Shown here one piece after another: positions 1-64,000 of a stretch of 64,000 bases of DNA. The notes under the pieces are model-generated. The model had not been told where the DNA came from. It ran no database searches and worked only from the letters and a program-made list of their open reading frames with translations. Source of the stretch: Sphaerotilus natans (GTDB taxonomy: Bacteria > Pseudomonadota > Gammaproteobacteria > Burkholderiales > Burkholderiaceae_C). Made by a program: the position numbers and the translations under genes. The stretch covers positions 124,001 to 188,000 of the forward strand of contig NZ_FTMZ01000002.1 in NCBI RefSeq assembly GCF_900156335.1, written 5' to 3'. Numbering within the stretch: position 1 is the stretch's first letter; each line of letters opens with the position of its first letter.

Positions 1-60
1 CACATACTCGCGCAGAGCCGGGGTGACTTCCAGATGATGACCGCTGATCGTCAGATTCAT
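1..60 (-). CDS. hpf: Ribosome hibernation-promoting factor, N-terminal fragment
   Basis: Only the first 20 codons are present; the gene runs off the left edge. The N-terminus MNLTISGHHLEVTPALREYV is the typical beginning of the HPF/RaiA/YfiA family, which binds the 30S A/P site region and drives 100S dimer formation in stationary phase. A strong Shine-Dalgarno (AAAGGAGG on the minus strand, plus positions 65-72) sits just upstream of the ATG, which fixes the start. In many proteobacteria hpf follows rpoN; here a corA gene lies upstream instead, so hpf appears to head its own transcript. Family call is secure from the N-terminus, but long and short HPF forms cannot be told apart. Confidence 0.85.
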   Translation of the reverse strand, partial: MNLTISGHHLEVTPALREYV

Positions 61-392
61 GTGGCCTCCTTTCGAGAGGTTGGGGTGGGAAGATGCTGTC
101 GTTGTCAGGAAAACAGCCTGGAGAAGACACGGCCTGATGAGGGCGGTTTTCTCGAGGACAGAAGGAATCCGCAGGTCTTTGCCTCTTGCTCTTGATGTCT
201 GGCTTGGATTCAGTGTGACCCTTTCATGAAAGGCTGACAAGCCCGGGTCATCACACCCTGCAGGCACTGTGTGGAATTGCGCTGGTACCGCGAGAACGGG
301 ATTAATCTCCGGGTTTGCGCTCATTCAGGCCCGCACCCTGCGACGGTGCAATAATCGGCTGGCCCTGAACTCCCCTGCGCGCGCCGTTCCCG
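61..392. other. Divergent intergenic region between hpf and corA
   Basis: About 330 bases without a convincing gene. It holds the hpf ribosome binding site at its left end. GC content is lower than in the flanking genes, as expected for a region carrying two divergent promoters, but I could not pick out a convincing -35/-10 pair or a sigma-54 -24/-12 element. Short open frames here lack ribosome binding sites and recognisable sequence. Confidence 0.5.
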
Positions 393-1355
393 ATGCTCAA
401 CGTCTTCACGCTGGCCAGCGGCCGTCTGTTCCAGGAAGAGGTCGACCAGCCGGACGCACTGGCCCATGTGTCGCCGGTCTGGGTCGATCTGGAAGCCCCC
501 ACGCCGATCGAGAAAGGCTGGATCCTGGGGCGCTTCGGCCTGACGATCCCCGACGACATCGTCGACGACGACCTGGAGGAGTCCGCCCGCTTCTACGAGG
601 AAGACAACGGCGAGCTGCACATCCGCTCCGACTTCCTGATCGATGACGGCGAGACGCCGCGCAACGTGCGCGTGGCCTTTGTCCTGAAGGACGGCGTGCT
701 GTTCTCGGTCCATGCGGAGGATCTGCCGGTGTTCCGGCTGCTGCGGCTGCGCGCGCGGCGCATCCCGGCGATGATCGAGGACGCCAAGGATGTGCTGCTC
801 AAGCTCTATGACGCCGACGCGGAATACTCGGCCGATGCGCTGGAGGGCATCTACGACGCGCTGGAGAAGGTCAGCGCGCGGGTGCTCAAGCAGGAGGTGG
901 ACGACCATGCCGCCGCCGAGGCGCTGTCGGCCATCGCGCACCAGGAGGATCTGAACGGCCGCATCCGCCGCAACGTGATGGACACGCGCCGCGCCGTCAG
1001 CTTCATGATGCGCAGCCGGCTCCTCAACGCGGAGCAGTTCGAGGAGGCGCGCCAGATCATGCGCGACATCGACTCGCTCGACAGCCACACCGCGTTTCTC
1101 TTCGACAAGATCAACTTCCTGATGGACGCCACCGTCGGCTTCATCAACATCAACCAGAACAAGATCATCAAGATCTTCTCGGTGGCCTCGGTGGCGATGC
1201 TGCCGCCGACGCTGATCGCCAGCATCTACGGGATGAACTTCCAGCACATGCCCGAACTGAGCTCGCGCTGGGGCTATCCGCTCGCGCTCGGCCTGATGGC
1301 GCTGTCGATCGCCGCACCGCTGGTGTATTTCCGCCGCAAGGGCTGGATGCGCTGA
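393..1355 (+). CDS. corA: CorA-family Mg2+/divalent cation channel
   Basis: 320 residues, the usual CorA length. The signature YGMN lies at about residues 279-282 between two C-terminal membrane helices (about 257-279 and 293-312), preceded by a long cytoplasmic alpha/beta and helical-funnel region rich in Asp/Glu. CorA pentamers import Mg2+ (also Co2+/Ni2+) down the membrane potential, with cytoplasmic Mg2+ gating. The ending with Arg/Lys after TM2 fits a cytoplasmic C-terminus. No clear Shine-Dalgarno precedes the ATG at 393; no better in-frame start was seen. The gene stands alone, divergent from hpf. Confidence 0.93.
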   Translation: MLNVFTLASGRLFQEEVDQPDALAHVSPVWVDLEAPTPIEKGWILGRFGLTIPDDIVDDDLEESARFYEEDNGELHIRSDFLIDDGETPRNVRVAFVLKDGVLFSVHAEDLPVFRLLRLRARRIPAMIEDAKDVLLKLYDADAEYSADALEGIYDALEKVSARVLKQEVDDHAAAEALSAIAHQEDLNGRIRRNVMDTRRAVSFMMRSRLLNAEQFEEARQIMRDIDSLDSHTAFLFDKINFLMDATVGFININQNKIIKIFSVASVAMLPPTLIASIYGMNFQHMPELSSRWGYPLALGLMALSIAAPLVYFRRKGWMR

Positions 1356-1383
1356 GCGCGCCACCCTCGACGCTTCGCGCACC

Positions 1384-1998
1384 ATGCACGCCAGAGCCCA
1401 TCCTGCCGCCGCCCGACTGACGCCGTCGGCCTCGGCCCCATGTCGGCGCCGGCCCCTCGAAAGCCCGAGCGCCCCCCCGTCACGGTTGCGGGGGAAAAAA
1501 GGCTGGCTGGCAGGGCTGCTGATCGGCATCGCCCTGCCCGCCCTTGCCCAGTTCGACACGGCGCTGCCCGCGCGCGCCCCCCGCCCTGCGCTGGCGACGA
1601 TGGCCACCACCGAGGCGGCCTATCGGATCGACGGCGCCCGCCACCTCTACCTGAACCATCCCGAGCGGATTCACGACGGCCTGCTGCCGCCCTTCCTGCA
1701 CGCGATCGCCGGCGTGCGCACCACGATCGACGCGCACGGGCGGGTCAGCCGCATCGAGATCACCCGCGAGCCCGCGGTTGCCCGCGAGGTGCTGCCGTGG
1801 ATCGAGCATCTGATCCGCGCCGCCGAGCCCTATCCGCGCCCGCCGGCCGGGCTGGACACGGTGCGCTGGGACGAGATCTGGCTGATCGACCGCAGCGGCC
1901 GCTTCCAGCTGCACACCCTGTCGGAGGGCCAGCAGCAGGCGCCGGACAGCGCGGATGACGAAGCGGATGAAGCGGACAGCCCACCGACCGGACGCTGA
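1384..1998 (+). CDS. Secreted hypothetical protein, possible TonB-C-like fold
   Basis: 204 residues if started at ATG 1384, but the first ~34 residues are low-complexity Pro/Arg/Ala. An in-frame TTG at 1486 would give a compact signal peptide (MRGKKGWLAGLLIGIALPAL then AQ), so the real start may be 1486. The mature region contains a stretch around residues 110-155 (dAHGRVSRIEITREPA ... WIEHLIRAAEPYPRPP) resembling the beta-strand/helix pattern of TonB C-terminal domains, which hints at a periplasmic protein. The C-terminus is acidic. It lies 28 bases after corA on the same strand. No specific function is assigned; the TonB-like resemblance is weak inference. Confidence 0.55.
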   Translation: MHARAHPAAARLTPSASAPCRRRPLESPSAPPSRLRGKKGWLAGLLIGIALPALAQFDTALPARAPRPALATMATTEAAYRIDGARHLYLNHPERIHDGLLPPFLHAIAGVRTTIDAHGRVSRIEITREPAVAREVLPWIEHLIRAAEPYPRPPAGLDTVRWDEIWLIDRSGRFQLHTLSEGQQQAPDSADDEADEADSPPTGR

Positions 1999-2004
1999 AA
2001 ATCG

Positions 2005-2796
2005 TCACAGCCCGGTCGTGCGCCGCAGCATCGCAAAGGCTGCGCGATCGCTGACCAGGCCGATCAGGCCGAGCAGCTTCATCACCCGGCTGAAGCGCTT
2101 GGGGAAATGGATCTCGAACTCGCCGCGCGCCCAGCCGCGCAGGATCTGGCGCGCCGCCTCCTCCGGCGAGATGAGCGCCGGCATCGGGTGGGTGTTGCCC
2201 GCGGTCAGTGGCGTGGCGACGAAACCCGGGCAGATCACCGACACGCCCAGCCCGCGCGGATGCAGGTCCTGCCACAGGCTCTGCGCCAGGCTGGTCAGCG
2301 CGGCCTTCGTGGGCCCGTAGGCCAGCGCCATCGGCAGGCCACGGTAGCCAGCCACGCTCGACACCAGGCTGACATGGCCCGTGCGCTGCACCAGCAGCAC
2401 TGGCAGCACCGCGTCGAGCAGCCGCCAGGCGCCGCCGACGTTGATGTCCTGATGGCGCAGCGCATCCTCCAGATCGATGCGGTCGGCGCGCATCGGCGCG
2501 TAGTGGCCGGCGCAGTACATCGCCAGATCGAGCCGGCCCAGGTGCGCCAGAACCCGCGGCATGGCATCCGCCAGCGCCCCCGGCGCGCAGGCATCGAGCG
2601 GCAGCGCCAGCGCATCGGCGTGGCGCGCGGCGAAGTCCTGCAGCGGCCCGGCCTTGCGCGCCGACACCACCACCCGCGCACCCGCCGCCGCCAGCGCCTC
2701 GGCGGTCGCCAGGCCGATGCCCGAGGACGCCCCGACGATCCAGACGCCCTGCCCGTGCCAGTCGCGCAGACACGGATTGAGGCCGGCGCTGCTCAT
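2005..2796 (-). CDS. Short-chain dehydrogenase/reductase (SDR)
   Basis: 263 residues, classical SDR size. Cofactor motif GASSGIG at residues 22-28; the active-site tetrad N119, S146/S147, Y160 and K164 (YGPTK) is complete, and the usual NNAG is CAG (95-97). Likely an NAD(P)H-dependent oxidoreductase acting on a lipid or hydrophobic alcohol/ketone; substrate unknown. It is the last gene of a seven-gene minus-strand operon; its ATG overlaps the stop of the DUF3833 gene as ATGA. SDRs of this type recur in gene clusters with DUF1365, a Cfa-like methyltransferase and an FAD oxidoreductase, so a role in fatty-acyl modification is inferred. Confidence 0.88.
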   Translation of the reverse strand: MSSAGLNPCLRDWHGQGVWIVGASSGIGLATAEALAAAGARVVVSARKAGPLQDFAARHADALALPLDACAPGALADAMPRVLAHLGRLDLAMYCAGHYAPMRADRIDLEDALRHQDINVGGAWRLLDAVLPVLLVQRTGHVSLVSSVAGYRGLPMALAYGPTKAALTSLAQSLWQDLHPRGLGVSVICPGFVATPLTAGNTHPMPALISPEEAARQILRGWARGEFEIHFPKRFSRVMKLLGLIGLVSDRAAFAMLRRTTGL

Positions 2797-3350
2797 GGCT
2801 TGTGGAAGGCCAGCGTGACCTCGCCCAGGCGGATGCCGAACTTGCTCATCGTCGCCTTGTTCAGCATCACCTTGCGCTCGGCGTCCATCAGGTACATCCA
2901 GTCGTCGAACTGCACGTTCCAGACGCGACCGTCGACCGGCAGCGCCAGCGTGTAGCGCCAGCGCAGCGCGTTGCCGGCGGCCTGGCCCTGCGCCTCGCCG
3001 ACCACGTCGTCGGCGCGGCCGGTGTAGCGGCCGCCGCCGTGGTCGGTCAGGCGCCAGACGCGGCGCTCGGTCTTGCCGTCGCTGTAGACGAAGTCTTCCT
3101 CCAGCACGCCTTCCGGGCCGTTCCAGCGCCCGACCAGCTTCACGGTGAAGCGGCGCACGACCTGGCCGGAGCGGTCAGTGAAGACGCCATGCGCGGTCAT
3201 CGGGCCGTCGAAATACTCGCGCAGCAGCAGGCGCGGCTGCTCGGCGGCGTACTGCTCGACCGCGGGCGAGGCGCAGCCAGCCAGCATCAGCAGCGCGCCG
3301 AGCAGACCGGCACCGGCCACGCGGCGCAGCGGGGGGGACAGGGATGTCAT
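2793..3350 (-). CDS. DUF3833 family lipoprotein
   Basis: 185 residues. The N-terminus MTSLSPPLRRVAGAGLLGAL leads into a lipobox LAGC, so the protein should be lipidated and exported. The body (EYFDGPMTAHGVFTDRSG ... VLEEDFVYSDGKTERRVWRL) matches the DUF3833 family, which is predicted to be a lipocalin-like beta structure. Start at 3350 is fixed by an ATGA overlap with the stop of the upstream MFS gene; its own stop overlaps the SDR start in the same way. Family members occur almost always in the Cfa/DUF1365/chalcone-isomerase neighbourhood, suggesting lipid binding in the periplasm. Biochemical function is unknown. Confidence 0.85.
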   Translation of the reverse strand: MTSLSPPLRRVAGAGLLGALLMLAGCASPAVEQYAAEQPRLLLREYFDGPMTAHGVFTDRSGQVVRRFTVKLVGRWNGPEGVLEEDFVYSDGKTERRVWRLTDHGGGRYTGRADDVVGEAQGQAAGNALRWRYTLALPVDGRVWNVQFDDWMYLMDAERKVMLNKATMSKFGIRLGEVTLAFHKP

Positions 3351-4624
3351 CGCGGATCTCCTTGCAGGGATGTCGGAGGCAGCGCGCCGGCCAGCCGCCA
3401 CAGCAGCGCCAGCGCCATCAGCTTGAAGACGCAGGGCAGCAATGCGTAGGTCAGACCGAGCATTTCCAGGCCCTGCGGATCGCGCGAGCCCGGCTGGTAG
3501 CCGGCCCACTGCAGCAGCGGCAGCGCCAGACCGGCGGCCAGCGCCAGATTGAGCTTCGAGGCGGCCGTCCACCAGCCGAAGAAGCGCCCCTCCGCCCGGC
3601 CGCCCAGGCCGCTGCGCCGCACCACCGCCGCCAGCAGCGCGCCCGGCAGCGCCAGATCCGCGCCGAGCGCCAGGCCGCTGGCCACGCAGACCAGCAGGAA
3701 GCCGCGCCCGTCGCCCTCGCCCAGCAGCACCGCGCCGCAGAAGGTCAGCACCGCCAGCACCATGCCGGCGCCCCAGGCACGCACCAGGCCAAGACGATCG
3801 ACCGCGCGCACCCACAGCGGCAGCGACAGCGCGCCGGCCAGGAAATAGCTCGCCAGGAAGGCGCCCTCCCACTGCGGCAGCTGCAGCCGGTCGCGGATGA
3901 AGAACAGCACCAGCGTCGCCGGCACCGCGCTGGCGATGCCGTTGAGCATGAACACCGCCAGCAGCCGCCGAAAGGCCGGCAGCTGCCACGGCCCGGGCGA
4001 GGCCGCCTCGGTGTCCGGCAGATCGGGCGCGGGCACCGGCCGATCCGCGCGGGCCAGCGCCAGCACGCCCAGCGCCAGCGTCACGATGAAGACCGTCAGG
4101 CTCGCCGACAGCCCGGCCAGCGAGGGCAGCACGCTGGCCAGCACCACGCCGACCAGCGCCGCGCCCTCGCGCCAGGCCACCCGGCGCGCCTGGATCGCAT
4201 CGTCGCCGCCCAGGCGTGCGCCCCAGGCCTGGTGCAGCACGCTGGCCACGCTCCAGGCCAGGCAGGTCGCCAGCAGCAGCGCCGCGCACCAGGCCAGCAG
4301 CGCCGGCAGCTCGCCGCCCAGCGCCGGCAGCGGAAAGAACAGCCCGGTCAGCCCGAGCATCAGCACCGCCGCCGCCAGCGCCAGCCAGCGCAGCGTGCGC
4401 GAGAACGGGCCCGACAGCAGCCGATCCACCCGCTGGCCGATCCACGGATCGAGCAGCGCGTCGAGCGAGCGCACCGCCAGCAGCACGCCGCCCAGCGCCG
4501 CCAGCGGCACGCCGAACTGCTCAGCGTAATGGTTGGGCAGCACCACGTAGAGCGGCAGCGCGACGAAGGCCAGCGGCAGCCCGAGCGCGCCATAGCGCAG
4601 GCCGGCGCCGATCGCGGCGCTCAT
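3347..4624 (-). CDS. MFS transporter, GPH/MFS_2-like
   Basis: 425 residues with about twelve hydrophobic segments. The N-terminal portion (LGLPLAFVALPLYVVLPNHY) resembles the GPH (glycoside-pentoside-hexuronide:cation symporter, MFS_2) branch. I start it at ATG 4624, which overlaps the stop of the upstream chalcone-isomerase-like gene as ATGA, rather than at a longer in-frame extension that runs over that gene. Sister proteins in equivalent clusters are always found beside Cfa-like methyltransferases, so a lipid or lysolipid substrate is more likely than a sugar; that is inference. Inner membrane. Confidence 0.85.
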   Translation of the reverse strand: MSAAIGAGLRYGALGLPLAFVALPLYVVLPNHYAEQFGVPLAALGGVLLAVRSLDALLDPWIGQRVDRLLSGPFSRTLRWLALAAAVLMLGLTGLFFPLPALGGELPALLAWCAALLLATCLAWSVASVLHQAWGARLGGDDAIQARRVAWREGAALVGVVLASVLPSLAGLSASLTVFIVTLALGVLALARADRPVPAPDLPDTEAASPGPWQLPAFRRLLAVFMLNGIASAVPATLVLFFIRDRLQLPQWEGAFLASYFLAGALSLPLWVRAVDRLGLVRAWGAGMVLAVLTFCGAVLLGEGDGRGFLLVCVASGLALGADLALPGALLAAVVRRSGLGGRAEGRFFGWWTAASKLNLALAAGLALPLLQWAGYQPGSRDPQGLEMLGLTYALLPCVFKLMALALLWRLAGALPPTSLQGDPR

Positions 4625-5181
4625 CCGCCCGTGCCCAGCAGCGCGGCGCGCAGCTGCGGCTCGGGCCCGCGCGGCGACAGCCAGATGCCGAAGAAGAGCC
4701 GTGCGAACTCGATCTCGGCCACCTCGCCGGTGGGGCGGCCCTGATGCAGGAAGCGCGCCCCCCGGCCCGCCCGGTTCACGCCCACCAGGCGCTCGCCGGA
4801 CTGCACGTCGGGAAACGCGGCGCGCATCGCCGCGCGCCAGGCCTCGGCGCGCGCCTCGTCGAAGCGGTCGAGGCGGCGCATCTCCTCGATCGAGCGGTCG
4901 GCGATGCCCTCGCCCGACAGGCGCCGGGCGTAGATCAGCTCGAGCGCGAAGTCGCGGCCGGCGTAGTCCTCGGCGCTCAGCGGCGCGGCCGCACCCGGTC
5001 GCCACAGCCGGGCGTCATAGATCGACAGCCCGAGCCAGCGAAAGCGCATCGTGCCCTGCAGGCGTGGCTCGGGCAGCGCGGCGCGCACCTCCGCCGGCGG
5101 CTCGGCAGCCCGAGCGACCGGCGCCAGCAGCCCCAGCGCCACCGCCGGCGCGACCCGCAGCCAGCTTCGGCGCGTCGTCAT
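4621..5181 (-). CDS. Chalcone-isomerase-like periplasmic protein
   Basis: 186 residues with a signal peptide (MTTRRSWLRVAPAVALGLLA, cleavage near VARA-AE). The mature part (RFRWLGLSIYDARLWRP ... LELIYARRLSGEGIADRS ... FARLFFGIWLSPR) carries the pattern of the bacterial chalcone isomerase-like fold (Chalcone_2). Bacterial members do not take part in flavonoid synthesis; the fold is shared with fatty-acid-binding proteins, so lipid binding in the periplasm is plausible. ATGA overlaps join it to cfa upstream and to the MFS gene downstream, implying coupled expression. Confidence 0.85.
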   Translation of the reverse strand: MTTRRSWLRVAPAVALGLLAPVARAAEPPAEVRAALPEPRLQGTMRFRWLGLSIYDARLWRPGAAAPLSAEDYAGRDFALELIYARRLSGEGIADRSIEEMRRLDRFDEARAEAWRAAMRAAFPDVQSGERLVGVNRAGRGARFLHQGRPTGEVAEIEFARLFFGIWLSPRGPEPQLRAALLGTGG

Positions 5182-6446
5182 GGCCGCCTCAGCGTGTACT
5201 GCACGACATTCGTGTTGCCGGTGTCGAAGGCCGCCTCGCAGTAGGCGAGATAGAAGTCCCAGGTGCGCATGAACGGCAGATCGAAGCCCAGCGGGCGGAT
5301 CTGCTCGGCCTGCGCATGGAAATCCGTGCGCCAGCGCCGCAGCGTCTCGGCGTAGTCCGGCCCGAAGGCCAGCGTGCGCTCCACCTCCAGCCCGGCGCGT
5401 CCGGCGGCCAGGCGGAACTCGCGGTCGCTGGGCAGCAGGCCACCGGGAAAGATGTACTGCTGGATGAAATCGGTCGAGCGCACATAGCGATCGAACAGGT
5501 CATCACGAATGGTGATGGTCTGGATGCAGGCGCGCCCGCCCGGCTTCAGGCAGCGCGCCACCGTCTCGAAGTAGGACGGCCAGTAGGCACGGCCGACCGC
5601 CTCGAACATCTCGATCGACACCAGCGCGTCGAAGGGCGCGTCGGCGATGTCGCGGTAGTCCTGCAGCCGCAGCTCGGCCTGGCCGCCCAGGCTCTGGCGC
5701 GCCAGACGCTCCTGGGCCCAGGCGAGCTGCTCGGTCGACAGCGTCACGCCGGTCAGGTGCGCGCCGCGCCGCGCCGCCGCCTCGGCCACCGCGCCCCAGC
5801 CGCAGCCGATCTCCAGCACCCGGCCGCCCGGCTGCACACCGGCCTCGACCAGCGCGCGGGCCACCTTGGCGTCCTGCGCCTCGGTCAGCGCGCGGCCGTG
5901 ATCGCCGTCGAACCAGGCGCTCGAGTAGTTCATCGTCGGGTCGAGCCACAGCCGGTAGAACGCGTTGCCGAGGTCGTAGTGCGCGTGGATGTTGCGCCGG
6001 CTGCCCTCGCGGCTGTTGCGGTTGCGCCAGTGCTGCAGCCGGTGCAGCAGCGAGCCCCACCAGCCGCCGAAGATCAGCCGCTCGATCGCCTCGCGGTTGA
6101 GCAGCAGCAGGCGCAGCAGCGCCGGCAGGTCGTCGGTGTCCCAGTCGCCGGCGATGAAGGCCTCGGCGAAGCCGATGTCGCCGGACTTCAGCGCCGCGGC
6201 GAACACCTTCTGGTCGTGCACCACCAGCGTGGCGCGCGGCTCCAGGCCCGAGCCCAGGCGCAGGTGCGAGCCGTCCGGCCAGCGCAGGTCGAGCGTGCCG
6301 TGCTCGATGCGCTTGAGCAGGCCCAGCACGGTGCGGGTGGCGGCGCTGGCGCCCCGGGGCAGCAGCATCTCGGTCGGGGTCGACGCGGACACGGACGGGC
6401 GCAGTGACAGGCCGGGCAGCGCGGCGGAACGGACGGGCTGGTTCAT
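5178..6446 (-). CDS. cfa: Cyclopropane-fatty-acyl-phospholipid synthase family methyltransferase
   Basis: 422 residues. SAM-binding motif I LEIGCGWG at about 211-218; family motifs HYDLGNAFY (156-164) and MNYSSAWF (172-179) precede it, and the C-terminus MRTWDFYLAYCEAAF is typical of CFA/MycA enzymes. These proteins transfer a methyl or methylene group from S-adenosylmethionine to the double bond of a membrane phospholipid acyl chain. Given the neighbours (FAD oxidoreductase, DUF1365, SDR), this copy may make methylated or otherwise modified unsaturated acyl chains instead of simple cyclopropane lipids, as Cfa-like UfaM does in furan fatty acid synthesis. Start at 6446 is 22 bases after the DUF1365 stop. 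Enzyme class is certain, exact product inferred. Confidence 0.92.
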   Translation of the reverse strand: MNQPVRSAALPGLSLRPSVSASTPTEMLLPRGASAATRTVLGLLKRIEHGTLDLRWPDGSHLRLGSGLEPRATLVVHDQKVFAAALKSGDIGFAEAFIAGDWDTDDLPALLRLLLLNREAIERLIFGGWWGSLLHRLQHWRNRNSREGSRRNIHAHYDLGNAFYRLWLDPTMNYSSAWFDGDHGRALTEAQDAKVARALVEAGVQPGGRVLEIGCGWGAVAEAAARRGAHLTGVTLSTEQLAWAQERLARQSLGGQAELRLQDYRDIADAPFDALVSIEMFEAVGRAYWPSYFETVARCLKPGGRACIQTITIRDDLFDRYVRSTDFIQQYIFPGGLLPSDREFRLAAGRAGLEVERTLAFGPDYAETLRRWRTDFHAQAEQIRPLGFDLPFMRTWDFYLAYCEAAFDTGNTNVVQYTLRRP

Positions 6447-6468
6447 CGTGGATCTCGCTCGGTCAGGC

Positions 6469-7221
6469 TCATCGGCTCACCAGCGCCGCAGGCGGCACCG
6501 GCTTGTGGAAGAAGGGAACGCGGCGCCACCACAGCTGCAGCGCCTGCCAGTGAATGCGCGCCATCACGCCCAGCGTCAGCAGCGGGTGGGCGGTCCAGGC
6601 ACGGTGCAGGGCTTCGGCCGTCAGCGGCTCCAGGTGGCCGCTGACGCTGGTGCTGATCAGCTCGCGGCCGTCGGCGTCGTCATGGTCGATGCGCACCACG
6701 GTGCGCTCGGGGGTGCGCAGGAAGCGGAAGCGGTAGCGGCCCTCGACACGACAGAAGGGCGAGACGTGGAAGACCTTGTCGGCGCGCAGCTCGCGGCCCC
6801 AGGCCGGGCGGTCGAGCAGGTAGCAGTGGCGCTCGCCGAAGGTGTTGTTGACCTCGGCGACGATGGCGCGCAGCGCGCCGTCAGCGCGGTGCGCGTACCA
6901 AAAGCTCACCGGCTTGAAGGCGTAGCCCAGCACGCGCGGGTAGGTGTGCAGCCAGATCTCGCCGTCGGCGTCCGTGATGCCCTCGGCCGCCAGCAGACGC
7001 TCGAACCAGGCCAGCGCATCGTCGCCGCCGTCGCCATGATCGCAGTCATGAAAGCTGACCCGCGCAGCGCGGTTGCGCGCCAACACCGGATCGGGCTGCT
7101 GGCGCAGCGTGCGCATCGGCAGCAGCAGGAACCAGGTGTCGTAGCGAAAGGCGCGGGCCACCGGCCGGCGCCGCGCATGGCGCACCGGGCCTCGGCCGAT
7201 CAGCGCACGCGGCGGGTTCAT
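6469..7221 (-). CDS. DUF1365 family protein
   Basis: 250 residues. It opens IGRGPVRHARRRPVARAFRY and contains YAFKPVSFWYAHR and NNTFGERHCYLL, the hallmark segments of DUF1365, a family found next to Cfa-like enzymes and FAD oxidoreductases across proteobacteria and actinobacteria. No catalytic residues are established. Its ATG overlaps the stop of the upstream flavoprotein gene as ATGA. Co-occurrence suggests it is needed with the flavoprotein and the methyltransferase to modify fatty acyl chains; it may bind the lipid or help the flavoprotein. Function otherwise unknown. Confidence 0.9.
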   Translation of the reverse strand: MNPPRALIGRGPVRHARRRPVARAFRYDTWFLLLPMRTLRQQPDPVLARNRAARVSFHDCDHGDGGDDALAWFERLLAAEGITDADGEIWLHTYPRVLGYAFKPVSFWYAHRADGALRAIVAEVNNTFGERHCYLLDRPAWGRELRADKVFHVSPFCRVEGRYRFRFLRTPERTVVRIDHDDADGRELISTSVSGHLEPLTAEALHRAWTAHPLLTLGVMARIHWQALQLWWRRVPFFHKPVPPAALVSR

Positions 7222-8564
7222 GCCGCCTCCGCTGCCGAAACGGGCCGGACCAGCTTCAGATGCGGACCGGCATCGGCCACACGCTCGCGCAGCGCCGCGA
7301 CCACCGCCAGGCCCGACTTCAGCCCGTCCTCATGGAAGCCGTAGCCGGTCCAGGCCCCGCAGAACCAGGTGTGGCGCCGACCCTGGATCGCGGGCAGCCG
7401 GCGCTGCGCCTCGATCGCCGCCAGGTCGAAGACCGGGTGGCTGTAGTCGTACTCGCCCAGGATGTGCTCGCGCCGGATCTGGCGCACCGGATTGAGCGAG
7501 ACGATCACCGGCTGCGTCCACGGCATCGGCTGCAGGCGGTTGAGCAGATAGTGCAGGCACACGCCCGAGCGCTCGCGGCCCGCGTCGCCGGCGTGCTCGT
7601 AGTTCCAGGCGGCCCAGGCCTTGCGGCGCTGCGGCAACTGGTTCTCGTCGGTGTGCAGCACCGCGCGGTTCGGGTGGTAGCGGATCGCGCCCAGCACCGC
7701 TCGCTCGTCCGCGCTGGCATCCATGCCCAGCAGGCGCAACGCCTGGTCGGAATGGCAGGCCAGCACCACCTCGTCGTAGCGCGCCTCGCCGTCGGCGGCG
7801 CTGACGATCACGCCGCCCTCGGGCAGGCGGCGCAGCGAACGCACCGGCGTCGAGAGCCGCACATCGGGCAGCCGCGCGGCGATCTTCTCGACATAGTGGC
7901 GCGCACCGCCGCGCACCGTGTGCCACTGCGGCCGGTCGCTGACCTGCAGCAGCCCGTGGTTGTGGCAGAAGCGGATCATCGTCGCGATCGGGAACTGCAG
8001 CATCTGCTCGGTCGGGCAGGACCAGATGCAGCCGATCATCGGCAGGAAGTACCAGCGCCGGAAGGTGTCGGAGAAACGCTCGGCATCGAGGAACTCGCCG
8101 ATCGACTGCGCCAGCTGCGCCTCGCTGCCCGTGCGCGCCAGCTCGGTGGTGCGGCGGTTGAAGCGCAGCAGCTCGCGCAGCATGCCCAGGAAGCGCGGGC
8201 TGAACAGGTTGGCGCGCTGCGCGAACACCGTGTCGAGGTTGCAGCCGCTCCACTCCAGCCGCCCCTGCTCGGCCTGGACCGAGAAGGACATGTCCGAGGG
8301 CGCCGTGTCGACGCGCAGCTCGGCGAAGAGCTTGAGCAGCTCCGGGTAGGTGCGGTGGTTGAAGACCAGGAAGCCGGTGTCGACGCCCTGCGTGTGCGCC
8401 CGCCCGTCCGGGCCGGGCAGCGTCACGTCGACGGTGTGGGTGTGGCCGCCGAGGTAGTAGCCCGCCTCGTAGAGCGTGACCCTGCAGTCCGAGCCCGGCG
8501 CCGACAGATGCCAGGCGCTCGACAGGCCGGCGATGCCTGAGCCGATGATCGCGATGCGTCGCAT
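7218..8564 (-). CDS. FAD-dependent amine-oxidase-fold oxidoreductase
   Basis: 448 residues. N-terminal dinucleotide motif IIGSGIAGLSSAWHL (GxGxxG at about 8-13), followed by YEAGYYLGGHTHT, which is the NAD/FAD-binding Rossmann of the phytoene-desaturase/amine-oxidase superfamily. The C-terminus WFCGAWTGYGFHEDGLKSGL is the FAD-contacting ATG-like segment common to the cluster-specific subfamily. Likely a desaturase or oxidase acting on a methylated acyl chain produced by the neighbouring Cfa-like enzyme (inference from the equivalent UfaD-type step). First gene of the tightly coupled operon; the ATG at 8564 is preceded by a 341-base gap. Confidence 0.9.
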   Translation of the reverse strand: MRRIAIIGSGIAGLSSAWHLSAPGSDCRVTLYEAGYYLGGHTHTVDVTLPGPDGRAHTQGVDTGFLVFNHRTYPELLKLFAELRVDTAPSDMSFSVQAEQGRLEWSGCNLDTVFAQRANLFSPRFLGMLRELLRFNRRTTELARTGSEAQLAQSIGEFLDAERFSDTFRRWYFLPMIGCIWSCPTEQMLQFPIATMIRFCHNHGLLQVSDRPQWHTVRGGARHYVEKIAARLPDVRLSTPVRSLRRLPEGGVIVSAADGEARYDEVVLACHSDQALRLLGMDASADERAVLGAIRYHPNRAVLHTDENQLPQRRKAWAAWNYEHAGDAGRERSGVCLHYLLNRLQPMPWTQPVIVSLNPVRQIRREHILGEYDYSHPVFDLAAIEAQRRLPAIQGRRHTWFCGAWTGYGFHEDGLKSGLAVVAALRERVADAGPHLKLVRPVSAAEAA

Positions 8565-8905
8565 GGCTCAGGCCCTCCCGGCGGTGCGAGGGGTGGACAG
8601 AAGAGACGCCGTGCAGCGCCCGAAGGGGAAGAAGGGAGGGAGGGAGGAGGAGAGGATCCGCCTCCGGGGGGCTGCCGGAACGCGGGGTCCGGACAGGCTG
8701 CACGGCGTGAAAATCGTTGCCCGATCGGCAGGAGCGGCGAATTCGGTGTCCATGAGGACCGGATACGCAGGCCGAAGCCGATCGGATGCACTGGCTGTGA
8801 GCCGACCTGCGTGCGGAAGTTCCCGGACGGCAGCCGCCGCGAGGGTCGAGATGTGAGCAGACATGTCCGGGCTCCGGTGGGGAGAAGATGCGGGGAGGAC
8901 GCCGC
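8565..8905. other. Gap between gpx and the FAD oxidoreductase, with a G-quadruplex motif
   Basis: 341 bases with no secure gene. A run of four G-tracts on the plus strand at 8625-8644 (GGGG-N5-GGG-A-GGG-A-GGG) fits the G-quadruplex consensus and lies in the likely leader or template strand of the minus-strand lipid operon. A 98-codon frame on the minus strand (8568-8864) has GGAG near its ATG and would end three bases before the flavoprotein start, but its second half is low-complexity Ser/Pro/Arg and I do not call it. No palindrome like those upstream of gpx was found here. Confidence 0.45.
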
Positions 8906-9493
8906 TCAGCGGCGGGCCAGCTCGGCGCGGATGTCGCGCAGCAGCGCGCCGTCCTCCGGCGTGGTGAAGCTGGTGTAGGCCTTGACGGTGCGTCCGTCGC
9001 GCCCGATCAGGTACTTGTGGAAGTTCCACTTCGGCGTGCTGCCCGACAGCCTGGCCAGATCGGCATAGAAGGGATGGGCCTTCGCGCCGGTGACCGGCGT
9101 CTTCATGAACATCGGGAAGCGCACCGCGAACTGGTCCTCGCAGAAGGCGGCGATCTCCGCGTTCGAGCCCGGCTCCTGGCCGGCGAAGTCGTTCGACGGA
9201 AAGCCCAGCACCACCAGGCCATCGCCCTGGTGCTTGCGGTAGAGCGCCTCCAGCCCTCGGTACTGCGAGGTGAAGCCGCACTGGCTCGCGGTGTTGACCA
9301 CCAGCACCACGCGACCGGCGTACTGGCACAGCGACTGCGGCTTCTCGTCCTGCAGCCGCGGCACCGTGCGGTCGAGCAAGGCGGGACAGGCCGCAGCGCC
9401 GGAGGGCGTGGCCGCGGCAGGCGTGGCGGCCTGCGCCGGAGCCATGCCGATGAACAGTGCGCACAGCGCCGCAAGAAGAGTTGCCTTGAACAT
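8906..9493 (-). CDS. Exported glutathione/thioredoxin peroxidase
   Basis: 195 residues with a signal peptide (MFKATLLAALCALFIGMAPA, cleavage near AQA). Catalytic Cys72 lies in NTASQCGFTSQY; Q106 in GFPSNDFAGQEPG and W156 N157 in KWNFHKYLI complete the GPX active site. Cys type, so it probably uses thioredoxin or a periplasmic thiol to reduce hydroperoxides, including lipid peroxides. Divergent from the CarH/LitR-type regulator with two palindromes between them, and upstream of the lipid-modification operon on the same strand, which suggests it belongs to the same light/singlet-oxygen response. The ATG at 9493 gives a clean signal peptide. Confidence 0.9.
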   Translation of the reverse strand: MFKATLLAALCALFIGMAPAQAATPAAATPSGAAACPALLDRTVPRLQDEKPQSLCQYAGRVVLVVNTASQCGFTSQYRGLEALYRKHQGDGLVVLGFPSNDFAGQEPGSNAEIAAFCEDQFAVRFPMFMKTPVTGAKAHPFYADLARLSGSTPKWNFHKYLIGRDGRTVKAYTSFTTPEDGALLRDIRAELARR

Positions 9494-9496
9494 GAT

Positions 9497-9509
9497 TTGT
9501 CTTGGGCAA
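9497..9509. promoter_or_regulatory. Near-palindromic operator candidate, proximal to gpx
   Basis: TTGTC-TTG-GGCAA, a 13-base near-perfect copy of the TTGTC-N3-GACAA palindrome. It lies 3 bases from the gpx start codon. With flanks it is complementary in 14 of 16 positions to the second copy at 9557-9572 (TGTTTG.CCA.GACAA), so the two form a large inverted repeat. Presumed binding site of the neighbouring MerR-type regulator (inference). Confidence 0.6.
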
Positions 9510-9559
9510 ACAGTGGATGTGGTTCTAATATTAGGCATGACAGACAAAAACCACAATGT

Positions 9560-9572
9560 TTGTCCAGGACAA
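9560..9572. promoter_or_regulatory. Palindromic operator candidate, proximal to the CarH/LitR gene
   Basis: TTGTC-CAG-GACAA, a perfect 5+3+5 palindrome located 73 bases upstream of the regulator ATG at 9645. The spacing from the first copy is 63 bases, six helical turns, compatible with cooperative binding of two dimers or one tetramer on the same face. CarH-type proteins bind DNA as dark-state tetramers; whether this is its site is inferred from position and symmetry. Confidence 0.65.
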
Positions 9573-9644
9573 TTTATCGACGAAAACGCGACATCGCAGA
9601 CCGGGCTCACGGCCGGCGATGTGCGGCACACTCGGAGCCCCCTG

Positions 9645-10616
9645 ATGAATGACCGGGCACCCACCGCACTGACCATGTTCACGATCGCCGCCGTCGAACG
9701 CGACACCCGCCTCGGCAAGGACACGCTGCGCGTCTGGGAGCGCCGCTACGGCTTCCCCCGTCCGCTGCGCGACGACAATGGCGAGCGCCTCTACCCGCAC
9801 GAGCAGGTCGAGCAGCTGCGCCACATCCGCCGCCTGCTCGATGCGGGCTGGCGCCCGGGACGCATCGTCGGCCTGCCGCTGGAGGAGCTGCAGCGGGTGG
9901 GCCAGCTCTCGGGCGGCGAGACCGCCGCAGCGGCCGAGCCGGCCCTGAAGGCTGAGCCGAAGGCGCTGTACGAGCTGCTGCGCGCGCATGACGTGGCCGG
10001 CCTGCGCCGCGCGCTGATGCAGACGCTTCTGCGCCGCGGCCTGGCGCACTTCATCGGCGAGGTCGCGCAGCCGCTGCTGGTCGAGATCGGCGAGGCCTGG
10101 TCGCGCGGCCAGCTCGAGGTCTTCGAGGAACACCTGTGCAGCGAGGCGATCGAGACGGTGCTGCGCACCGCGATCGCCACCGCGCCGGAAATGCGCGCCG
10201 ACGGCACGCCGCGGGTGCTGCTGACCACCTTCCCCGGAGAACTGCACGGCCTGGGCCTGCTGATGGCCGAGGCGCTGTTCACCCTCGAGGGCGCGAGCTG
10301 CATGAACCTGGGCTGCCAGACGCCGATGCCCGACATCGTCGCCGCCGCGCGCGCGCATCGCGCCGACATCGTCGCGCTCGGCTTCTCGATGGTCAGCCCG
10401 GCCGGTGCCTCGCTCGACCATCTGGCCGAGCTGCGCGCCCGGCTGCCGCAGCCGGTCGAGCTGTGGGCCGGCACGCCGCAGGCGGCGATGCAGCGGCGCG
10501 GCGTCGAAGGCGTCCTGATGCTGCCGACGCTGGGCGAGATCCATCAGGGCATCGGTCGCTGGCACGCGCGGGCCGGAACGACCCGGCAGAGCGACGATCG
10601 TCATTCAAACGATTGA
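9645..10616 (+). CDS. litR: MerR-family adenosylcobalamin photoreceptor regulator (CarH/LitR type)
   Basis: 323 residues. N-terminal MerR winged helix with FTIAAVERDTRLGKDTLRVWERRYGF (about 12-37), then a helical bundle and a B12-binding Rossmann domain. The photoreceptor signature is intact: W152 and E162-H163 form the Wx9EH motif, and E199-x-H201-x-x-G204 (GELHGLG) supplies the cobalamin lower ligand His201. Such proteins bind AdoCbl in the dark, repress as tetramers, and fall apart on illumination. The ATG at 9645 has GGAG 8 bases upstream; an earlier ATG at 9537 would translate through the operator and is less likely. It should control itself, gpx and perhaps the lipid operon. The domain call is strong; targets are inferred. 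Confidence 0.92.
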   Translation: MNDRAPTALTMFTIAAVERDTRLGKDTLRVWERRYGFPRPLRDDNGERLYPHEQVEQLRHIRRLLDAGWRPGRIVGLPLEELQRVGQLSGGETAAAAEPALKAEPKALYELLRAHDVAGLRRALMQTLLRRGLAHFIGEVAQPLLVEIGEAWSRGQLEVFEEHLCSEAIETVLRTAIATAPEMRADGTPRVLLTTFPGELHGLGLLMAEALFTLEGASCMNLGCQTPMPDIVAAARAHRADIVALGFSMVSPAGASLDHLAELRARLPQPVELWAGTPQAAMQRRGVEGVLMLPTLGEIHQGIGRWHARAGTTRQSDDRHSND

Positions 10617-10698
10617 TACGCATGCATCAAGACCCGTGAATCTGCCTGAACGGAGGGCCCTCTAAGCTGTGCACCAGCTGACAAGAGATCCCTCCGCC

Positions 10699-11265
10699 AT
10701 GAGCACACCCTCTTCCTCCTCGCGCTACGGCGCCACCGCGATCGCGCTGCACTGGCTGCTGGCGCTGGGCATCGTCGGAGCCTTCGGCGTCGGGGTCTAC
10801 ATGACCGGCCTGCCCTTCTCGCCGACGCGGCTCAAGCTCTACAACTGGCACAAGTGGGCCGGCGTGACGATCCTGGCGCTGTCGGCCGCCCGGCTGCTGT
10901 GGCGCCTGGCGAACCGCCCGCCGGCGCTGCCGGCCTCGATCGACAAGGCCATGCCGGGCTGGCAGCGCAGCGCCTTCCACGGCACGCACCACCTGATGTA
11001 TGTGCTGTTCTTCGCCGTGCCGCTGACCGGCTGGGCCTACAGCTCGGCAGCAGGCTTCCCGATCGTCTGGTTCGGCGTGCTGCCGCTGCCGGACTTCATG
11101 CCGGTCGACAAGGCGCTGGCCGAATCGATCAAGCCGCTGCACGAACTGAGCGCCTTCGGCCTGGCCGGCCTGGTGGTGCTGCATGTGGCCGCCGCGCTCA
11201 AGCACCAGCTCATCGACCGCGACCGCCTGCTCGGCCGCATGGGCCTGGGTCCGGCGCCGCGCTGA
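10699..11265 (+). CDS. Cytochrome b561 family protein
   Basis: 188 residues from ATG 10699; an in-frame GTG at 10669 would add ten residues. Four hydrophobic helices with conserved histidines H18 (ALHWLL), H51 (YNWHKW), H97/H98 (GTHHLMY), H148 and H162 (LHVAAALKH), giving the two haem b sites of the bacterial b561/CybB family. These inner-membrane proteins move electrons from quinol to periplasmic acceptors or superoxide. Two YceI genes follow at 54 and 56 bases, a common arrangement that suggests a joint role with periplasmic isoprenoid-binding proteins. Confidence 0.9.
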   Translation: MSTPSSSSRYGATAIALHWLLALGIVGAFGVGVYMTGLPFSPTRLKLYNWHKWAGVTILALSAARLLWRLANRPPALPASIDKAMPGWQRSAFHGTHHLMYVLFFAVPLTGWAYSSAAGFPIVWFGVLPLPDFMPVDKALAESIKPLHELSAFGLAGLVVLHVAAALKHQLIDRDRLLGRMGLGPAPR

Positions 11266-11319
11266 GACGCGCTGATCGCCCAGCAGCCACCCGCTCATCC
11301 TGATTTCCGGAGTTCTTCC

Positions 11320-11901
11320 ATGACCGTCATCCTGCGCACCGCGGCCTTGGCCGCCGCCTCCTTCGCCGCCCTGGTCGTCGCGCCGACGCCCGCCCTGGCC
11401 CAGCAGAAGCTCGACGCTGCCAAGAGCGAGATGCTCTTCGTCAGCAAGCAGATGGGCGTGCCGGTCGAAGGGCGCTTCCGCAAGTTCGACGCGCAGATCG
11501 CCTTCGACCCGAAGAAGCCGGAAGCCGGCAAGGTCGCCTTCACCATCGACATGGGCAGCGCCACCTTCGGCTCGCCGGAGGTGGATGTCGAGCTGCCCAA
11601 GGCCACCTGGTTCAACGTGCCGAAGTTCCCGCAGGCCACCTTCCAGTCCAGCGCGATCAAGGCCGTCGGCGCCGGCAAGTTCGAGGTGGCCGGCAAGCTG
11701 TCCATCAAGGGCAGCAGCCGCGACGTGGTCGTGCCGGTCGCGCTGACCCAGGCCGGCGGCAGCACCACCGCCACCGGCGCCTTCGCGATCAAGCGCCTCG
11801 AATTCAAGATCGGCGAAGGCGACTGGGCCGACACCTCGATGGTCGCCAACGACGTGCAGGTGAAGTTCAAGCTGAACCTGAGCGGCGTGCCGGCGCTCTG
11901 A
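11320..11901 (+). CDS. yceI: YceI family periplasmic protein, copy 1
   Basis: 193 residues with signal peptide ending PALA-QQ (about residue 27). YceI proteins form a lipocalin-like barrel that binds polyisoprenoids such as ubiquinone-8. The family pattern LFVSKQMGVPVEGRFRKFDA ... VAFTIDMGSATF ... KLSIKGSSRDVVVPV is clear. GGAG precedes the ATG at good spacing. It lies between cytochrome b561 and a second YceI gene; the two YceI copies share only the fold and short motifs, so they are old paralogues, not a recent duplication. Confidence 0.9.
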   Translation: MTVILRTAALAAASFAALVVAPTPALAQQKLDAAKSEMLFVSKQMGVPVEGRFRKFDAQIAFDPKKPEAGKVAFTIDMGSATFGSPEVDVELPKATWFNVPKFPQATFQSSAIKAVGAGKFEVAGKLSIKGSSRDVVVPVALTQAGGSTTATGAFAIKRLEFKIGEGDWADTSMVANDVQVKFKLNLSGVPAL

Positions 11902-11957
11902 ACCGCATTCCCTCTTTTCTCTCACCCAACCCTGACCCCCTTGACGGAGACCCTGCC

Positions 11958-12533
11958 ATGAAGAAGACCCTGCTCGCCCTGACCGCCGCCTCGGCCCTGT
12001 TCGCCACCGCTGCCCAGGCCCAGTCGGCCACCTACGCGATCGAGCCGACGCACACCTTCGTGACCTTCGAGATCGACCACTTCGGCACCTCGACCAACCG
12101 CGGCCGCTTCGACAAGAAGGAAGGCACCGTCCAGTTCGATCGCGCCGGCAAGACCGGCAAGGTCGACATCACCATCGACGTCGACTCGGTCAACACCGGC
12201 ACCGGCCCGTTCAACAGCCACCTGAAGAGCGCCGAGATCCTGAACGTCGCGGCCTACCCGACCGCCCGCTTTGTCGGCGACAAGTTCGTGTTCGAGGGCG
12301 ACAAGGTCAAGGAAGTGACCGGCCAGTTCACGCTGATGGGCAAGACCCACCCGGTCACGCTGAAGGCGACCAAGTTCAACTGCTACCAGAACCCGATGCT
12401 CAAGCGCGAGGTCTGCGGCGGCGACTTCGAGACCACCATCAAGCGCAGCCAGTGGGGCGCCAGCTACGGCCTGAACTACGGCTTCGCCGACGACATGCGC
12501 CTGGTGATCCAGGTCGAGGCGGTCAAGCAGTAA
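11958..12533 (+). CDS. yceI: YceI family periplasmic protein, copy 2
   Basis: 191 residues. Signal peptide ends AAQA-QS (about 22). The core motifs YAIEPTHTFVTFEIDHFGTS, GTVQFDRAGKTGKVDITID and SRWG-like KRSQWGASYGLNYGFADD are closer to the canonical E. coli-type YceI than copy 1. Two cysteines (NCYQNPMLKREVCGGDF) could form a disulfide. GGAGA ribosome binding site upstream. Probably an isoprenoid or ubiquinone-binding periplasmic protein cooperating with the b561 encoded first in the operon. Confidence 0.92.
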   Translation: MKKTLLALTAASALFATAAQAQSATYAIEPTHTFVTFEIDHFGTSTNRGRFDKKEGTVQFDRAGKTGKVDITIDVDSVNTGTGPFNSHLKSAEILNVAAYPTARFVGDKFVFEGDKVKEVTGQFTLMGKTHPVTLKATKFNCYQNPMLKREVCGGDFETTIKRSQWGASYGLNYGFADDMRLVIQVEAVKQ

Positions 12534-12538
12534 GCGGA

Positions 12539-12778
12539 TCAGCCCGCGGTCCGGCGCAGCAGCACCCGCAGCGCCACGCCGGCCCGGTGCCAGGGTGCGC
12601 GAGGCTGGCGGTGGGTCAGGCCCACCGTCGACAGCAGCCCGGCCAGCACGGCCACCAGCCCGCCGGCCAGCACGGCCAGCAAGATGGCGGGCAGCGCCAG
12701 GCAGAGCAGCGCCAGCTGGGCACACGGGATCAGCGCACGCTCGGACAGGCTGCGCAGAGAGGAGCGATGAAAGTTCAT
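12539..12778 (-). CDS. Small membrane protein of unknown function
   Basis: 79 residues from ATG 12778, which has an AGGAGG ribosome binding site 9 bases upstream (minus strand). A single long hydrophobic stretch (about residues 17-45, LALLCLALPAILLAVLAGGL onward) spans the membrane, followed by an Arg/His-rich tail ending in VLRRTAG-like sequence, so the C-terminus is probably cytoplasmic. It converges with yceI copy 2, ending only 5 bases from it. I recognise no family; the strong ribosome binding site is the main support. Confidence 0.6.
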   Translation of the reverse strand: MNFHRSSLRSLSERALIPCAQLALLCLALPAILLAVLAGGLVAVLAGLLSTVGLTHRQPRAPWHRAGVALRVLLRRTAG

Positions 12779-12980
12779 GGTGCGGGGCCTCCTGCCGTCT
12801 GCAGACATGACAAGTCGCTTCCACGCACTTGCCACGCTTCACGAAACCGACACGAATTATTCATTTCAGTGAATTACATCACGAACTGAAGACTTGTGTC
12901 GGCCAGGGTCCGGACCCGGCTTTTCTTGGCGGAGGACCCGGCCTCCTTGGCCAGGCCTGCGCCCCAGATGCAGCAGCGCG

Positions 12981-13145
12981 TCAGCGCTTGCGGTCCATGC
13001 GCAGCGCGAAGGCCAGACCGCGCGAGTGGCTGTCGATGCGGCCGTAGTCGAAGGTTTCCTGCTTGCGGCCCTTGTCGGTCTGGCGCTCCTGCACCGGCAG
13101 ACGGCGCGGAGCTTGATGTTCGATGGTGCGAAGGAAGTGCTTCAT
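12981..13145 (-). CDS. Possible small basic protein
   Basis: 54 residues, strongly basic (Arg/Lys/His/Gln-rich), ending FDYGRIDSHSRGLAFALRMD then RKR. Codon third positions are about 80% G/C, matching genuine genes here, but no Shine-Dalgarno is visible before the ATG at 13145 and no family is recognised. It sits divergent from the Old Yellow Enzyme gene, 119 bases away. The interval 12779-12980 upstream of the neighbouring small gene holds an AT-rich palindrome ATTCA-N6-TGAAT (12859-12874) and a GGGTCCGGACCC palindrome around 12905-12920. Confidence 0.42.
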   Translation of the reverse strand: MKHFLRTIEHQAPRRLPVQERQTDKGRKQETFDYGRIDSHSRGLAFALRMDRKR

Positions 13146-13264
13146 GGCGGTGGGACGGTGCTTGTGATCGCTGTCGGAGCCCCCACAACGGCTGAAGGCA
13201 GGCACACGATGACGCGCGCCCCGCGCGTCTTCAGCTTTCCTAAACAAATCAGCAACACGACGCC

Positions 13265-14323
13265 ATGACCCGACAACTTCTCGCTCCGCTGCAGCTCGGT
13301 GATCTGCATCTGCCCAACCGCGTCGTGATGGCGCCGCTGACGCGGGCCCGCGCGGTCGGCCCCGACCGGGTGCCCAACGCGCTGATGGCGCGCCACTATG
13401 CGCAGCGCGCCGGCTTCGGCCTGATCCTGAGCGAGGCCACCGCGGTCACGCCGCAGGGCGTGGGCTATGCCGACACGCCGGGGCTGTGGAGCGAGGCGCA
13501 GGTCGAGGGCTGGCGCGGCGTGACCGAGGCGGTGCATGCCGCCGGCGGGCGCATCGTCGCGCAGCTCTGGCATGTCGGGCGCATCTCCGACCCGGTCTTT
13601 CTCGACGGCGAACCGCCGGTCGCGCCCAGCGCGATCACGCCGGCCGGCGAGGTCAGCCTGGTGCGTCCGAAGCGCCCCTACGTGACGCCGCGGGCGCTGG
13701 CGCTGGAGGAACTGCCCGGCATCGTCGCCGCCTACCGCCAGGGCGCCGAGAACGCCCGGCGCGCCGGCTTCGACGGCGTGGAGATCCACGCGGCCAACGG
13801 CTACCTGATCGACCAGTTCCTGCAGGACCGCAGCAACCGCCGCACCGACGCTTACGGCGGCCCGATCGAGAACCGCATGCGGCTGCTGCTGGAGATCGTC
13901 GACGCGGCGATCGAGGTCTGGGGCGCAGGGCGGGTCGGCGTGCACCTGGCGCCGCGCGGCGACGCGCACGACATGGGCGACTCCGACCCGCAGGCGCTGT
14001 TCACGCAGGTGGCGCGCGAGCTGGGCCGGCGCGACGTGGCCTTCCTGTGCCTGCGCGAGCACCTGGGCGCCGGCCGGCTGCTGCCGCTCATCCGCGAGGC
14101 CTTCGGCGGCGCGGTCATCGCCAATGAAGGCCTCGATCCGGACAGCGCCGAGGCCCTGCTCGGGCGCGGCGAGGCCGAGGCGGTCGCCTTCGGCCGGCTG
14201 GCGATCGCCAACCCCGATCTGGTCGAGCGCATCCGCCAGGGCGCAGCCCTCAACCGACCCGATCCGTCCACCTTCTACGGCGGCGGCGAGGCCGGCTACA
14301 CCGACTATCCGGCGCTGGGCTGA
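13265..14323 (+). CDS. nemA: Old Yellow Enzyme family alkene/ene reductase
   Basis: 352 residues, an FMN-binding TIM barrel. PNRVVMAPLTR (17-27) and SEATAVTPQG (56-65) contact the flavin, H175 and N178 in EIHAANGYLIDQF bind the substrate carbonyl, and the proton-donor tyrosine is Y180. Closest in pattern to N-ethylmaleimide/xenobiotic reductases (NemA, XenB-like). Uses NAD(P)H to reduce activated C=C bonds or nitro groups. It starts 119 bases from a possible small divergent gene and its 3-prime end overlaps the convergent PqiC-like lipoprotein by 19 bases. Confidence 0.92.
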   Translation: MTRQLLAPLQLGDLHLPNRVVMAPLTRARAVGPDRVPNALMARHYAQRAGFGLILSEATAVTPQGVGYADTPGLWSEAQVEGWRGVTEAVHAAGGRIVAQLWHVGRISDPVFLDGEPPVAPSAITPAGEVSLVRPKRPYVTPRALALEELPGIVAAYRQGAENARRAGFDGVEIHAANGYLIDQFLQDRSNRRTDAYGGPIENRMRLLLEIVDAAIEVWGAGRVGVHLAPRGDAHDMGDSDPQALFTQVARELGRRDVAFLCLREHLGAGRLLPLIREAFGGAVIANEGLDPDSAEALLGRGEAEAVAFGRLAIANPDLVERIRQGAALNRPDPSTFYGGGEAGYTDYPALG

Positions 14324-14955
14324 GCGGCGCGGAGGCACGAGGCCGCGACCGCCTGGGCCAGCCGCTGCAGCACGCAGCGATGGGCGGCGACCAGCGCCTC
14401 GGCCGAGCTGTCGCCGACCAGCGGCTCGGCCAGCTCGAGCTGGCCGGCGCGGGCCGCCTGCCGTCCGGCCGGATCGGACACCCCCCAGATCGCGGCCAGC
14501 CGCATCCGACCGGCGACCCGATCGGCTTCGAGCCGCTCGATGTCGATGCGCAGGCGCAGCGCAGCGCGCAGCCCGGCCGGCAGCGCGGCGCCCCAGACCT
14601 GGGCCGGCTGCCCCGCCTCGGCCGCCGCCCGCGCCAGGTCTCGGCGCAGCAGGCGCGGCACCGCCTCGGCCAGCGGCTCGGCCCAGCGCACCTCCGGCAG
14701 CGCCTGCAGCGCCCCCGCGCCCTGCCCGGCCAGCACCAGCTCGCGGTCGAGATAGGCCGGCAGCTGGACGCGCTGCAGGTGCCAGACCGGTGCGGCCGAC
14801 AGATCGATCGCGGCACCGAGCTCGGGCTCCGGATCGGCTTCCAGGCGCAACAGGCGCGGCACCCGGGTGGGCGCTGCGGCGCAGCCGGCCAGCGTCAGCC
14901 CAAGGGGCAGGCTCAGGCCCAGGCCGGACAGCATCCGGCGGCGCGAGATCGTCAT
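14305..14955 (-). CDS. ABC-type transport auxiliary lipoprotein (PqiC/YmbA-like)
   Basis: 216 residues. After a basic start (MTISRRRMLSGLG) comes a lipobox TLAGC with the lipidated Cys at 25. The remainder (VWHLQRVQLPAYLDRELVL ... ARLRI-like EIERL) fits the PqiC/DUF330 fold: an outer-membrane-anchored component of MCE lipid transport. It is the last gene of a four-gene MCE operon, its ATG overlapping the stop of the MCE protein as ATGA. Presumably receives or passes lipids at the outer membrane. Confidence 0.85.
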   Translation of the reverse strand: MTISRRRMLSGLGLSLPLGLTLAGCAAAPTRVPRLLRLEADPEPELGAAIDLSAAPVWHLQRVQLPAYLDRELVLAGQGAGALQALPEVRWAEPLAEAVPRLLRRDLARAAAEAGQPAQVWGAALPAGLRAALRLRIDIERLEADRVAGRMRLAAIWGVSDPAGRQAARAGQLELAEPLVGDSSAEALVAAHRCVLQRLAQAVAASCLRAAQPSAG

Positions 14956-16013
14956 GGCAGCTCCTGGGGGCGGCCGGTCAGCAGCGAGCGGGGCTGCTGC
15001 TCCAGCGTGTCGGACAGCGCGCGCAGCGAGCGCGCGGCACGGGACAAGTCATCGAGCGTCTGCTCGAGCTTCTGCTGCAGCACGCTGTCGGGGCCAGCGG
15101 CCTCGGCCGTCTCGCGCAGCGCCGCGGCGGTGCGGGCCAGCTCGTCGGCGCTGCGGCCCAGGCTGCGCATCAGCGGCGCATCGGGCTGCAGCAGCGCCTC
15201 GGCGCCCGAAGCGGCCGCGCCGACCCGCGCTGCCGCCGCCGACATGTCGCCCATCGAGCGCCGGGTGTCGCCCAGCGCCCGATCGGCGGCATCGAGCAGC
15301 GGGCCGCTGCGCCGGTCCAGCCGCTCGGCCAGCCGGTTCAGGCTGGCGGCGGTCTGCTCGACCTGGTCCAGCGTCGACGCGATGCGGGGCGAGCCCACCG
15401 TCTGACGCACCGAATGCGCGATCGAGGCCAGATCGTCGACCATGCGGCGCAGGTCCATGCCGTCGACCTGGTTCTTGATGTCCTGGATCGCGGTGGTCAC
15501 CGTCGGGATCTCGATCATGCCGCCGCGCGCGCCCAGCCGCGAGGCCTGCCGGTCGGCCCGGAAATCCAGGTCGACGTAGAGCTGGCCGGTGAGCAGGCTC
15601 TGCATCTGCAGCTGCGCGCGCAGGCCGCGCTCGACCAGCGTCTGCAGCCGCAGCCCGTCGCGGCGCTCGCCGCCGGCGCCGACCTGGTCGATCAGCGCCG
15701 GGTCGAGCTCGGCCACCACCGGGATGGAAAATCGGTCCTGGCCGGCGTCGTAGCTCAGGCCGATCGAGGTCACGCTGCCCAGGCGCACGCCGCGAAAGAC
15801 CACCGGCGCGCCGACCTGCAGCCCGAAGATCGAGCCGCTGAAGTGCATCACCACGCTGTCCTTGCGCGCAAAGAGCCGGCCGTCGGCGCTGGCCAGCACC
15901 GCCGCGACGATCAGCACGATCGCGCCCAGCACGAAGGCGCCGATCAGCACCGGGCGTGAGGCGCGGGAAGGCCGAGGAGATCGGGGGGCTCGGGAAGACG
16001 GGCCGTCGTTCAT
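14952..16013 (-). CDS. mlaD: MCE-domain (MlaD-like) lipid transport protein
   Basis: 353 residues. One N-terminal membrane helix (about 21-43, PVLIGAFVLGAIVLIVAAVL), then a single MCE domain (about 50-130, with GSIFGLQVGAPVVFRGVRLG), and a long helical tail with repeated Ala/Leu/Asp segments suited to forming a helical tunnel. MCE hexamers carry phospholipids across the periplasm. Length and helical tail resemble the PqiB/YebT-type or beta-proteobacterial MlaD rather than short E. coli MlaD (about 180 residues). Overlapping start (ATGA) with the ATPase stop. Confidence 0.88.
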   Translation of the reverse strand: MNDGPSSRAPRSPRPSRASRPVLIGAFVLGAIVLIVAAVLASADGRLFARKDSVVMHFSGSIFGLQVGAPVVFRGVRLGSVTSIGLSYDAGQDRFSIPVVAELDPALIDQVGAGGERRDGLRLQTLVERGLRAQLQMQSLLTGQLYVDLDFRADRQASRLGARGGMIEIPTVTTAIQDIKNQVDGMDLRRMVDDLASIAHSVRQTVGSPRIASTLDQVEQTAASLNRLAERLDRRSGPLLDAADRALGDTRRSMGDMSAAAARVGAAASGAEALLQPDAPLMRSLGRSADELARTAAALRETAEAAGPDSVLQQKLEQTLDDLSRAARSLRALSDTLEQQPRSLLTGRPQELP

Positions 16014-16804
16014 CGGGAATCGCTCCGGTCGCGGCGCAGGAAGGCGCGGACCTCGTCGGGGCCGTGCTCGCGCAGATGGTGGGGGTTGTCGAGCGCGGTC
16101 ATCGTGCGCTGGCGCGCGTCGAGGAAAAGCGCGCGGTCGGCGACCGCGAACAGGCTGTCGAGCTCGTGCGTGACCAGCACCACCGTCGTGCCGAGCCGGT
16201 CGCGCAGCTGCAGGATCAGCGCGTCGAGCCGGGCCGAGGCCAGCGGGTCCAGCCCGGCCGAGGGCTCGTCGAGAAAGAGCAGCGGCGCGTCGGCGCACAG
16301 CGCGCGCGCGATGGCGGCGCGCTTGCGCATGCCGCCGCTGAGCTCGGCGGGCAGGCGCTCGAAGCTGCCGTCCAGCCCGACCAGCGCGAGCCGGAAGCGC
16401 GCCTGCAGCGCCAGCGCCTCGTCGTCGATGCGCTGGCGCTGGCGCAGTCGGCCATCGTCGTCGCGCAGGCTCTCGCGCAGCGCGAACATCAGGTTCTCGC
16501 CGACGCTCATCGAGCTCCACAGCGCACCGGCCTGGAACATCACGCCCAGCCGGCGGCGCAGGCGCCGGCGCACCCGCTCGTCGGCGTCGTTCAGGTCCTC
16601 GCCCTCGAGCCGGATGCACCCGGCCGCCGGCATCTGCAGCCCGATCATGTGGCGCAGCAGCGTGCTCTTGCCGCAGCCGCTGCCGCCCATGATCGCCAGG
16701 ATCTCGCCACGGCGCACCGCGAAGTCCAGGCCCTGCTGGATGATGCGCTCGCCGTGCGCCATCGTCAGGCCCTCGACCCGCATGATGTCGGCCTCCGTCG
16801 CCAT
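16010..16804 (-). CDS. mlaF: MCE/Mla-type ABC transporter ATPase
   Basis: 264 residues from ATG 16804 (an alternative ATG lies at 16810). Walker A GGSGCGKST at 40-48, Q-loop Q91, signature LSGGM (155-159) followed by KRAAIARAL, Walker B LLFLDEP (175-181). LSGGMRKR and PSAGLDP are characteristic of the MlaF/Ttg2A group. The start shares the A of the permease stop (TGATG), so translation is coupled. Powers lipid movement through the MlaE-like permease encoded upstream. Confidence 0.92.
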   Translation of the reverse strand: MATEADIMRVEGLTMAHGERIIQQGLDFAVRRGEILAIMGGSGCGKSTLLRHMIGLQMPAAGCIRLEGEDLNDADERVRRRLRRRLGVMFQAGALWSSMSVGENLMFALRESLRDDDGRLRQRQRIDDEALALQARFRLALVGLDGSFERLPAELSGGMRKRAAIARALCADAPLLFLDEPSAGLDPLASARLDALILQLRDRLGTTVVLVTHELDSLFAVADRALFLDARQRTMTALDNPHHLREHGPDEVRAFLRRDRSDSR

Positions 16805-17946
16805 CACCATCCGAGCCGCTGGAAGACGATGGTCGTCACCGAGGCGGCCACGACGACCCAGACGATGGCCTGCACCACCGAGGCGGTCACCGCCCGGCCG
16901 ACGCCCTCGGCGCTGCGCTGCGCGTTCAGCCCCTGGCGGCAGCCCGCCAGCCCGACCAGGCCGGCGTAGAGCGTGCCCTTGAACAGGCCGATGCCGAGAT
17001 GGGCGGGCGTCAGCGCCTCGCGGGCGCGCTGCAGGTACTGGAAGGAATCGACGCCGTGCACGCCCACGGCGACCACCCAGCCGCCGACCATGCCCAGCAG
17101 CGCCGCATAGACCGTCAGCAGCGGCGCCACCAGCAGCAGCGCCAGCAGCCGCGGCAGCACCAGATGCTCGACCGGATCGAGGCCGAGCGTGCGCAGCGCG
17201 TCGATCTCCTCGCTGGCGTTCATGCTGGCGAGCTCGGCGGCGAAGGCGGCGCCGACCCGGCCGGCCAGCAGGATGGCCATCATCAGCGCGGCGATCTCGC
17301 GCACGCTGCCGATGGTCACCAGATCGGCGATGAAGACCTGCGCGCCGAAGCGGCGCAGCTGCTCGGCGCCCATGTAGGCCAGGATCATGCCGACCAGCAG
17401 GCTGACCAGCGAGACGATCGGCAGGCTGCGCGGGCCGGTCTGCTCGACCTGCCAGACCAGATCGCGCCCGCGCAGGCCGCTGCCGCCGCCGGGCACGCGC
17501 GCCAGCGCCAGCAGCGTCTGGCCGACAAAGCCCAGGCTGACCGCGAACTGGCCGTGACCGTCGAGCACGCGCCGGCCCAGGCGCTCCAGCCCGCGCCACC
17601 AAACGGCCCGCTGCGGCGAGGCAGCGGCTGCGGGATCTGCTGCGGCCAGCGCTCCCGCCTGGGCGATGACCGCGCGCAGGCCCTCGGGCAACGAGTCGTC
17701 GAGCACCACCGCCGGCGATGCTCCGTCCCGCTGCAGGCCCCACAGGCGCGCGGCCAGGCGCGCGTCCCAGCCCTGCAGCGCCTCGGCGCGCAGCCTCAGG
17801 CCCGCGGCCGCCGGGCGCTGCGGCCAGTCCGGCAGCGCAGCGGCGCGCCAGTCGCCCGACAGCGTCCAGACGGTCATGCCGCCGGGTTCGCCGGCGGCAT
17901 GGACATGGGGCGCAGGCCCCGGTGAAGGAGACGGAGCGTCATCCAC
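16804..17946 (-). CDS. mlaE: MlaE-type permease with fused N-terminal STAS-like domain
   Basis: 380 residues using a GTG start at 17946; an ATG at 17877 gives 357. The last 260 residues are the MlaE/YrbE permease with the family segment GVREIAA-like GSVREIAALMMAILLAGRVGAAFAAELASMNASEEIDAL. About 110 preceding residues (MTVWTLSGDW ... VVLDDSLPEGLRAVIAQAGA) look like a STAS domain, the part supplied by separate MlaB in E. coli, so this is a MlaB-MlaE fusion. First gene of the MCE operon. No good ribosome binding site helps choose between the two starts. Confidence 0.88.
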   Translation of the reverse strand: MDDAPSPSPGPAPHVHAAGEPGGMTVWTLSGDWRAAALPDWPQRPAAAGLRLRAEALQGWDARLAARLWGLQRDGASPAVVLDDSLPEGLRAVIAQAGALAAADPAAAASPQRAVWWRGLERLGRRVLDGHGQFAVSLGFVGQTLLALARVPGGGSGLRGRDLVWQVEQTGPRSLPIVSLVSLLVGMILAYMGAEQLRRFGAQVFIADLVTIGSVREIAALMMAILLAGRVGAAFAAELASMNASEEIDALRTLGLDPVEHLVLPRLLALLLVAPLLTVYAALLGMVGGWVVAVGVHGVDSFQYLQRAREALTPAHLGIGLFKGTLYAGLVGLAGCRQGLNAQRSAEGVGRAVTASVVQAIVWVVVAASVTTIVFQRLGW

Positions 17947-18075
17947 TCGCGCAGGATCCGGTGGTCTTCATGATGCCCTGATCGTACCCGGCGGCGCCGC
18001 GGCGCAGCAGCGCCCCGGCCTTGCACGGCATCAGCCCAGCCGGATGCAGCTCGGGCGGCGATCCGTCGCACAGCA

Positions 18076-18387
18076 TCACATCCGGACCACGATCTCGTTG
18101 CGGACTTCCTTCACCCCGTTGACCGCACGGGCCAGCGATTCGGCCGAGCTCCTCTCGGTCGCGTTCTTGGCGAAGCCCGAGAGCATCACCGTGCCGTTGA
18201 GCGTCTCGACGCTGATGGCCGTGGCGTCGACGCTCTTGGCCTCCACGAAGCGGGCCTTCACCGCGGTGGTGATCGCGGTGTCGTCGACATACTGGCCGAC
18301 GGTGGACTGGCCGCGGCTGACGGCGCAGCCCGGCAGGACGACGAGGGCGGACACGGCGGCAAGAGCGGCGACGGTGGTACGGAACAT
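18076..18387 (-). CDS. BON-domain lipoprotein
   Basis: 103 residues with an export signal ending in a lipobox-like LPGC (Cys21). The mature part holds one BON domain (about 33-103): DDTAITTAVKARFVEAKSVD, SVETLNGTVMLSGFAKN and VNGVKEVRNEIVVRM. BON domains of the OsmY/DolP kind bind phospholipids and are tied to envelope stress. AAGGAGA lies ideally before the ATG at 18387. Stand-alone gene between the MCE operon and a decayed metallopeptidase. Confidence 0.88.
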   Translation of the reverse strand: MFRTTVAALAAVSALVVLPGCAVSRGQSTVGQYVDDTAITTAVKARFVEAKSVDATAISVETLNGTVMLSGFAKNATERSSAESLARAVNGVKEVRNEIVVRM

Positions 18388-18432
18388 GGTGCATCTCCTT
18401 GGAAGTGGTGGCGATCAGGATCGATCCACCGA

Positions 18433-18455
18433 TCATCGGGTTCGATTCCCGATGA
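18433..18455. other. Perfect stem-loop resembling a tRNA T-arm
   Basis: TCATCGGG-TTCGATT-CCCGATGA: an 8-base-pair stem with a 7-base loop identical to a TpsiC loop (TTCGANT). No anticodon or D-arm can be folded upstream, so this is not a tRNA gene. It lies just before a decayed gene, so it could be an attachment-site remnant or simply a regulatory hairpin of the BON gene leader. Confidence 0.4.
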
Positions 18456-18597
18456 ATTCATTGTGGGAGCCCGTCTGCGACATCTCGATCGGAGAAGCGC
18501 CACGCCCGCTGTAGGACGGCACCGACGCACGCTCACACCCTCGGACGACGACCGCGCGCCCTCCACCCCTGCCCCCCGCCGCCTCTTTCGACCCGTC

Positions 18598-19000
18598 ATG
18601 AACACCTGTCACTGCAGCCAGACCGTCTTCTTCGAGAACACCCGCTGCGAGGCCTGCGGCCACCCGCGAGGGCGTGCCAGCCGACTGGCCGCAGCGCCAC
18701 ATCAGCGCCTACGCGACCATGCACCCCTGGGAAGACTGGGCCGAGACCTAGGCGCACTGGATGCACATCTCGGACTCGCCCGACACCACGCTGGCCGCGC
18801 TGCCCGGCACGCGCGACTTCCGCCGGGCGCTGGTCGACGAGTGGCTGCCGCTGTCACGCTTTCTCAACAGCATGGGCCGCAGCCTCGGCCAGGGCGACGC
18901 CTGGCCCTTCGTGGTCGCCGATCCGGTGCTGGACCGGCTTGCCTTCGTGCACCAGACCGTGCGCGAGGCCGTGCTCAGCCGCAGCTCGCCTGCAGGCTGA
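18598..19000 (+). pseudogene. Decayed zinc-ribbon metallopeptidase (paralogue of the gene at 40417-41622)
   Basis: The start MNTCHCSQTVFFENTRCEAC encodes a zinc ribbon matching residues 34-52 of the intact paralogue. The reading frame then shifts and jumps straight to the C-terminal part: DWPQRHISAYATMHPWEDWA ETstop AHWMHISDSPDTTLAAL, equivalent to DWAQWHVSAYAASHPWEDWA in the paralogue. About 230 central codons including HEVGH are missing. The Trp in the paralogue's WAETWAH is replaced by TAG at 18749-18751. The tail (LVDEWLPLSRFLNSMGRSLG ... FVHQTVREAVL) is readable to TGA at 19000. So: internal deletion, frameshift and nonsense mutation; it cannot make an active peptidase. Confidence 0.88.
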
Positions 19001-19166
19001 TGCCGTGCAGCCGCTCGTTCCACCGGCAGCGCACGATCGTGCCCACGCCGGCCGGCACCAGGCTGCGCCCCTGGCGGCGCAGCCGCGAGGAGCTGCCCGC
19101 CCGGCAGGCGATCAGCGCCCCCGGGCGCACACGGTGGACGGACAGGCAGCGGACAGAAAGATCCAT
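18975..19166 (-). CDS. Possible small Cys/Arg-rich protein
   Basis: 63 residues, MDLSVRCLSVHRVRPGALIA at the start and GISLQASCG at the end, with four cysteines. GC3 is very high as in genuine genes here, and GGAG lies about 9 bases before the ATG at 19166. It overlaps the end of the pseudogene tail-to-tail by 26 bases. The pattern of a short hydrophobic beta-rich protein loosely recalls DUF2917-type small proteins, but the match is too weak to assert. Could be a chance frame. Confidence 0.35.
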   Translation of the reverse strand: MDLSVRCLSVHRVRPGALIACRAGSSSRLRRQGRSLVPAGVGTIVRCRWNERLHGISLQASCG

Positions 19167-19296
19167 GATGAACACTCCAGGGCCCATGATGATCCGCCCC
19201 CGAAGCCCACGGGACCACTGACTTCCGGATAGGCATCGCGCCTGTGCCGGCCTGTGAGTCCGGACCGCGACAGTCCTGTCCTGCACCCGCCTCCCG

Positions 19297-21048
19297 ATGA
19301 ACCGAGCCGAACCCATCGACCATCCTCCCGTCGACCGCCGCCTGTGGTGGCGCTTCGTCGCGATGGCCCGTCCGTACTGGAGCGGTGCCGAGCGCACGCA
19401 CGCCATCGGCCTGATGGCGCTGCTGATCGTGCTGCTGCTGGGCCAGACCAGCTTCAACGTGCTGTTCAACCAGCAGAGCGGCGAGTTCACCTCGGCGCTG
19501 GCTGCCGGCGACGCCGAGCGCTTCTGGCGCGCGATCCGCCATTTCAGCCTGCTGCTGGTGGTGGCCGTGCCGCTGTGGGCCTGCTACTACTTCGTGCGCG
19601 ACACGCTGGGGCTGCGCTGGCGGCGCTGGCTCACGACGCACCTGCTCGGCCGCTACCTCGGCCACCGCGCCTTCTACCGGCTGACGCAGCAGTCCGGCGC
19701 CGCGATCGACAACCCCGACCAGCGCATCGCCGAGGACGTCAACAGCTTCACCGGCCAGTCGCTGTACTTCCTGATGGTGCTGCTGGGTGCGCTCATCGAG
19801 CTGGTGGCCTTCACCGGCGTGCTGTGGTCGATCTCGCGCCTGCTCGTCGCCTTCCTGATCGTCTACGCGGTGGCGGGCACCTGGATCACGATCGCGGTGT
19901 TCGGCCGACCGCTGATCGGGCTGAACTTCCGCCAGCTGCGCCGCGAGGCCGACTTCCGCTTCGGCATGGTGCGGCTGCGCGAGCATGCCGAGCCGATCGC
20001 CTTCCACGAGGGCGAGCACGAGGAGCTCGGCCGGCTGCGCGGCCTGTTCGCCAGCCTGTACGGCAATGCACGCCAGGTGCTGCGCTGGCAGTTCGGCCTG
20101 AACCTGTTCCAGTACGGCCACAGCTTCCTGACCATGGCGCTGCCCAGCGTCATCATCGCCGACCAGGTGCTGTCGGGCGAGATGGAGGTCGGCCGCGCGA
20201 TCCAGGCCGCCGGCGCCTTCTCGGCCATCCTCGGCGCGCTGACGCTGATCGTGCAGCACTTCGAGAGCCTGAGCCGCTTCGGGGCCGGCGTGAACCGGCT
20301 GCACGAGTTCAGCCTCGCGCTCGACCGGCTCGAGGCCGGCGGCGGCCGCAGCGACAGCCGCATCGAGACGCTGCCCGGGCGCGACTTCGCGCTCGAGCAT
20401 GTCGCGGTGATGACGCCGCAGCGCGAGCACCTGCTGATCAGCGACCTGTCGCTGACGATCCGTGACGGCCACGGCCTGCTGATCGAGGGCCCGAGCGGCT
20501 GCGGCAAGAGCTCGCTGCTGCGTGCGATCGCCGGGCTGTGGACCACCGGCTCGGGCCGCATCGTCCGGCCCGACGGCGACGAGGTGATGTTCCTGCCGCA
20601 GCACCCCTACCTGGGCACCGGCACGCTGCGCGACGAGCTGCTCTACCCGCATCCGGACCGACCGCTGCCCGACGAGGAGCTGCGGGCGCTGCTGCGCGAG
20701 GTCAACCTGCCCGACCTGGCCGACCGCGTCGGCGGGCTCGACGCGGTGCGCGACTGGGCCAAGGTGCTGTCGACCGGCGAGCAGCAGCGCCTGGCCTTCG
20801 CGCGGGCGCTGCGCTCGCGGGCTCGCTTCGTCATCCTGGACGAGGCCTCCAGCGCGCTGGACGCGGCCAACGAGGCGCTGCTGTACGCGCGGCTGGTGGC
20901 CGCCGGCAGCACGCCGGTCAGCATCAGCCACCGGCCGGCGCTGCTGGCCTATCACCAGCAGGTGCTGCGGCTGCATGGCGACGGCGGCTGGTCGCTGCAT
21001 CCGGCCCGCGGCCACCGCTTCGGAGAGGACGCGGCGCGGACCGCCTGA
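19297..21048 (+). CDS. yddA: ABC transporter permease/ATPase fusion, SbmA/YddA (ABC_membrane_2) type
   Basis: 583 residues. Six-helix membrane domain (about 35-320) with family segments RWRRWLTTHLLGRYLGHRAFYR-like region at 107-128 and DNPDQRIAEDVNSFT at 138-152, then an ATPase: Walker A GPSGCGKSS at 398-406, signature LSTGEQQRLAFARAL, Walker B FVILDEASSALD. The DNPDQRI motif and ABCD-like architecture place it with YddA/Rv1819c/SbmA-BacA-type exporters or vitamin B12/peptide importers. Substrate unknown. Monocistronic; followed by convergent lipA after 14 bases. Confidence 0.88.
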   Translation: MNRAEPIDHPPVDRRLWWRFVAMARPYWSGAERTHAIGLMALLIVLLLGQTSFNVLFNQQSGEFTSALAAGDAERFWRAIRHFSLLLVVAVPLWACYYFVRDTLGLRWRRWLTTHLLGRYLGHRAFYRLTQQSGAAIDNPDQRIAEDVNSFTGQSLYFLMVLLGALIELVAFTGVLWSISRLLVAFLIVYAVAGTWITIAVFGRPLIGLNFRQLRREADFRFGMVRLREHAEPIAFHEGEHEELGRLRGLFASLYGNARQVLRWQFGLNLFQYGHSFLTMALPSVIIADQVLSGEMEVGRAIQAAGAFSAILGALTLIVQHFESLSRFGAGVNRLHEFSLALDRLEAGGGRSDSRIETLPGRDFALEHVAVMTPQREHLLISDLSLTIRDGHGLLIEGPSGCGKSSLLRAIAGLWTTGSGRIVRPDGDEVMFLPQHPYLGTGTLRDELLYPHPDRPLPDEELRALLREVNLPDLADRVGGLDAVRDWAKVLSTGEQQRLAFARALRSRARFVILDEASSALDAANEALLYARLVAAGSTPVSISHRPALLAYHQQVLRLHGDGGWSLHPARGHRFGEDAARTA

Positions 21049-21062
21049 TCCGGCGGTGCCGC

Positions 21063-22055
21063 TCAGGCCGCCGGCGTCACGCCCGCGTGCGCCGCCTGCT
21101 GGTCGGCGTGGTAGCTCGAGCGCACCATCGCGCCCACGGCGGCGTGCGTGAAGCCCATCTTGTAGGCCTCGGCCTCGAACATCTTGAAGGTGTCCGGGTG
21201 CACGTAGCGGCGCACCGGCAGGTGGTGGCCCGAGGGCGCCAGGTACTGGCCGATGGTCAGCATGTCGATGTCGTGCGCGCGCATGTCGCGCATGACCTCG
21301 AGGATCTCCTCGTCGGTCTCGCCCAGGCCGACCATCAGGCCGCTCTTGGTCGGGACGTGCGGCACCTCTTCCTTGAAGCGCTTGAGCAGCGTCAGGCTGA
21401 ACTGGTAGTCGGCGCCCGGGCGCGCTTCCTTGTAGAGGCGCGGCACGGTCTCGAGGTTGTGGTTCATGACGTCGGGCGGCGCGTCCTTCAGGATCGCCAG
21501 CGCCTTGTCCAGGCGGCCGCGGAAGTCGGGCACCAGCACCTCGATCTGCGTCTGCGGCGAGGCCTCGCGGGTGGCGCGGATGCACTCGGCGTAGTGGCCG
21601 GCGCCGCCGTCGCGCAGGTCATCGCGGTCCACGCTGGTGATGACGACGTACTTCAGCTTCAGCGCGGCGATGGTCTTGGCCAGGTTGGCCGGCTCGTCCA
21701 CGTCCAGCGGGTCCGGGCGGCCGTGGCCGACATCGCAGAACGGGCAGCGCCGGGTGCACTTGTCGCCCATGATCATGAAGGTCGCGGTGCCTTTGCCGAA
21801 GCATTCGCCGATGTTCGGGCACGAGGCTTCCTCGCAGACGGTGTGCAGCTTGTGCTCGCGCAGGATCTGCTTGATCTCGTAGAAGCGCGTGGTCGGGCTG
21901 CCCGCCTTGACGCGGATCCAGTCGGGCTTCTTCAGCGTCTCGGCCGGCACGATCTTGATGGGGATGCGCGCGGTCTTGGCCTCGGCCTTCTGCTTGGCGG
22001 TCGGGTCGTAGTTCGCGCCGGTCTGCGCGGTGTGGGTGACGTTGTCGGTCGGCAT
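21063..22055 (-). CDS. lipA: Lipoyl synthase
   Basis: 330 residues. The auxiliary 4Fe-4S cluster ligands C74, C79, C85 ([12 protein letters not shown]) and the radical-SAM ligands C100, C104, C107 (CTRRCPFC) are all present, and the C-terminal RSSYHAD supplies the Ser ligand of the auxiliary cluster. It inserts two sulfurs into protein-bound octanoyl groups to make lipoyl domains of pyruvate and 2-oxoglutarate dehydrogenases and the glycine cleavage H protein. Downstream of lipB on the same strand with a 63-base gap. Confidence 0.97.
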
Positions 22056-22118
22056 GGTGCGTCCAGGATCCCGATGGGGACGGAGAGGCGGCGAAGCGGG
22101 GGCGGCGGCGGCGAGCCT

Positions 22119-22829
22119 TCAGCGGCTCAGCAGACGGGCGAGGTAGCGGGCCAGCAGGTCGGCGGCCGTCGCCCAGTCGGTCGAGACGCCGAGTGTAGCC
22201 AAGTCGACCGTGCGAAGCCCGGGATAGCCGCAGGGATTGATCCTGTCGAAGGGCTCCAGGTCCATCGCCACGTTCAGCGCCACGCCGTGGTAGGTGCAGT
22301 GGTTGCTGACCTTGATGCCCAGCGCCGAGATCTTGCCCAGGCCGCGGAACGGGTCGCGCGGATCGGCCGGGCCGGTGAGCGCGCCGTGCGCGAACGGATC
22401 GTCCAGCCGCACGTAGATGCCGGGGGCCCCCGCGACGCGGTGGCCGGTCACGCCGAACTCGGCCAGCGTGCGGATCGCCGCCTCCTCGACGCGGTAGACG
22501 TATTCCTTGACGAAGATGCCCAGCCGGCGCAGGTCGATCAGCGGATAGGCCACCACCTGGCCGGGGCCGTGGAAGGTGACCTGGCCGCCGCGGTTGGTCG
22601 CCACCACCGGAATGCTGCCCGCGCCCAGCACATGCTCGGGCCGCCCGGCCACGCCCTGCGTGAAGACCGGCGGGTGCTCGCACAGCCAGATCTCGTCGGG
22701 CGTGTCGGGCGTGCGGGCCTCGGTGAAGGCGCGCATCGCGTCGAAGGTGGGGCCGTGCTCGACCCGGCCGAGCATGCGCAGCAGCGGGCCGGACAGGTCA
22801 GCGTGGGCAGGGATCGTGGCGGCAGTCAT
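22119..22829 (-). CDS. lipB: Octanoyl-[ACP]:protein N-octanoyltransferase
   Basis: 236 residues. Conserved [20 protein letters not shown] (about 79-98), catalytic lysine K166 in [11 protein letters not shown], and catalytic cysteine C200 in INPCGYPG. Transfers octanoate from acyl-carrier protein to lipoyl domains, the step before LipA. Start at 22829 ATG. In the same orientation as lipA, so they probably share a transcript. Confidence 0.96.
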
Positions 22830-22865
22830 GCGGCATTGTCACACCGCCCTGCCCGCCACAGTCCG

Positions 22866-23414
22866 TCAGGCGGCCAGCGCGATGTCGACCCCGCCCAGCG
22901 CGCTGCCGAGCCGGTGGAAGGCCCGTGCGCGCAGCGACTGCGCGTCCACCGCATCGCCGATGCGCTCGAGCACGTCGGCGGTGCGCAGCAGCAGGGTGCA
23001 GCGCAGGCCCAGATCCTCGCTGCGCTCGACGCGGCGCGCCAGGTCGAAGGCGGTGTCGCGCACCTGCTCGATGGCCAGCCGCGCAGCGGCCGGACGATCT
23101 CGCTCGACCCACATCCGCAGCAGCCGAGCCATCGCCTCGAGCAGTTCGGCCGTCGCCCGGATGCCCTCGGCATGGCTGCCGGTGGCGCTGACCGAGCGCT
23201 GCGTGCGCGCCAGCAGCCACTGCGCATGCTCGAGCGTCTCGTCATCTGCGCCGGCCTCGGCCATCGCCTGGTCGGCCGCCGCCAGCAGCAGCCGCGCCAT
23301 CTCGAGATGGTCGCGCCGCTGGCGGGCCAGCTCCAGCCGCTGGATCCAGCCGTCCTGACGCGCCTCCTGTTCCAGCCGGCCGGCTGCCTTCTCGTGATGC
23401 ATGTTCATCGACAT
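22866..23414 (-). CDS. Hypothetical alpha-helical protein
   Basis: 182 residues, almost entirely predicted helix with heptad-like Leu/Ala spacing and many Arg/Glu/Gln, lacking membrane segments or signal peptide. Sections such as RLELARQRRDHLEMARLLLA and AVDAQSLRARAFHRLGSALG resemble tetratricopeptide-like helix pairs, so a protein-interaction role is possible. Start MSMNMHH at 23414, with GGGGAAAG upstream. It precedes lipB on the same strand by 36 bases but no functional link is evident. No family recognised. Confidence 0.65.
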   Translation of the reverse strand: MSMNMHHEKAAGRLEQEARQDGWIQRLELARQRRDHLEMARLLLAAADQAMAEAGADDETLEHAQWLLARTQRSVSATGSHAEGIRATAELLEAMARLLRMWVERDRPAAARLAIEQVRDTAFDLARRVERSEDLGLRCTLLLRTADVLERIGDAVDAQSLRARAFHRLGSALGGVDIALAA

Positions 23415-23577
23415 CGCTTCTTTCCCCCGCTTGCCGGCGACGCTGAAACCGGTCGCTCGACAGGCCTCGATCCTAGGCAGACCGACGTTCCATGCCTCCC
23501 CCTCGCCTCAGGGTGCGCGAGAAAAGCGGCAGGATCGCCGTGCAATCAGCACGATCGATGTGCGTGCAGCCGGTGGC

Positions 23578-24798
23578 TCAGCGCGTCGGATAGGACAGGG
23601 TCGCCAGCGTCAGCGCGATGCCGGTCCACAGGATCGCGGCCTGCAGCAGCGACTCGCGCAGTGCCGGACGGCACGCGCCCCAGCGCAGCAGCCGCATCAG
23701 CAGCAGGGGCCAGAAGAAGAAATCCACATCCTTCAGATAGAGCGAGCCCTGGCCGGCGCAGGCCAGCGCCGCCGCACAGATCAGGATCTGCGCGCTGGCC
23801 AGCCGGTCGCCGCGCAGCGCGTTCCAGCTCCAGGCCAGCACCAGGGCGATCAGCGCCGGACTGGCCAGATGCACCCCCAGCAGCACGCCCTCGATGCGAT
23901 CCAGCCGCGAGAACACGAAGCCCCCACCGACCAGCGCGGGCGACAGCGCATACAGCAGCACCACCCCCGGCCACAGCAGCAGGAAGCGATGCAGCAGCAC
24001 GGCGGGCCGGACACGCCGGTTGATGCGCTCGCCCGCCAGCAGCCCCAGCACCAGCAGCGCCAGCGCGATCAGGAAGGCCCGGGCATGGGGCAGCGGCAGC
24101 GTGCCCGACAGGTCGGGCGGCGCCATCTCGCGCCAGGTCAGATGGATCGTCAGCAGCGCGAGCAGCGCCACGCCCGCCTTGGGCAGCAGCGCCAGCCAGC
24201 GGCGACGGCGCCAATCATCCAGACAGGAGGCGACCACCGCCGCCGCCCCGGACGGCTCGACCGTGACCGTCAGCGGCAGCAGCACGACCGGCGCATGCCG
24301 CGACAGGCCGCGGGTCAGGCGCGGAACCGCCAGACCCAGCACCAGCAGCAGCATGGCCAGCGCTTCAGGATGCCCCCACAGCGCCGGCCCGAACTGAAAG
24401 GGCGAAGCGAAGAAGGCGCTGGCCAGCAGCGCCGCCTTCTGCCAGCTCGTGCCCAGACGCAAGGCGATCTGCAGCAGCAGCAGCGTCGAGGTCAGATGCA
24501 TCACCAGCCCGGCCGCACGCATGCCCTCGAGCGACAGCCCCAGCGCGCTGACCAGCGCATAGAAGGCCGGGCCATGGCGGCTGTGCATTTCGGTCAGGAA
24601 ACTGCGCCAGGGCAGCGTCTGGTACTGGTGCAGCACCACGCTGTGCAGGCTCTCGAAGGTGTGCTGCGCGCCCCGGCTCGGGTTGTAGGACACCGCCAGC
24701 GCCATCCAGCCCAGCACGATGAAGGCCAGCACCAGAAGCGCGATCAGATCCCAGGGCGGCTGGGTCTCGATGTCCGTCTCTGTCGTGTTGGCATTCAC
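23578..24798 (-). CDS. Polytopic membrane protein, possible GT-C glycosyltransferase
   Basis: 406 residues with about ten to eleven hydrophobic helices. The first periplasmic loop (TEMHSRHGPAFYALVSALG, about 69-87) follows TM1 at a place where GT-C enzymes such as ALG10/DIE2 carry their catalytic acidic loop, and TM-rich architecture plus a late KDVDFFFWP motif are consistent, but the acidic DxD-type motif is not obvious. A sigma-70 promoter (TTGACA-17-TAGGAT) lies right upstream and GGGAGGGG precedes the ATG. A stand-alone gene; lipid-linked sugar transfer is a guess. Confidence 0.6.
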   Translation of the reverse strand: MNANTTETDIETQPPWDLIALLVLAFIVLGWMALAVSYNPSRGAQHTFESLHSVVLHQYQTLPWRSFLTEMHSRHGPAFYALVSALGLSLEGMRAAGLVMHLTSTLLLLQIALRLGTSWQKAALLASAFFASPFQFGPALWGHPEALAMLLLVLGLAVPRLTRGLSRHAPVVLLPLTVTVEPSGAAAVVASCLDDWRRRRWLALLPKAGVALLALLTIHLTWREMAPPDLSGTLPLPHARAFLIALALLVLGLLAGERINRRVRPAVLLHRFLLLWPGVVLLYALSPALVGGGFVFSRLDRIEGVLLGVHLASPALIALVLAWSWNALRGDRLASAQILICAAALACAGQGSLYLKDVDFFFWPLLLMRLLRWGACRPALRESLLQAAILWTGIALTLATLSYPTR

Positions 24799-24827
24799 GA
24801 TCCCCTCCCTGACAATTTGTTACATCA

Positions 24828-24856
24828 ATCCTAAGGATGCCTGAAAATTGTGTCAA
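24828..24856 (-). promoter_or_regulatory. Sigma-70 promoter of the membrane protein gene
   Basis: On the minus strand, -35 TTGACA (24856-24851) and -10 TAGGAT (24833-24828) with an exact 17-base spacer, inside a 70-base AT-rich island unusual for this genome. The transcription start would fall near 24821, giving a leader of about 23 bases before the ATG at 24798. Confidence 0.7.
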
Positions 24857-24920
24857 CAAATTTGCCAACTTTGTCACACCCGGAGCAGATCGGGTGGCAT
24901 TCGGAGAGCCTCCTGCTGCG

Positions 24921-25571
24921 TCAATCCAGGGAACGTGGGGCTGGACGACGCCACAGTCTCAGCCCGAGAAGCAACAGCAGTGCCAGCACCTCGGGTGCGA
25001 TCTCGGCCAGCCGCCCCTTCGAGGCCCGCATCCAGGCCAGATGCAGCAGCCCGAGCGGCGCGATCAGGTAGACCAGCCGGTGCAGCCGCTGCCAGCGCCG
25101 GCCGCCGAGCGCACGCATCGCGCGGTCGGTCGAGGTGAGCGCCAGCGGCAGCAGCAGCACGAAGGCCACGAAGCCGACCAGTGCGAACGGCCGCTTGCCC
25201 AGATCCTTGACGATCGCGGCCGGATCCAGGCCCATGTCCAGCCAGGCATAGGCCAGCCCATGCAGCAGCGCATAGGCGAAGGCCCACAGCCCGACGGTGC
25301 GGCGCCAGCGCACGGGGCCGTTCAGGCTGAAGAGGCGCCGCAGCGGCGTCAGCGCCAGGCCGGCCAGCAGCAGGTTCAGCGTCCAGTCGCCGGTGCCACG
25401 CAGCAGCGTCTCGGCCGGATTGACGCCCAGGCCGCCGGCCCAGCCAGTGCTGCCGCGCATGACCCAGCCCAGCAGCGGCAGCAGGCACAGCAGCCAGACG
25501 ACGCGCTTGGCACCCAGCCGGCGCAGCACCGCATCCAGCCGCGCGACCGCAGGGGCCGCAGGGGTCGCCAT
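24921..25571 (-). CDS. msrQ: Haem-binding membrane subunit of periplasmic methionine sulfoxide reductase
   Basis: 216 residues with six membrane helices and histidines placed for haem b (ALLHGLAY, WQRLHRLVYLIAPLGLLHLA). MsrQ passes electrons from the quinone pool or flavodoxin reductase to MsrP, which repairs oxidised methionines in envelope proteins. Its ATG shares a base with the msrP stop (TGATG), so the two are translated together. Start chosen at 25571 for that reason. Confidence 0.92.
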   Translation of the reverse strand: MATPAAPAVARLDAVLRRLGAKRVVWLLCLLPLLGWVMRGSTGWAGGLGVNPAETLLRGTGDWTLNLLLAGLALTPLRRLFSLNGPVRWRRTVGLWAFAYALLHGLAYAWLDMGLDPAAIVKDLGKRPFALVGFVAFVLLLPLALTSTDRAMRALGGRRWQRLHRLVYLIAPLGLLHLAWMRASKGRLAEIAPEVLALLLLLGLRLWRRPAPRSLD

Positions 25572-26599
25572 CAGAAGAACTTCTTCAGGTCCATGCCCGC
25601 ATACAGCGAGGCCACCTGCGCGCCGTAGCCGTTGAAGGGCAGCGTCGGGCGCTTGCGGGCGAACAGGCCGTCCTCGCCGATGCGCCGCTCGGTCGCCTGG
25701 CTCCAGCGCGGGTGATCGACCTCGGGATTGACGTTGGAGAAGAAGCCGTATTCCTGCGGCGCCGAGCGGTTCCAGGCCGTCAGCGGCTGGCGCTCGGTGA
25801 AGCGGATCCTCACGATCGACTTGGCGCTCTTGAAGCCGTATTTCCACGGCACCACCAGCCGCACCGGCGCACCGTTCTGGTTCGGCAGCACCTCGCCGTA
25901 GAGGCCGAAGGCCAGCAGCGTCAGCGGATGCATCGCCTCGTCCAGGCGCAGGCCCTCGACATAGGGCCAGTCGAGCACCCGGGACGCCACGCCGGGCATC
26001 TGCTTCGGATCGGCCAGCGTGTGGAACTCGACGTACTTGGCGTTGCCGGTCGGCTCGACGCGGCGGATCAGCTCGGCCAGCGACCAGCCGACCCACGGGA
26101 TCACCATCGACCAGCCCTCGACGCAGCGCAGCCGGTAGATGCGCTCCTCCATCGGCGCCAGGCGCAGCAGCGCATCGAGGTCGAGCGTCTGCGGCCGCTT
26201 CACCTCGCCGTCGATGACGACGCTCCAGGGCCGCGTCTGCAGCCGCCCGGCCAGCCGCGCCGGATCGGCCTTGTCGGTGCCGAACTCGTAGAAGTTGTTG
26301 TAGGCGGTGATGTCGGCGTAGGCGGTGGCGCGCTCCATCGTCGTGGCGCCGGCCACCGCGCTGCGCGCGCCCGGCAGCGCGGCCAGACGTCCCGGACGGG
26401 CCAGTGCGGGAGTCGGCTGCGGCTGCGGCTGCGCCATCGCCTCGCGCCCGGCCCAGCCCGCCAGTGCCAGGCCGCCCGCGCCGGCGGCGAGCTGGCGCAG
26501 CCAGTCGCGGCGACCGTCGTGCAGCGCGCGCGGCGTGATCTCGCTCGAGCGCGGATGAATGAAGCCGTGATCGGAATGGGCGTGGGGTCGGACGGGCAT
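25571..26599 (-). CDS. msrP: Periplasmic methionine sulfoxide reductase catalytic subunit (molybdopterin)
   Basis: 342 residues. Twin-arginine signal [19 protein letters not shown] (30-48). The molybdenum ligand is C159 in [11 protein letters not shown], and [22 protein letters not shown]-like [16 protein letters not shown] are MsrP/YedY hallmarks. Reduces both stereoisomers of methionine sulfoxide in periplasmic proteins during oxidative or chlorine stress. Paired with msrQ immediately downstream. Confidence 0.95.
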
Positions 26600-26664
26600 C
26601 GGGCGCTCCAGGGCAGACAGCAGGGCAGCAGGGCAGCCCTTCTGTCGGGGAAGACGCCCAATTC

Positions 26665-27066
26665 TTACAGCGGCCGGCGACGCGGACGAGGCGGCACCGG
26701 CTCGTCCCCGCCGATCGTGGGGATCAGCGTGTCGCCACCAAAGGCAGTCGAGGGCCCGTCGCCCCAGAGCTGCAGCGCATTGCGCTGGAATCGGTCGCGG
26801 AAGTTCTTGCGGGTGAAGAGCTTGTGCTGCGCCTCGGGCGGCAGGTCGGTGATGCAGATGATGTTGCGCGCCACCAGCACATCGACCAGATCCTCGAGCA
26901 CCCGGATCAGTCCGGCGTCCAGGCTGGCGAAGGCCGCTTCGGTGGCGGACTCCCCCAGCAGCTCGGCCAGCTCCGGGTGATCGGCCGGCACCGCCTCGCT
27001 GCCGGGTTGCGGATCGCGGTGCACGCTGGCGATGCGACCGCTGGCGTCGCGCAGGATGTGGGGCAT
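26665..27066 (-). CDS. Conserved hypothetical protein of Burkholderiales
   Basis: 133 residues, soluble, acidic N-terminal two thirds and a Pro/Arg-rich end ([12 protein letters not shown]). The pattern [20 protein letters not shown] and [20 protein letters not shown] is one I associate with small conserved betaproteobacterial proteins sometimes labelled tryptophan synthase subunit beta-like; that label has no clear functional meaning. No catalytic motif. Lies between ccsB and msrP on the same strand, 67 bases after the ccsB stop region. Confidence 0.7.
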
Positions 27067-27133
27067 GGCAGGGAACCTCTCTGCCCCGCGCTATCGGCCG
27101 GGCGCCGCCCGGGCTGAAGCGCAGCTCAGGCGC

Positions 27134-28501
27134 TCACAGCTCGCCGTAGGAGTGCAGGCCCGACAGGAACATGTTGACGCCGAGGAAGGCGAAGGTCGTC
27201 ACCACCAGGCCGACCAGCGACCACCAGGCCGCGACCTGACCGCGCAGGCCCTTGACCAGACGCATGTGCAGCCACGAGGCGTAGTTCAGCCAGACGATCA
27301 GCGCCCAGGTCTCCTTCGGGTCCCAGCTCCAGTAGCCGCCCCAGGCCTCGGCGGCCCAGAACGCGCCCAGGATGGTGGCGATGGTGAAGAAGGCGAAGCC
27401 CAGCGCGATGGCGCGGTACATCACGTCGTCGAGCACCTCGGGCGCCGGGGTGCGGGCGCCGATCACGCCACGCGCCACGATGGTGAAGGCGAACAGCGCC
27501 AGGCAGCCGCCCAGCATGCGCATCGTCTTGAGCAGCGCCTGCGAGACTTCCGGCGACACGCCGCCGAAGGCCCAGAAGCCAGCCAGCACCAGCAGCATCG
27601 CGCCGGGCACGCCCACCAGGCCGATCCACAGCGAGCGCGGCGGCGCCGTCTTGACCAGATAGGCCAGCGCGACCATCGCCGCCAGCGCGAAGGTGCCGTA
27701 GCCGACGAAGTTGGCCGGCACATGGATCTTCATCCACCAGCTCTGCAGCGCCGGCACCAGCGGCTGGATCTCGTGCGCGCCGCGCGAGACGGTGTACCAG
27801 AGCAGGAAGCCGACCGCCGCACTGACGATCAGCATCACGAAGCCGCCCAGCGAGCGGGTGGCGTAGTGGCGCTCGTAGTAGAGGTAGATCAGCGTCGTCA
27901 TCCAGACGAACAGCACGAACACCTCGTACAGATTGCTGACCGGGATGTGGCCGATGTCGGGGCCGATCTGATGGCTCTCGAACCAGCGCACGAAGGTGCC
28001 GATCAGCGCCATCACCACCGAGCCCCAGGCCAGCCAGGAGCCGATGCGCTGCGCCGCCTCGGACCCCGCGAGCAGGCCGGCCCAGTAGGCGATCGTGCTC
28101 ATGAAGACCAGCACGCTCATCCAGAGAATCGCGCTCTGGCTGGAAAGCATGTACTTCAGCAGGAAGACCTGCTCGGCGGCGGCCAGATCGGCACCGAAGG
28201 CGTCGGTCTGGCGCAGGTAGAGCGAGATCGCCATCAGCGAGGCTGCGCCCACGCCCAGGCTGAGCGTGCGCAGCGGCCCCCAGAACCAGCCCAGCGCGAT
28301 CAGGCTGGGCACCGCACCGATCAGGATGCCCTCCTCGTAGCCGTTCATCGCCGCGCCGTAGCGCTGCCAGACAAAGACCGCGCCGCCCAGCAGCAGCAGC
28401 GCGAACAGCCAGTCGTAGAGGCTGCGCGAACCGAAGTAGGACGCGCGGCCGAGCTGCAGTGTCGTCGTCGTGGTCGTCGGGGACGCGGTGGTGGTGTTCA
28501 T
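27134..28501 (-). CDS. ccsB: Cytochrome c biogenesis protein CcsB/CcsA (system II)
   Basis: 455 residues, an eight- to ten-helix membrane protein with the WWD haem-handling motif WGGYWSWDPKETWALIVWL near the C-terminal quarter. With ResB it delivers haem to apocytochromes c in the periplasm and performs covalent attachment. Its ATG overlaps the resB stop as ATGA. Presence of the two-protein system II (rather than CcmA-H) is typical of beta- and epsilonproteobacteria. Confidence 0.95.
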   Translation of the reverse strand: MNTTTASPTTTTTTLQLGRASYFGSRSLYDWLFALLLLGGAVFVWQRYGAAMNGYEEGILIGAVPSLIALGWFWGPLRTLSLGVGAASLMAISLYLRQTDAFGADLAAAEQVFLLKYMLSSQSAILWMSVLVFMSTIAYWAGLLAGSEAAQRIGSWLAWGSVVMALIGTFVRWFESHQIGPDIGHIPVSNLYEVFVLFVWMTTLIYLYYERHYATRSLGGFVMLIVSAAVGFLLWYTVSRGAHEIQPLVPALQSWWMKIHVPANFVGYGTFALAAMVALAYLVKTAPPRSLWIGLVGVPGAMLLVLAGFWAFGGVSPEVSQALLKTMRMLGGCLALFAFTIVARGVIGARTPAPEVLDDVMYRAIALGFAFFTIATILGAFWAAEAWGGYWSWDPKETWALIVWLNYASWLHMRLVKGLRGQVAAWWSLVGLVVTTFAFLGVNMFLSGLHSYGEL

Positions 28502-30621
28502 GGCTTCAGCATCCTCGACGCCAGCGCGTCGAAGTCCTTGTCGTTGTCCAGGGACTGGCGGGTGGCCGACAGCGCCATCGTCACCGTGGTGCTCGTCGCG
28601 TCGGCCGGTCCTTCGATCCAGATCCAGAGCCGGCGTTCCCGGATGTAGAGCATCGCGAACACGCCGATGATCAGCAGCACGCAGCCGGCGTAGACCAGGG
28701 TCTTGCCCGGCGCGCGGGTGAGCTGGAAGACGCTGGCCTGGATCTGCTCGAAGCCGGTCAGGCTCAGCACCACCGGCGCCGGATAGGCGAAGGAGTCCGA
28801 CAGCGACAGCACCGCCTGGCCCATGAAGCGCTGGGTGGCATCGCTGGGCTGCAGCGGCGCGTGGCCGGCGCGCTCGCGCACCAGGTTGGTCAGCTCGAAC
28901 AGGCCGCCGTTGAGGATGCGGATCAGCACCTCGGAGGTGCGGGCGCGGTCGGCCTCGGGCACCGAGTCCTCGATGAAGTCCTGCAGCGCCTGCAGGCCGG
29001 CGCTGGGCGCGGACTTGCGCACCACCTCGTCGCCGGCGTAGAGCGTCAGCGCGCGCAGCACCGAGGCCTCGAGCTGGGTCGCCAGCTCGGGCTTGCCCTC
29101 GGGGGCCGACTTGCGCACATAGCGGCGCGCGGCCTCCATGCGGCTGGCCGGATCGGCCAGCGCGGCGCGCAGGCCCATCCAGTCGTCGATCGTGCCGCGC
29201 TCGTCGGCCGGAATGCGCAGGTAGCGGAAGGGCTGATCGGGCGTGTCGCGCACGCCGACCAGGAAGACGGACAGGCCGTCCAGGTCGACCGGCAGCATGT
29301 AGTTGCTGTACTCGCGGGCCTGGCCGGCGGCATCGCGCAGCTTGTAGACCACCGAAGGGCCGACATTGCGCAGCTGCTTGTCGCCCGACGGCCGCGCGCC
29401 CGAGCCGAGATGCTGGCCGAGCGAATCGACCAGATCCACCTTGCGCACGTCGGCGCCGGACGCCGAGGGGGCCTCGGCGGCCATGTTCTCGACGTTGATG
29501 ACACGCAGGCCGGTGAACTCGAGCTGGAAGCTGTTCTTCGCGTCGGCGCCGCTGCTCAGCGTGGTCACGCCGCCGACCTCGCCCTTGACCTCGAAGGGCG
29601 CGCCGGGACGCCCCATCGGCCGGCCCAGCAGCGTCAGCTTCGAGCCGCCGTCCTCGAAGCTCGACTGGTAGATCGCGATGCCCTTGTGGATGAAGGGCTC
29701 GTTGACCTTGATCTTGGCCTCGGTCTTGGTGCCGTCGGCGTCATGCACCACGATGTCGCTGGCGAAGAGCTTGGGCATGCCGGTGTCGTAGTACTCGACC
29801 ACGAACTTCTTCAGCTCGATGCTGAAGGGCAGGTCCTGCAGCACGATGCCGCGGCTCAGGTTGATGACCGCGGTGCCGGCGGTGGCACCTTCGGGCACGT
29901 AGAGATTGCCCCGGAAGGTCGGATTGGACGGCGACAGGCGGTGCTCGGCCGGCACGTCGCGGATCATGCCGCCACCCTCGAAGGGCGTCTTGCCCAGCAG
30001 CGCCATCTGCGCGCGCACGATCAGGTCGCCGTCGAACAGGCCGCCGATGCAGATCAGCACGATGGCGCCATGCGCGGCGATGTAGCCCAGCTTGTTGGTC
30101 GCGCCCTGGCGGGCCGCCACCATCACGCCGCGCTCGCGCATCTGGGCCTTGCCGCTCCAGCCCGCACCCGACAGCAGCGCCTGCACCCGGGCCAGCGCCT
30201 GGTCTCGATTGAGCGAGAGCTCACCTCGCGCCTTGTGCGGGAAGGCCTGCAGCGCGCTCTCGCGGATGCCCTCCTTCGTCGTGCGCAGGTCGGCGAGGAT
30301 CTTCGGCGTGTTGCGCGCGATGCACAGGCTGGTCGACAGCACCAGAAAGGCCAGGATCACCAGGAACCAGCCGGCGCTGTAGACCGCATACAGCCCGAGC
30401 CGGCCGAACACGTCGGACCAGAACGGGCCGAACTGGTTGACATAGTTGACCGGCGGCTGGTGCTGCTGGATGACGGTGCCGATCACCGAGGCGATGCAGA
30501 TGATCGTGAGCAGCGCGATGGCGAAGCGCATCGACGACAGCAGCTCGACGCTCTCCCGCAGCCAGCGCGAGCCGCGACCGATCTCGAGGCCGGCGGTGGA
30601 GGAGGAGGATGAGGCGGACAT
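28498..30621 (-). CDS. resB: ResB-like cytochrome c biogenesis protein (system II)
   Basis: 707 residues from ATG 30621. Early helices ELLSSMRFAIALLTIICIAS and FLVILAFLVLSTSLCIARNT, a large periplasmic domain, and a last helix near the C-terminus (VYAGCVLLIIGVFAMLYI). The ResB family binds haem relayed with CcsB. Upstream there is an FNR-like sequence (30696-30709) and a strong terminator belonging to the cytochrome c4 gene, so resB-ccsB form a separate operon. Confidence 0.94.
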   Translation of the reverse strand: MSASSSSSTAGLEIGRGSRWLRESVELLSSMRFAIALLTIICIASVIGTVIQQHQPPVNYVNQFGPFWSDVFGRLGLYAVYSAGWFLVILAFLVLSTSLCIARNTPKILADLRTTKEGIRESALQAFPHKARGELSLNRDQALARVQALLSGAGWSGKAQMRERGVMVAARQGATNKLGYIAAHGAIVLICIGGLFDGDLIVRAQMALLGKTPFEGGGMIRDVPAEHRLSPSNPTFRGNLYVPEGATAGTAVINLSRGIVLQDLPFSIELKKFVVEYYDTGMPKLFASDIVVHDADGTKTEAKIKVNEPFIHKGIAIYQSSFEDGGSKLTLLGRPMGRPGAPFEVKGEVGGVTTLSSGADAKNSFQLEFTGLRVINVENMAAEAPSASGADVRKVDLVDSLGQHLGSGARPSGDKQLRNVGPSVVYKLRDAAGQAREYSNYMLPVDLDGLSVFLVGVRDTPDQPFRYLRIPADERGTIDDWMGLRAALADPASRMEAARRYVRKSAPEGKPELATQLEASVLRALTLYAGDEVVRKSAPSAGLQALQDFIEDSVPEADRARTSEVLIRILNGGLFELTNLVRERAGHAPLQPSDATQRFMGQAVLSLSDSFAYPAPVVLSLTGFEQIQASVFQLTRAPGKTLVYAGCVLLIIGVFAMLYIRERRLWIWIEGPADATSTTVTMALSATRQSLDNDKDFDALASRMLKP

Positions 30622-30670
30622 GGCGGACCGGATTATGCGAACAGGGACTGAAGACAGTGTAAAGATGCAC

Positions 30671-30695
30671 AAAGGCCGGTCTGGGACCGGCCTTT
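30671..30695. terminator. Bidirectional rho-independent terminator after cytochrome c4
   Basis: AAAGGCCGGTC-TGG-GACCGGCCTTT: an 11-base-pair perfect stem, flanked by A/T runs on both sides (TTTTT on the plus strand). It lies 53 bases downstream of the cytochrome c4 stop and separates that gene from resB. Confidence 0.85.
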
Positions 30696-30709
30696 TTGAT
30701 CTTCGTCAA
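30696..30709. promoter_or_regulatory. FNR/ANR-like box upstream of resB
   Basis: TTGAT-CTTC-GTCAA matches the FNR/ANR consensus TTGAT-N4-ATCAA at 9 of 10 positions. It lies 75 bases upstream of the resB ATG, a position compatible with oxygen-dependent control of cytochrome c maturation. No clear -10 at the canonical distance was seen, so this remains tentative. Confidence 0.4.
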
Positions 30710-30747
30710 TCGGCGCCCGAGATGAAATCTCCGGCAAGCCGCCCGCC

Positions 30748-31377
30748 TCAGTGCAGGCCGGCGATGTAGTCGGCGACCGCCTTGATCTCGCGATCGTTCA
30801 TCTTGGCGGCCACGCCGGTCATCACGGCATTGTTCTTGCGCACGCTGTCGCGGAAGTTCTTGAGCTGCAGCTCGGTGTAGTCCGAATGCTGGCCCGACAG
30901 GCGCGGGTACTGGGCCGGGATGCCGGAGCCGCTCGGGCTGTGGCAGCCGGCGCAGGCGGGCACCTGGCGGTCAGCGATGCCGCCGCGGTAGATCTTCTCG
31001 CCCAGCGCGACCAGCTCCTTGTTGCGCGCCGCGCCCGGCTTGGGCTGCTTGCTGGCGTAGAAGGCGGCGACATTCTTCATGTCGTCCTCGCTCAGCGCGG
31101 AGGCCATGCCCTTCATGATCGCGTTGTCGCGCTTGCCGGACTTGAACTCGGTCAGCTGCTTGACCAGGTACTCGGGGTGCTGGCCCTGGATGATCGGGTT
31201 GGCGGCCGAGCCGCGCGAGCCGTCCGCGGTGTGGCAGGCGCTGCACACCTGGGTGGCGATGGCCTCACCCTTCACCAGATCGGCCTTCGCGGCAGGCTTG
31301 GACTCGGAAGCGGCAAGCGGGGTGGCCATGGCGGCTGCCGCGAGCAGAGCAAGAAGCGACTTGAAGTGCGATTTCAT
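30748..31377 (-). CDS. Dihaem cytochrome c4
   Basis: 209 residues with signal peptide ending about residue 24. Two haem-binding sites, C45-SA-C48-H49 and C142-AG-C145-H146, with downstream methionines (KGMASAL, TGVAAKM) as axial ligands: the tandem fold of cytochrome c4, an electron carrier to cbb3- or aa3-type terminal oxidases. Divergent from engB, as in many Burkholderiales; followed by a strong terminator. Confidence 0.94.
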   Translation of the reverse strand: MKSHFKSLLALLAAAAMATPLAASESKPAAKADLVKGEAIATQVCSACHTADGSRGSAANPIIQGQHPEYLVKQLTEFKSGKRDNAIMKGMASALSEDDMKNVAAFYASKQPKPGAARNKELVALGEKIYRGGIADRQVPACAGCHSPSGSGIPAQYPRLSGQHSDYTELQLKNFRDSVRKNNAVMTGVAAKMNDREIKAVADYIAGLH

Positions 31378-31446
31378 GATGAAGCGGCCCCGTGGGCTGG
31401 CGGGAAGGTGGCAGACGTGAAACCGGACGATTTTACAATGCCAGCG

Positions 31447-32199
31447 ATGAGCCTCACCACCACACCACCCCCGGGTGGCGCCGACGCCACGCGCGCGGCA
31501 CTCGCCTGGACCCACACGGCCCGTTTCCTGACGACGGCCAGCCGTCTGGACCAGCTGCCGGCCCATGAACTGCCCGAGATCGCCTTCGTCGGACGCTCCA
31601 ACGCCGGCAAGTCGACCGCGATCAACACCCTGGCGCAGCAGCGCCAGCTCGCCTTCGCGTCCAAGACGCCCGGGCGCACCCAGCACATCAACCTGTTCGA
31701 GGTCGGCCCGCGCGAGACGCCGCAGGCCCTGTGGGCCGACCTGCCCGGCTACGGCTACGCGGCGGTGGCGCGCGCCTCCAAGCTGCGCTGGCAGGAGGTG
31801 ATGGCCGACTACCTGCGGGTGCGGCGCAACCTCGCCGGCGTGGTGCAGATGGTGGACTCGCGCCACGGCTTCACCGACCTCGACCGCCAGCTGCTGAGCT
31901 TCGTGGCGCCGCGCGTGGTCAACGGCGAGGTCAAGCTGCTGGTGCTGCTGACCAAGGCCGACAAGCTCAACCGCAAGGAGCAGGCCGAATCGCTGCGCCG
32001 CGCGCAGGAGGTGCTGGGCGAGCTCTCGACCGAGGAGTCCGACATCGGCATCACGCTGTTCTCCGCGCTGAAGCGCCAGGGCGTCGGCGACGCCGCCGAG
32101 ATCCTGCAGCAGTGGGCGCTCGGTGCGATGGTGCTGCCGGACTTCACCCCGCCCCCTGCCGCCGAGCCCGACGATGAGCCTGCCGCCGGCCGCGCCTGA
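31447..32199 (+). CDS. engB: Ribosome biogenesis GTPase EngB/YsxC
   Basis: 250 residues from ATG 31447 (an in-frame ATG at 31438 is possible; neither has a clear Shine-Dalgarno). G1 GRSNAGKST (49-57), G3 DLPG (98-101) and G4 TKAD are present; KTPGRTQ (73-79) is the switch I region. Essential GTPase for 50S assembly. The C-terminus continues through the start of the overlapping LacI-family gene (26 bases), so the two are probably co-transcribed. Confidence 0.95.
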   Translation: MSLTTTPPPGGADATRAALAWTHTARFLTTASRLDQLPAHELPEIAFVGRSNAGKSTAINTLAQQRQLAFASKTPGRTQHINLFEVGPRETPQALWADLPGYGYAAVARASKLRWQEVMADYLRVRRNLAGVVQMVDSRHGFTDLDRQLLSFVAPRVVNGEVKLLVLLTKADKLNRKEQAESLRRAQEVLGELSTEESDIGITLFSALKRQGVGDAAEILQQWALGAMVLPDFTPPPAAEPDDEPAAGRA

Positions 32200-33241
32200 G
32201 TCCGATCCGCCCGGCCCGGGCACGCAGACGCGCCCGGGCCGGCTGCAGATGGCCGACATCGCCCGCATCGCGGGCGTGTCGGTGGCCACCGTCTCGCGTG
32301 CGCTCAACGGCAGCACCGAGGTCAGCGCCGCCACCCGCCAGCGCATCACCGAGCTGGCGCGCTCGCTCAACTACACCATCAACATCAGCGCGAAGAACCT
32401 GCGGCTGCGCCACAACCGCACCGTCGCGGTCGTCATCCCGTACGACCGGCAGACGCGGCTGCATGTCTCGGACCCCTTCTTCCTGTCGATGCTGGGCAGC
32501 CTGGCCGATGCGCTGACCGATCGCGGCTACGACATGCTGGTGTCGCGCATCGACGCCGACCAGCTTGAGAACGCCTCGCTGTCCTACGACAGCGGCACCG
32601 CGCTGGGCATCATCCTGATCGGCCAGTGGCACAGCCACGATCAGCTCAACCGCCTGGCCGACCAGGGCGTGCCGCTGGTGGTCTGGGGCGCGCAGCTGCC
32701 GCAGCAGCGCTACTGCTCGGTCGGCGGCGACAACCTCGGCGGCGGCCGCCTGGCCACCCGGCACCTGATCGAGCGCGGCTGCCGGCGCTTCGTCTTCCTG
32801 GGCGATCCGACCACGCCGGAATCGGCGCTGCGCCTGCGCGGCCACCAGCACGAGCTGGCCGAGGCTGGGCTCGAGCCCGAGGCCTGCCGGGTTCTGGCGG
32901 TCGGCTTCGACGCGGCGCGCGCACGCACCGAGGTCGGCCGGCTGCTCGAGCAGGGCGTCGACTTCGATGCGGTGGTGGCCTGCTCCGACGTGCTGGCCAC
33001 CGCGGTGGTGCCGGTGCTGCGGCTGCACGGCCGCGAGGTGCCGCGCGATGTCGCGGTGGTCGGCTACGACGACATCGAGTGGGCCAGCCACGCCGACCCG
33101 CCGCTGACGACGGTGCGCCAGCCGGTGGCGCGCGCCGGCATCGAGATGGTCGAGGCGCTGCTCGAGCGGGTGGCCGGGCGCGATGCGCCGCCGCGCACGC
33201 TGCCGGTCGAGCTGGTGGTGCGCCAGAGCTCGATGCGCTGA
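32174..33241 (+). CDS. LacI-family transcriptional regulator
   Basis: 355 residues. Helix-turn-helix and hinge at about 26-75 (MADIARIAGVSVATVSRALN), then a periplasmic-binding-protein-like effector domain with FFLSMLGSLADALTDRGYDM and VVGYDDIEWASHADPPLTTV, typical LacI/GalR segments. The N-terminal extension of 25 residues is Pro-rich. It starts inside engB (26-base overlap) and no sugar catabolic operon lies next to it, so effector and targets are unknown. Confidence 0.9.
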   Translation: MSLPPAAPESDPPGPGTQTRPGRLQMADIARIAGVSVATVSRALNGSTEVSAATRQRITELARSLNYTINISAKNLRLRHNRTVAVVIPYDRQTRLHVSDPFFLSMLGSLADALTDRGYDMLVSRIDADQLENASLSYDSGTALGIILIGQWHSHDQLNRLADQGVPLVVWGAQLPQQRYCSVGGDNLGGGRLATRHLIERGCRRFVFLGDPTTPESALRLRGHQHELAEAGLEPEACRVLAVGFDAARARTEVGRLLEQGVDFDAVVACSDVLATAVVPVLRLHGREVPRDVAVVGYDDIEWASHADPPLTTVRQPVARAGIEMVEALLERVAGRDAPPRTLPVELVVRQSSMR

Positions 33242-33257
33242 ACCGGCCACCGCCCGC

Positions 33258-35606
33258 TCAGGGCCGGCCCAGCATCAGCGTGATGCCGGCACGCCCCTGC
33301 GGCGCCCAAGTCAGACCCAGGTAGAGCGGCCCGATGCCGGTGTCGGCCGCCAGGAAGGCGCTGGTGCCCCAGCGCAGCGGCGTCAGGCGCATCTCGCGCG
33401 GCAGGGCCCAGGCATTGCCGGCCTCCAGCGTCATGCCGGCGAAGACGCCGCGGGTCAGCACCGGCCGGCCGGTCAGTCGCACCTGCCAGGTCAGCCGGCC
33501 CAGCAGCACCCCGTCGCCGGAGAGCTGATCGGTCTCGTAGCCGGAGAGCTGGTGAAAGCCGCCGAGCGTGTAGTGCCCCGGCGCGCCGTCGACCTGCGAC
33601 TGGCGCGCCGCCCGCAGCTTCAGCGTCAGATCGACGGTGTGGCGGCCGCGACTGGCCACCTCCGCCAGATCGAGCTCGAGCCGGTGAAAGCGCCGCTGCG
33701 CCGCCTCCAGCGCCAGCTCGTCGAGGCGGCGCCGGCCGGTCTGCGCCTCCAGCCTCAGCCGCCAGCCGCTGCGCGGAAAGACCGCATGATCGAGCTGGTC
33801 CATCACCAGGGTGCTGCGCAGCGCCTCCTCGCGGGCATGGAGGGACTGCAGCGCCACGCTGCCGGTCTCGGTGCGCACGGTGTAGGCGCTTTCCGGCTGG
33901 ATGCGCAACATCTGCCGTACCAGACCGATGCGCCATTCGCCCAGCTCGCCCAGCGGCTGGCCCAGGTCGATGCCCACGCCCAGGCTGCCGCGCACATGGC
34001 GGCCGAGCACCTCGGGGTCACCGCCGTCCTGGTCCGGCCCGATCGTGCGGTAGGTGGTCTGCCGGCGCCGGGACAGATCGGTCGAGAGCGCGACGAACCA
34101 GTCGCTGGCCGGGCCGCTGCCGGCGCCCAGCGGCACATAGAGCTCGCTGAACCAGCGCGGCACCGAGCCGAGCTGCACCCGGTTGCGCCACTCGCTGCCG
34201 GCCTCGTCGAGCCAGTGGCGGTTGTGGCTGAGCTGGATGTTGAACTCGCCCTGGCCGGCGAAGTCGCTCTGCAGCGCCAGACCGAGCCGGAAATAGTTCG
34301 GCCCCCAGGGCTTCTCGGCCAGCCGGTAGACCAGGCCGGCGCCGGCGGGCAGGTCCTCGACCCGGTAGTCGACCTGCATGTAGTCGCCGCTGGCAGCCAG
34401 CACCCGGCTGTCGCGCTCGGCCCCTGCCACCGTGAAGTCCTGGCCCGGGCGCACTGCCAGCACCGGGGCCAGACGCTGCGGCTGCGTCAGCTCCTGGCCC
34501 TCGAAGCGCACCGAGGCGATCGGCTCGGGCGGATCCTGCGGCCGCGCCTGGGCGCGGCGGTGCGCCTGCCAGTCGGTCTCGTTCAGGCGCAGCGCGGCCA
34601 GCTGCGGCAGCATGCGCTCGGCATGCTCGCGTCCGGCCGCCACCAGATCGGCGGCACGGTCGAAGCTGGCCGAGGTCAGCCGGCCCAGCGGCGGCGCGAT
34701 CAGCAGATCCTGGCGCGGATCGAGCCGCGCCAGCGAGCGCTGCACGTTCTGCTCGGTCAGGATGTTGATCATCTGCGTGGTCACGCCGGTGACCGTGCCC
34801 AGCGTCTCGCGCCCGGCCAGCGGCGTGCCGATGTTGACCGCGATGATGCGGTCGACCCCCATCGCGCGGGCCACGTCGACCGGCAGGTTGTCGACCAGCC
34901 CGCCGTCGCCCAGGATGCGCCCGTCGACCTCGATCGGCGCGAACAGGCCGGGCACCGACATGCTCGCGCGCAGCGCCTGCGCCAGGTCGCCGTCGCGGAA
35001 GACCACCGCCTCGCCGCTCTCCATGTCGGTGGCGACCGCGCGGAAGGGAATCGGCAGGCCGTCGAAGCTCGGCGCGCGGCGCACCGCCAGCGTGTGGCGG
35101 CGCAGCAGCAGCTCGAGCTCGCGGCTCGACACCGAGCCGATCGGCAGCATCGGATCGCCCCCCAGCCGGCTCAGGCCGACCTCGATCGCCGGGGAGATCT
35201 CGAAGTCCTCCTCCTTGCGGCGCTGGCCGAGGCTCTCGCGCGGCAGCCGGGTGGCGAACATCGCACCCCAGTCGATCGCGCCGAGCTCGCGGCGCATCTC
35301 CTCGGCGCCCATGCCGCTGGCGTAGAGCCCGCCGATGATGGCGCCCATCGAGGTGCCGGCGATCGCGTCGACCGGGATGCGCTCGCGCTCGAGCACCTCC
35401 AGCACGCCCACATGCGCCAGGCCGCGCGCACCGCCGCCCGACAGCACCAGGCCGATGCGCGGGCGCCCGAGCGCCGGCCCGACCAGGGTGTCGACCTCGG
35501 GGTCGCCGCCGGACACGCCCGCAGGCATCTGCGCGTGCACGGCGGAGCTCAGCAGGGCCAGCACGACGCCCAGCAGGCGCGCGCACCAGGATCTTGATCC
35601 GATCAT
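33258..35606 (-). CDS. Patatin-like phospholipase with POTRA and outer-membrane beta-barrel (PlpD-like)
   Basis: 782 residues. Signal peptide to about residue 25 (AVHA-QM). Patatin domain: oxyanion GGGARG (57-62), nucleophile S86 in GTSMG, catalytic D234 in DGG. Residues ~310-385 look like a POTRA module and the last ~400 residues alternate polar and hydrophobic in beta-strand fashion, ending with aromatic-poor strand GRAGITLMLGRP. This is the architecture of type Vd autotransporters and RssA/YjjU-like lipases such as PlpD: a lipase passed through its own barrel. Convergent with the LacI gene. Confidence 0.9.
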   Translation of the reverse strand: MIGSRSWCARLLGVVLALLSSAVHAQMPAGVSGGDPEVDTLVGPALGRPRIGLVLSGGGARGLAHVGVLEVLERERIPVDAIAGTSMGAIIGGLYASGMGAEEMRRELGAIDWGAMFATRLPRESLGQRRKEEDFEISPAIEVGLSRLGGDPMLPIGSVSSRELELLLRRHTLAVRRAPSFDGLPIPFRAVATDMESGEAVVFRDGDLAQALRASMSVPGLFAPIEVDGRILGDGGLVDNLPVDVARAMGVDRIIAVNIGTPLAGRETLGTVTGVTTQMINILTEQNVQRSLARLDPRQDLLIAPPLGRLTSASFDRAADLVAAGREHAERMLPQLAALRLNETDWQAHRRAQARPQDPPEPIASVRFEGQELTQPQRLAPVLAVRPGQDFTVAGAERDSRVLAASGDYMQVDYRVEDLPAGAGLVYRLAEKPWGPNYFRLGLALQSDFAGQGEFNIQLSHNRHWLDEAGSEWRNRVQLGSVPRWFSELYVPLGAGSGPASDWFVALSTDLSRRRQTTYRTIGPDQDGGDPEVLGRHVRGSLGVGIDLGQPLGELGEWRIGLVRQMLRIQPESAYTVRTETGSVALQSLHAREEALRSTLVMDQLDHAVFPRSGWRLRLEAQTGRRRLDELALEAAQRRFHRLELDLAEVASRGRHTVDLTLKLRAARQSQVDGAPGHYTLGGFHQLSGYETDQLSGDGVLLGRLTWQVRLTGRPVLTRGVFAGMTLEAGNAWALPREMRLTPLRWGTSAFLAADTGIGPLYLGLTWAPQGRAGITLMLGRP

Positions 35607-35679
35607 GGGCGCCGATTGTGCCGGTGCCCGGACCCCCTGATCAGCGGGAATCGGAGCGAATCAGAACGAATCAGAGCGC

Positions 35680-36114
35680 TCAGAGCGTGCCGGCAGCGCT
35701 GCGGCCGCCGCGCCGCTCCCGCAAGGTCTCGCAGCCGATGCAGCGCAGCGCCTGCGGCTGCACCTGCAGCCGCTCGAAGGCGATCGCGGCGCCGCAGTCC
35801 TCGCACAGGCCGTAGTCGCCCTCGGCGCCGGCTTCCAGGCGCTGCAGCGCCTGGCCGATCGCGGCCAGCTCGAGCCGCTCCTGATCGGTGAAGGCCAGAT
35901 CGACCTCGCGGTCGGCCGCATGCTCGCGCAGATCGTCGCGGCCCTGCTGCAGCACCTCATGCGCATGCTGGGCGCGGCTGGCCCCGCCGGTGTGCAGCGC
36001 CAGCGAGTCCAGCAGCGCCTGGCGACGCGCCAGCAGCACCTCGCGCAGCGAACCCCGCTGCGCGGCATCCAGCGCGGCACCGGTGGAAACGGGGGAACAG
36101 GCAAGCGTGGTCAT
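35680..36114 (-). CDS. DksA/TraR-family zinc-finger protein
   Basis: 144 residues. C-terminal four-cysteine zinc finger C104-x2-C107 ... C125-x2-C128 (CEDCG, CIGCE) after a helical coiled-coil-like region (RRQALLDSLALHTGGASRA ... EHAADREVDLAFTDQERLEL). DksA-type proteins bind the RNA polymerase secondary channel; this short member lacks the full DksA coiled-coil tip DxxDxA signature, so it is a DksA2/TraR-like relative. Start at 36114 favoured over longer upstream in-frame codons. Confidence 0.82.
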   Translation of the reverse strand: MTTLACSPVSTGAALDAAQRGSLREVLLARRQALLDSLALHTGGASRAQHAHEVLQQGRDDLREHAADREVDLAFTDQERLELAAIGQALQRLEAGAEGDYGLCEDCGAAIAFERLQVQPQALRCIGCETLRERRGGRSAAGTL

Positions 36115-36320
36115 GGCGTCGGATCTCCTGGACAGCGGCGAGCAGCACCCGCCTGGCGACCATCGTCGCACCGTCGCGGTGCGGCCAGACTGATCCCGCT
36201 CAAGCTGCATGACCTGCGCCAGGCAGACTGCCCCGGCCTGCGCGGGCAGCCTGCCCGGGACATCCGGCCCGCACGCACGCTCCAATCCCGGCGTGACCCA
36301 CCCCCAAGAGGAGACTGCCC

Positions 36321-36752
36321 ATGCCCCCCGCCCGCTTCGATGACCGCCAGGTGCGCTGGATGCCCTTCGGCGACATGCCGCACTTCCTGTTCTCGATCCT
36401 GCACATCGACGAGCCGCGCGGCATCGCCGACGTGCTGTTCCGCTTCTCGGCCGGGCAGCAGATCGTGCTGCACCGCCACCTCGCGGCCAACCACACCTTC
36501 GTGATCCAGGGCGAACACCGGCTGTACGAGGCCGACGGCGCGCTGCGCGAGATCCGCCCGGCCGGCACGCTGACCGTCTCGCCCGCCAGCGAGGTGCCGC
36601 ACCGCGAGGGCGGCGGCCCGGACCAGGACGCGATCGTGCTGTTCAGCATGCGCCCGGAGCCCGGCCAGAAGCTCTACGAGATCCTGGCCGACGACGGCAC
36701 GGTGATCGCCGACATCACGCTCGACACGCTGCGCGCCATTCGCGCTGCCTAG
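36321..36752 (+). CDS. Cupin-domain protein
   Basis: 143 residues. A single cupin barrel with metal-binding histidines in IVLHRHLAANHTFVIQGEHR and VPHREGGG. Metal-dependent enzymes or sensors of this family include ChrR-like anti-sigma relatives and small dioxygenases; no further specification is possible. AAGAGGAGA ribosome binding site 9 bases upstream. It is 23 bases before the flavoprotein gene, so they are probably co-transcribed. Confidence 0.82.
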   Translation: MPPARFDDRQVRWMPFGDMPHFLFSILHIDEPRGIADVLFRFSAGQQIVLHRHLAANHTFVIQGEHRLYEADGALREIRPAGTLTVSPASEVPHREGGGPDQDAIVLFSMRPEPGQKLYEILADDGTVIADITLDTLRAIRAA

Positions 36753-36775
36753 TCGCGCTGCCTAGAATCGGGCTC

Positions 36776-38023
36776 ATGCTGAGCCTGCCCGAACCCGCCC
36801 CCGCCGGCACGCTGCCGGATGCCTGCGACGTGCTGATCATCGGTGCCGGCCCGTCCGGCAGCGCCTGCGCCACGGTGCTGGCCGGCGCGGGGCTGCAGGT
36901 CTGCCTGGTCGACCAGCATGACTTTCCCCGGGACAAGGTCTGCGGCGACGGGCTGATCCCGGACGCCCACGCGGCGCTGGCCCGGCTGGGCCTGCTCGAC
37001 GAGGTGATGCGCCATGCGACGCGGGTCAGCCATGTGCGCTGCGTGGCGCCGCGTGGCGGGCAGGTCGACGTGCCCGGCACGCTGGCGGTGCTGCCGCGCC
37101 GGCAGCTCGATTTCCTGCTGGCGCGGCATGCCGAGCGCGCCGGCGCGCGGCGGGTCACGCCGGTGCGCTTCGATGCGGTGATCGAGGCCGGCGGCCGGGT
37201 CGTCGGCGCGCGGCTGCGCCAGGGCGACCTGACGCACGAGGTGTGCGCGCGCTGGGTGGTGCTGGCCACCGGCGCCACGGTCGGGCCGATGGTCGCCACC
37301 GGCCTGTGCACCCGGCGCACGCCCAGCGGCATCGCGCTGCGCGGCCATGTGCGCAATCCGGCGCTGGCCGGGCAGCTCGCGACGATGGACGTCGTCTGGG
37401 ACCGCGCGCTGCGCCCGGGCTACGGCTGGATCTTCCCCTGCGGCGAGGCGACCTGGAACATCGGCGTGGGCGCCTTCTTCCGCCGCGGCGACGACGGCCG
37501 TGACCGCGCCGCCGACGCCAACCTGCGCCAGATGTTCGACGACTTCACCCGGGTCTACGAGCCGGCGCGCCGGCTGATGGACGGCGGCGAGCTGCTGGGC
37601 GGCCTGAAGGGCGCGCCGCTGCGCTGCACGCTCGAGGGCGCACGGCACGAGGGCCGCGCCGGCCTGATCGCCACCGGCGAGGCGCTCGGCTCGACCTACG
37701 ACTTCACCGGCGAGGGCATCGGCAAGGCGCTCGAGACCGGCATCCTGGCCGCCGACACGCTGCTGGCGGGCGAGCGCGCCGGCCAGGACGAAGCGGCGAT
37801 CCGGCAGGACTACGCGACCCGGCTGGCGGCGCTGAAGCCGAAGTTCGCGCTCTACGAGCGCGCCAACAGCGTCAACCGCCACCCCTGGCTAGCCGATCTG
37901 GTGATCTGGCGCGCCCGCCGCAGCCCGCGACTGCTGCAGCGCATGAGCGGCGTGCTCGACGAGACCGCCAATCCCGGCCATCTGGTGTCGCTGCGCGGCA
38001 TGCTGCGGCTGCTGACCCGCTGA
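36776..38023 (+). CDS. FAD-dependent geranylgeranyl-reductase-family oxidoreductase
   Basis: 415 residues. FAD motif IIGAGPSGSACA at about 21-32, then KVCGDGLIPDAHAALARLG, a hallmark of the geranylgeranyl reductase/FixC-like superfamily, and GAFFRRG plus GLIATGEALGSTYDFTGEGI near the C-terminus. Probably reduces or hydroxylates an isoprenoid or aromatic substrate with NAD(P)H; substrate unknown. Immediately downstream of the cupin gene. Confidence 0.88.
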   Translation: MLSLPEPAPAGTLPDACDVLIIGAGPSGSACATVLAGAGLQVCLVDQHDFPRDKVCGDGLIPDAHAALARLGLLDEVMRHATRVSHVRCVAPRGGQVDVPGTLAVLPRRQLDFLLARHAERAGARRVTPVRFDAVIEAGGRVVGARLRQGDLTHEVCARWVVLATGATVGPMVATGLCTRRTPSGIALRGHVRNPALAGQLATMDVVWDRALRPGYGWIFPCGEATWNIGVGAFFRRGDDGRDRAADANLRQMFDDFTRVYEPARRLMDGGELLGGLKGAPLRCTLEGARHEGRAGLIATGEALGSTYDFTGEGIGKALETGILAADTLLAGERAGQDEAAIRQDYATRLAALKPKFALYERANSVNRHPWLADLVIWRARRSPRLLQRMSGVLDETANPGHLVSLRGMLRLLTR

Positions 38024-38093
38024 CCCGCTGAGCGGATCGCCGGCACGGGCCACCCCGCCCGGTCGCGGGCTCCAGTTTCCGGCGCCACGGCCG

Positions 38094-40445
38094 ATGTCCC
38101 GCCAGGGACAGACGGGCCTCGGCCCCGGCATCATGAGCAGCACACCGCACCCGCCCCAGGCCGACGACGCCTGGGAGCGCAGCCTGATCGACATGCACTA
38201 CGAGGAGTCGCCGCTGACGCTCGGCTCCGGCATGGTCGTGGCCGCGGCCGTCGGTCTGGTGATCCACGACTCGGTGCCGGGCCTGGCCCTGCCGGCCTGG
38301 GTGCTGGTGGCCGAGCTGGTGATGGCCTCGCGCCTGGCGCTGACCTGGTTCTATCTGCGCGGTGGCGGCCGGCTGCGCTGGCGCAGCCCCACATGGCGCC
38401 GCATCGCGCTGGGGCAGACGGTCTTCAGCGGTCTGGCCTGGGGTGCGCTGGGCCTGTTCTTCGACCAGAGCGCCAACCCGCTGCACCAGATCATCATCCT
38501 GTTCACGCTGATGGGCGTGTGTGCCGGCAGCGCCGCGCTGACCGGCATGGTCAAGGGCACGCTGCCCATCTTCGGCACGCTGGCGCTCGGGCCGCTGTCG
38601 GTCCTGCTGGTGCTGCGCGGCGACACCGCCCACCTCTTCCTGGGCCTGGCGCTGCTGTGGTATCTGCACCTGGTGATGGTCAAGGGCCCGGGGCGCACCG
38701 GTCGGGCGATGCAGGCGCTGCATGACGGCCGGCGCGACCGCGAGCTGCTGGTCAGCCGGCTCGAGGATGCCGAGCGGGTCGGCCGCATGGGCCATGTGCT
38801 GTGGGACCACCAGGCCCGCACCGCGACGCTGTCGGCGCATGCGCGGCGCCAGTTCGGCATCGACAGCCAGACGGTCGGCGACCTGTCGCCGCTGTGGGCC
38901 CGCGTCGTCGCCAGCGACCGCGACCGGGTGCAGACGCTGACCCGCGAGGCGATGCAGCGCGGCGAGGCCGAGCTGCACTTCGACACCCGCATCGACGGCC
39001 CCGACGGCCTGCGCGACCTGCGTGTCGTGCACCGCTTCGAGTACGGGGCGGACGGGCGCGCGCGCTTCACGATGACGACGACGCAGGACATCACCGAGCT
39101 GAAGACCACCCAGCGCGACCTGCACGACCTGGCCTTCCGCGACACGCTGACCGGCCTGATCAACCGCGCCGGCTTCCAGGCGCGGCTGCGCGCGCAGCCG
39201 GTCAGCTCGGTGCTGATGCTGGACCTGGACCATTTCAAGAACGTCAACGACACGCTCGGCCATGCCGCCGGCGACCGGCTGCTGGTCGCCGCGGCGCAGC
39301 GCCTGCTGCACTGCCTGCGCGATCGCGACACGGTGGCACGCCTGGGCGGCGACGAGTTCGCGGTGCTGACGCACAACGCGCCCGGACGCGAGACGCTCGA
39401 GCGCATCGCCCGGCGCCTCGTCGAGGCGCTGTCGCAGCCCTACGAGATCGACGGCCAGCAGGTCTTCGTGTCGGCCAGCATCGGCATCGCCACGGTGGGC
39501 GAAGGCCAGACGCTGTCGGAGCCGGAGCTGCTGATGCGCCAGGCCGACACCGCGCTGTTCGAAGCCAAGGCACGCGGCCGCGCACGCCACGAGTTCCACT
39601 CGGAATCGCTGTCGGAGCGCGCGCGCGAGCGTCTCGCGCTCGAGGCCGACCTGCGCCGCGCGATCGCCGAGGGCCAGTTCGAGCTGCACTACCAGCCCAA
39701 GGTCGGCCTGGGCGACGCGCACATCGTCGGCGCCGAGGCGCTGCTGCGCTGGAAGCATCCGGTGCGCGGCATGGTGCCGCCCGACCGCTTCATCCCGGTG
39801 GCCGAGGACTGCGGCCTGATCGTGCCGATCGGCACCTGGGTGCTGCAGCAGGCCTGCGCCGCCGCGGCCGCCTGGAACCGCGATCGCCCGGCCGGCGACC
39901 TGCTGCGCATCGCGATCAACCTGTCGCCGCGCCAGTTCATGAACCATGACCTGGTGCAGACGGTGCGCGACGCGCTCGACGCCAGCGCCTGCCGCCCGGA
40001 GTGGATCGAGCTGGAGATCACCGAGCGGCTGCTGCTCGACGAGCGCAACCAGGCCGAGGACATTCTCAACGGCCTGCGCGCGCTGGGCCTGACGCTGGCG
40101 ATCGACGACTTCGGCACCGGCTACTCGGCACTGGGCTACCTGACGCGCTACCCGATCGGCACGCTGAAGATCGACAAGTCCTTCATGCGCGACATCACCA
40201 CCCGGCCGGACCGCGCCGGCATCGTGCGCGCGATCATCCTGATGGGCCACAGCCTGAAGCTCGGCCTGGTCGCCGAAGGCGTCGAGACCGAGGAGCAGGC
40301 CACCTTCCTGCGCGAGCAGGGCTGCGAGCTGGCGCAGGGCTGGCTCTACGGCCGCCCGATGCCGCCGCAGGCCTTCGGCGAGCATGTGGCGGCGCAGCGC
40401 GTGCCGGTCGGCCCGCTCAGTGCGGCGCCGCTGCAGGCGGCGTGA
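38094..40445 (+). CDS. GGDEF-EAL protein with membrane sensor domain
   Basis: 783 residues (an in-frame ATG at 38133 is equally plausible). N-terminal six-helix membrane sensor (about 45-200), then a PAS-like segment, a GGDEF domain with intact RLGGDEF (418-422) and an inhibitory I-site RDRD just before it, and an EAL domain with EALLR (548), NLSPRQF, ELEITE, IDDFGTGYSAL, KIDKSFM and EGVET, all catalytic elements present. Bifunctional c-di-GMP synthase and phosphodiesterase by sequence. 3-prime end overlaps the convergent metallopeptidase by 29 bases. Confidence 0.92.
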   Translation: MSRQGQTGLGPGIMSSTPHPPQADDAWERSLIDMHYEESPLTLGSGMVVAAAVGLVIHDSVPGLALPAWVLVAELVMASRLALTWFYLRGGGRLRWRSPTWRRIALGQTVFSGLAWGALGLFFDQSANPLHQIIILFTLMGVCAGSAALTGMVKGTLPIFGTLALGPLSVLLVLRGDTAHLFLGLALLWYLHLVMVKGPGRTGRAMQALHDGRRDRELLVSRLEDAERVGRMGHVLWDHQARTATLSAHARRQFGIDSQTVGDLSPLWARVVASDRDRVQTLTREAMQRGEAELHFDTRIDGPDGLRDLRVVHRFEYGADGRARFTMTTTQDITELKTTQRDLHDLAFRDTLTGLINRAGFQARLRAQPVSSVLMLDLDHFKNVNDTLGHAAGDRLLVAAAQRLLHCLRDRDTVARLGGDEFAVLTHNAPGRETLERIARRLVEALSQPYEIDGQQVFVSASIGIATVGEGQTLSEPELLMRQADTALFEAKARGRARHEFHSESLSERARERLALEADLRRAIAEGQFELHYQPKVGLGDAHIVGAEALLRWKHPVRGMVPPDRFIPVAEDCGLIVPIGTWVLQQACAAAAAWNRDRPAGDLLRIAINLSPRQFMNHDLVQTVRDALDASACRPEWIELEITERLLLDERNQAEDILNGLRALGLTLAIDDFGTGYSALGYLTRYPIGTLKIDKSFMRDITTRPDRAGIVRAIILMGHSLKLGLVAEGVETEEQATFLREQGCELAQGWLYGRPMPPQAFGEHVAAQRVPVGPLSAAPLQAA

Positions 40446-41622
40446 CGATGCGATGCACCAGGTGGAGCTTGCGCACCACCGCCGGCACCAGCACGAAGGG
40501 ATAGAAGTCCGGCACGCCCATGCTGCGCGACATCTCGTTGAGCAGCGCGGTCAGCTCGACCCAGGCGTTGACCAGGCGCAGGAACGCCGGGTCCGGCGTC
40601 TCCAGAACGTCCGCGCCGAACATCGCCACATCGACCTCGACATCGTCGGCATCCAGCCCGAAGCTCAGGCCGGTGTCGAGCGCGTCGACCATGTGCAGGT
40701 AGTGCGCCCAGGTCTCTGCCCAGTCCTCCCACGGGTGGCTGGCGGCATAGGCGCTGACATGCCACTGCGCCCAGTCCGGCGCCGGACCGCGCCGGTAATG
40801 GCGCTCCAGCGCCGCGCCGTAGTCGGCGCGCTCGTCGCCGAAGACGGCGCGGAAGGGCCCGATCCAGTCGCTGTCGGCCACCAGCCGGTCCCAGTAGTAA
40901 TGGCCGACCTCATGGCGCAGATGGCCCAGCAGCGTGCGGTAAGGCTCGCGCAGGCGGGCGCGGATCTGCTCGCGCACCGGGTCGTCGGCCTCGTCGACAT
41001 TGAGCGTGACGATGCCGCCGGCGTGGCCGGTCATCACCGGCATGCCGTCGACCGGGCGCAGGAAGTCGAAGGCCAGACCGCGCGTGCTGTCCTCGCCGCC
41101 GGCGCCCGCCAGGCGGGACTGCACCGGCAGCCCCAGCGCCAGCAGCTGCGACACCAGCCGGCGCTTGGCCAGCTCGATGCGGCCCCAGTCGCGCTGGTTG
41201 GCCTCGAAGGTCTGGTCCGGAATGATGCGGTTGAGCCGGCAGGCGATGCAGAACGCCGGCCGCTCGCCGGCGCCGGTGCGCTCCTCGTCGGGCACCAGCC
41301 AGTTGCAGCCGGCCGCCGACACCGCGTTGGCGCAGCGCCGCCAGCGCCGCGCCGAGCGCAGGTGCAGCGCCGAGGCCGGCCGCGCCTCCAGCCACAGGCT
41401 GGCGTCCTCGCGGTCAGGCTCCAGCGCCAGCAGCGTGCGCCCGGCCGGATCGAAGCCCAGACCGCGGCCGCAGCTCAGGCAGCGGCTGTTGCGGAAGAAC
41501 ACCGCCGCGCCGCACAGGCAGCGGTAGGCGCGTGGCGTGCGCGGCTGGCGCGGCGTGTGCCAGCGGTCGGCGATCTGTCGTCCCAGCCGGGACAGGAATC
41601 CGTCCATCCATCCGTCCATCAT
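40417..41622 (-). CDS. Zinc-ribbon putative metallopeptidase (HExxH; Peptidase_Mx-like)
   Basis: 401 residues from ATG 41622, which has GGGGAG 8 bases upstream; a GTG at 41640 would add six. N-terminal zinc ribbon C35-x-C37 ... C48-x2-C51, then a helical metalloprotease domain with HEVGH (H237, E238, H241) and a third-ligand candidate in HPWEDWAETWAHYLH (296-310). Known only as putative zinc-binding metallopeptidase; role unknown. A truncated, frameshifted relative lies at 18598-19000. Divergent from the glutamine amidotransferase gene. Confidence 0.85.
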   Translation of the reverse strand: MMDGWMDGFLSRLGRQIADRWHTPRQPRTPRAYRCLCGAAVFFRNSRCLSCGRGLGFDPAGRTLLALEPDREDASLWLEARPASALHLRSARRWRRCANAVSAAGCNWLVPDEERTGAGERPAFCIACRLNRIIPDQTFEANQRDWGRIELAKRRLVSQLLALGLPVQSRLAGAGGEDSTRGLAFDFLRPVDGMPVMTGHAGGIVTLNVDEADDPVREQIRARLREPYRTLLGHLRHEVGHYYWDRLVADSDWIGPFRAVFGDERADYGAALERHYRRGPAPDWAQWHVSAYAASHPWEDWAETWAHYLHMVDALDTGLSFGLDADDVEVDVAMFGADVLETPDPAFLRLVNAWVELTALLNEMSRSMGVPDFYPFVLVPAVVRKLHLVHRIVTPPAAAPH

Positions 41623-41675
41623 CCGCAGGCTCCCCGGCACTGAAAATCATGTCCGGCATGTTAGTGTCTCGGGCC

Positions 41676-42431
41676 ATGTGTCAGCTGCTCGGCCTCAACG
41701 CCAACACCCCGACCGATCTGGTCTTCAGCTTCACCGGCTTCGCCCACCGCGCGGTCGAGCACCGGGACGGCTTCGGCATCGCCTTCTTCGAGGGCGCGGG
41801 CCTGCGCCTGTTCGTCGATCACCAGAGCGCGGCCGAATCGCCGGTGGCGGCGATGATCCGCCACTACCCGATCCGCAGCCGCCACATCGTCACCCACATC
41901 CGCAAGGCCACCCAGGGCCGGGTCGCGCTGGAGAACACCCACCCCTTCGTGCGCGAGCTCTGGGGGCGCTACTGGGTCTTCGCCCACAACGGCAATCTGG
42001 TCGATTACCACCCCAAGCTGCACGCCAGCTTCCACCCGGTCGGCGACACCGACAGCGAGCGCGCCTTCTGCTGGCTGATGCAGGAGCTGGCGAAGAACCA
42101 CGCGCGCATGCCGAGCATCCCTGACCTGACGCAGACGCTGGCCGAGCTGGCCCCGCAGATCGCCCGCCACGGCACCTTCAACTTCCTGCTCAGCCAGGGC
42201 GAGGCGCTGTGGGCGCACTGCACCACCCAGCTGCACTACGTGCTGCGCCGCCACCCCTTCGCGGACGCGCAGCTGCAGGACGCCGACCTGACGGTCGACT
42301 TCGCCGAGCACACCACGCCGCAGGACCGCGTCGCCGTCATCGTCACCGAGCCGCTGACCACCAACGAGACCTGGGTGGCGCTGGCGCCGGGCGAGCTGGC
42401 GGTGTTCGTCGATGGAGACCGACTCGGATGA
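41676..42431 (+). CDS. Class II glutamine amidotransferase
   Basis: 251 residues. Cys2 is the N-terminal nucleophile (MCQLLGLNANTPTDLVFSF), followed by HRDGFGIAFF and THIRKATQG, FAHNGNL, characteristic Ntn-hydrolase segments of the YafJ/gamma-glutamyl-hercynylcysteine sulfoxide hydrolase-like group. Hydrolyses a gamma-glutamyl amide. Its stop overlaps the first permease start (ATGA), so it is translationally coupled to a peptide ABC transporter; perhaps it processes an imported gamma-glutamyl peptide (inference). Confidence 0.9.
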   Translation: MCQLLGLNANTPTDLVFSFTGFAHRAVEHRDGFGIAFFEGAGLRLFVDHQSAAESPVAAMIRHYPIRSRHIVTHIRKATQGRVALENTHPFVRELWGRYWVFAHNGNLVDYHPKLHASFHPVGDTDSERAFCWLMQELAKNHARMPSIPDLTQTLAELAPQIARHGTFNFLLSQGEALWAHCTTQLHYVLRRHPFADAQLQDADLTVDFAEHTTPQDRVAVIVTEPLTTNETWVALAPGELAVFVDGDRLG

Positions 42432-43366
42432 TGGCCTACCTGATGCGCCGCCTCTGGCAGATGGTGCCGACGCTCGCCGGCGTCGTGCTCGGCGTGTTCT
42501 TCCTGTTCAAGGGCTTCGGCGGCGATCCGGCCGAGATCCTCGCCGGCCTGAACGCCTCGCCCGAGCAGGTCGAGCAGATCCGCGATCAGCTCGGCCTGAA
42601 CCGCCCGGTCTGGGAGCAGCTGGCGATCTTCGTCGGCCAGATCCTGCAGTTCGACTGGGGCAAGAGCTGGGCCACCAACGAGCCGGTCGCGCAGCTCTTC
42701 GCCACCCGGCTGCCGGCGACGCTGACGGTCATGGTGCCGATCCTGGTGCTCGACGCGCTGCTGGCGATTCCCTTCGCGCTGGCGGTGGCCGCCGTGCGCG
42801 GCTCGCTCACCGACCGCGCGATCATGGTGGTCACCACCGTGGCACTGTCGATCAGCTTCCTGGTCTATGTGATCGTCGGCCAGTGGCTGTTCGCCTTCCA
42901 GCTCGGCTGGTTCCCGGTGCAGGGCTGGACCGACAGCGTCTGGACCAACCTCACCACCTACGCGCCGCTGCCGGTGCTGCTGGCGGTGATGGTGGGCCTG
43001 TCGCCGCAGATGCGCCTGTACCGCAGCTTCTTCCTCGACGAGATCGGCCAGGACTATGTGCGCACCGCGCGCGCCAAGGGCCTGGGCGAGCGTGCGGTGC
43101 TGATGCGGCATGTGCTGCGCAACGCGCTGATCCCGATCCTGACCAATGTGTCGATGCAGCTGCCCGGCATCTTCGTCGGCTCCTTCCTGATCGAAGTCTT
43201 CTTCTCCATCCCCGGCATCGGCCGCGAGGTGATGCTGGCGGTCAACCGCAGCGACTACCCCGTCATCCAGGCGGTGACGATCTATCTGGCGGTCATCACG
43301 ATGCTGATCAATCTGCTCACCGACCTGCTCTACAAGGCGGTCGATCCGCGGGTGACGCTGAAATGA
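42428..43366 (+). CDS. Peptide/oligopeptide ABC transporter permease, DppB/YejB type
   Basis: 312 residues, six helices, with the ABC permease EAA-type loop RTARAKGLGERAVLMRHVLRN-like segment around 215-235 (DYVRTARAKGLGERA) and FSIPGIGREVMLAVNRSDYP later. Inner membrane. ATG at 42428 overlaps the amidotransferase stop; a second ATG follows at 42431. Next gene overlaps by ATGA. No periplasmic binding protein is encoded in this operon. Confidence 0.92.
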   Translation: MMAYLMRRLWQMVPTLAGVVLGVFFLFKGFGGDPAEILAGLNASPEQVEQIRDQLGLNRPVWEQLAIFVGQILQFDWGKSWATNEPVAQLFATRLPATLTVMVPILVLDALLAIPFALAVAAVRGSLTDRAIMVVTTVALSISFLVYVIVGQWLFAFQLGWFPVQGWTDSVWTNLTTYAPLPVLLAVMVGLSPQMRLYRSFFLDEIGQDYVRTARAKGLGERAVLMRHVLRNALIPILTNVSMQLPGIFVGSFLIEVFFSIPGIGREVMLAVNRSDYPVIQAVTIYLAVITMLINLLTDLLYKAVDPRVTLK

Positions 43367-44391
43367 GCGCGCCCTCCGAAGGCGTCTGGGCGCTGGCGGC
43401 GCGGCGGCTGCGCGGCGACCGCGTCGGCATGACGGCGATCGTCGTCGTGGCGCTGTATGCGCTCCTGGTGCTGGCGGCCGTCACCGGCCTGGCGGGCGCG
43501 CACTGGCAGCAGGAGCGCGGCGTGTCCTACGCGCCGCCGACGCTGCTGGGACCGGCGCCACAGGCGCTGCCGATGCCAGGGCTGCCGGCGCCTTCGGCCA
43601 GCGCGCCGCTGCTCGATCTCTCCAGCGTCGACCCGCTCGCCCCGCGCTACCGCGAATGGGACGAGGCCACCGCGCGCCAGTCGATCGAGACGACGACACC
43701 GGCCGAGACGCTGCCGCTGGGCGGCGACCGGCTCGGGCGCAGCGTGCTCGACAAGGCGATCAAGGGCTCGCAGATCTCCATCCTGGTCGGCGTGCTGGCG
43801 GCGGTGGTGGCTGCAGCGATCGGCACGGTGCTGGGCGCCCTGGCGGGCTTCCTCGGCGGGCGCGTCGGCGACCTGCTGGAGTGGGTCTACAACGTCTTCA
43901 CGTCCATTCCCGGCATCCTGCTGATCTTCGCCTTCGCGGCGGTGGCCGGGCGGGGCGTGACCAGCGTGGTGCTGATCCTCGGGCTGACCGGCTGGACCGG
44001 CATCTACCGGCTGGTGCGCGCCGAGTTCATGAAGCACGCCGCACGCGACTATGTCCGCGCCGCCGAGGCCATCGGCGCCAGCCGCATGCAGCGCATGTTC
44101 CGCCACATCCTGCCCAACGTCAGCCATGTGGTGCTGGTGCAGCTCTCGATCCATGTCGTGGGCTTCATCAAGTACGAGGTCATCCTGTCCTACCTGGGCC
44201 TGGGCGTGAGCGTCGACCAGGTCAGCTGGGGCACGATGCTGGCCGAGGCGCAGAGCGAGCTGATCCTGGGCTACTGGTGGCAGATCGCCACCGCGACCAC
44301 CTTCATGGCGGTGTTCGTCACCGCCTTCTCGCTGATGACCGACGCGCTGCGCGACGCGCTCGATCCGAAGCTGCGCGGGCTGGAGGGCTGA
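43363..44391 (+). CDS. Peptide ABC transporter permease, DppC/YejE type
   Basis: 342 residues. First helix (30-48, AIVVVALYALLVLAAVTGL), then a long periplasmic insert (about 50-110), then five helices with DYVRAAEAIGASRMQRMFRH in the EAA loop. The insert resembles YejE-like permeases. ATGA overlaps with the upstream permease stop. Forms the heterodimeric channel with the DppB/YejB-like subunit. Confidence 0.92.
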   Translation: MSAPSEGVWALAARRLRGDRVGMTAIVVVALYALLVLAAVTGLAGAHWQQERGVSYAPPTLLGPAPQALPMPGLPAPSASAPLLDLSSVDPLAPRYREWDEATARQSIETTTPAETLPLGGDRLGRSVLDKAIKGSQISILVGVLAAVVAAAIGTVLGALAGFLGGRVGDLLEWVYNVFTSIPGILLIFAFAAVAGRGVTSVVLILGLTGWTGIYRLVRAEFMKHAARDYVRAAEAIGASRMQRMFRHILPNVSHVVLVQLSIHVVGFIKYEVILSYLGLGVSVDQVSWGTMLAEAQSELILGYWWQIATATTFMAVFVTAFSLMTDALRDALDPKLRGLEG

Positions 44392-44395
44392 CGCG

Positions 44396-46183
44396 ATGGA
44401 CCTGCCGATCCCGAACCTCGCCCTGCCCGCCGGTCTGGCGCGCCCGGATGCACCGCTGCTGCGCATCGAGGACCTGCGGGTGCGCTTTCGCCTCGGCCGC
44501 GAGGCGGGGCCGGGCAGCGCGCCGCGCTGGGGCCGCGCGGTCGGCGGCGAGGCGCCCGGCAGCGGCCTGCACCTCGACATCCCGGCCGAGACCACCGTCG
44601 CGCTGGTCGGCGAGTCCGGCTCGGGCAAGAGCGTCACGGCGATGTCGATCCTGAACCTGCTGCCCGACAACGCCGAGCGCAGCGGGCGCATCCTCTGGGA
44701 CGGTCGCGACCTGCTCGGCGCGACGCCGGCCGAGCTGCGGCGCCTGCGCGGGCGCCAGATCGCCTGCGTGTTCCAGGACCCGATGGGCTCGCTGAACCCG
44801 GTCTTCACGGTGGGCTCGCAGATCGCCGAGCCGCTGCGGCTGCACCTGGGCCTGAGCCGGCGCGCCGCGCTGGCGCGGGCCGAGGAGCTGCTCGCCGAGG
44901 TCGGCCTGCCCGAGCCGCGCCGGCGGCTGTCGGCCTATCCGCACGAGCTCTCGGGCGGGCAGCAGCAGCGGGTGATGATCGCCATGGCGCTGGCCTGCGA
45001 GCCGCGCCTGCTGATCGCCGACGAGCCGACCACCGCGCTCGACGTCACCATCCAGCGCCAGATCCTGGAGCTGCTGGAGCGGGTGCAGCGCGAGCGGCGC
45101 ATGAGCCTGCTGTTCATCAGCCACGACCTCGGCGTGGTCGGCGAGATCGCCGACCGGGTGGTGGTGATGCGCCACGGCCAGGTGCGCGAGCAGGGCCCGG
45201 TCGAGGCGATCTTCACCGCGCCGCAGGACGCCTACACCCGCGCGCTGCTGGCCTGCCGGCCGGCGCTCGACAGCGACACCCCCCGACTGGCGGTCATCGA
45301 CGACCACCTCGCCGGCCGCGCGCCCGCCCCGGCCCGCCGCCCCCGCCCCGAATCGGCCGACGACGCGCCGGTGCTGATCGAGGCGCGCGGCCTGGGCAAG
45401 TCCTTCTTCTTCCGCGAGGGCCTGTGGCGCCGGCGCGAGTTCAAGGCGGTGCAGGAGGTGAGCTTCCGGCTGCGGCGCGGGCGCACGCTGGGCGTGGTCG
45501 GCGAATCCGGCTCGGGCAAGACGACGATGGGCCTGACGCTGCTGCGGCTGCACGAGGCCAGCGCCGGGCAGGTGCTGTTCGACGGCGAGGACCTGTTCGC
45601 ACACCAGGGCCCGGCGCGGCAGGCGCTGCGCCGGCGCATCCAGATCGTGTTCCAGAACCCGTACGCGTCGCTGAACCCGCGCTTCACCATCGGCCAGACG
45701 CTGCTGGAGCCGATGCAGATCCACGCCCTCGGCACCGACGACCGCGAGCGCGAGGGCCGGGCGCTGGCGCTGCTCGAGCGCGTCGGGCTGGACGCCACGG
45801 CGTTCGGCAAGTACCCGCACGAGTTCTCCGGCGGCCAGCGCCAACGCATCGCCATCGCGCGCGCGCTGACGCTCTCGCCCGAGGTGCTGGTGCTCGACGA
45901 GGCGGTCTCGGCGCTGGACGTCTCGGTGCAGGCCCAGGTGCTCAACCTGCTCAAGGACCTGCAGGACGAGCTGGGCCTGGCCTATGTCTTCATCAGCCAC
46001 GACCTGGCCGTCGTGCGCTTCATGGCCGACGAGCTGCTGGTGATGAAGGACGGCCGCGTCGTCGAGCAGGGCGAGACCCGCGCGCTGCTGGCCGCACCGA
46101 GCCAGGACTACACGCGCCGGCTGCTGGCCGCCGTGCCGCGCGGCCTGGCGGGACGCGCCCAACGCACCGGCCCCATGAACTGA
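44396..46183 (+). CDS. Fused dual-ATPase subunit of peptide ABC transporter (YejF/GsiA-like)
   Basis: 595 residues with two complete ATPase domains. First: Walker [10 protein letters not shown] at 72-80, signature [15 protein letters not shown], Walker [13 protein letters not shown]. Second: Walker [10 protein letters not shown] at 369-377, signature [15 protein letters not shown], Walker [13 protein letters not shown]. Fusion of the DppD and DppF roles as in YejF and GsiA. Ends the amidotransferase-permease-permease-ATPase operon. The substrate is likely a peptide or peptide-like compound. Confidence 0.93.
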
Positions 46184-46293
46184 GCCGTTTCCCGCATCGA
46201 CTTTTCTGGGTCCGGTTGCCCGCATTCATCCGCTGATGCGGACCGGCCTCGCCTTGCGACTATTGGCTGTCCGCCATCTCGCAAGGATCCCCC

Positions 46294-46407
46294 ATGAAAC
46301 CCCGCTGGACCGACTGGCTTGCCGCCGCTGCCCTGGCCCTGGCCCTGAGCGCCGGGGCCGCCGTCTCGCCGCCAGACGACACGCCGGTGCTCGCCCGCGC
46401 CCGCTGA
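46294..46407 (+). CDS. Tiny membrane/secreted ORF, paralogue 1
   Basis: 37 residues: begins MKPRWTDWLAAAALALALSA and ends PPDDTPVLARAR. AAGGAT precedes the ATG as a weak Shine-Dalgarno. One hydrophobic helix (about 9-24) that could be a signal anchor. The first 20 residues match the next small ORF (46578-46721) at 13 positions (MK.RW..WL.AAAL..A.SA), which shows both are real and arose by tandem duplication. Function unknown. Confidence 0.62.
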   Translation: MKPRWTDWLAAAALALALSAGAAVSPPDDTPVLARAR

Positions 46408-46577
46408 TGCTCTGCTGACACGCCGCGGAAACCTGTCGGAAACATCGCAAGCGCAAGCAGTCGCAAGAATGCGTGAACTTCTGCCGCACAGCGCCGTCAC
46501 CGTTGCAACCTGACGCAGCGGACCGCAGCGCCCGGGCGTACGCTGCGCTGGCGATTAGGCTTCAAACGGAGTCCGAC

Positions 46578-46721
46578 ATGAAGTTCCGCTGGTCCGAATG
46601 GCTCACCGCAGCCGCCCTCATCTTCGCCTTCAGCGCCTTTGCCGGTGCCGACATCGCCCATGATGTCGCGCCCGAGCCCACCGTCTCGCAGGCCCCCGCG
46701 CCTGCGCTGCCTGCGCGCTGA
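46578..46721 (+). CDS. Tiny membrane/secreted ORF, paralogue 2
   Basis: 47 residues: begins MKFRWSEWLTAAALIFAFSA, continues FAGADIAHDVAPEPTVSQAP and ends with a Pro/Ala tail. GGAG lies 8 bases before the ATG. Same pattern as the ORF 170 bases upstream; the hydrophobic core could be a cleavable signal (AGA-DI). Downstream lie two hairpins and a terminator at 46761-46847, so it may be the last gene of a short transcript. Function unknown. Confidence 0.65.
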   Translation: MKFRWSEWLTAAALIFAFSAFAGADIAHDVAPEPTVSQAPAPALPAR

Positions 46722-46760
46722 AGGTCCGCGTCCGAGCAACTCCTCCTCAGAGAAGCCTTG

Positions 46761-46778
46761 GGGACTGGGTCCAGTCCC
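46761..46778 (+). other. Hairpin upstream of the intrinsic terminator
   Basis: GGGACTGG-GT-CCAGTCCC, a perfect inverted repeat (practically a 7-pair stem with a 4-base loop), two bases before the large terminator stem. Preceded by GAGAAGCCTTGGGGACTG, which loosely recalls part of bacterial 6S RNA. Together with the terminator it may be a structured 3-prime UTR or a small RNA. Confidence 0.55.
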
Positions 46779-46779
46779 A

Positions 46780-46847
46780 GGGAGGCGGGCGATCCGGGCC
46801 TGAGAGAGCGAGCACCCGGTTTCCACGTCCCGCCTCCCTTCTTTTTT
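46780..46847 (+). terminator. Large-loop rho-independent terminator before the PfkB gene
   Basis: GGGAGGCGGG (46780-46789) pairs perfectly with CCCGCCTCCC (46829-46838), enclosing a second stem CCGGG/CCCGG (46794-46798 with 46815-46819), and is followed by TTCTTTTTT. Should stop transcripts coming from the tandem tiny ORFs; alternatively a conditional terminator in the leader of the kinase gene. Confidence 0.75.
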
Positions 46848-47014
46848 GGGCATACCCCGTGCCACCGGCGTCGAGGCCGGCGCCCGAAGAACACCCCGCC
46901 CCCTGACCACCGTTTCAGCCGACCGCCTGGCAGACGCTGCGGTATTCTCGCGGCCACTTCCGCGCCCGGCCTGCGCCGCGCCGGCCCTCCCTCCCCTGCC
47001 GCTGACCGCGACCC

Positions 47015-47962
47015 ATGAGCATGAGCACCCGCGCCGCCATCGCCGCCTCGATCGCCTACGACACCATCATGGTGTTCGAGGGCCAGTTCACCGACCACAT
47101 CCTTCCGGACCAGATCCACAAGATCAACCTGTCCTTCCTGTCGCCGCGCATGCGCCGCGAGTACGGCGGCTGCGCCGGCAACATCGCCTACAACTACGCG
47201 CTGCTCGGCGGCGAGGCGGTGCCGATGGGCATGGTCGGCGACGACTTCGGCCCCTACCGCGAGCACTACCAGCGCTGCGGCATCGACCAGCGCGCCATCC
47301 GCGTCGCCGCCGACAGCTACACCGCGCAGTGCTTCATCGTCACCGACCTGTCGAACAACCAGCTCGCCGGCTTCCACCCTGGCGCGATGGGTCGCTCGGC
47401 CGAGATCGCGCTGGCCGAGGCCGGCGAGGTCGCGGTCGGCCTGGTCGGCCCGGACGCGCCCGACGCGATGCAGCAGCACAGCCGCGAGATGGCCGAGGCC
47501 GGCCTGCCCTTCATCCTCGATCCCGGCCAGAACATCGTGCTGTTCAGCGGCGAGCAGCTGCTGGAAATGATCGACCGCGCGCCGGTGCTGGTCTGCAACG
47601 ACTACGAGGCCGAGCTGATCTGCGACAAGACCGGCCTGACGCTGGCCGAGCTGGCCGCGCGGGTCGACACGCTGATCGTCACCCGCGGCGCCGAGGGATC
47701 GATCGTCTGGCAGAAGGGCACCGAGCACGCCATCGCGCCGGTGCCGGCCGCGGCCGTCAAGGACCCGACCGGCTGCGGCGACGCCTACCGCGCCGGCCTG
47801 CTGCTGGCGATGGCCACCGGCCGCCCGCTGCTCGACGGCGCGCGCCTGGGCAGCGTGCTGGGCTCGATCAAGATCGCGGTGCAGGGCTGTCAGAATCACC
47901 GTCCGACGCGCGAGGAGATCCGCGCGCAGTTCGAGCAGCATTACGGCGCCTGGCCGTTCTGA
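47015..47962 (+). CDS. PfkB-family sugar/nucleoside kinase (adenosine-kinase-like)
   Basis: 315 residues. PfkB signature 1 YGGCAGNIAYNYALLGG (about 50-66) and the catalytic anion hole DPTGCGDAYRAGLL near the C-terminus with base Asp. AIAASIAYDTIMVFEG at the start is typical of the adenosine kinase-like branch. Phosphorylates a ribosyl or nucleoside hydroxyl with ATP. It precedes ribokinase and a nucleoside hydrolase, so a nucleoside salvage role is likely. Two adjacent in-frame ATGs at 47015 and 47021. Confidence 0.9.
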   Translation: MSMSTRAAIAASIAYDTIMVFEGQFTDHILPDQIHKINLSFLSPRMRREYGGCAGNIAYNYALLGGEAVPMGMVGDDFGPYREHYQRCGIDQRAIRVAADSYTAQCFIVTDLSNNQLAGFHPGAMGRSAEIALAEAGEVAVGLVGPDAPDAMQQHSREMAEAGLPFILDPGQNIVLFSGEQLLEMIDRAPVLVCNDYEAELICDKTGLTLAELAARVDTLIVTRGAEGSIVWQKGTEHAIAPVPAAAVKDPTGCGDAYRAGLLLAMATGRPLLDGARLGSVLGSIKIAVQGCQNHRPTREEIRAQFEQHYGAWPF

Positions 47963-48037
47963 GGTCGGCCGCTGCCGCGCTGACCGCGGCAGCCCGGCGC
48001 CCTGCCCCGCCCTGATGCCGCGATCCAGGAGACGCCG

Positions 48038-49000
48038 ATGAGTGAGCCTTTTGCCGCGACTGCCGCCGACGTGCTGGTGGTCGGCAGCCTGAACATGGAC
48101 CTGCGCATCCGCACGCCGCGCCTGCCCGCACCCGGCGAGACGCTGACCGGCAGCGGCTTCGACACCGACGGCGGCGGCAAGGGCGCCAACCAGGCGGTGG
48201 CCGCCGCGCGCCAGGGCGCCCGGGTGGCGATGCTGGGCGCGGTCGGGCAGGACGCCCACGGCGCCGCGCTGCTCGCGGCGCTGCAGGCCGACGGCATCGA
48301 CACCGGCGCGGTCGAGCGCATCGCGGGCATGCCCAGCGGCACCGCCGCCATCCTGCTGATGCCCGACGGCGAGAACAGCATCGTCGTCATTGCCGGCGCC
48401 AACCACGCGCTGACCCCTGAGCGGGTGCGCGCTCAGGCCGGGCGGCTGCGCCAGGCGCGCGTGGTGGTCGCGCAGCTCGAATGCCCGCTCGACGCGGTGA
48501 CCGAGGCGCTGACGATCGCGCGCGAGGCCGGCGCGATCACGGTGCTCAACGCCGCGCCGGTGCAGCCGCTGGACGACGCGCTGCTCGGCCAGCTCGACTG
48601 GCTGGTGGTCAACGAGATCGAGGCGGCGGCGCTGGCCGGCATGCCTGTGCCCGGCCCGACCGAGGCGCGCGAGGTCGCCGAGCGGCTGCGCCAGCGCGGC
48701 CCGCGCCAGGTGCTGGTGACGCTCGGCGCCGAGGGCCTGGTGCTGGCCGGCCCCGAGGGCACGCTGGCGCTGCCGGCGCCGCGGGTCCAGGCGGTCGACA
48801 CCACCGGCGCCGGCGACACGGTGGTCGGCGCGCTGGCCGCCGCGCTGGCCGCCGGCCGACCGCTGCGCGAGGCGCTGGTGCGCGCCCAGGCCGCCGCCGC
48901 GCTGGCCGTCACCCGGCTCGGCACCCAGTCGGCCATGCCCACGGCCGCCGAGGTCGATCGCCTCGTCGCCGCCCAGCCCCTTCAGGGAGACACCCCGTGA
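48038..49000 (+). CDS. rbsK: Ribokinase
   Basis: 320 residues. PfkB motifs: NMDLRIRTPRLPAPGETLTG with GGKGANQAVAAARQG at 47-61, and DTTGAGDTVVGALAAALAAG with the catalytic Asp. GAGD rather than GCGD and the N-terminal GSLNMD mark the ribokinase branch. Makes ribose-5-phosphate from ribose, here probably released by the nucleoside hydrolase encoded next. CAGGAGA precedes the ATG. Its stop overlaps the next start (GTGA). Confidence 0.93.
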   Translation: MSEPFAATAADVLVVGSLNMDLRIRTPRLPAPGETLTGSGFDTDGGGKGANQAVAAARQGARVAMLGAVGQDAHGAALLAALQADGIDTGAVERIAGMPSGTAAILLMPDGENSIVVIAGANHALTPERVRAQAGRLRQARVVVAQLECPLDAVTEALTIAREAGAITVLNAAPVQPLDDALLGQLDWLVVNEIEAAALAGMPVPGPTEAREVAERLRQRGPRQVLVTLGAEGLVLAGPEGTLALPAPRVQAVDTTGAGDTVVGALAAALAAGRPLREALVRAQAAAALAVTRLGTQSAMPTAAEVDRLVAAQPLQGDTP

Positions 49001-49953
49001 ACCGCACCCGCATCCTCTTCGACACCGATCCGGGCATCGACGACGCGATGGCGCTGGCGATGCTGGCGCTCGACCCGCGCGCCGAGCTGATCGGCATCAC
49101 CACCGTGTTCGGCAATGTGCCGATCGAGCGGACCACCCGCAACGCGCTGGCGCTGCGCGAGCGCTTCGGCATCGACCACGTCCCGGTGGCGCGCGGCGCG
49201 GCGCGGCCGCTGGTGAAGCCGGCCGGTGACTTTGCCGACTTCGTCCATGGCGCCAACGGCCTGGGCAACGTCGTGCTGCCCGAGCCGGCCGGTGCGCTCG
49301 ATCCGCGGCCGGCGGCGCAGTTCATCGTCGAGATGGCGCGCCAGCATTCGGGCGAGCTGGTGCTGGTGCCGGTCGGGCCGCTGACCAACCTGGCGCTGGC
49401 GCTGCAGCTCGACCCCGAGCTGCCCCGCCATGTGCGCGAGGTGGTGCTGATGGGCGGCGCCTTCGGCACGCACGGCCACGGCGGCAACATGTCGCCGGTG
49501 GCCGAGGCCAACATCTTCAACGACCCGCACGCAGCCGACCTCGTCGCCACAGCACCGTGGCCGGTGACCTTCGTCGGCCTGGACGTGACGCACGAGGTGG
49601 TGATGACGACCGCCTACCTCGACGAACTGGGCGCGCAGGGCGGCGCGCACGGCGCCTTCATCCGCGACATCACCCGCTTCTACGAGGCCTTCTACGAATT
49701 CCGCACCGGCGGCGGCATCTGCTGCCATGACGCCACCGCGGTGGCCTGCGCGCTGGACGCCTCGGCCTTCGTGCGCCGACCCGGCGCGGTGCGGGTGGTG
49801 ACCGAGGGAATGGCGGCCGGCCAGACCATCCAGCGCGTGCGCGGCAGCCAGTTTCCCGCCACCGACTGGGACGCGCAGCCCGAGCAGCAGGCCTGCACCG
49901 GCGTCGACGTCACACGGGTGCTGGCCGACTTCCGCCGGCTCTTTTCCGGCTGA
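48997..49953 (+). CDS. Inosine-uridine-preferring nucleoside hydrolase
   Basis: 318 residues with a GTG start, supported by AGGGAGA 7 bases upstream and a GTGA overlap with rbsK. The Ca2+-binding cluster DTDPGIDD (D9, D11, D15, D16) is intact, and AEANIFNDPHAAD and VGLDVTHEV match IunH/RihA-C type enzymes. Splits ribonucleosides to base and ribose, feeding ribokinase. Downstream a stem-loop separates it from the convergent repeat-protein gene. Confidence 0.94.
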   Translation: MNRTRILFDTDPGIDDAMALAMLALDPRAELIGITTVFGNVPIERTTRNALALRERFGIDHVPVARGAARPLVKPAGDFADFVHGANGLGNVVLPEPAGALDPRPAAQFIVEMARQHSGELVLVPVGPLTNLALALQLDPELPRHVREVVLMGGAFGTHGHGGNMSPVAEANIFNDPHAADLVATAPWPVTFVGLDVTHEVVMTTAYLDELGAQGGAHGAFIRDITRFYEAFYEFRTGGGICCHDATAVACALDASAFVRRPGAVRVVTEGMAAGQTIQRVRGSQFPATDWDAQPEQQACTGVDVTRVLADFRRLFSG

Positions 49954-49960
49954 GGCATGA

Positions 49961-49983
49961 AAAAGCCCGGCCAGGGCCGGGCT
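49961..49983 (-). terminator. Rho-independent terminator of the H1-like gene
   Basis: AGCCCGGCC paired with GGCCGGGCT (49964-49972 with 49975-49983), followed on the minus strand by TTTTT. The U-tract polarity shows it terminates the minus-strand repeat-protein transcript; the stem alone may also slow plus-strand transcripts from the nucleoside hydrolase. Confidence 0.8.
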
Positions 49984-50022
49984 TCGTCAGGCTGGAAGCC
50001 AAGGCTCCCGGTCAGGCCGCGA

Positions 50023-51006
50023 TCACGGCTTTTCGCCGGTCGGGAAGGGCCAGGCGGCCTTCGGGTTCAGCGTCGTCTTGGCGGTCGTCGACGGCGCGGC
50101 GGCGGTGGCGCTCTTCTTCGCGGCCTTCTTCGCCGGCTCGGCCTTCTTCAGCGCGGGCTTCGGCGTGGCCTTCTTGGCCGCAGCCTTCTTCGCCGGCTTG
50201 GCTTCCTCGACCACTGGGGCCGGGGCGGGTGCCGGTGCCGGCTCGGCGACGACCGGGGCGGCCGCCTTCTTCAGCGCCGGCTTCGGCGTGGCCTTCTTGG
50301 CCGCAGCCTTCTTCGCCGGCTTGGCTTCCTCGACCACTGGGGCCGGGGCGGGTGCCGGTGCCGGCTCGGCGACGACCGGGGCGGCCGCCTTCTTCAGCGC
50401 CGGCTTCGGCGTGGCCTTCTTGGCCGCAGCCTTCTTGGCGGCCGGCTTGGCTTCCTCGACCACCGGAGCCGGGGCGGGCGCCGGGGCCGGCTCGGCGGCG
50501 ACCGGGGCGGCGGCCTTCTTCAGCGCCGGCTTCGGCGTGGCCTTCTTGGCCGCGGCCTTCTTGGCGGCCGGCTTGGCTTCCTCGACCACCGGGGCCGGGG
50601 CGGGCACCGGAGCCGGCTCGGCGGCGACCGGGGCGGCCGCCTTCTTCAGCGCCGGCTTCGGCGTGGCCTTCTTGGCCGCGGCCTTCTTGGCGGCCGGCTT
50701 GGCCTCCTCGACCACCGGGGCCGGGGCGGGTGCCGGGGCCGGCTCGGCGACGACCGGGGCGGCGGCAGCCTTCTTCAGCGCCGGCTTCGGCGTGGCCTTC
50801 TTGGCCGCAGCCTTCTTGGCGACCGGCTTGGCCTCCTCGACCACCGGGGCCGGGGCAGGCGCCGGGGCAGGTGCTGCAGCGACCGTCTCGACGACGGCCG
50901 GAGCGGCTGCCTTCTTCGTGGTCTTGCGGGCCGGCTTCTCGGCCGGTGCGGCGGCCGGGGTTGCCGCGACAGCCTTCGGGGCCGCAGCCGTCTTCTTCGT
51001 TGCCAT
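50023..51006 (-). CDS. Histone H1-like lysine/alanine-rich repeat protein
   Basis: 327 residues, almost wholly Ala, Lys, Pro, Val, Glu. Six near-identical repeats of 41-43 residues (55-289), each VVEEAKPAAKKAAAKKATPK followed by PALKKAAAPVVAEP and a PAPAPAPAP linker. The C-terminus LNPKAAWPFPTGEKP is a conserved tail of Burkholderiales H1-like proteins. The Lys-rich (A/P)KK segments resemble eukaryotic histone H1 tails and AlgP/H1-like regulators that compact DNA. Start at 51006, because AGGAGA precedes it; an upstream in-frame ATG at 51033 is less likely. Repeat number may vary between strains. Confidence 0.88.
   Translation of the reverse strand: MATKKTAAAPKAVAATPAAAPAEKPARKTTKKAAAPAVVETVAAAPAPAPAPAPVVEEAKPVAKKAAAKKATPKPALKKAAAAPVVAEPAPAPAPAPVVEEAKPAAKKAAAKKATPKPALKKAAAPVAAEPAPVPAPAPVVEEAKPAAKKAAAKKATPKPALKKAAAPVAAEPAPAPAPAPVVEEAKPAAKKAAAKKATPKPALKKAAAPVVAEPAPAPAPAPVVEEAKPAKKAAAKKATPKPALKKAAAPVVAEPAPAPAPAPVVEEAKPAKKAAAKKATPKPALKKAEPAKKAAKKSATAAAPSTTAKTTLNPKAAWPFPTGEKP
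50140..50844 (-). repeat. Tandem 123-129 bp repeats inside the H1-like gene
   Basis: Five full and one partial in-frame copies encode VVEEAKP(A/V)AKKAAAK followed by KATPKPALKKA and a Pro-Ala linker. Neighbouring copies differ by only a few silent or conservative changes and by one-residue indels (AAKK versus AKK), as expected of recent unequal crossing-over. Confidence 0.92.
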
Positions 51007-51168
51007 CACAGTTCTCCTAGATGAGATTGACATTGCGCACCCGGCTGGCCGCAGGCGCAGGAGCCGGGGGTGATCCTCGGTCCGCGCAGCTGTTCAGCAC
51101 AGACGCCCGGGGCCGTGAATGGGAAAGTCTCGAGAGGCGGACGACCGACGGCAGCAGCACGGCAGGAC

Positions 51169-52311
51169 TCAGTCCCAGGACAGGGCGCCGCCCGACTGAT
51201 ACTCGATCACGCGGGTCTCGAAGAAGTTGCGCTCCTTCTTCAGATCGATCATCTCGCTCATCCACGGGAAGGGGTTTTCCTCGTTCGGGAAGAGCTCGTC
51301 GAGACCGATCTGGGTCGCGCGGCGGTTGGCGATGAAGCGCAGGTAGCCCTTGAACATCGACGCGTTCAGGCCCAGCACGCCACGCGGCATGGTGTCCTCG
51401 GCGTAGCGGTATTCGAGGTCGACCGCCTTCAGGAACAGCGCCTTGATCTCCTCGCGGAAATCGGCCGTCCACAGGTGCGGGTTCTCGAGCTTGATCGCGT
51501 TGATCAGGTCGATGCCGAAGTTGCAGTGCATCGACTCGTCGCGCAGGATGTACTGGTACTGCTCAGCGGCACCGGTCATCTTGTTCTGGCGGCCCAAAGC
51601 GAGGATCTGCGTGAAGCCGACGTAGAAGAACAGGCCTTCCATCAGGCAGGCGAAGACGATCAGCGACTTCAGCAGCGTGCGGTCCGTCTCGGGCGTGCCG
51701 GTGACGAAGTTCGGATCCATGATCGCGTCGATGAACGGGATCAGGAACTCGTCCTTGTCACGGATGGACTGCACCTCGTGGTAGGCGTTGAAGATCTCGC
51801 TCTCGTCCAGGCCCAGCGACTCGACGATGTACTGGTAGGCGTGCGTGTGGATCGCCTCCTCGAAGGCCTGGCGCAGCAGGAACTGGCGGCACTCCGGGGC
51901 GGTGATGTGGCGGTAGGTGCCCAGCACGATGTTGTTGGCCGCCAGCGAGTCGGCGGTCACGAAGAAGCCGAGGTTGCGCTTGATGATGCGGCGCTCGTCG
52001 TCGCTCAGGCCGTTCGGGTCCTTCCAGAGCGCGATGTCGCGGCTCATGTTCACTTCCTGCGGCATCCAGTGGTTGGCGCAGGTGGCGAGGTACTTGTCCC
52101 AGGCCCACTTGTACTTGAACGGGACGAGCTGGTTGACGTCCGTCTGGCCGTTGATGATGCGCTTGTCGGCGATGTTGACGCGGCGCTGGCTGGCGCCTTC
52201 GTCAGCAGTGACGGTCGCTGCCGAGCCGGCGCCGTCAAGATTCGACGCGTTCGTGTTCGGGGGAGTGAGCGTGGAGAGAGGGGTGTCGTCCCAGTCCAGC
52301 ATGTCTGACAT
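51169..52311 (-). CDS. nrdB: Ribonucleoside-diphosphate reductase class Ia, beta subunit
   Basis: 380 residues. Diiron ligands E152 and H155 in [13 protein letters not shown], with the radical tyrosine Y159 in the same segment, and the second EXXH set [13 protein letters not shown]2 generates the tyrosyl radical that NrdA uses to reduce ribonucleotides. The N-terminal ~45 residues are Thr/Asn/Ala-rich and probably flexible. It follows nrdA with a 164-base gap containing no recognisable gene. AGGAAGTC precedes the ATG. Confidence 0.96.
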
Positions 52312-52475
52312 GTCTGACTTCCTAGTGGGGGTGAATTATCGGAACCTTGCCCGCAAACACCAAGCATTTCTTCGGCGAAATGCGAGGTGCGCGGACCGGT
52401 TTCACCACGGGGTCATGGACCGTGGCAGCGGGGGCATCGCTGCGGCGCGCATGAGGCGCCGGCGATGCCGGGCGA

Positions 52476-55394
<2,919 letters not shown>

Positions 55395-55576
55395 GGAGTC
55401 TTCCTGGGTTCGTTCCCTGAGGACGTCAGGCGGTCGTCGTCGGCAATGCGCCGCCCCGGTCGACCTGCCTGTGGCGGGCCGTCCTGGACGGTGGAATGGG
55501 GAGTGGTTCTGGCTCTGCTGTGCGGGACGCGCGGCCGTTCTGCGGAGAGCCCGCAGCCGCGACGGACGCGAGCATA

Positions 55577-55592
55577 ACACTAGCTGTAGTGT
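55577..55592. promoter_or_regulatory. NrdR box 1 upstream of nrdA
   Basis: ACACTAGCTGTAGTGT, a near-perfect match to the NrdR consensus ACACTATATATAGTGT with perfect symmetry of the outer 6 bases. It is 183 bases upstream of the nrdA ATG, in the AT-rich part of the spacer, and 31 bases (three helical turns) from box 2, the spacing expected for cooperative NrdR binding. Confidence 0.92.
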
Positions 55593-55607
55593 GCTGCGAT
55601 CTGCAAA

Positions 55608-55623
55608 ACACTATGGCTAGTGT
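55608..55623. promoter_or_regulatory. NrdR box 2 upstream of nrdA
   Basis: ACACTATGGCTAGTGT, second NrdR consensus box, 31 bases from box 1 and ending 8 bases before the ampD stop codon. NrdR binds such pairs when loaded with ATP/dATP and represses class Ia reductase genes. Confidence 0.92.
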
Positions 55624-55631
55624 TCCTCAGT

Positions 55632-56248
55632 TCACATGCCTCTTGACAGGACCGGCAGGAGCGGCTTGCGTGCGCCGAGGTGGCGCGCCAGTCGGCGCCA
55701 GTCGAAGCCCGCGCCCGGATCCTGCTTGCGCCCGGGCGCGACATGCTCATGGCCGACCGCCTCGAGAATCGGCCAGGCCTGCGCGGCCTGCCGCAGCAGC
55801 CGCGCCAGCGCCCGGTACTGCGCGGCGCGGAAAGCGTGTCCTTCCAGGCCCTCGAGCTCGATGCCCAGCGAGTGGTCGTTGCAGTTGTCGACGCCGCGCC
55901 ACGACGAGCGCCCGGCATGCCAGGCGCGCCCGTCCACCGGCACGAACTGCACCAGCTCGCCGTCGCGGCGGATCAGGAAATGCGCCGACACCTCCAGCCC
56001 GGCCAGACCGGCGAAATACGGGTGCGCCTCCCGGTCGAGCCGGTTGGTGAACAGCCGCTCGATCGCGTCGCCGCCGTAGCGGCCGGGCGGCAGGCTGATC
56101 GAATGAATGATCGCCAGCGCGACCGCCCGACCCGGGGGACGCGGCCCGAAGTTCGGGCTCGGCACCCGACGCGCGTCGCGGTGCCAGCCGTCCTGCCAGG
56201 GCGAGACGGGCGTCGGCGCAGGCTGGCGACGCCGGACGGCAACCGGGC

Positions 56249-56252
<4 letters not shown>
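55632..56252 (-). CDS. ampD: 1,6-anhydro-N-acetylmuramyl-L-alanine amidase AmpD
   Basis: 206 residues. Zinc ligands H50 ([10 protein letters not shown]), H168 ([16 protein letters not shown]) and D178; catalytic Glu in LGIELEG (about 132). Cytosolic amidase that cleaves the peptide from anhydro-muropeptides in wall recycling and keeps beta-lactamase induction off. Its ATG overlaps the stop of the sigma-54 response regulator (ATGA), so it is the third gene of the two-component operon. Confidence 0.95.
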
Positions 56253-57762
<1,510 letters not shown>

Positions 57763-57766
<4 letters not shown>

Positions 57767-59727
57767 GGGGCGGCGGCAGGAAGCATCGTCGCGCCCGAAG
57801 CCAGCGCGACCCGCGGCATGGTGACGACGAAGACATTGCGGTGGCGCGCGCCGGGGCCGCGCGGACGGAACTCGATCGCGGCGCGGTAGCGCCCGCACAG
57901 CTCGCGGCAGATGTACAGGCCCAGGCCGGTGCCGCGGCTGCGTGTCGAGAAGAAGGGCTCGAAGAGATGCGGCTCGACATCGGGCGCGATCACCGCGCCG
58001 TCGCTGGCCACCGACAGCTCGACCAGGCCTTGCGGCCGTGCGCAGGCGCGCACCCAGACCGCATGCGGCTGGCCGCTGCCGTGGCGCAGCGCGTTGTCGA
58101 GCAGATTGACCAGCACCCGGCGCAGATGCTCGATGTCGAAGCGCACCGGCAGCGGCTGGTCGCCGGCATCGACGAACAGCACCGCGTCGCGGTCGGCCCG
58201 GATGCCGGCGGTGCGCGACCAGTCGGCGCACAGCGCGCTGACCTGGGCGCCGAGATCGATCACCGGCGCCTCGCGCGGCGCGCCCGGCGAGACCTCGGCC
58301 ACATCGTCGACGATGCGCTGCAGCCGCACCACGTTGTCGGCGACGATGCGCGCCAGGCGCTGCTGCGCCGGGTCGAGCAGCTCCTCGGCCAGCAGCGCGT
58401 TGGCCTGGGCGATGGCCGCCAGCGGATTGCGGATCTCGTGCGCGATGCCGGCCGAGACCCGGCCCATCGCCGCCAGCCGCTCCTGGCGCTCGCGGGCGCG
58501 CAGCGTGCGCACATCCTCCAGGAAGAGCACGCACAGCGCCTCGCCCGGACGGGTGCGGCGCCGGGCGAAGCGCATGCGCAGGCGCAGCGGCCGCTCCTGG
58601 GCCTGGCGCTCGTCGCCGCCCGGGCCGGGCAGGCGCAGGCTCAGCTCGCGGCCTGCCTCGGGCCAGGCGCCCTCGGCGAAGGCCTGCGCCAGCGCCTGCT
58701 GCAGCGGCGCCCAGCTCGGCGACCGGTCGAGCCCGAAGGCCTCGAAGCGCCCGCCCTCCGGCAGCCCGATGAGCTGCAGCGCGGCCGGATTGGCCGCCTG
58801 CACCCGCCCGTGGCGATCGGCGACCATCACCCCGTCCTGGATCTCCTCGATCATCAGCCGGTTCAGCCGCGCCTGCTGGCGCGCCAGCTCGAGCGTGTTG
58901 CGCGCGGCCAGCTCCTGACGCGCCAGCCGGTCGGCCAGCTCGCCGGCCAGCGCCGCGACGGTCATCACGCCGCCGCCGGCGATGCCGGCATGCATCATCG
59001 CGGCGGCCAGCTCGGCCGGGGTGTCGGTGCCCCACCAGGCCGCGGCCAGCATCAGCAGCACGACCAGCGAGGCCACACCCAGCGCCGGGCGGCGTGGCAT
59101 CAGCGTGGCGGCCATCAGCACCGGCAGCATGTAGAGCGCCACCGCGTTGACCGACGGCCCGCTCAGCGACAGCAGCAGCGTGAAGGCGATCAGGTCCACC
59201 GCCACCGTCGCCAGCGCCCAGCGCCCGCGCAGCCGGCCGGAAATCGCCATGTAGCCGTCCGGCGGCACCGGCCAGGCCAGCACCGCCACCGCGGCGGCCA
59301 CCTGCAGCGCGCAGACGGCCAGCGTCGGCCACTGCGCCCGCCCGCCCAGATAGAAGACCACCAGGCCCTGGATGCCCAGCAGCAGCAGCCCCAGCAGCAG
59401 CCGGGCGATCGAGAAGGCGCGGAACAGCCGCAGCAGCGGCGCCGGCGGCTCGCTGCGCGGCCGGGGCGGGCTGTCGGGCGCGGCCGGCCCCGGCGTCTCG
59501 GCAGCGGCCGGCGGCGTCTGCGGGCCCCGTCGCACGAAGGGTCGCACCGGCTCGCCCGCCTCGGAAGCGGCCGGGGCGGTGCTCGGTCCAGGCCGGGTGT
59601 CGGGCGACAGGTCGGTGTCGAGATCAGCGTCGAGCGGGCCGGTGCGCTCGGCCCCCAGCACCATGGTCTGGAACCAGATGCCGCCGTGGCGCCCCCGCCG
59701 ACGCTGCTGACCCTGCCCGCCCGTCAT
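57763..59727 (-). CDS. pilS: Sensor histidine kinase, PilS-like
   Basis: 654 residues. Long Pro/Ala-rich N-terminus (about 1-100), six membrane helices (about 105-270), a PAS-like region ([20 protein letters not shown]), then H430 in [14 protein letters not shown]-box [12 protein letters not shown] and [18 protein letters not shown]. The G1 box normally DxGxGI is [13 protein letters not shown], lacking the usual glycine pair, so nucleotide binding may be altered. ATGA overlap with the response regulator. PilS-type kinases control type IV pili. Confidence 0.9.
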
Positions 59728-59745
59728 GCCCGCCCCGGCACCGCC

Positions 59746-60003
59746 TCAGCGCCGCCCGTAGGGCGCACGCGGACCGGCCAGACGGTGCAGCCGGCCGCAG
59801 TAGGCCTGGCCGTCGTGGAGCAGCGCCTCGGCCTGGGGCAGATGCAAGCCGCAATGCGCGCAACGCGCCATCGGCTGCAGCGCCCCGGCGTCCTGCGGCG
59901 CGCGCGAAGTCCGGTCAGCGTCGCCCCCAGTGCGACGCGCACCACGCAGCAGCCACACGATGCCGAGAACGGCCAGAATGATCAGCAGCAGCTTGCCCAG
60001 CAT
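59746..60003 (-). CDS. PP0621 family small zinc-ribbon protein
   Basis: 85 residues. Membrane anchor MLGKLLLIILAVLGIVWLLR, then a C-terminal CxxC...C cluster (MARCAHCGLHLPQAEALL, AYCGRLHR). This is the PP0621 family, commonly found between the pilS/ffh neighbourhood in beta- and gammaproteobacteria. The metal-binding end is probably cytoplasmic; function unknown. Confidence 0.88.
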   Translation of the reverse strand: MLGKLLLIILAVLGIVWLLRGARRTGGDADRTSRAPQDAGALQPMARCAHCGLHLPQAEALLHDGQAYCGRLHRLAGPRAPYGRR

Positions 60004-60051
60004 GGTGAAGGAGTGCGTGTCGTCGTCGGGTTCGGGAAGGAGGCGGTCCGG

Positions 60052-60861
60052 TCAGGCGCTGGCCGGCAGGCGCTGCAGCAGCACCTCCAGCACGAAGCGC
60101 GACCCCACATAGGCCAGCAGCAGCAGCACGCTGCCCGCATAGAGCCAGCGGGTGGCGCGCCGGCCGCGCCAGCCGAAGAACTGCCGCCCGGCCATCAGCC
60201 CGGCCAGCACCACCCAGCCCAACAGGGAGAACACCGTCTTGTGGTCCCAGTGCCAGACCGGCGTGAACCACGCGCCCAGCAGCAGCGCCAGCGTCAGCAT
60301 CACGAAGCCGGCGGCGACGAAGCGGTAGGTCAGCCGCTCCAGCGTCAGGAGCGGCAGGCCGATGGCGCCGGCAGGCGCCTCGAGCCGGGCGCGGGAGCGG
60401 TCGCGCATCTGGCGCTCGGCCCGGTCCAGCCAGGCCGCGTGCAGCACCGCGGCCGCCACCAGGCCGTAGGAGGCCAGGCCCATCATCCAGTGCAGCGGCG
60501 CCCAGGGCGAGCTCGAGCGCAGGCCCTCGCCGGGAAACAGCATCGCCAGCGCCAGGGTCATCAGCCCGGCCAGCGCCAGCCAGCGCCGCACCCCGGGCAC
60601 CGGCACGAAGCGGCTCTCGAGCGCATGCAGGCCGATCACCAGCCAGGCGGTGGCCGCCAGTGCCGGCGCGAAGCCGAAGCGCACGCCCTGGCCAGGCTCG
60701 CCGATGCCGAAGAGATGCAGCACGCCGGCCAGACCGTGCGCCAGCCAGGCCAGCGGCAGCAGCCGGACCCGCCAGGGCCGCTCGCCCGGGCGCATCGCCA
60801 GCAGATAGCCCGCCAGCGCCGCCAGCGACGGCACCAGCCACGGGGTCAGTCCGAGGGACAT
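60052..60861 (-). CDS. ypjD: CcsA/HemX-like membrane protein (YpjD/CorE type)
   Basis: 269 residues from ATG 60861, eight membrane helices, with WHWDHKTVFSLLGWVVL and MGLASYGLVAAAVLHAAWLD, both typical of the YpjD branch of the CcsA family. It lies divergently next to ffh, the usual location. Probably an inner-membrane haem or magnesium/cobalt-related protein. The ortholog in other proteobacteria is CorE/YpjD; function not settled. Confidence 0.88.
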   Translation of the reverse strand: MSLGLTPWLVPSLAALAGYLLAMRPGERPWRVRLLPLAWLAHGLAGVLHLFGIGEPGQGVRFGFAPALAATAWLVIGLHALESRFVPVPGVRRWLALAGLMTLALAMLFPGEGLRSSSPWAPLHWMMGLASYGLVAAAVLHAAWLDRAERQMRDRSRARLEAPAGAIGLPLLTLERLTYRFVAAGFVMLTLALLLGAWFTPVWHWDHKTVFSLLGWVVLAGLMAGRQFFGWRGRRATRWLYAGSVLLLLAYVGSRFVLEVLLQRLPASA

Positions 60862-60917
60862 GGGGGTCGATAGAATCACCCGCACAGTGTACTTATCCTC
60901 CTTACCCGGGACACCCG

Positions 60918-62303
60918 ATGGCCTCCGCTCTTTCTGAACGCCTGTCACGCATGGTCAAGACGATGCGGGGCCAGGCCCGCATCACCGAATCGAACGTGCA
61001 GGACATGCTGCGCGAGGTGCGCATGGCGCTGCTGGAGGCCGACGTGGCGCTGCCGGTGGTGCGCGACTTCATCGCCCGCGTCAAGGAGCGCGCGCTCGGC
61101 GCCGAGGTCGCCAATTCGCTCACGCCCGGCCAGGTGCTGGTCAGCATCGTGCACAAGGAGCTGGCCGCGACCATGGGCGAGGGCGTGGCCGACCTGAACC
61201 TGGCCACCCAGCCGCCGGCGATCATCCTGATGGCCGGCCTGCAGGGCGCCGGCAAGACCACCACCACCGCCAAGCTGACCCGCCACCTGATCGAGCGCCG
61301 CAAGAAGAAGGTGCTCACCGTCTCGGCCGACGTCTACCGCCCGGCCGCCATCGAGCAGCTCAAGACCGTGACCAAGCAGGCCGGCGGCGAGTGGTTCCCC
61401 TCCTCGGGCGACCAGAAGCCGCGCGACATCGCGCTGGCCGCGCTGGACTACGCGAAGAAGCACTTCATCGACGTGCTGCTGGTCGACACTGCCGGCCGCC
61501 TAGCGATCGACGAGGCGCTGATGGCCGAGATCCGCGACCTGCACGCCACGCTCGACCCGGTCGAGACGCTGTTCGTGGTCGACGCGATGCAGGGCCAGGA
61601 TGCGATCAACACCGCCCGCGCCTTCAAGGAAGCGCTGCCGCTGACCGGCATCGTGCTGACCAAGCTCGACGGCGACAGCCGCGGCGGCGCGGCTCTCTCG
61701 GTGCGCCAGATCACCGGCGCGCCGATCAAGTTCGCCGGCGTCAGCGAGAAGATCGACGGCCTGGAAGTCTTCGACGCCGAGCGCCACGCCGGACGCGTGC
61801 TCGGCATGGGCGACATCGTCGCGCTGGTCGAGGAGGTCCAGAAGGGCGTCGACATCGAGGCCGCGCAGAAGCTCGCCGAGAAGGTCAAGGGCGGCGGCGG
61901 CTTCGACCTCGACGACTTCCTGGCCCAGATCAGCCAGATGAAGAAGATGGGCGGGCTCTCGGGCCTGCTCGACAAGCTGCCGACCGAGCTGGCCGCCAAG
62001 GCCGGTCAGGCCGACATGAACAAGGCCGAGCGCGACGTGCGCCGCATGGAGGGCATCATCCGCTCGATGACGCCGCTGGAGCGCCGCAAGCCCGAGCTGA
62101 TCAAGGCCAGCCGCAAGCGCCGCATCGCCGCCGGCGCCGGCGTGCAGGTCCAGGAGGTCAACCGCCTGCTCAACCAGTTCGAGCAGATGCAGGGCATGAT
62201 GAAGAAGATGAAGGGCGGCGGCCTGATGAAGATGATGAAACGCTTCGGCGGCAAGAAGGGCCTGCCCGGCATGGGCGGAGGCATGGGCGGCATGGGGTTC
62301 TGA
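60918..62303 (+). CDS. ffh: Signal recognition particle protein Ffh
   Basis: 461 residues. N domain (1-90), G domain with G1 GLQGAGKTTTT (107-117) and DTAGR, GTPase closing loop TKLDGDSRGGAAL, then the methionine-rich M domain with LRLLNQFEQMQ-like VNRLLNQFEQMQGMMKKMKG and a Gly/Met tail GGGMGGMGF. Binds 4.5S RNA and signal sequences for co-translational targeting. ATG 60918 lies 56 bases from the divergent ypjD start. Confidence 0.97.
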   Translation: MASALSERLSRMVKTMRGQARITESNVQDMLREVRMALLEADVALPVVRDFIARVKERALGAEVANSLTPGQVLVSIVHKELAATMGEGVADLNLATQPPAIILMAGLQGAGKTTTTAKLTRHLIERRKKKVLTVSADVYRPAAIEQLKTVTKQAGGEWFPSSGDQKPRDIALAALDYAKKHFIDVLLVDTAGRLAIDEALMAEIRDLHATLDPVETLFVVDAMQGQDAINTARAFKEALPLTGIVLTKLDGDSRGGAALSVRQITGAPIKFAGVSEKIDGLEVFDAERHAGRVLGMGDIVALVEEVQKGVDIEAAQKLAEKVKGGGGFDLDDFLAQISQMKKMGGLSGLLDKLPTELAAKAGQADMNKAERDVRRMEGIIRSMTPLERRKPELIKASRKRRIAAGAGVQVQEVNRLLNQFEQMQGMMKKMKGGGLMKMMKRFGGKKGLPGMGGGMGGMGF

Positions 62304-62428
62304 CAGGGCCTGAGTTGGCCTGAAAACCCCCGGCGGTGTTTTCAAGCGAAGATTCACAGTTGTAACGCCACATCGGTGACCTGGGCACCACCCCGACTTC
62401 TGTTACATCCATCACACCCTCGGCGGGA

Positions 62429-62457
62429 TTGACGTCAAGCAGGCGCACGGATAGCTT
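62429..62457 (+). promoter_or_regulatory. Sigma-70-like promoter just before the DUF2726 gene
   Basis: TTGACG-17 bases-TAGCTT, with the -10 only six bases before the ATG at 62464. If used, the transcript would start at or near the start codon, i.e. almost leaderless. The -10 is weak, so this is tentative. Confidence 0.4.
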
Positions 62458-62463
62458 GACGGA

Positions 62464-63240
62464 ATGGATTTTTTACTTGCCAACCCACTCGATGGCGCAC
62501 TGCTTCTGGCGGGCGGCCTGATCCTCGTCGCCCTGCTGGTCTGGCGTCTGCGCGCCCAGCGCGGCACCCCGGCCAGCCGCCCGGGACGGCCGCGCACGCT
62601 CGATGCGGTCGACACGGTGATCGGCTGGCCGCCGGAGGCCACCCGGGTGCTGACAGTGCGCCACCAGCGCGCGATGGAGGTGCTGCGCCGCGCGATGCCC
62701 GGCCATCTGATCCTGGCGCAGGTGCCGCTGTCGCACTTCATCAAGGTGCCGACGCGGCTGTCGTATGTGGAATGGCTGCGCCGTGTCGGCCATGTCTGCG
62801 TCGACCTGATGGTGTGCGACGCCGCCTCGAACGTGGTGGCCATCATCGAGGTGCGCCAGGCCGACAGGACCGAATCCGAGCGAGCCCGCAAGCGCCACCA
62901 GCGCGTCGAGCGGGTGCTGCGCGCCGCGGGCATTCCGCTGCATGTCTGGAACGAGTCGGTCCTGCCGGATCCGGTGGCGGTGCGTCGGGCCCTGCTGCCC
63001 GAGGACCAGGATGCCGAGCGTCATGTCGACACCGGCCCGGATACCCACCCGCTGGGACAGGCCGGCGCACGCCGCCCGGGCACACGCGACCTCGATCCGC
63101 CACGCAGCACCTGGTTCGACGAGCTGCACGCCACCCAGCCGGTCCGGCTCGACGAAGGCGTGGATGTGTCGATCGATGCGCCGGTGCCGCCGCAGGCGCT
63201 GGCGCCGGGTCGCGCTGCACCCGTCCTGCAGTCGCGCTGA
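62464..63240 (+). CDS. DUF2726 domain protein
   Basis: 258 residues. N-terminal membrane anchor (ALLLAGGLILVALLVWRL, about 12-30), then a DUF2726 core (PGHLILAQVPLSHFIKVPTR ... VCVDLMVCDAASNVVAIIEV ... KRHQRVERVLRAAGIPLHVW) whose core resembles restriction-endonuclease-like folds, with D/E-xK spacing in VDLMV...IIEVRQ. C-terminal 60 residues are Pro/Arg-rich and disordered. No function established for this family; the anchored nuclease-like fold is notable. No ribosome binding site is evident before the ATG. Confidence 0.82.
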   Translation: MDFLLANPLDGALLLAGGLILVALLVWRLRAQRGTPASRPGRPRTLDAVDTVIGWPPEATRVLTVRHQRAMEVLRRAMPGHLILAQVPLSHFIKVPTRLSYVEWLRRVGHVCVDLMVCDAASNVVAIIEVRQADRTESERARKRHQRVERVLRAAGIPLHVWNESVLPDPVAVRRALLPEDQDAERHVDTGPDTHPLGQAGARRPGTRDLDPPRSTWFDELHATQPVRLDEGVDVSIDAPVPPQALAPGRAAPVLQSR

Positions 63241-63272
63241 ATCGCTGATGAATCGCTGAAAAGCGGCGAGAC

Positions 63273-63388
63273 AAAAAAAGAGCCCCGGCATGTGCCGGGG
63301 CTTCGAAGCCTTAGCGCTGTCAACACGGTAAGGCACCTGCTCAGGGAGGAAAAGCAGGGAATGAACGCCGAGCGGCGTGTCATTCAGG
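63273..63388 (-). ncRNA. Candidate trans-acting small RNA with anti-Shine-Dalgarno loop
   Basis: On the minus strand a strong promoter at 63420-63393 points to a start near 63386. The transcript would fold into: hairpin GAATGA/TCATTC plus CGCCG/CGGCG (63359-63385), a second hairpin CCTGC/GCAGG (63336-63340 with 63354-63358) whose 13-base loop reads TTTTCCTCCCTGA and exposes CCUCCC, complementary to Shine-Dalgarno sequences, then a terminator AGCCCCGGCA/TGCCGGGGCT (63281-63302) followed by a run of seven U. About 115 nucleotides, no coding frame. Promoter, modular stems and terminator together make a good sRNA case; not matched to a known family by eye. Confidence 0.68.
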
Positions 63389-63392
63389 ATGA

Positions 63393-63420
63393 ATCTTAAC
63401 ACCGCCCCCGGTTTTGACAA
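63393..63420 (-). promoter_or_regulatory. Sigma-70 promoter of the candidate sRNA
   Basis: Minus strand TTGTCA (63420-63415), 16-base spacer, TAAGAT (63398-63393). Matches both hexamers closely for this genome and correctly precedes the folded element and terminator. Confidence 0.68.
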
Positions 63421-63560
63421 TGCCCGGGGACTCCCGGTGGCTTTGCGGGTGGGCATGGTGTAGGCGATCGGCAGGACTTCGCCGACACTGGCAGGCCTTG
63501 GCAGGCCGCGTGATCCGCGTGCCGCAACTCACGAATCCTCCGCTTCCATCGATCCTGCCC

Positions 63561-64000
63561 ATGCCGACCTCCGCTCGCCATCCGCTGCACCGCCCCCGTC
63601 GCCTGCGCCGTGACGCCTTCACCCGCGATCTGGTGCGCGAGCACCGCCTGCACCCGAGCGACCTGATCTATCCGGTCTTCGTGCTGGAGGGCCAGGGTCA
63701 GGTGCAGGAGGTCGGCTCGATGCCGGGCGTGCAGCGCCGCAGCCTCGACCAGCTGCTGCCGGTGGCCGAGCAGTGCGTCGAGCTGGGCATCCCGGTGATG
63801 GCGCTGTTCCCGGTGCTGGGCCCGCAGGGCAAGACGCCCGACGGCCGCGAGGCCTGCAACCCCGAGGGCCTGGTACCGACGGTGGTGCGCGAACTGAAAA
63901 GCCGCTTCCCCGATCTGGGCGTAATGACCGACGTCGCGCTCGACCCCTACACCAGCCATGGCCAGGACGGCCTGATCGACGAGACCGGCTACGTGCTCAA
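63561..64000 (+). CDS. hemB: Porphobilinogen synthase (5-aminolevulinate dehydratase), N-terminal part
   Basis: 146 codons visible; the gene runs off the right edge. RRLRRDAFTRDLVREHRL and LIYPVFVLEGQG lead into MALFPVLGPQGKTPDGREAC, and VMTDVALDPYTSHGQDG holds the metal region. In zinc enzymes this reads DVCLCEYTSHGHCG; here Ala, Asp and Asp replace the cysteines, the pattern of the Mg2+-dependent HemB of Pseudomonas and many Burkholderiales. Second step of haem synthesis. No strong Shine-Dalgarno is seen before the ATG. Confidence 0.93.
   Translation, partial: MPTSARHPLHRPRRLRRDAFTRDLVREHRLHPSDLIYPVFVLEGQGQVQEVGSMPGVQRRSLDQLLPVAEQCVELGIPVMALFPVLGPQGKTPDGREACNPEGLVPTVVRELKSRFPDLGVMTDVALDPYTSHGQDGLIDETGYVL

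Follow-up and report, generated by a model that had tools for sequence, protein, structure and literature searches.

A probable light-inducible furan fatty acid operon beside a class I LitR regulator in Sphaerotilus natans

Introduction

Furan fatty acids are membrane lipids thought to protect against damage. Three enzymes, namely UfaM, UfaD and UfaO (a DUF1365 protein), have been shown to make monomethyl furan fatty acid; in a triple mutant of R. sphaeroides the R. palustris homologs suffice to make the furan lipid, which does not depend on three other genes of the R. sphaeroides operon (PMC7380195). Light control of UfaM clusters by a LitR-family regulator has been published for Pseudomonas, where LitR is B12-independent and acts as a repressor of such clusters (PMC9758184). 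The class I members of the family, by contrast, are the CarH/LitR proteins of Thermus thermophilus, Bacillus megaterium and myxobacteria, and are found mainly with carotenoid production (PMC9758184).

Here we describe a locus that combines features of these systems, found in a 64,000-nucleotide stretch of Sphaerotilus natans DNA (the window). We consider it probable that the locus encodes furan fatty acid synthesis in an operon that light induces through a LitR of class I, the adenosylcobalamin (AdoCbl) type. A literature search covering few subscription journals returned, among the matches listed, no publication on a B12-type LitR with ufa genes.

Results

Gene content and layout

The island is built around a run of seven genes on the minus strand, which overlap at five ATGA junctions; with them stand a gene for a peroxidase and, read divergently, one for a MerR regulator. 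The coordinates and gene content of the original prediction hold on a Pfam and frame check, and its five ATGA junctions can be read directly in the sequence. The regulator gene, litR (9645-10616, plus strand; Pfam MerR_1, B12-binding_2 and B12-binding), is the only one on the plus strand. On the minus strand, the glutathione-peroxidase-like gene gpx (8906-9493; Pfam GSHPx; N-terminus signal-like by eye) is separated by 341 bp from a gene for a UfaD-like flavin amine-oxidase-type protein, assigned to the desaturase step (7218-8564; Pfam Amino_oxidase). It is followed by genes for a 250-residue UfaO-like DUF1365 protein (6469-7221; PF07103, E 1.6e-78; alignment of 44) and a UfaM-like CMAS-type SAM methyltransferase (5178-6446; identified by PDB relatives and an alignment of 67 homologs), with a 22-bp gap and no ATGA at the junction of these two.

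Four accessory genes complete the operon. The chalcone-isomerase-like protein (Chalcone_3; 4621-5181; PF16036) has an N-terminus that looks signal-like by eye and a predicted model (pLDDT 92.5) that matches in fold both chalcone isomerases and AtFAP1, which binds fatty acids (4doo; Foldseek E 2.0e-7). The MFS_2-type, GPH-like transporter (3347-4624; PF13347) matched the NCBIfam GPH model with a score below its cut-off. An ATGA junction joins the transporter gene to that of the DUF3833 protein (2793-3350, with an alternative upstream start possible at 3371; PF12915), which is lipoprotein-like, with an LAGC stretch read by eye. The last gene, again joined by an ATGA junction, encodes a short-chain dehydrogenase/reductase (SDR; 2005-2796; PF00106).

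The regulator

In LitR a helix-turn-helix domain (LRVWERRYGF, the RxWERRY recognition helix of MerR proteins) is followed by a four-helix B12-binding_2 domain with Wx9EH and a Rossmann B12-binding domain with ExHxxG. Both B12 motifs, which had been predicted to be intact, are so (W152, E162 and H163; ExHxxG from E199), and in the form Wx9EH plus D/ExHxxG they are kept in 79 of 81 homologs, the exceptions being L099 and L100. The best PDB matches are 3whp and 5c8d (CarH; E about 8e-30); judged by its sequence, the protein is a CarH relative and not a CarH equivalog, as it scores 127.5 bits against the NCBIfam equivalog model, whose cut-off is 400. These motifs place it with the B12-type (class I) LitR proteins, for which AdoCbl would be the expected ligand, and the same genome encodes a BtuR/CobO-type corrinoid adenosyltransferase.

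One feature raises the question of whether the protein still responds to light. Aligned to the EAWHRG stretch of T. thermophilus CarH (TtCarH), LitR has Ser153 in the place of His132, and none of the 81 homologs has histidine there (Met 40, Ala 17, Leu 8, Val 7, Ser 5, other 4), although the equivalent residue is common among myxobacterial CarH proteins (PMC9304148). TtCarH uses His132 for its bis-His light state, and an H132A mutant stays mostly tetrameric in the light (PMC10442372). LitR might thus have lost light switching and act instead as a sensor of AdoCbl (B12 status) or of redox state. We regard this as unlikely: the signature of light-responsive B12 proteins (GxxW, EH, GxxH and GxxxP; PMC11796333) is present, as read in the window protein alone, as GEAW, EH, GELH and GCQTP; CtMerR, a B12 protein with arginine at the His132 place, responds to light all the same (PMC11796333); and ufa, gpx and some photolyase targets fit light stress. 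Because the place varies in light-responsive proteins, His132 is not strictly defining for class I LitR/CarH.

The lipid pathway

The flavoprotein, the DUF1365 protein and the methyltransferase correspond in type to UfaD, UfaO and UfaM, all three encoded together; the assignment is by family and gene set. The original prediction had called the product not obvious, a view that gives way here, since the trio matches by type the published furan fatty acid pathway.

The UfaD-like protein has the LkcE amine oxidase as its best PDB match, and the glycines of its FAD motif are kept in 67 of 67 sequences. UfaO has a strand-rich predicted fold (pLDDT 95.5) and no solved relative by sequence search (best E 0.4). 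Its best Foldseek matches, none with E at or below 0.001, are nitrobindins (E about 2e-3, TM 0.30/0.43, rmsd 8), too weak for a cofactor to be named; a haem-binding barrel may be considered as a lead only.

Cyclopropane synthases bind bicarbonate through Glu239, His266 and Tyr317 (PMC11387697). By E. coli numbering, His266 is Gln, His240 is Ala and Cys139 is Ser in the UfaM-like enzyme; among the 67 homologs Glu239 and Tyr317 are invariant, but His266 is Gln in 66. The enzyme also scores far below the NCBIfam cyclopropane-synthase cut-offs. Of the earlier description as a Cfa-type methyltransferase, the CMAS-type family therefore stands, but the enzyme is not a typical cyclopropane synthase, and on both grounds we rejected cyclopropane as a first guess for the product. 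Elsewhere in the genome CMAS is matched twice more, over only about 110 of 273 profile positions. E. coli carries its own cfa gene. When it expressed Halomonas ufaM, cyclic fatty acids were found beside the 11-methyl product (PMC12089945), which counts against the rejection.

The product could instead be some other methyl-branched or oxidised acyl chain, if the four accessory genes redirect the pathway. These genes do accompany the trio (chalcone-isomerase-like in 57, MFS in 56, DUF3833 in 58 and SDR in 61 of 80 neighbourhoods), and the lack of a solved UfaO relative leaves room for such a reading, but the sufficiency of the R. palustris trio and the dispensability of the extra R. sphaeroides genes make it improbable.

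Candidate operator and promoter

Of 80 regions upstream of LitR, 68 carry the palindrome TTTGTC-N3-GACAAA with at most two mismatches, compared with 17 of 1600 shuffled sequences; its flanking columns are much less conserved, and the other 12 regions have no such site. Where palindromes are paired, their spacing is 62-65 bp in 27 of 41 pairs. In the window lie predicted operator 2 (TTTGTCCAGGACAAT; 9559-9573; one mismatch) and, 63 bp from it, predicted operator 1 (TTTGTCTTGGGCAAA; 9496-9510; one mismatch). Between them a promoter-like element reads in the gpx/ufa direction (9528-9556, minus strand: TTGTGG at 9556-9551, 17 bp, TAATAT at 9533-9528), so that operator 2 sits just upstream of the -35-like hexamer, operator 1 lies past the -10-like element but before the gpx start codon (9493), and gpx is the first gene downstream. 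The element is weak by strict consensus, and a strict sigma-70 scan of 1700-10700 reported no promoter; TAATAT-like strings are nevertheless visible between paired operators in several other LitR loci.

Exact palindromes are found in 53 of 114 genomes with LitR and in 1 of 136 without (Fisher p 6e-21), and counting only those more than 500 bp from LitR the figures are 26 of 114 and 1 of 136 (p 4e-9), p-values that overstate the significance because related genomes are non-independent samples. The S. natans genome has five sites with at most two mismatches, two of them at this locus, as against one for a reversed control pattern; at the two two-mismatch sites elsewhere (C29:188552 and C33:2213) no clear target was seen among the long frames there. 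For CarH-like direct repeats, a simple three-copy score gave little signal at 11 bp (3.43; 3.0 shuffled) and was also raised at 12 bp (3.80 against 3.17). The palindrome is likely the LitR operator, on this pattern of conservation, and LitR would be expected to bind it; it was not found as a LitR operator in the literature searched.

Synteny and the extent of LitR control

Homologs of UfaD (above 200 bits) and UfaM both lie near LitR in 65 of 80 neighbourhoods from other genomes of the family, so the grouping is beyond chance; the pair is missing from the other 15. In 37 of the 80 a gpx homolog is no more than about 10 kb from LitR, and in two of these it is on the far side of LitR. The tie between DUF1365 and LitR is loose across the family, as each occurs without the other (of 250 genomes, 92 have DUF1365 but no LitR and 10 have LitR but no DUF1365). 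Among four LitR matches outside the family, ufaD-ufaO-ufaM are adjacent in L204 and L205 and about 4 kb away in L207. L207 lacks the palindrome both around LitR and around ufaD, and in L204 the spacing of the two sites, 122 bp, does not correspond to whole helical turns.

Since the gpx-ufaD gap contains no palindrome even with up to four mismatches, control of the operon by LitR needs read-through from the gpx promoter. An improbable alternative, that LitR acts on itself and gpx only and that ufa has its own promoter in the gap, serving a singlet-oxygen route as with ChrR in R. sphaeroides, draws on the length of the gap (279-534 bp in 24 of 36 relatives) and on the genomes with DUF1365 but no LitR, but is countered by the missing palindrome itself, by loci without gpx in which ufaD adjoins LitR across the palindrome region (such as L053, L068 and L072), and by palindromes directly before ufaD in L197 and, with one mismatch, in L205, where LitR closes the same operon. 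A ChrR anti-sigma factor with a Cupin_7 domain was not found among the operon genes by Pfam, and the genome's two Cupin_7 matches lie elsewhere, in frames of 151 and 147 codons that we take to be too short for a full ChrR.

Discussion

Proposed mechanism

The original prediction had suggested a light-controlled lipid response under an AdoCbl sensor, and synteny, the candidate operator and motif conservation argue for it. Genes, synteny, B12-photosensor motifs, palindrome conservation and co-occurrence of the palindrome with LitR were computed here, whereas the three enzyme steps and the CarH photochemistry come from the literature on homologs; from the two together we infer AdoCbl binding, release by light, LitR-palindrome binding, the product in this organism, and the accessory roles. 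In the dark, LitR-AdoCbl would sit on the two palindromes, which bracket the promoter at a spacing of 63 bp, or six helical turns, and would repress gpx-ufaDOM-chi-mfs-duf3833-sdr and probably its own gene, with gpx and ufaD presumably transcribed together across the 341-bp gap. Light would break the Co-C bond and alter the LitR assembly, so that DNA is released and the operon transcribed. UfaM would then methylate phospholipid-bound cis-vaccenate, UfaD would introduce a second double bond, and insertion of one oxygen atom of O2 by UfaO would yield a monomethyl furan fatty acid. Lipids of this kind are able to act as singlet-oxygen scavengers. Of the accessory proteins, the chalcone-isomerase-like, MFS and DUF3833 members may work as one module, perhaps in handling the acyl chains in the envelope. 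Phototrophy was considered as a reason for the link to light and set aside, as the genome has no Photo_RC match.

More tentatively, and with somewhat less than an even chance of being right, we propose that this LitR is part of a distinct, family-wide clade that senses light through AdoCbl without a bis-His state, uses palindromes whole helical turns apart (mostly 63 bp, possibly with a small DNA loop), and controls, in place of carotenoids, a photo-oxidative regulon in which furan fatty acid synthesis is joined by glutathione peroxidase, photolyases, Rrf2-type regulators and chemoreceptors.

If the proposed operon model is true, a B12 light sensor is joined to a pathway for membrane lipids about whose trigger little is known, the bacterium may make furan fatty acids when lit, and it becomes predictable when a large bacterial family makes them. 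The homologs, CarH-like but with no His132, would also offer a natural collection in which to ask how light switches the sensor, and the palindrome a direct route to mapping the regulon.

Comparison with known systems

By family, the locus has the three enzyme types of the Ufa pathway of R. sphaeroides and R. palustris, and UfaO is a DUF1365 protein of 250 residues in both. In R. sphaeroides the operon extras are of 402, 186 and 245 residues (PMC7380195), and here they are MFS (425), chalcone-isomerase-like (186), DUF3833 (192 or 185) and SDR (263). There ufaM lies far from ufaD and ufaO (PMC12089945) and loss of chrR raises the furan lipid (PMC7380195), whereas here all three genes are in one operon adjoined by an AdoCbl-type LitR. 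The methyltransferase shares the catalytic domain family, Glu239 and Tyr317 with the cyclopropane synthases of E. coli and P. aeruginosa, but has Gln for the third bicarbonate ligand. In V. cholerae, the blue-light response (ChrR, MerR-like) includes induction of the Cfa-like VC1122 and involves a MerR-like regulator, whose gene shares an operon with a photolyase gene (PMC5241685).

With class I CarH/LitR proteins the regulator shares domain order, Wx9EH, ExHxxG and the RxWERRY helix, but it lacks the His132 of TtCarH, adjoins a lipid operon, and has a candidate palindrome in place of the tandem 11-bp direct repeats that serve as operators for the T. thermophilus and B. megaterium proteins (PMC9304148). 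In P. putida and P. mendocina a LitR repressor of class II is encoded next to genes for UfaM, an FAD oxidoreductase and an SDR (PMC9758184, including its account of Sumi 2020), a setting like that of the predicted repressor here. Light induction is known for those clusters and predicted for this one; the class II proteins have no need of B12, PmlR2 is switched by a short LOV protein, and the operator is T(G/A)TACA-N12-TGTA(C/T)A (all PMC9758184), whereas the regulator here has full B12 motifs and a candidate TTTGTC-N3-GACAAA, often doubled at 63 bp. What is known, then, is LitR-type light regulation of UfaM in Pseudomonas, to which this locus would add, as read from its sequence, a B12-type LitR and a candidate palindrome.

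Organization of the locus

The best reading of the locus is that LitR, the MerR-type regulator with B12-binding domains, would act in the dark as a B12-dependent repressor of a furan fatty acid operon, and that light would release it from that operon. The gene arrangement of the original prediction is borne out. Between 8564 and 2005 lie seven genes, all on the minus strand, and five of their six junctions are ATGA overlaps; the exception, where the DUF1365 gene meets the methyltransferase gene, is a 22-bp gap. Their products are named by Pfam as an amine-oxidase-type flavoprotein, DUF1365, CMAS, Chalcone_3, MFS_2, DUF3833 and SDR. Upstream of the operon lies a glutathione-peroxidase-like gene (gpx, 8906-9493; Pfam GSHPx), and divergent from it the LitR gene (9645-10616, plus strand), whose product matches Pfam MerR and both B12-binding domains and shares 97% identity with the Sphaerotilus sulfidivorans D-501 regulator and 86% with the regulator from Leptothrix sp. 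C29. In eight of ten named loci the genes from ufaD-ufaO-ufaM (the flavoprotein, DUF1365 and methyltransferase genes) through SDR keep their order unchanged, with gpx present in four of the eight; the other two loci stop at a contig end. All ten carry, upstream of LitR, the palindrome described below with at most one mismatch.

Two further regions of the window deserve mention. On the 3' side of LitR (10669-12533, plus strand), the Sphaerotilus/Leptothrix group has a cytochrome b561-like gene and two genes that are probably YceI-like. At 36321-36752 a short Cupin_7 protein is encoded; the Cupin_7 family also holds ChrR, and given a frame of just 143 codons this protein is probably not a ChrR anti-sigma factor.

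Linkage of LitR and the predicted furan fatty acid genes

Among 250 sampled genomes of the family Burkholderiaceae_C, LitR (called at E <= 1e-20) was found in 114 and DUF1365 in 196: both occur in 104 genomes, LitR alone in 10, DUF1365 alone in 92, and neither in 44. Of the 113 other LitR genomes, 80 supplied neighbourhoods of up to 20 kb; these were picked mainly by working down from the best-placed genomes, and 33 were omitted by choice. UfaD and UfaM were each present in 66 of the 80 (65 had the pair with UfaD above 200 bits), UfaO in 62, SDR in 61, DUF3833 in 58, the chalcone-isomerase-like gene in 57, MFS in 56 and glutathione peroxidase in 37. Three loci (L073, L080, L090) have CorA about 1.5 kb from LitR and no ufa genes between, and two of the three genomes carry DUF1365 elsewhere; they look as though the regulator had stayed behind after loss or relocation of the operon.

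In a 349-genome phylum sample LitR occurs in nine genomes, four of them outside the family. Of these four loci, L204 and L205 have ufaD-ufaO-ufaM adjacent to LitR, L207 has the trio about 4 kb away, and L206 has none near LitR.

A candidate operator

A palindrome, TTTGTC-N3-GACAAA, recurs upstream of LitR. Across 80 upstream regions (79 loci and the window; L110 was excluded because of a contig end), the best site per region had at most one mismatch in 54 and at most two in 68, as against 1 and 17, respectively, of 1600 dinucleotide-preserving shuffles. The four flanking columns on each side are mildly AT-rich and show much lower conservation (best base 0.29 to 0.43), which speaks against shared descent alone as the explanation of the palindrome. 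Sites are often paired: 27 of 41 pairs are spaced 62-65 bp, eight more have spacings of 21, 31, 53, 74 or 75 bp, also near whole helical turns, and six exceed 130 bp. In the window the two predicted LitR operators (9496-9510 and 9559-9573) flank the sequence TTGTGG-N17-TAATAT, which points in the direction of gpx and the operon. Outside the family, L205 has LitR at the end of a ufaD-ufaO-ufaM operon and a one-mismatch palindrome before ufaD, and L204 has two sites, 122 bp apart, between LitR and ufaD; L207 has none near LitR or ufaD.

The pattern TTTGTCYWRGACAAA, allowing two mismatches, matches five times in the S. natans genome, twice at the ufa/LitR locus, against one match for a reversed control. 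Exact palindromes number 72 in the 250 genomes and are spread over 54, of which 53 have LitR (counts that ignore kinship); exact copies of the control pattern were found in two genomes.

Possible wider targets

Thirty-five of the 72 exact copies lie more than 500 bp from LitR, in 26 of 114 LitR genomes versus 1 of 136 others (again ignoring kinship). Two of them may still be local: one in G038, 1.2 kb from LitR, and one in G089, before ufaD on a contig that lacks LitR. Thirty-four of the 35 sites were fetched, and 58 candidate genes start within 300 bp; 40 were scanned with Pfam and 29 gave a match. Among the candidates are Rrf2-type regulators (ten by Pfam, two more by BLAST cluster), the loci in LitR-bearing genomes where an exact palindrome precedes an Rrf2/IscR-type gene being L166, L168, L170, L174, L180, L182, L183, L184, L187, L189, L196 and L198. 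These palindromes could mark LitR targets, or some of them could instead be operators for the Rrf2 proteins, with a similar sequence. An exact palindrome also stands just before a chemoreceptor gene in five other genomes (L167, L169, L179, L185, L191), hinting at light-set chemotaxis. Other neighbours include a photolyase, a photolyase-related protein, a lipocalin, a glutathione peroxidase, a desulfoferrodoxin-like protein, a sigma-70-type factor, TerC proteins, a transglutaminase-like protein, a GGDEF-EAL protein and a histidine kinase; pyruvate kinase fits light stress less well.

Outside the window, the S. natans genome carries a perfect-arm TTTGTC-GTG-GACAAA (G000:C39:43847; L199:4048) directly before a gene for a CheY-like response regulator. 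This is the genome's sole other site with one mismatch to the searched pattern, and the gene is a possible second LitR target.

LitR as a possible photosensor

LitR proteins form at least five classes, of which class I comprises the AdoCbl photosensors (PMC9758184). The Wx9EH and ExHxxG cobalamin-photoreceptor motifs that had been predicted to be intact are so in the window protein, and the published light signature (GxxW, EH, GxxH and GxxxP; PMC11796333) is complete, with all four elements. Its closest solved relatives are Thermus thermophilus CarH (TtCarH) entries; it does not reach the NCBIfam CarH cut-off. Of 81 homologs, the window protein included, 79 retain the Wx9EH residues Trp, Glu and His together with the cobalt His, which L099 and L100 have lost. 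None of the 81 has a His at the position of TtCarH His132, after the Trp; in TtCarH this residue is a cobalt ligand of the light state. TtCarH H132A is reported to be mostly tetrameric in the light, in a section that also mentions an earlier report of disassembly (PMC10442372), and CtMerR, with Arg at this position, is still light-responsive (PMC11796333). Photosensing by the window LitR is therefore plausible from its sequence, but would need a CtMerR-like mode rather than bis-His ligation. The genome encodes a BtuR/CobO-type adenosyltransferase and gave no match to the photosynthetic reaction centre family.

Enzymes of the operon

The furan fatty acid pathway of Rhodobacter sphaeroides has three enzymes: UfaM is the methyltransferase acting on phospholipid-bound cis-vaccenate, UfaD (RSP1091) introduces a double bond, and UfaO (RSP1090, DUF1365) inserts O2-derived oxygen to give a monomethyl furan fatty acid; for a triple mutant of R. 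sphaeroides, the three R. palustris homologs are reported to be enough for the furan lipid (PMC7380195). By family, the window encodes one protein of each type. The bicarbonate ligands of E. coli cyclopropane synthase are Glu239, His266 and Tyr317 (PMC11387697); in alignments of 67 methyltransferase homologs the His is replaced by Gln in 66, and the Glu and Tyr are retained in all. The window protein misses the NCBIfam cut-offs for cyclopropane synthases by a wide margin (247 against 600, 237 against 400, 203 against 650), and by sequence it is not a typical cyclopropane synthase. Judging from these homologs, loss of the His may be a mark of UfaM.

The chalcone-isomerase-like protein has a confidently predicted fold (pLDDT 92.5) matching chalcone isomerases and the Arabidopsis fatty-acid-binding AtFAP1; a role in acyl-chain handling would fit these matches. 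UfaO (6469-7221) likewise has a confident predicted model, with a weak resemblance to nitrobindin, and its His14, His61, His131 and His151 are invariant across 44 sequences.

Comparison with known systems

Three more genes belong to the R. sphaeroides operon, and the furan lipid is reported not to require any of them (PMC7380195); the operon of the window has four beyond the trio, compared with those three by length. In Pseudomonas, UfaM clusters are described under class II LitR, which is B12-independent and switched by a LOV protein (PMC9758184), whereas the window regulator is of the B12 type; in Vibrio cholerae, a Cfa-like gene is induced by blue light (PMC5241685). The class II operator is T(G/A)TACA-N12-TGTA(C/T)A (PMC9758184) and the CarH operators of T. 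thermophilus and Bacillus megaterium are 11-bp direct repeats (PMC9304148), while the candidate here is a phased palindrome. None of the literature matches listed, whose coverage is partial, combines a B12-type LitR, ufa genes, a palindromic operator and the lack of His132. The type of system is already known in parts, and what differs here is the B12-type regulator, the phased palindromic candidate operator and the absence of His132 in 81 of 81 homologs.
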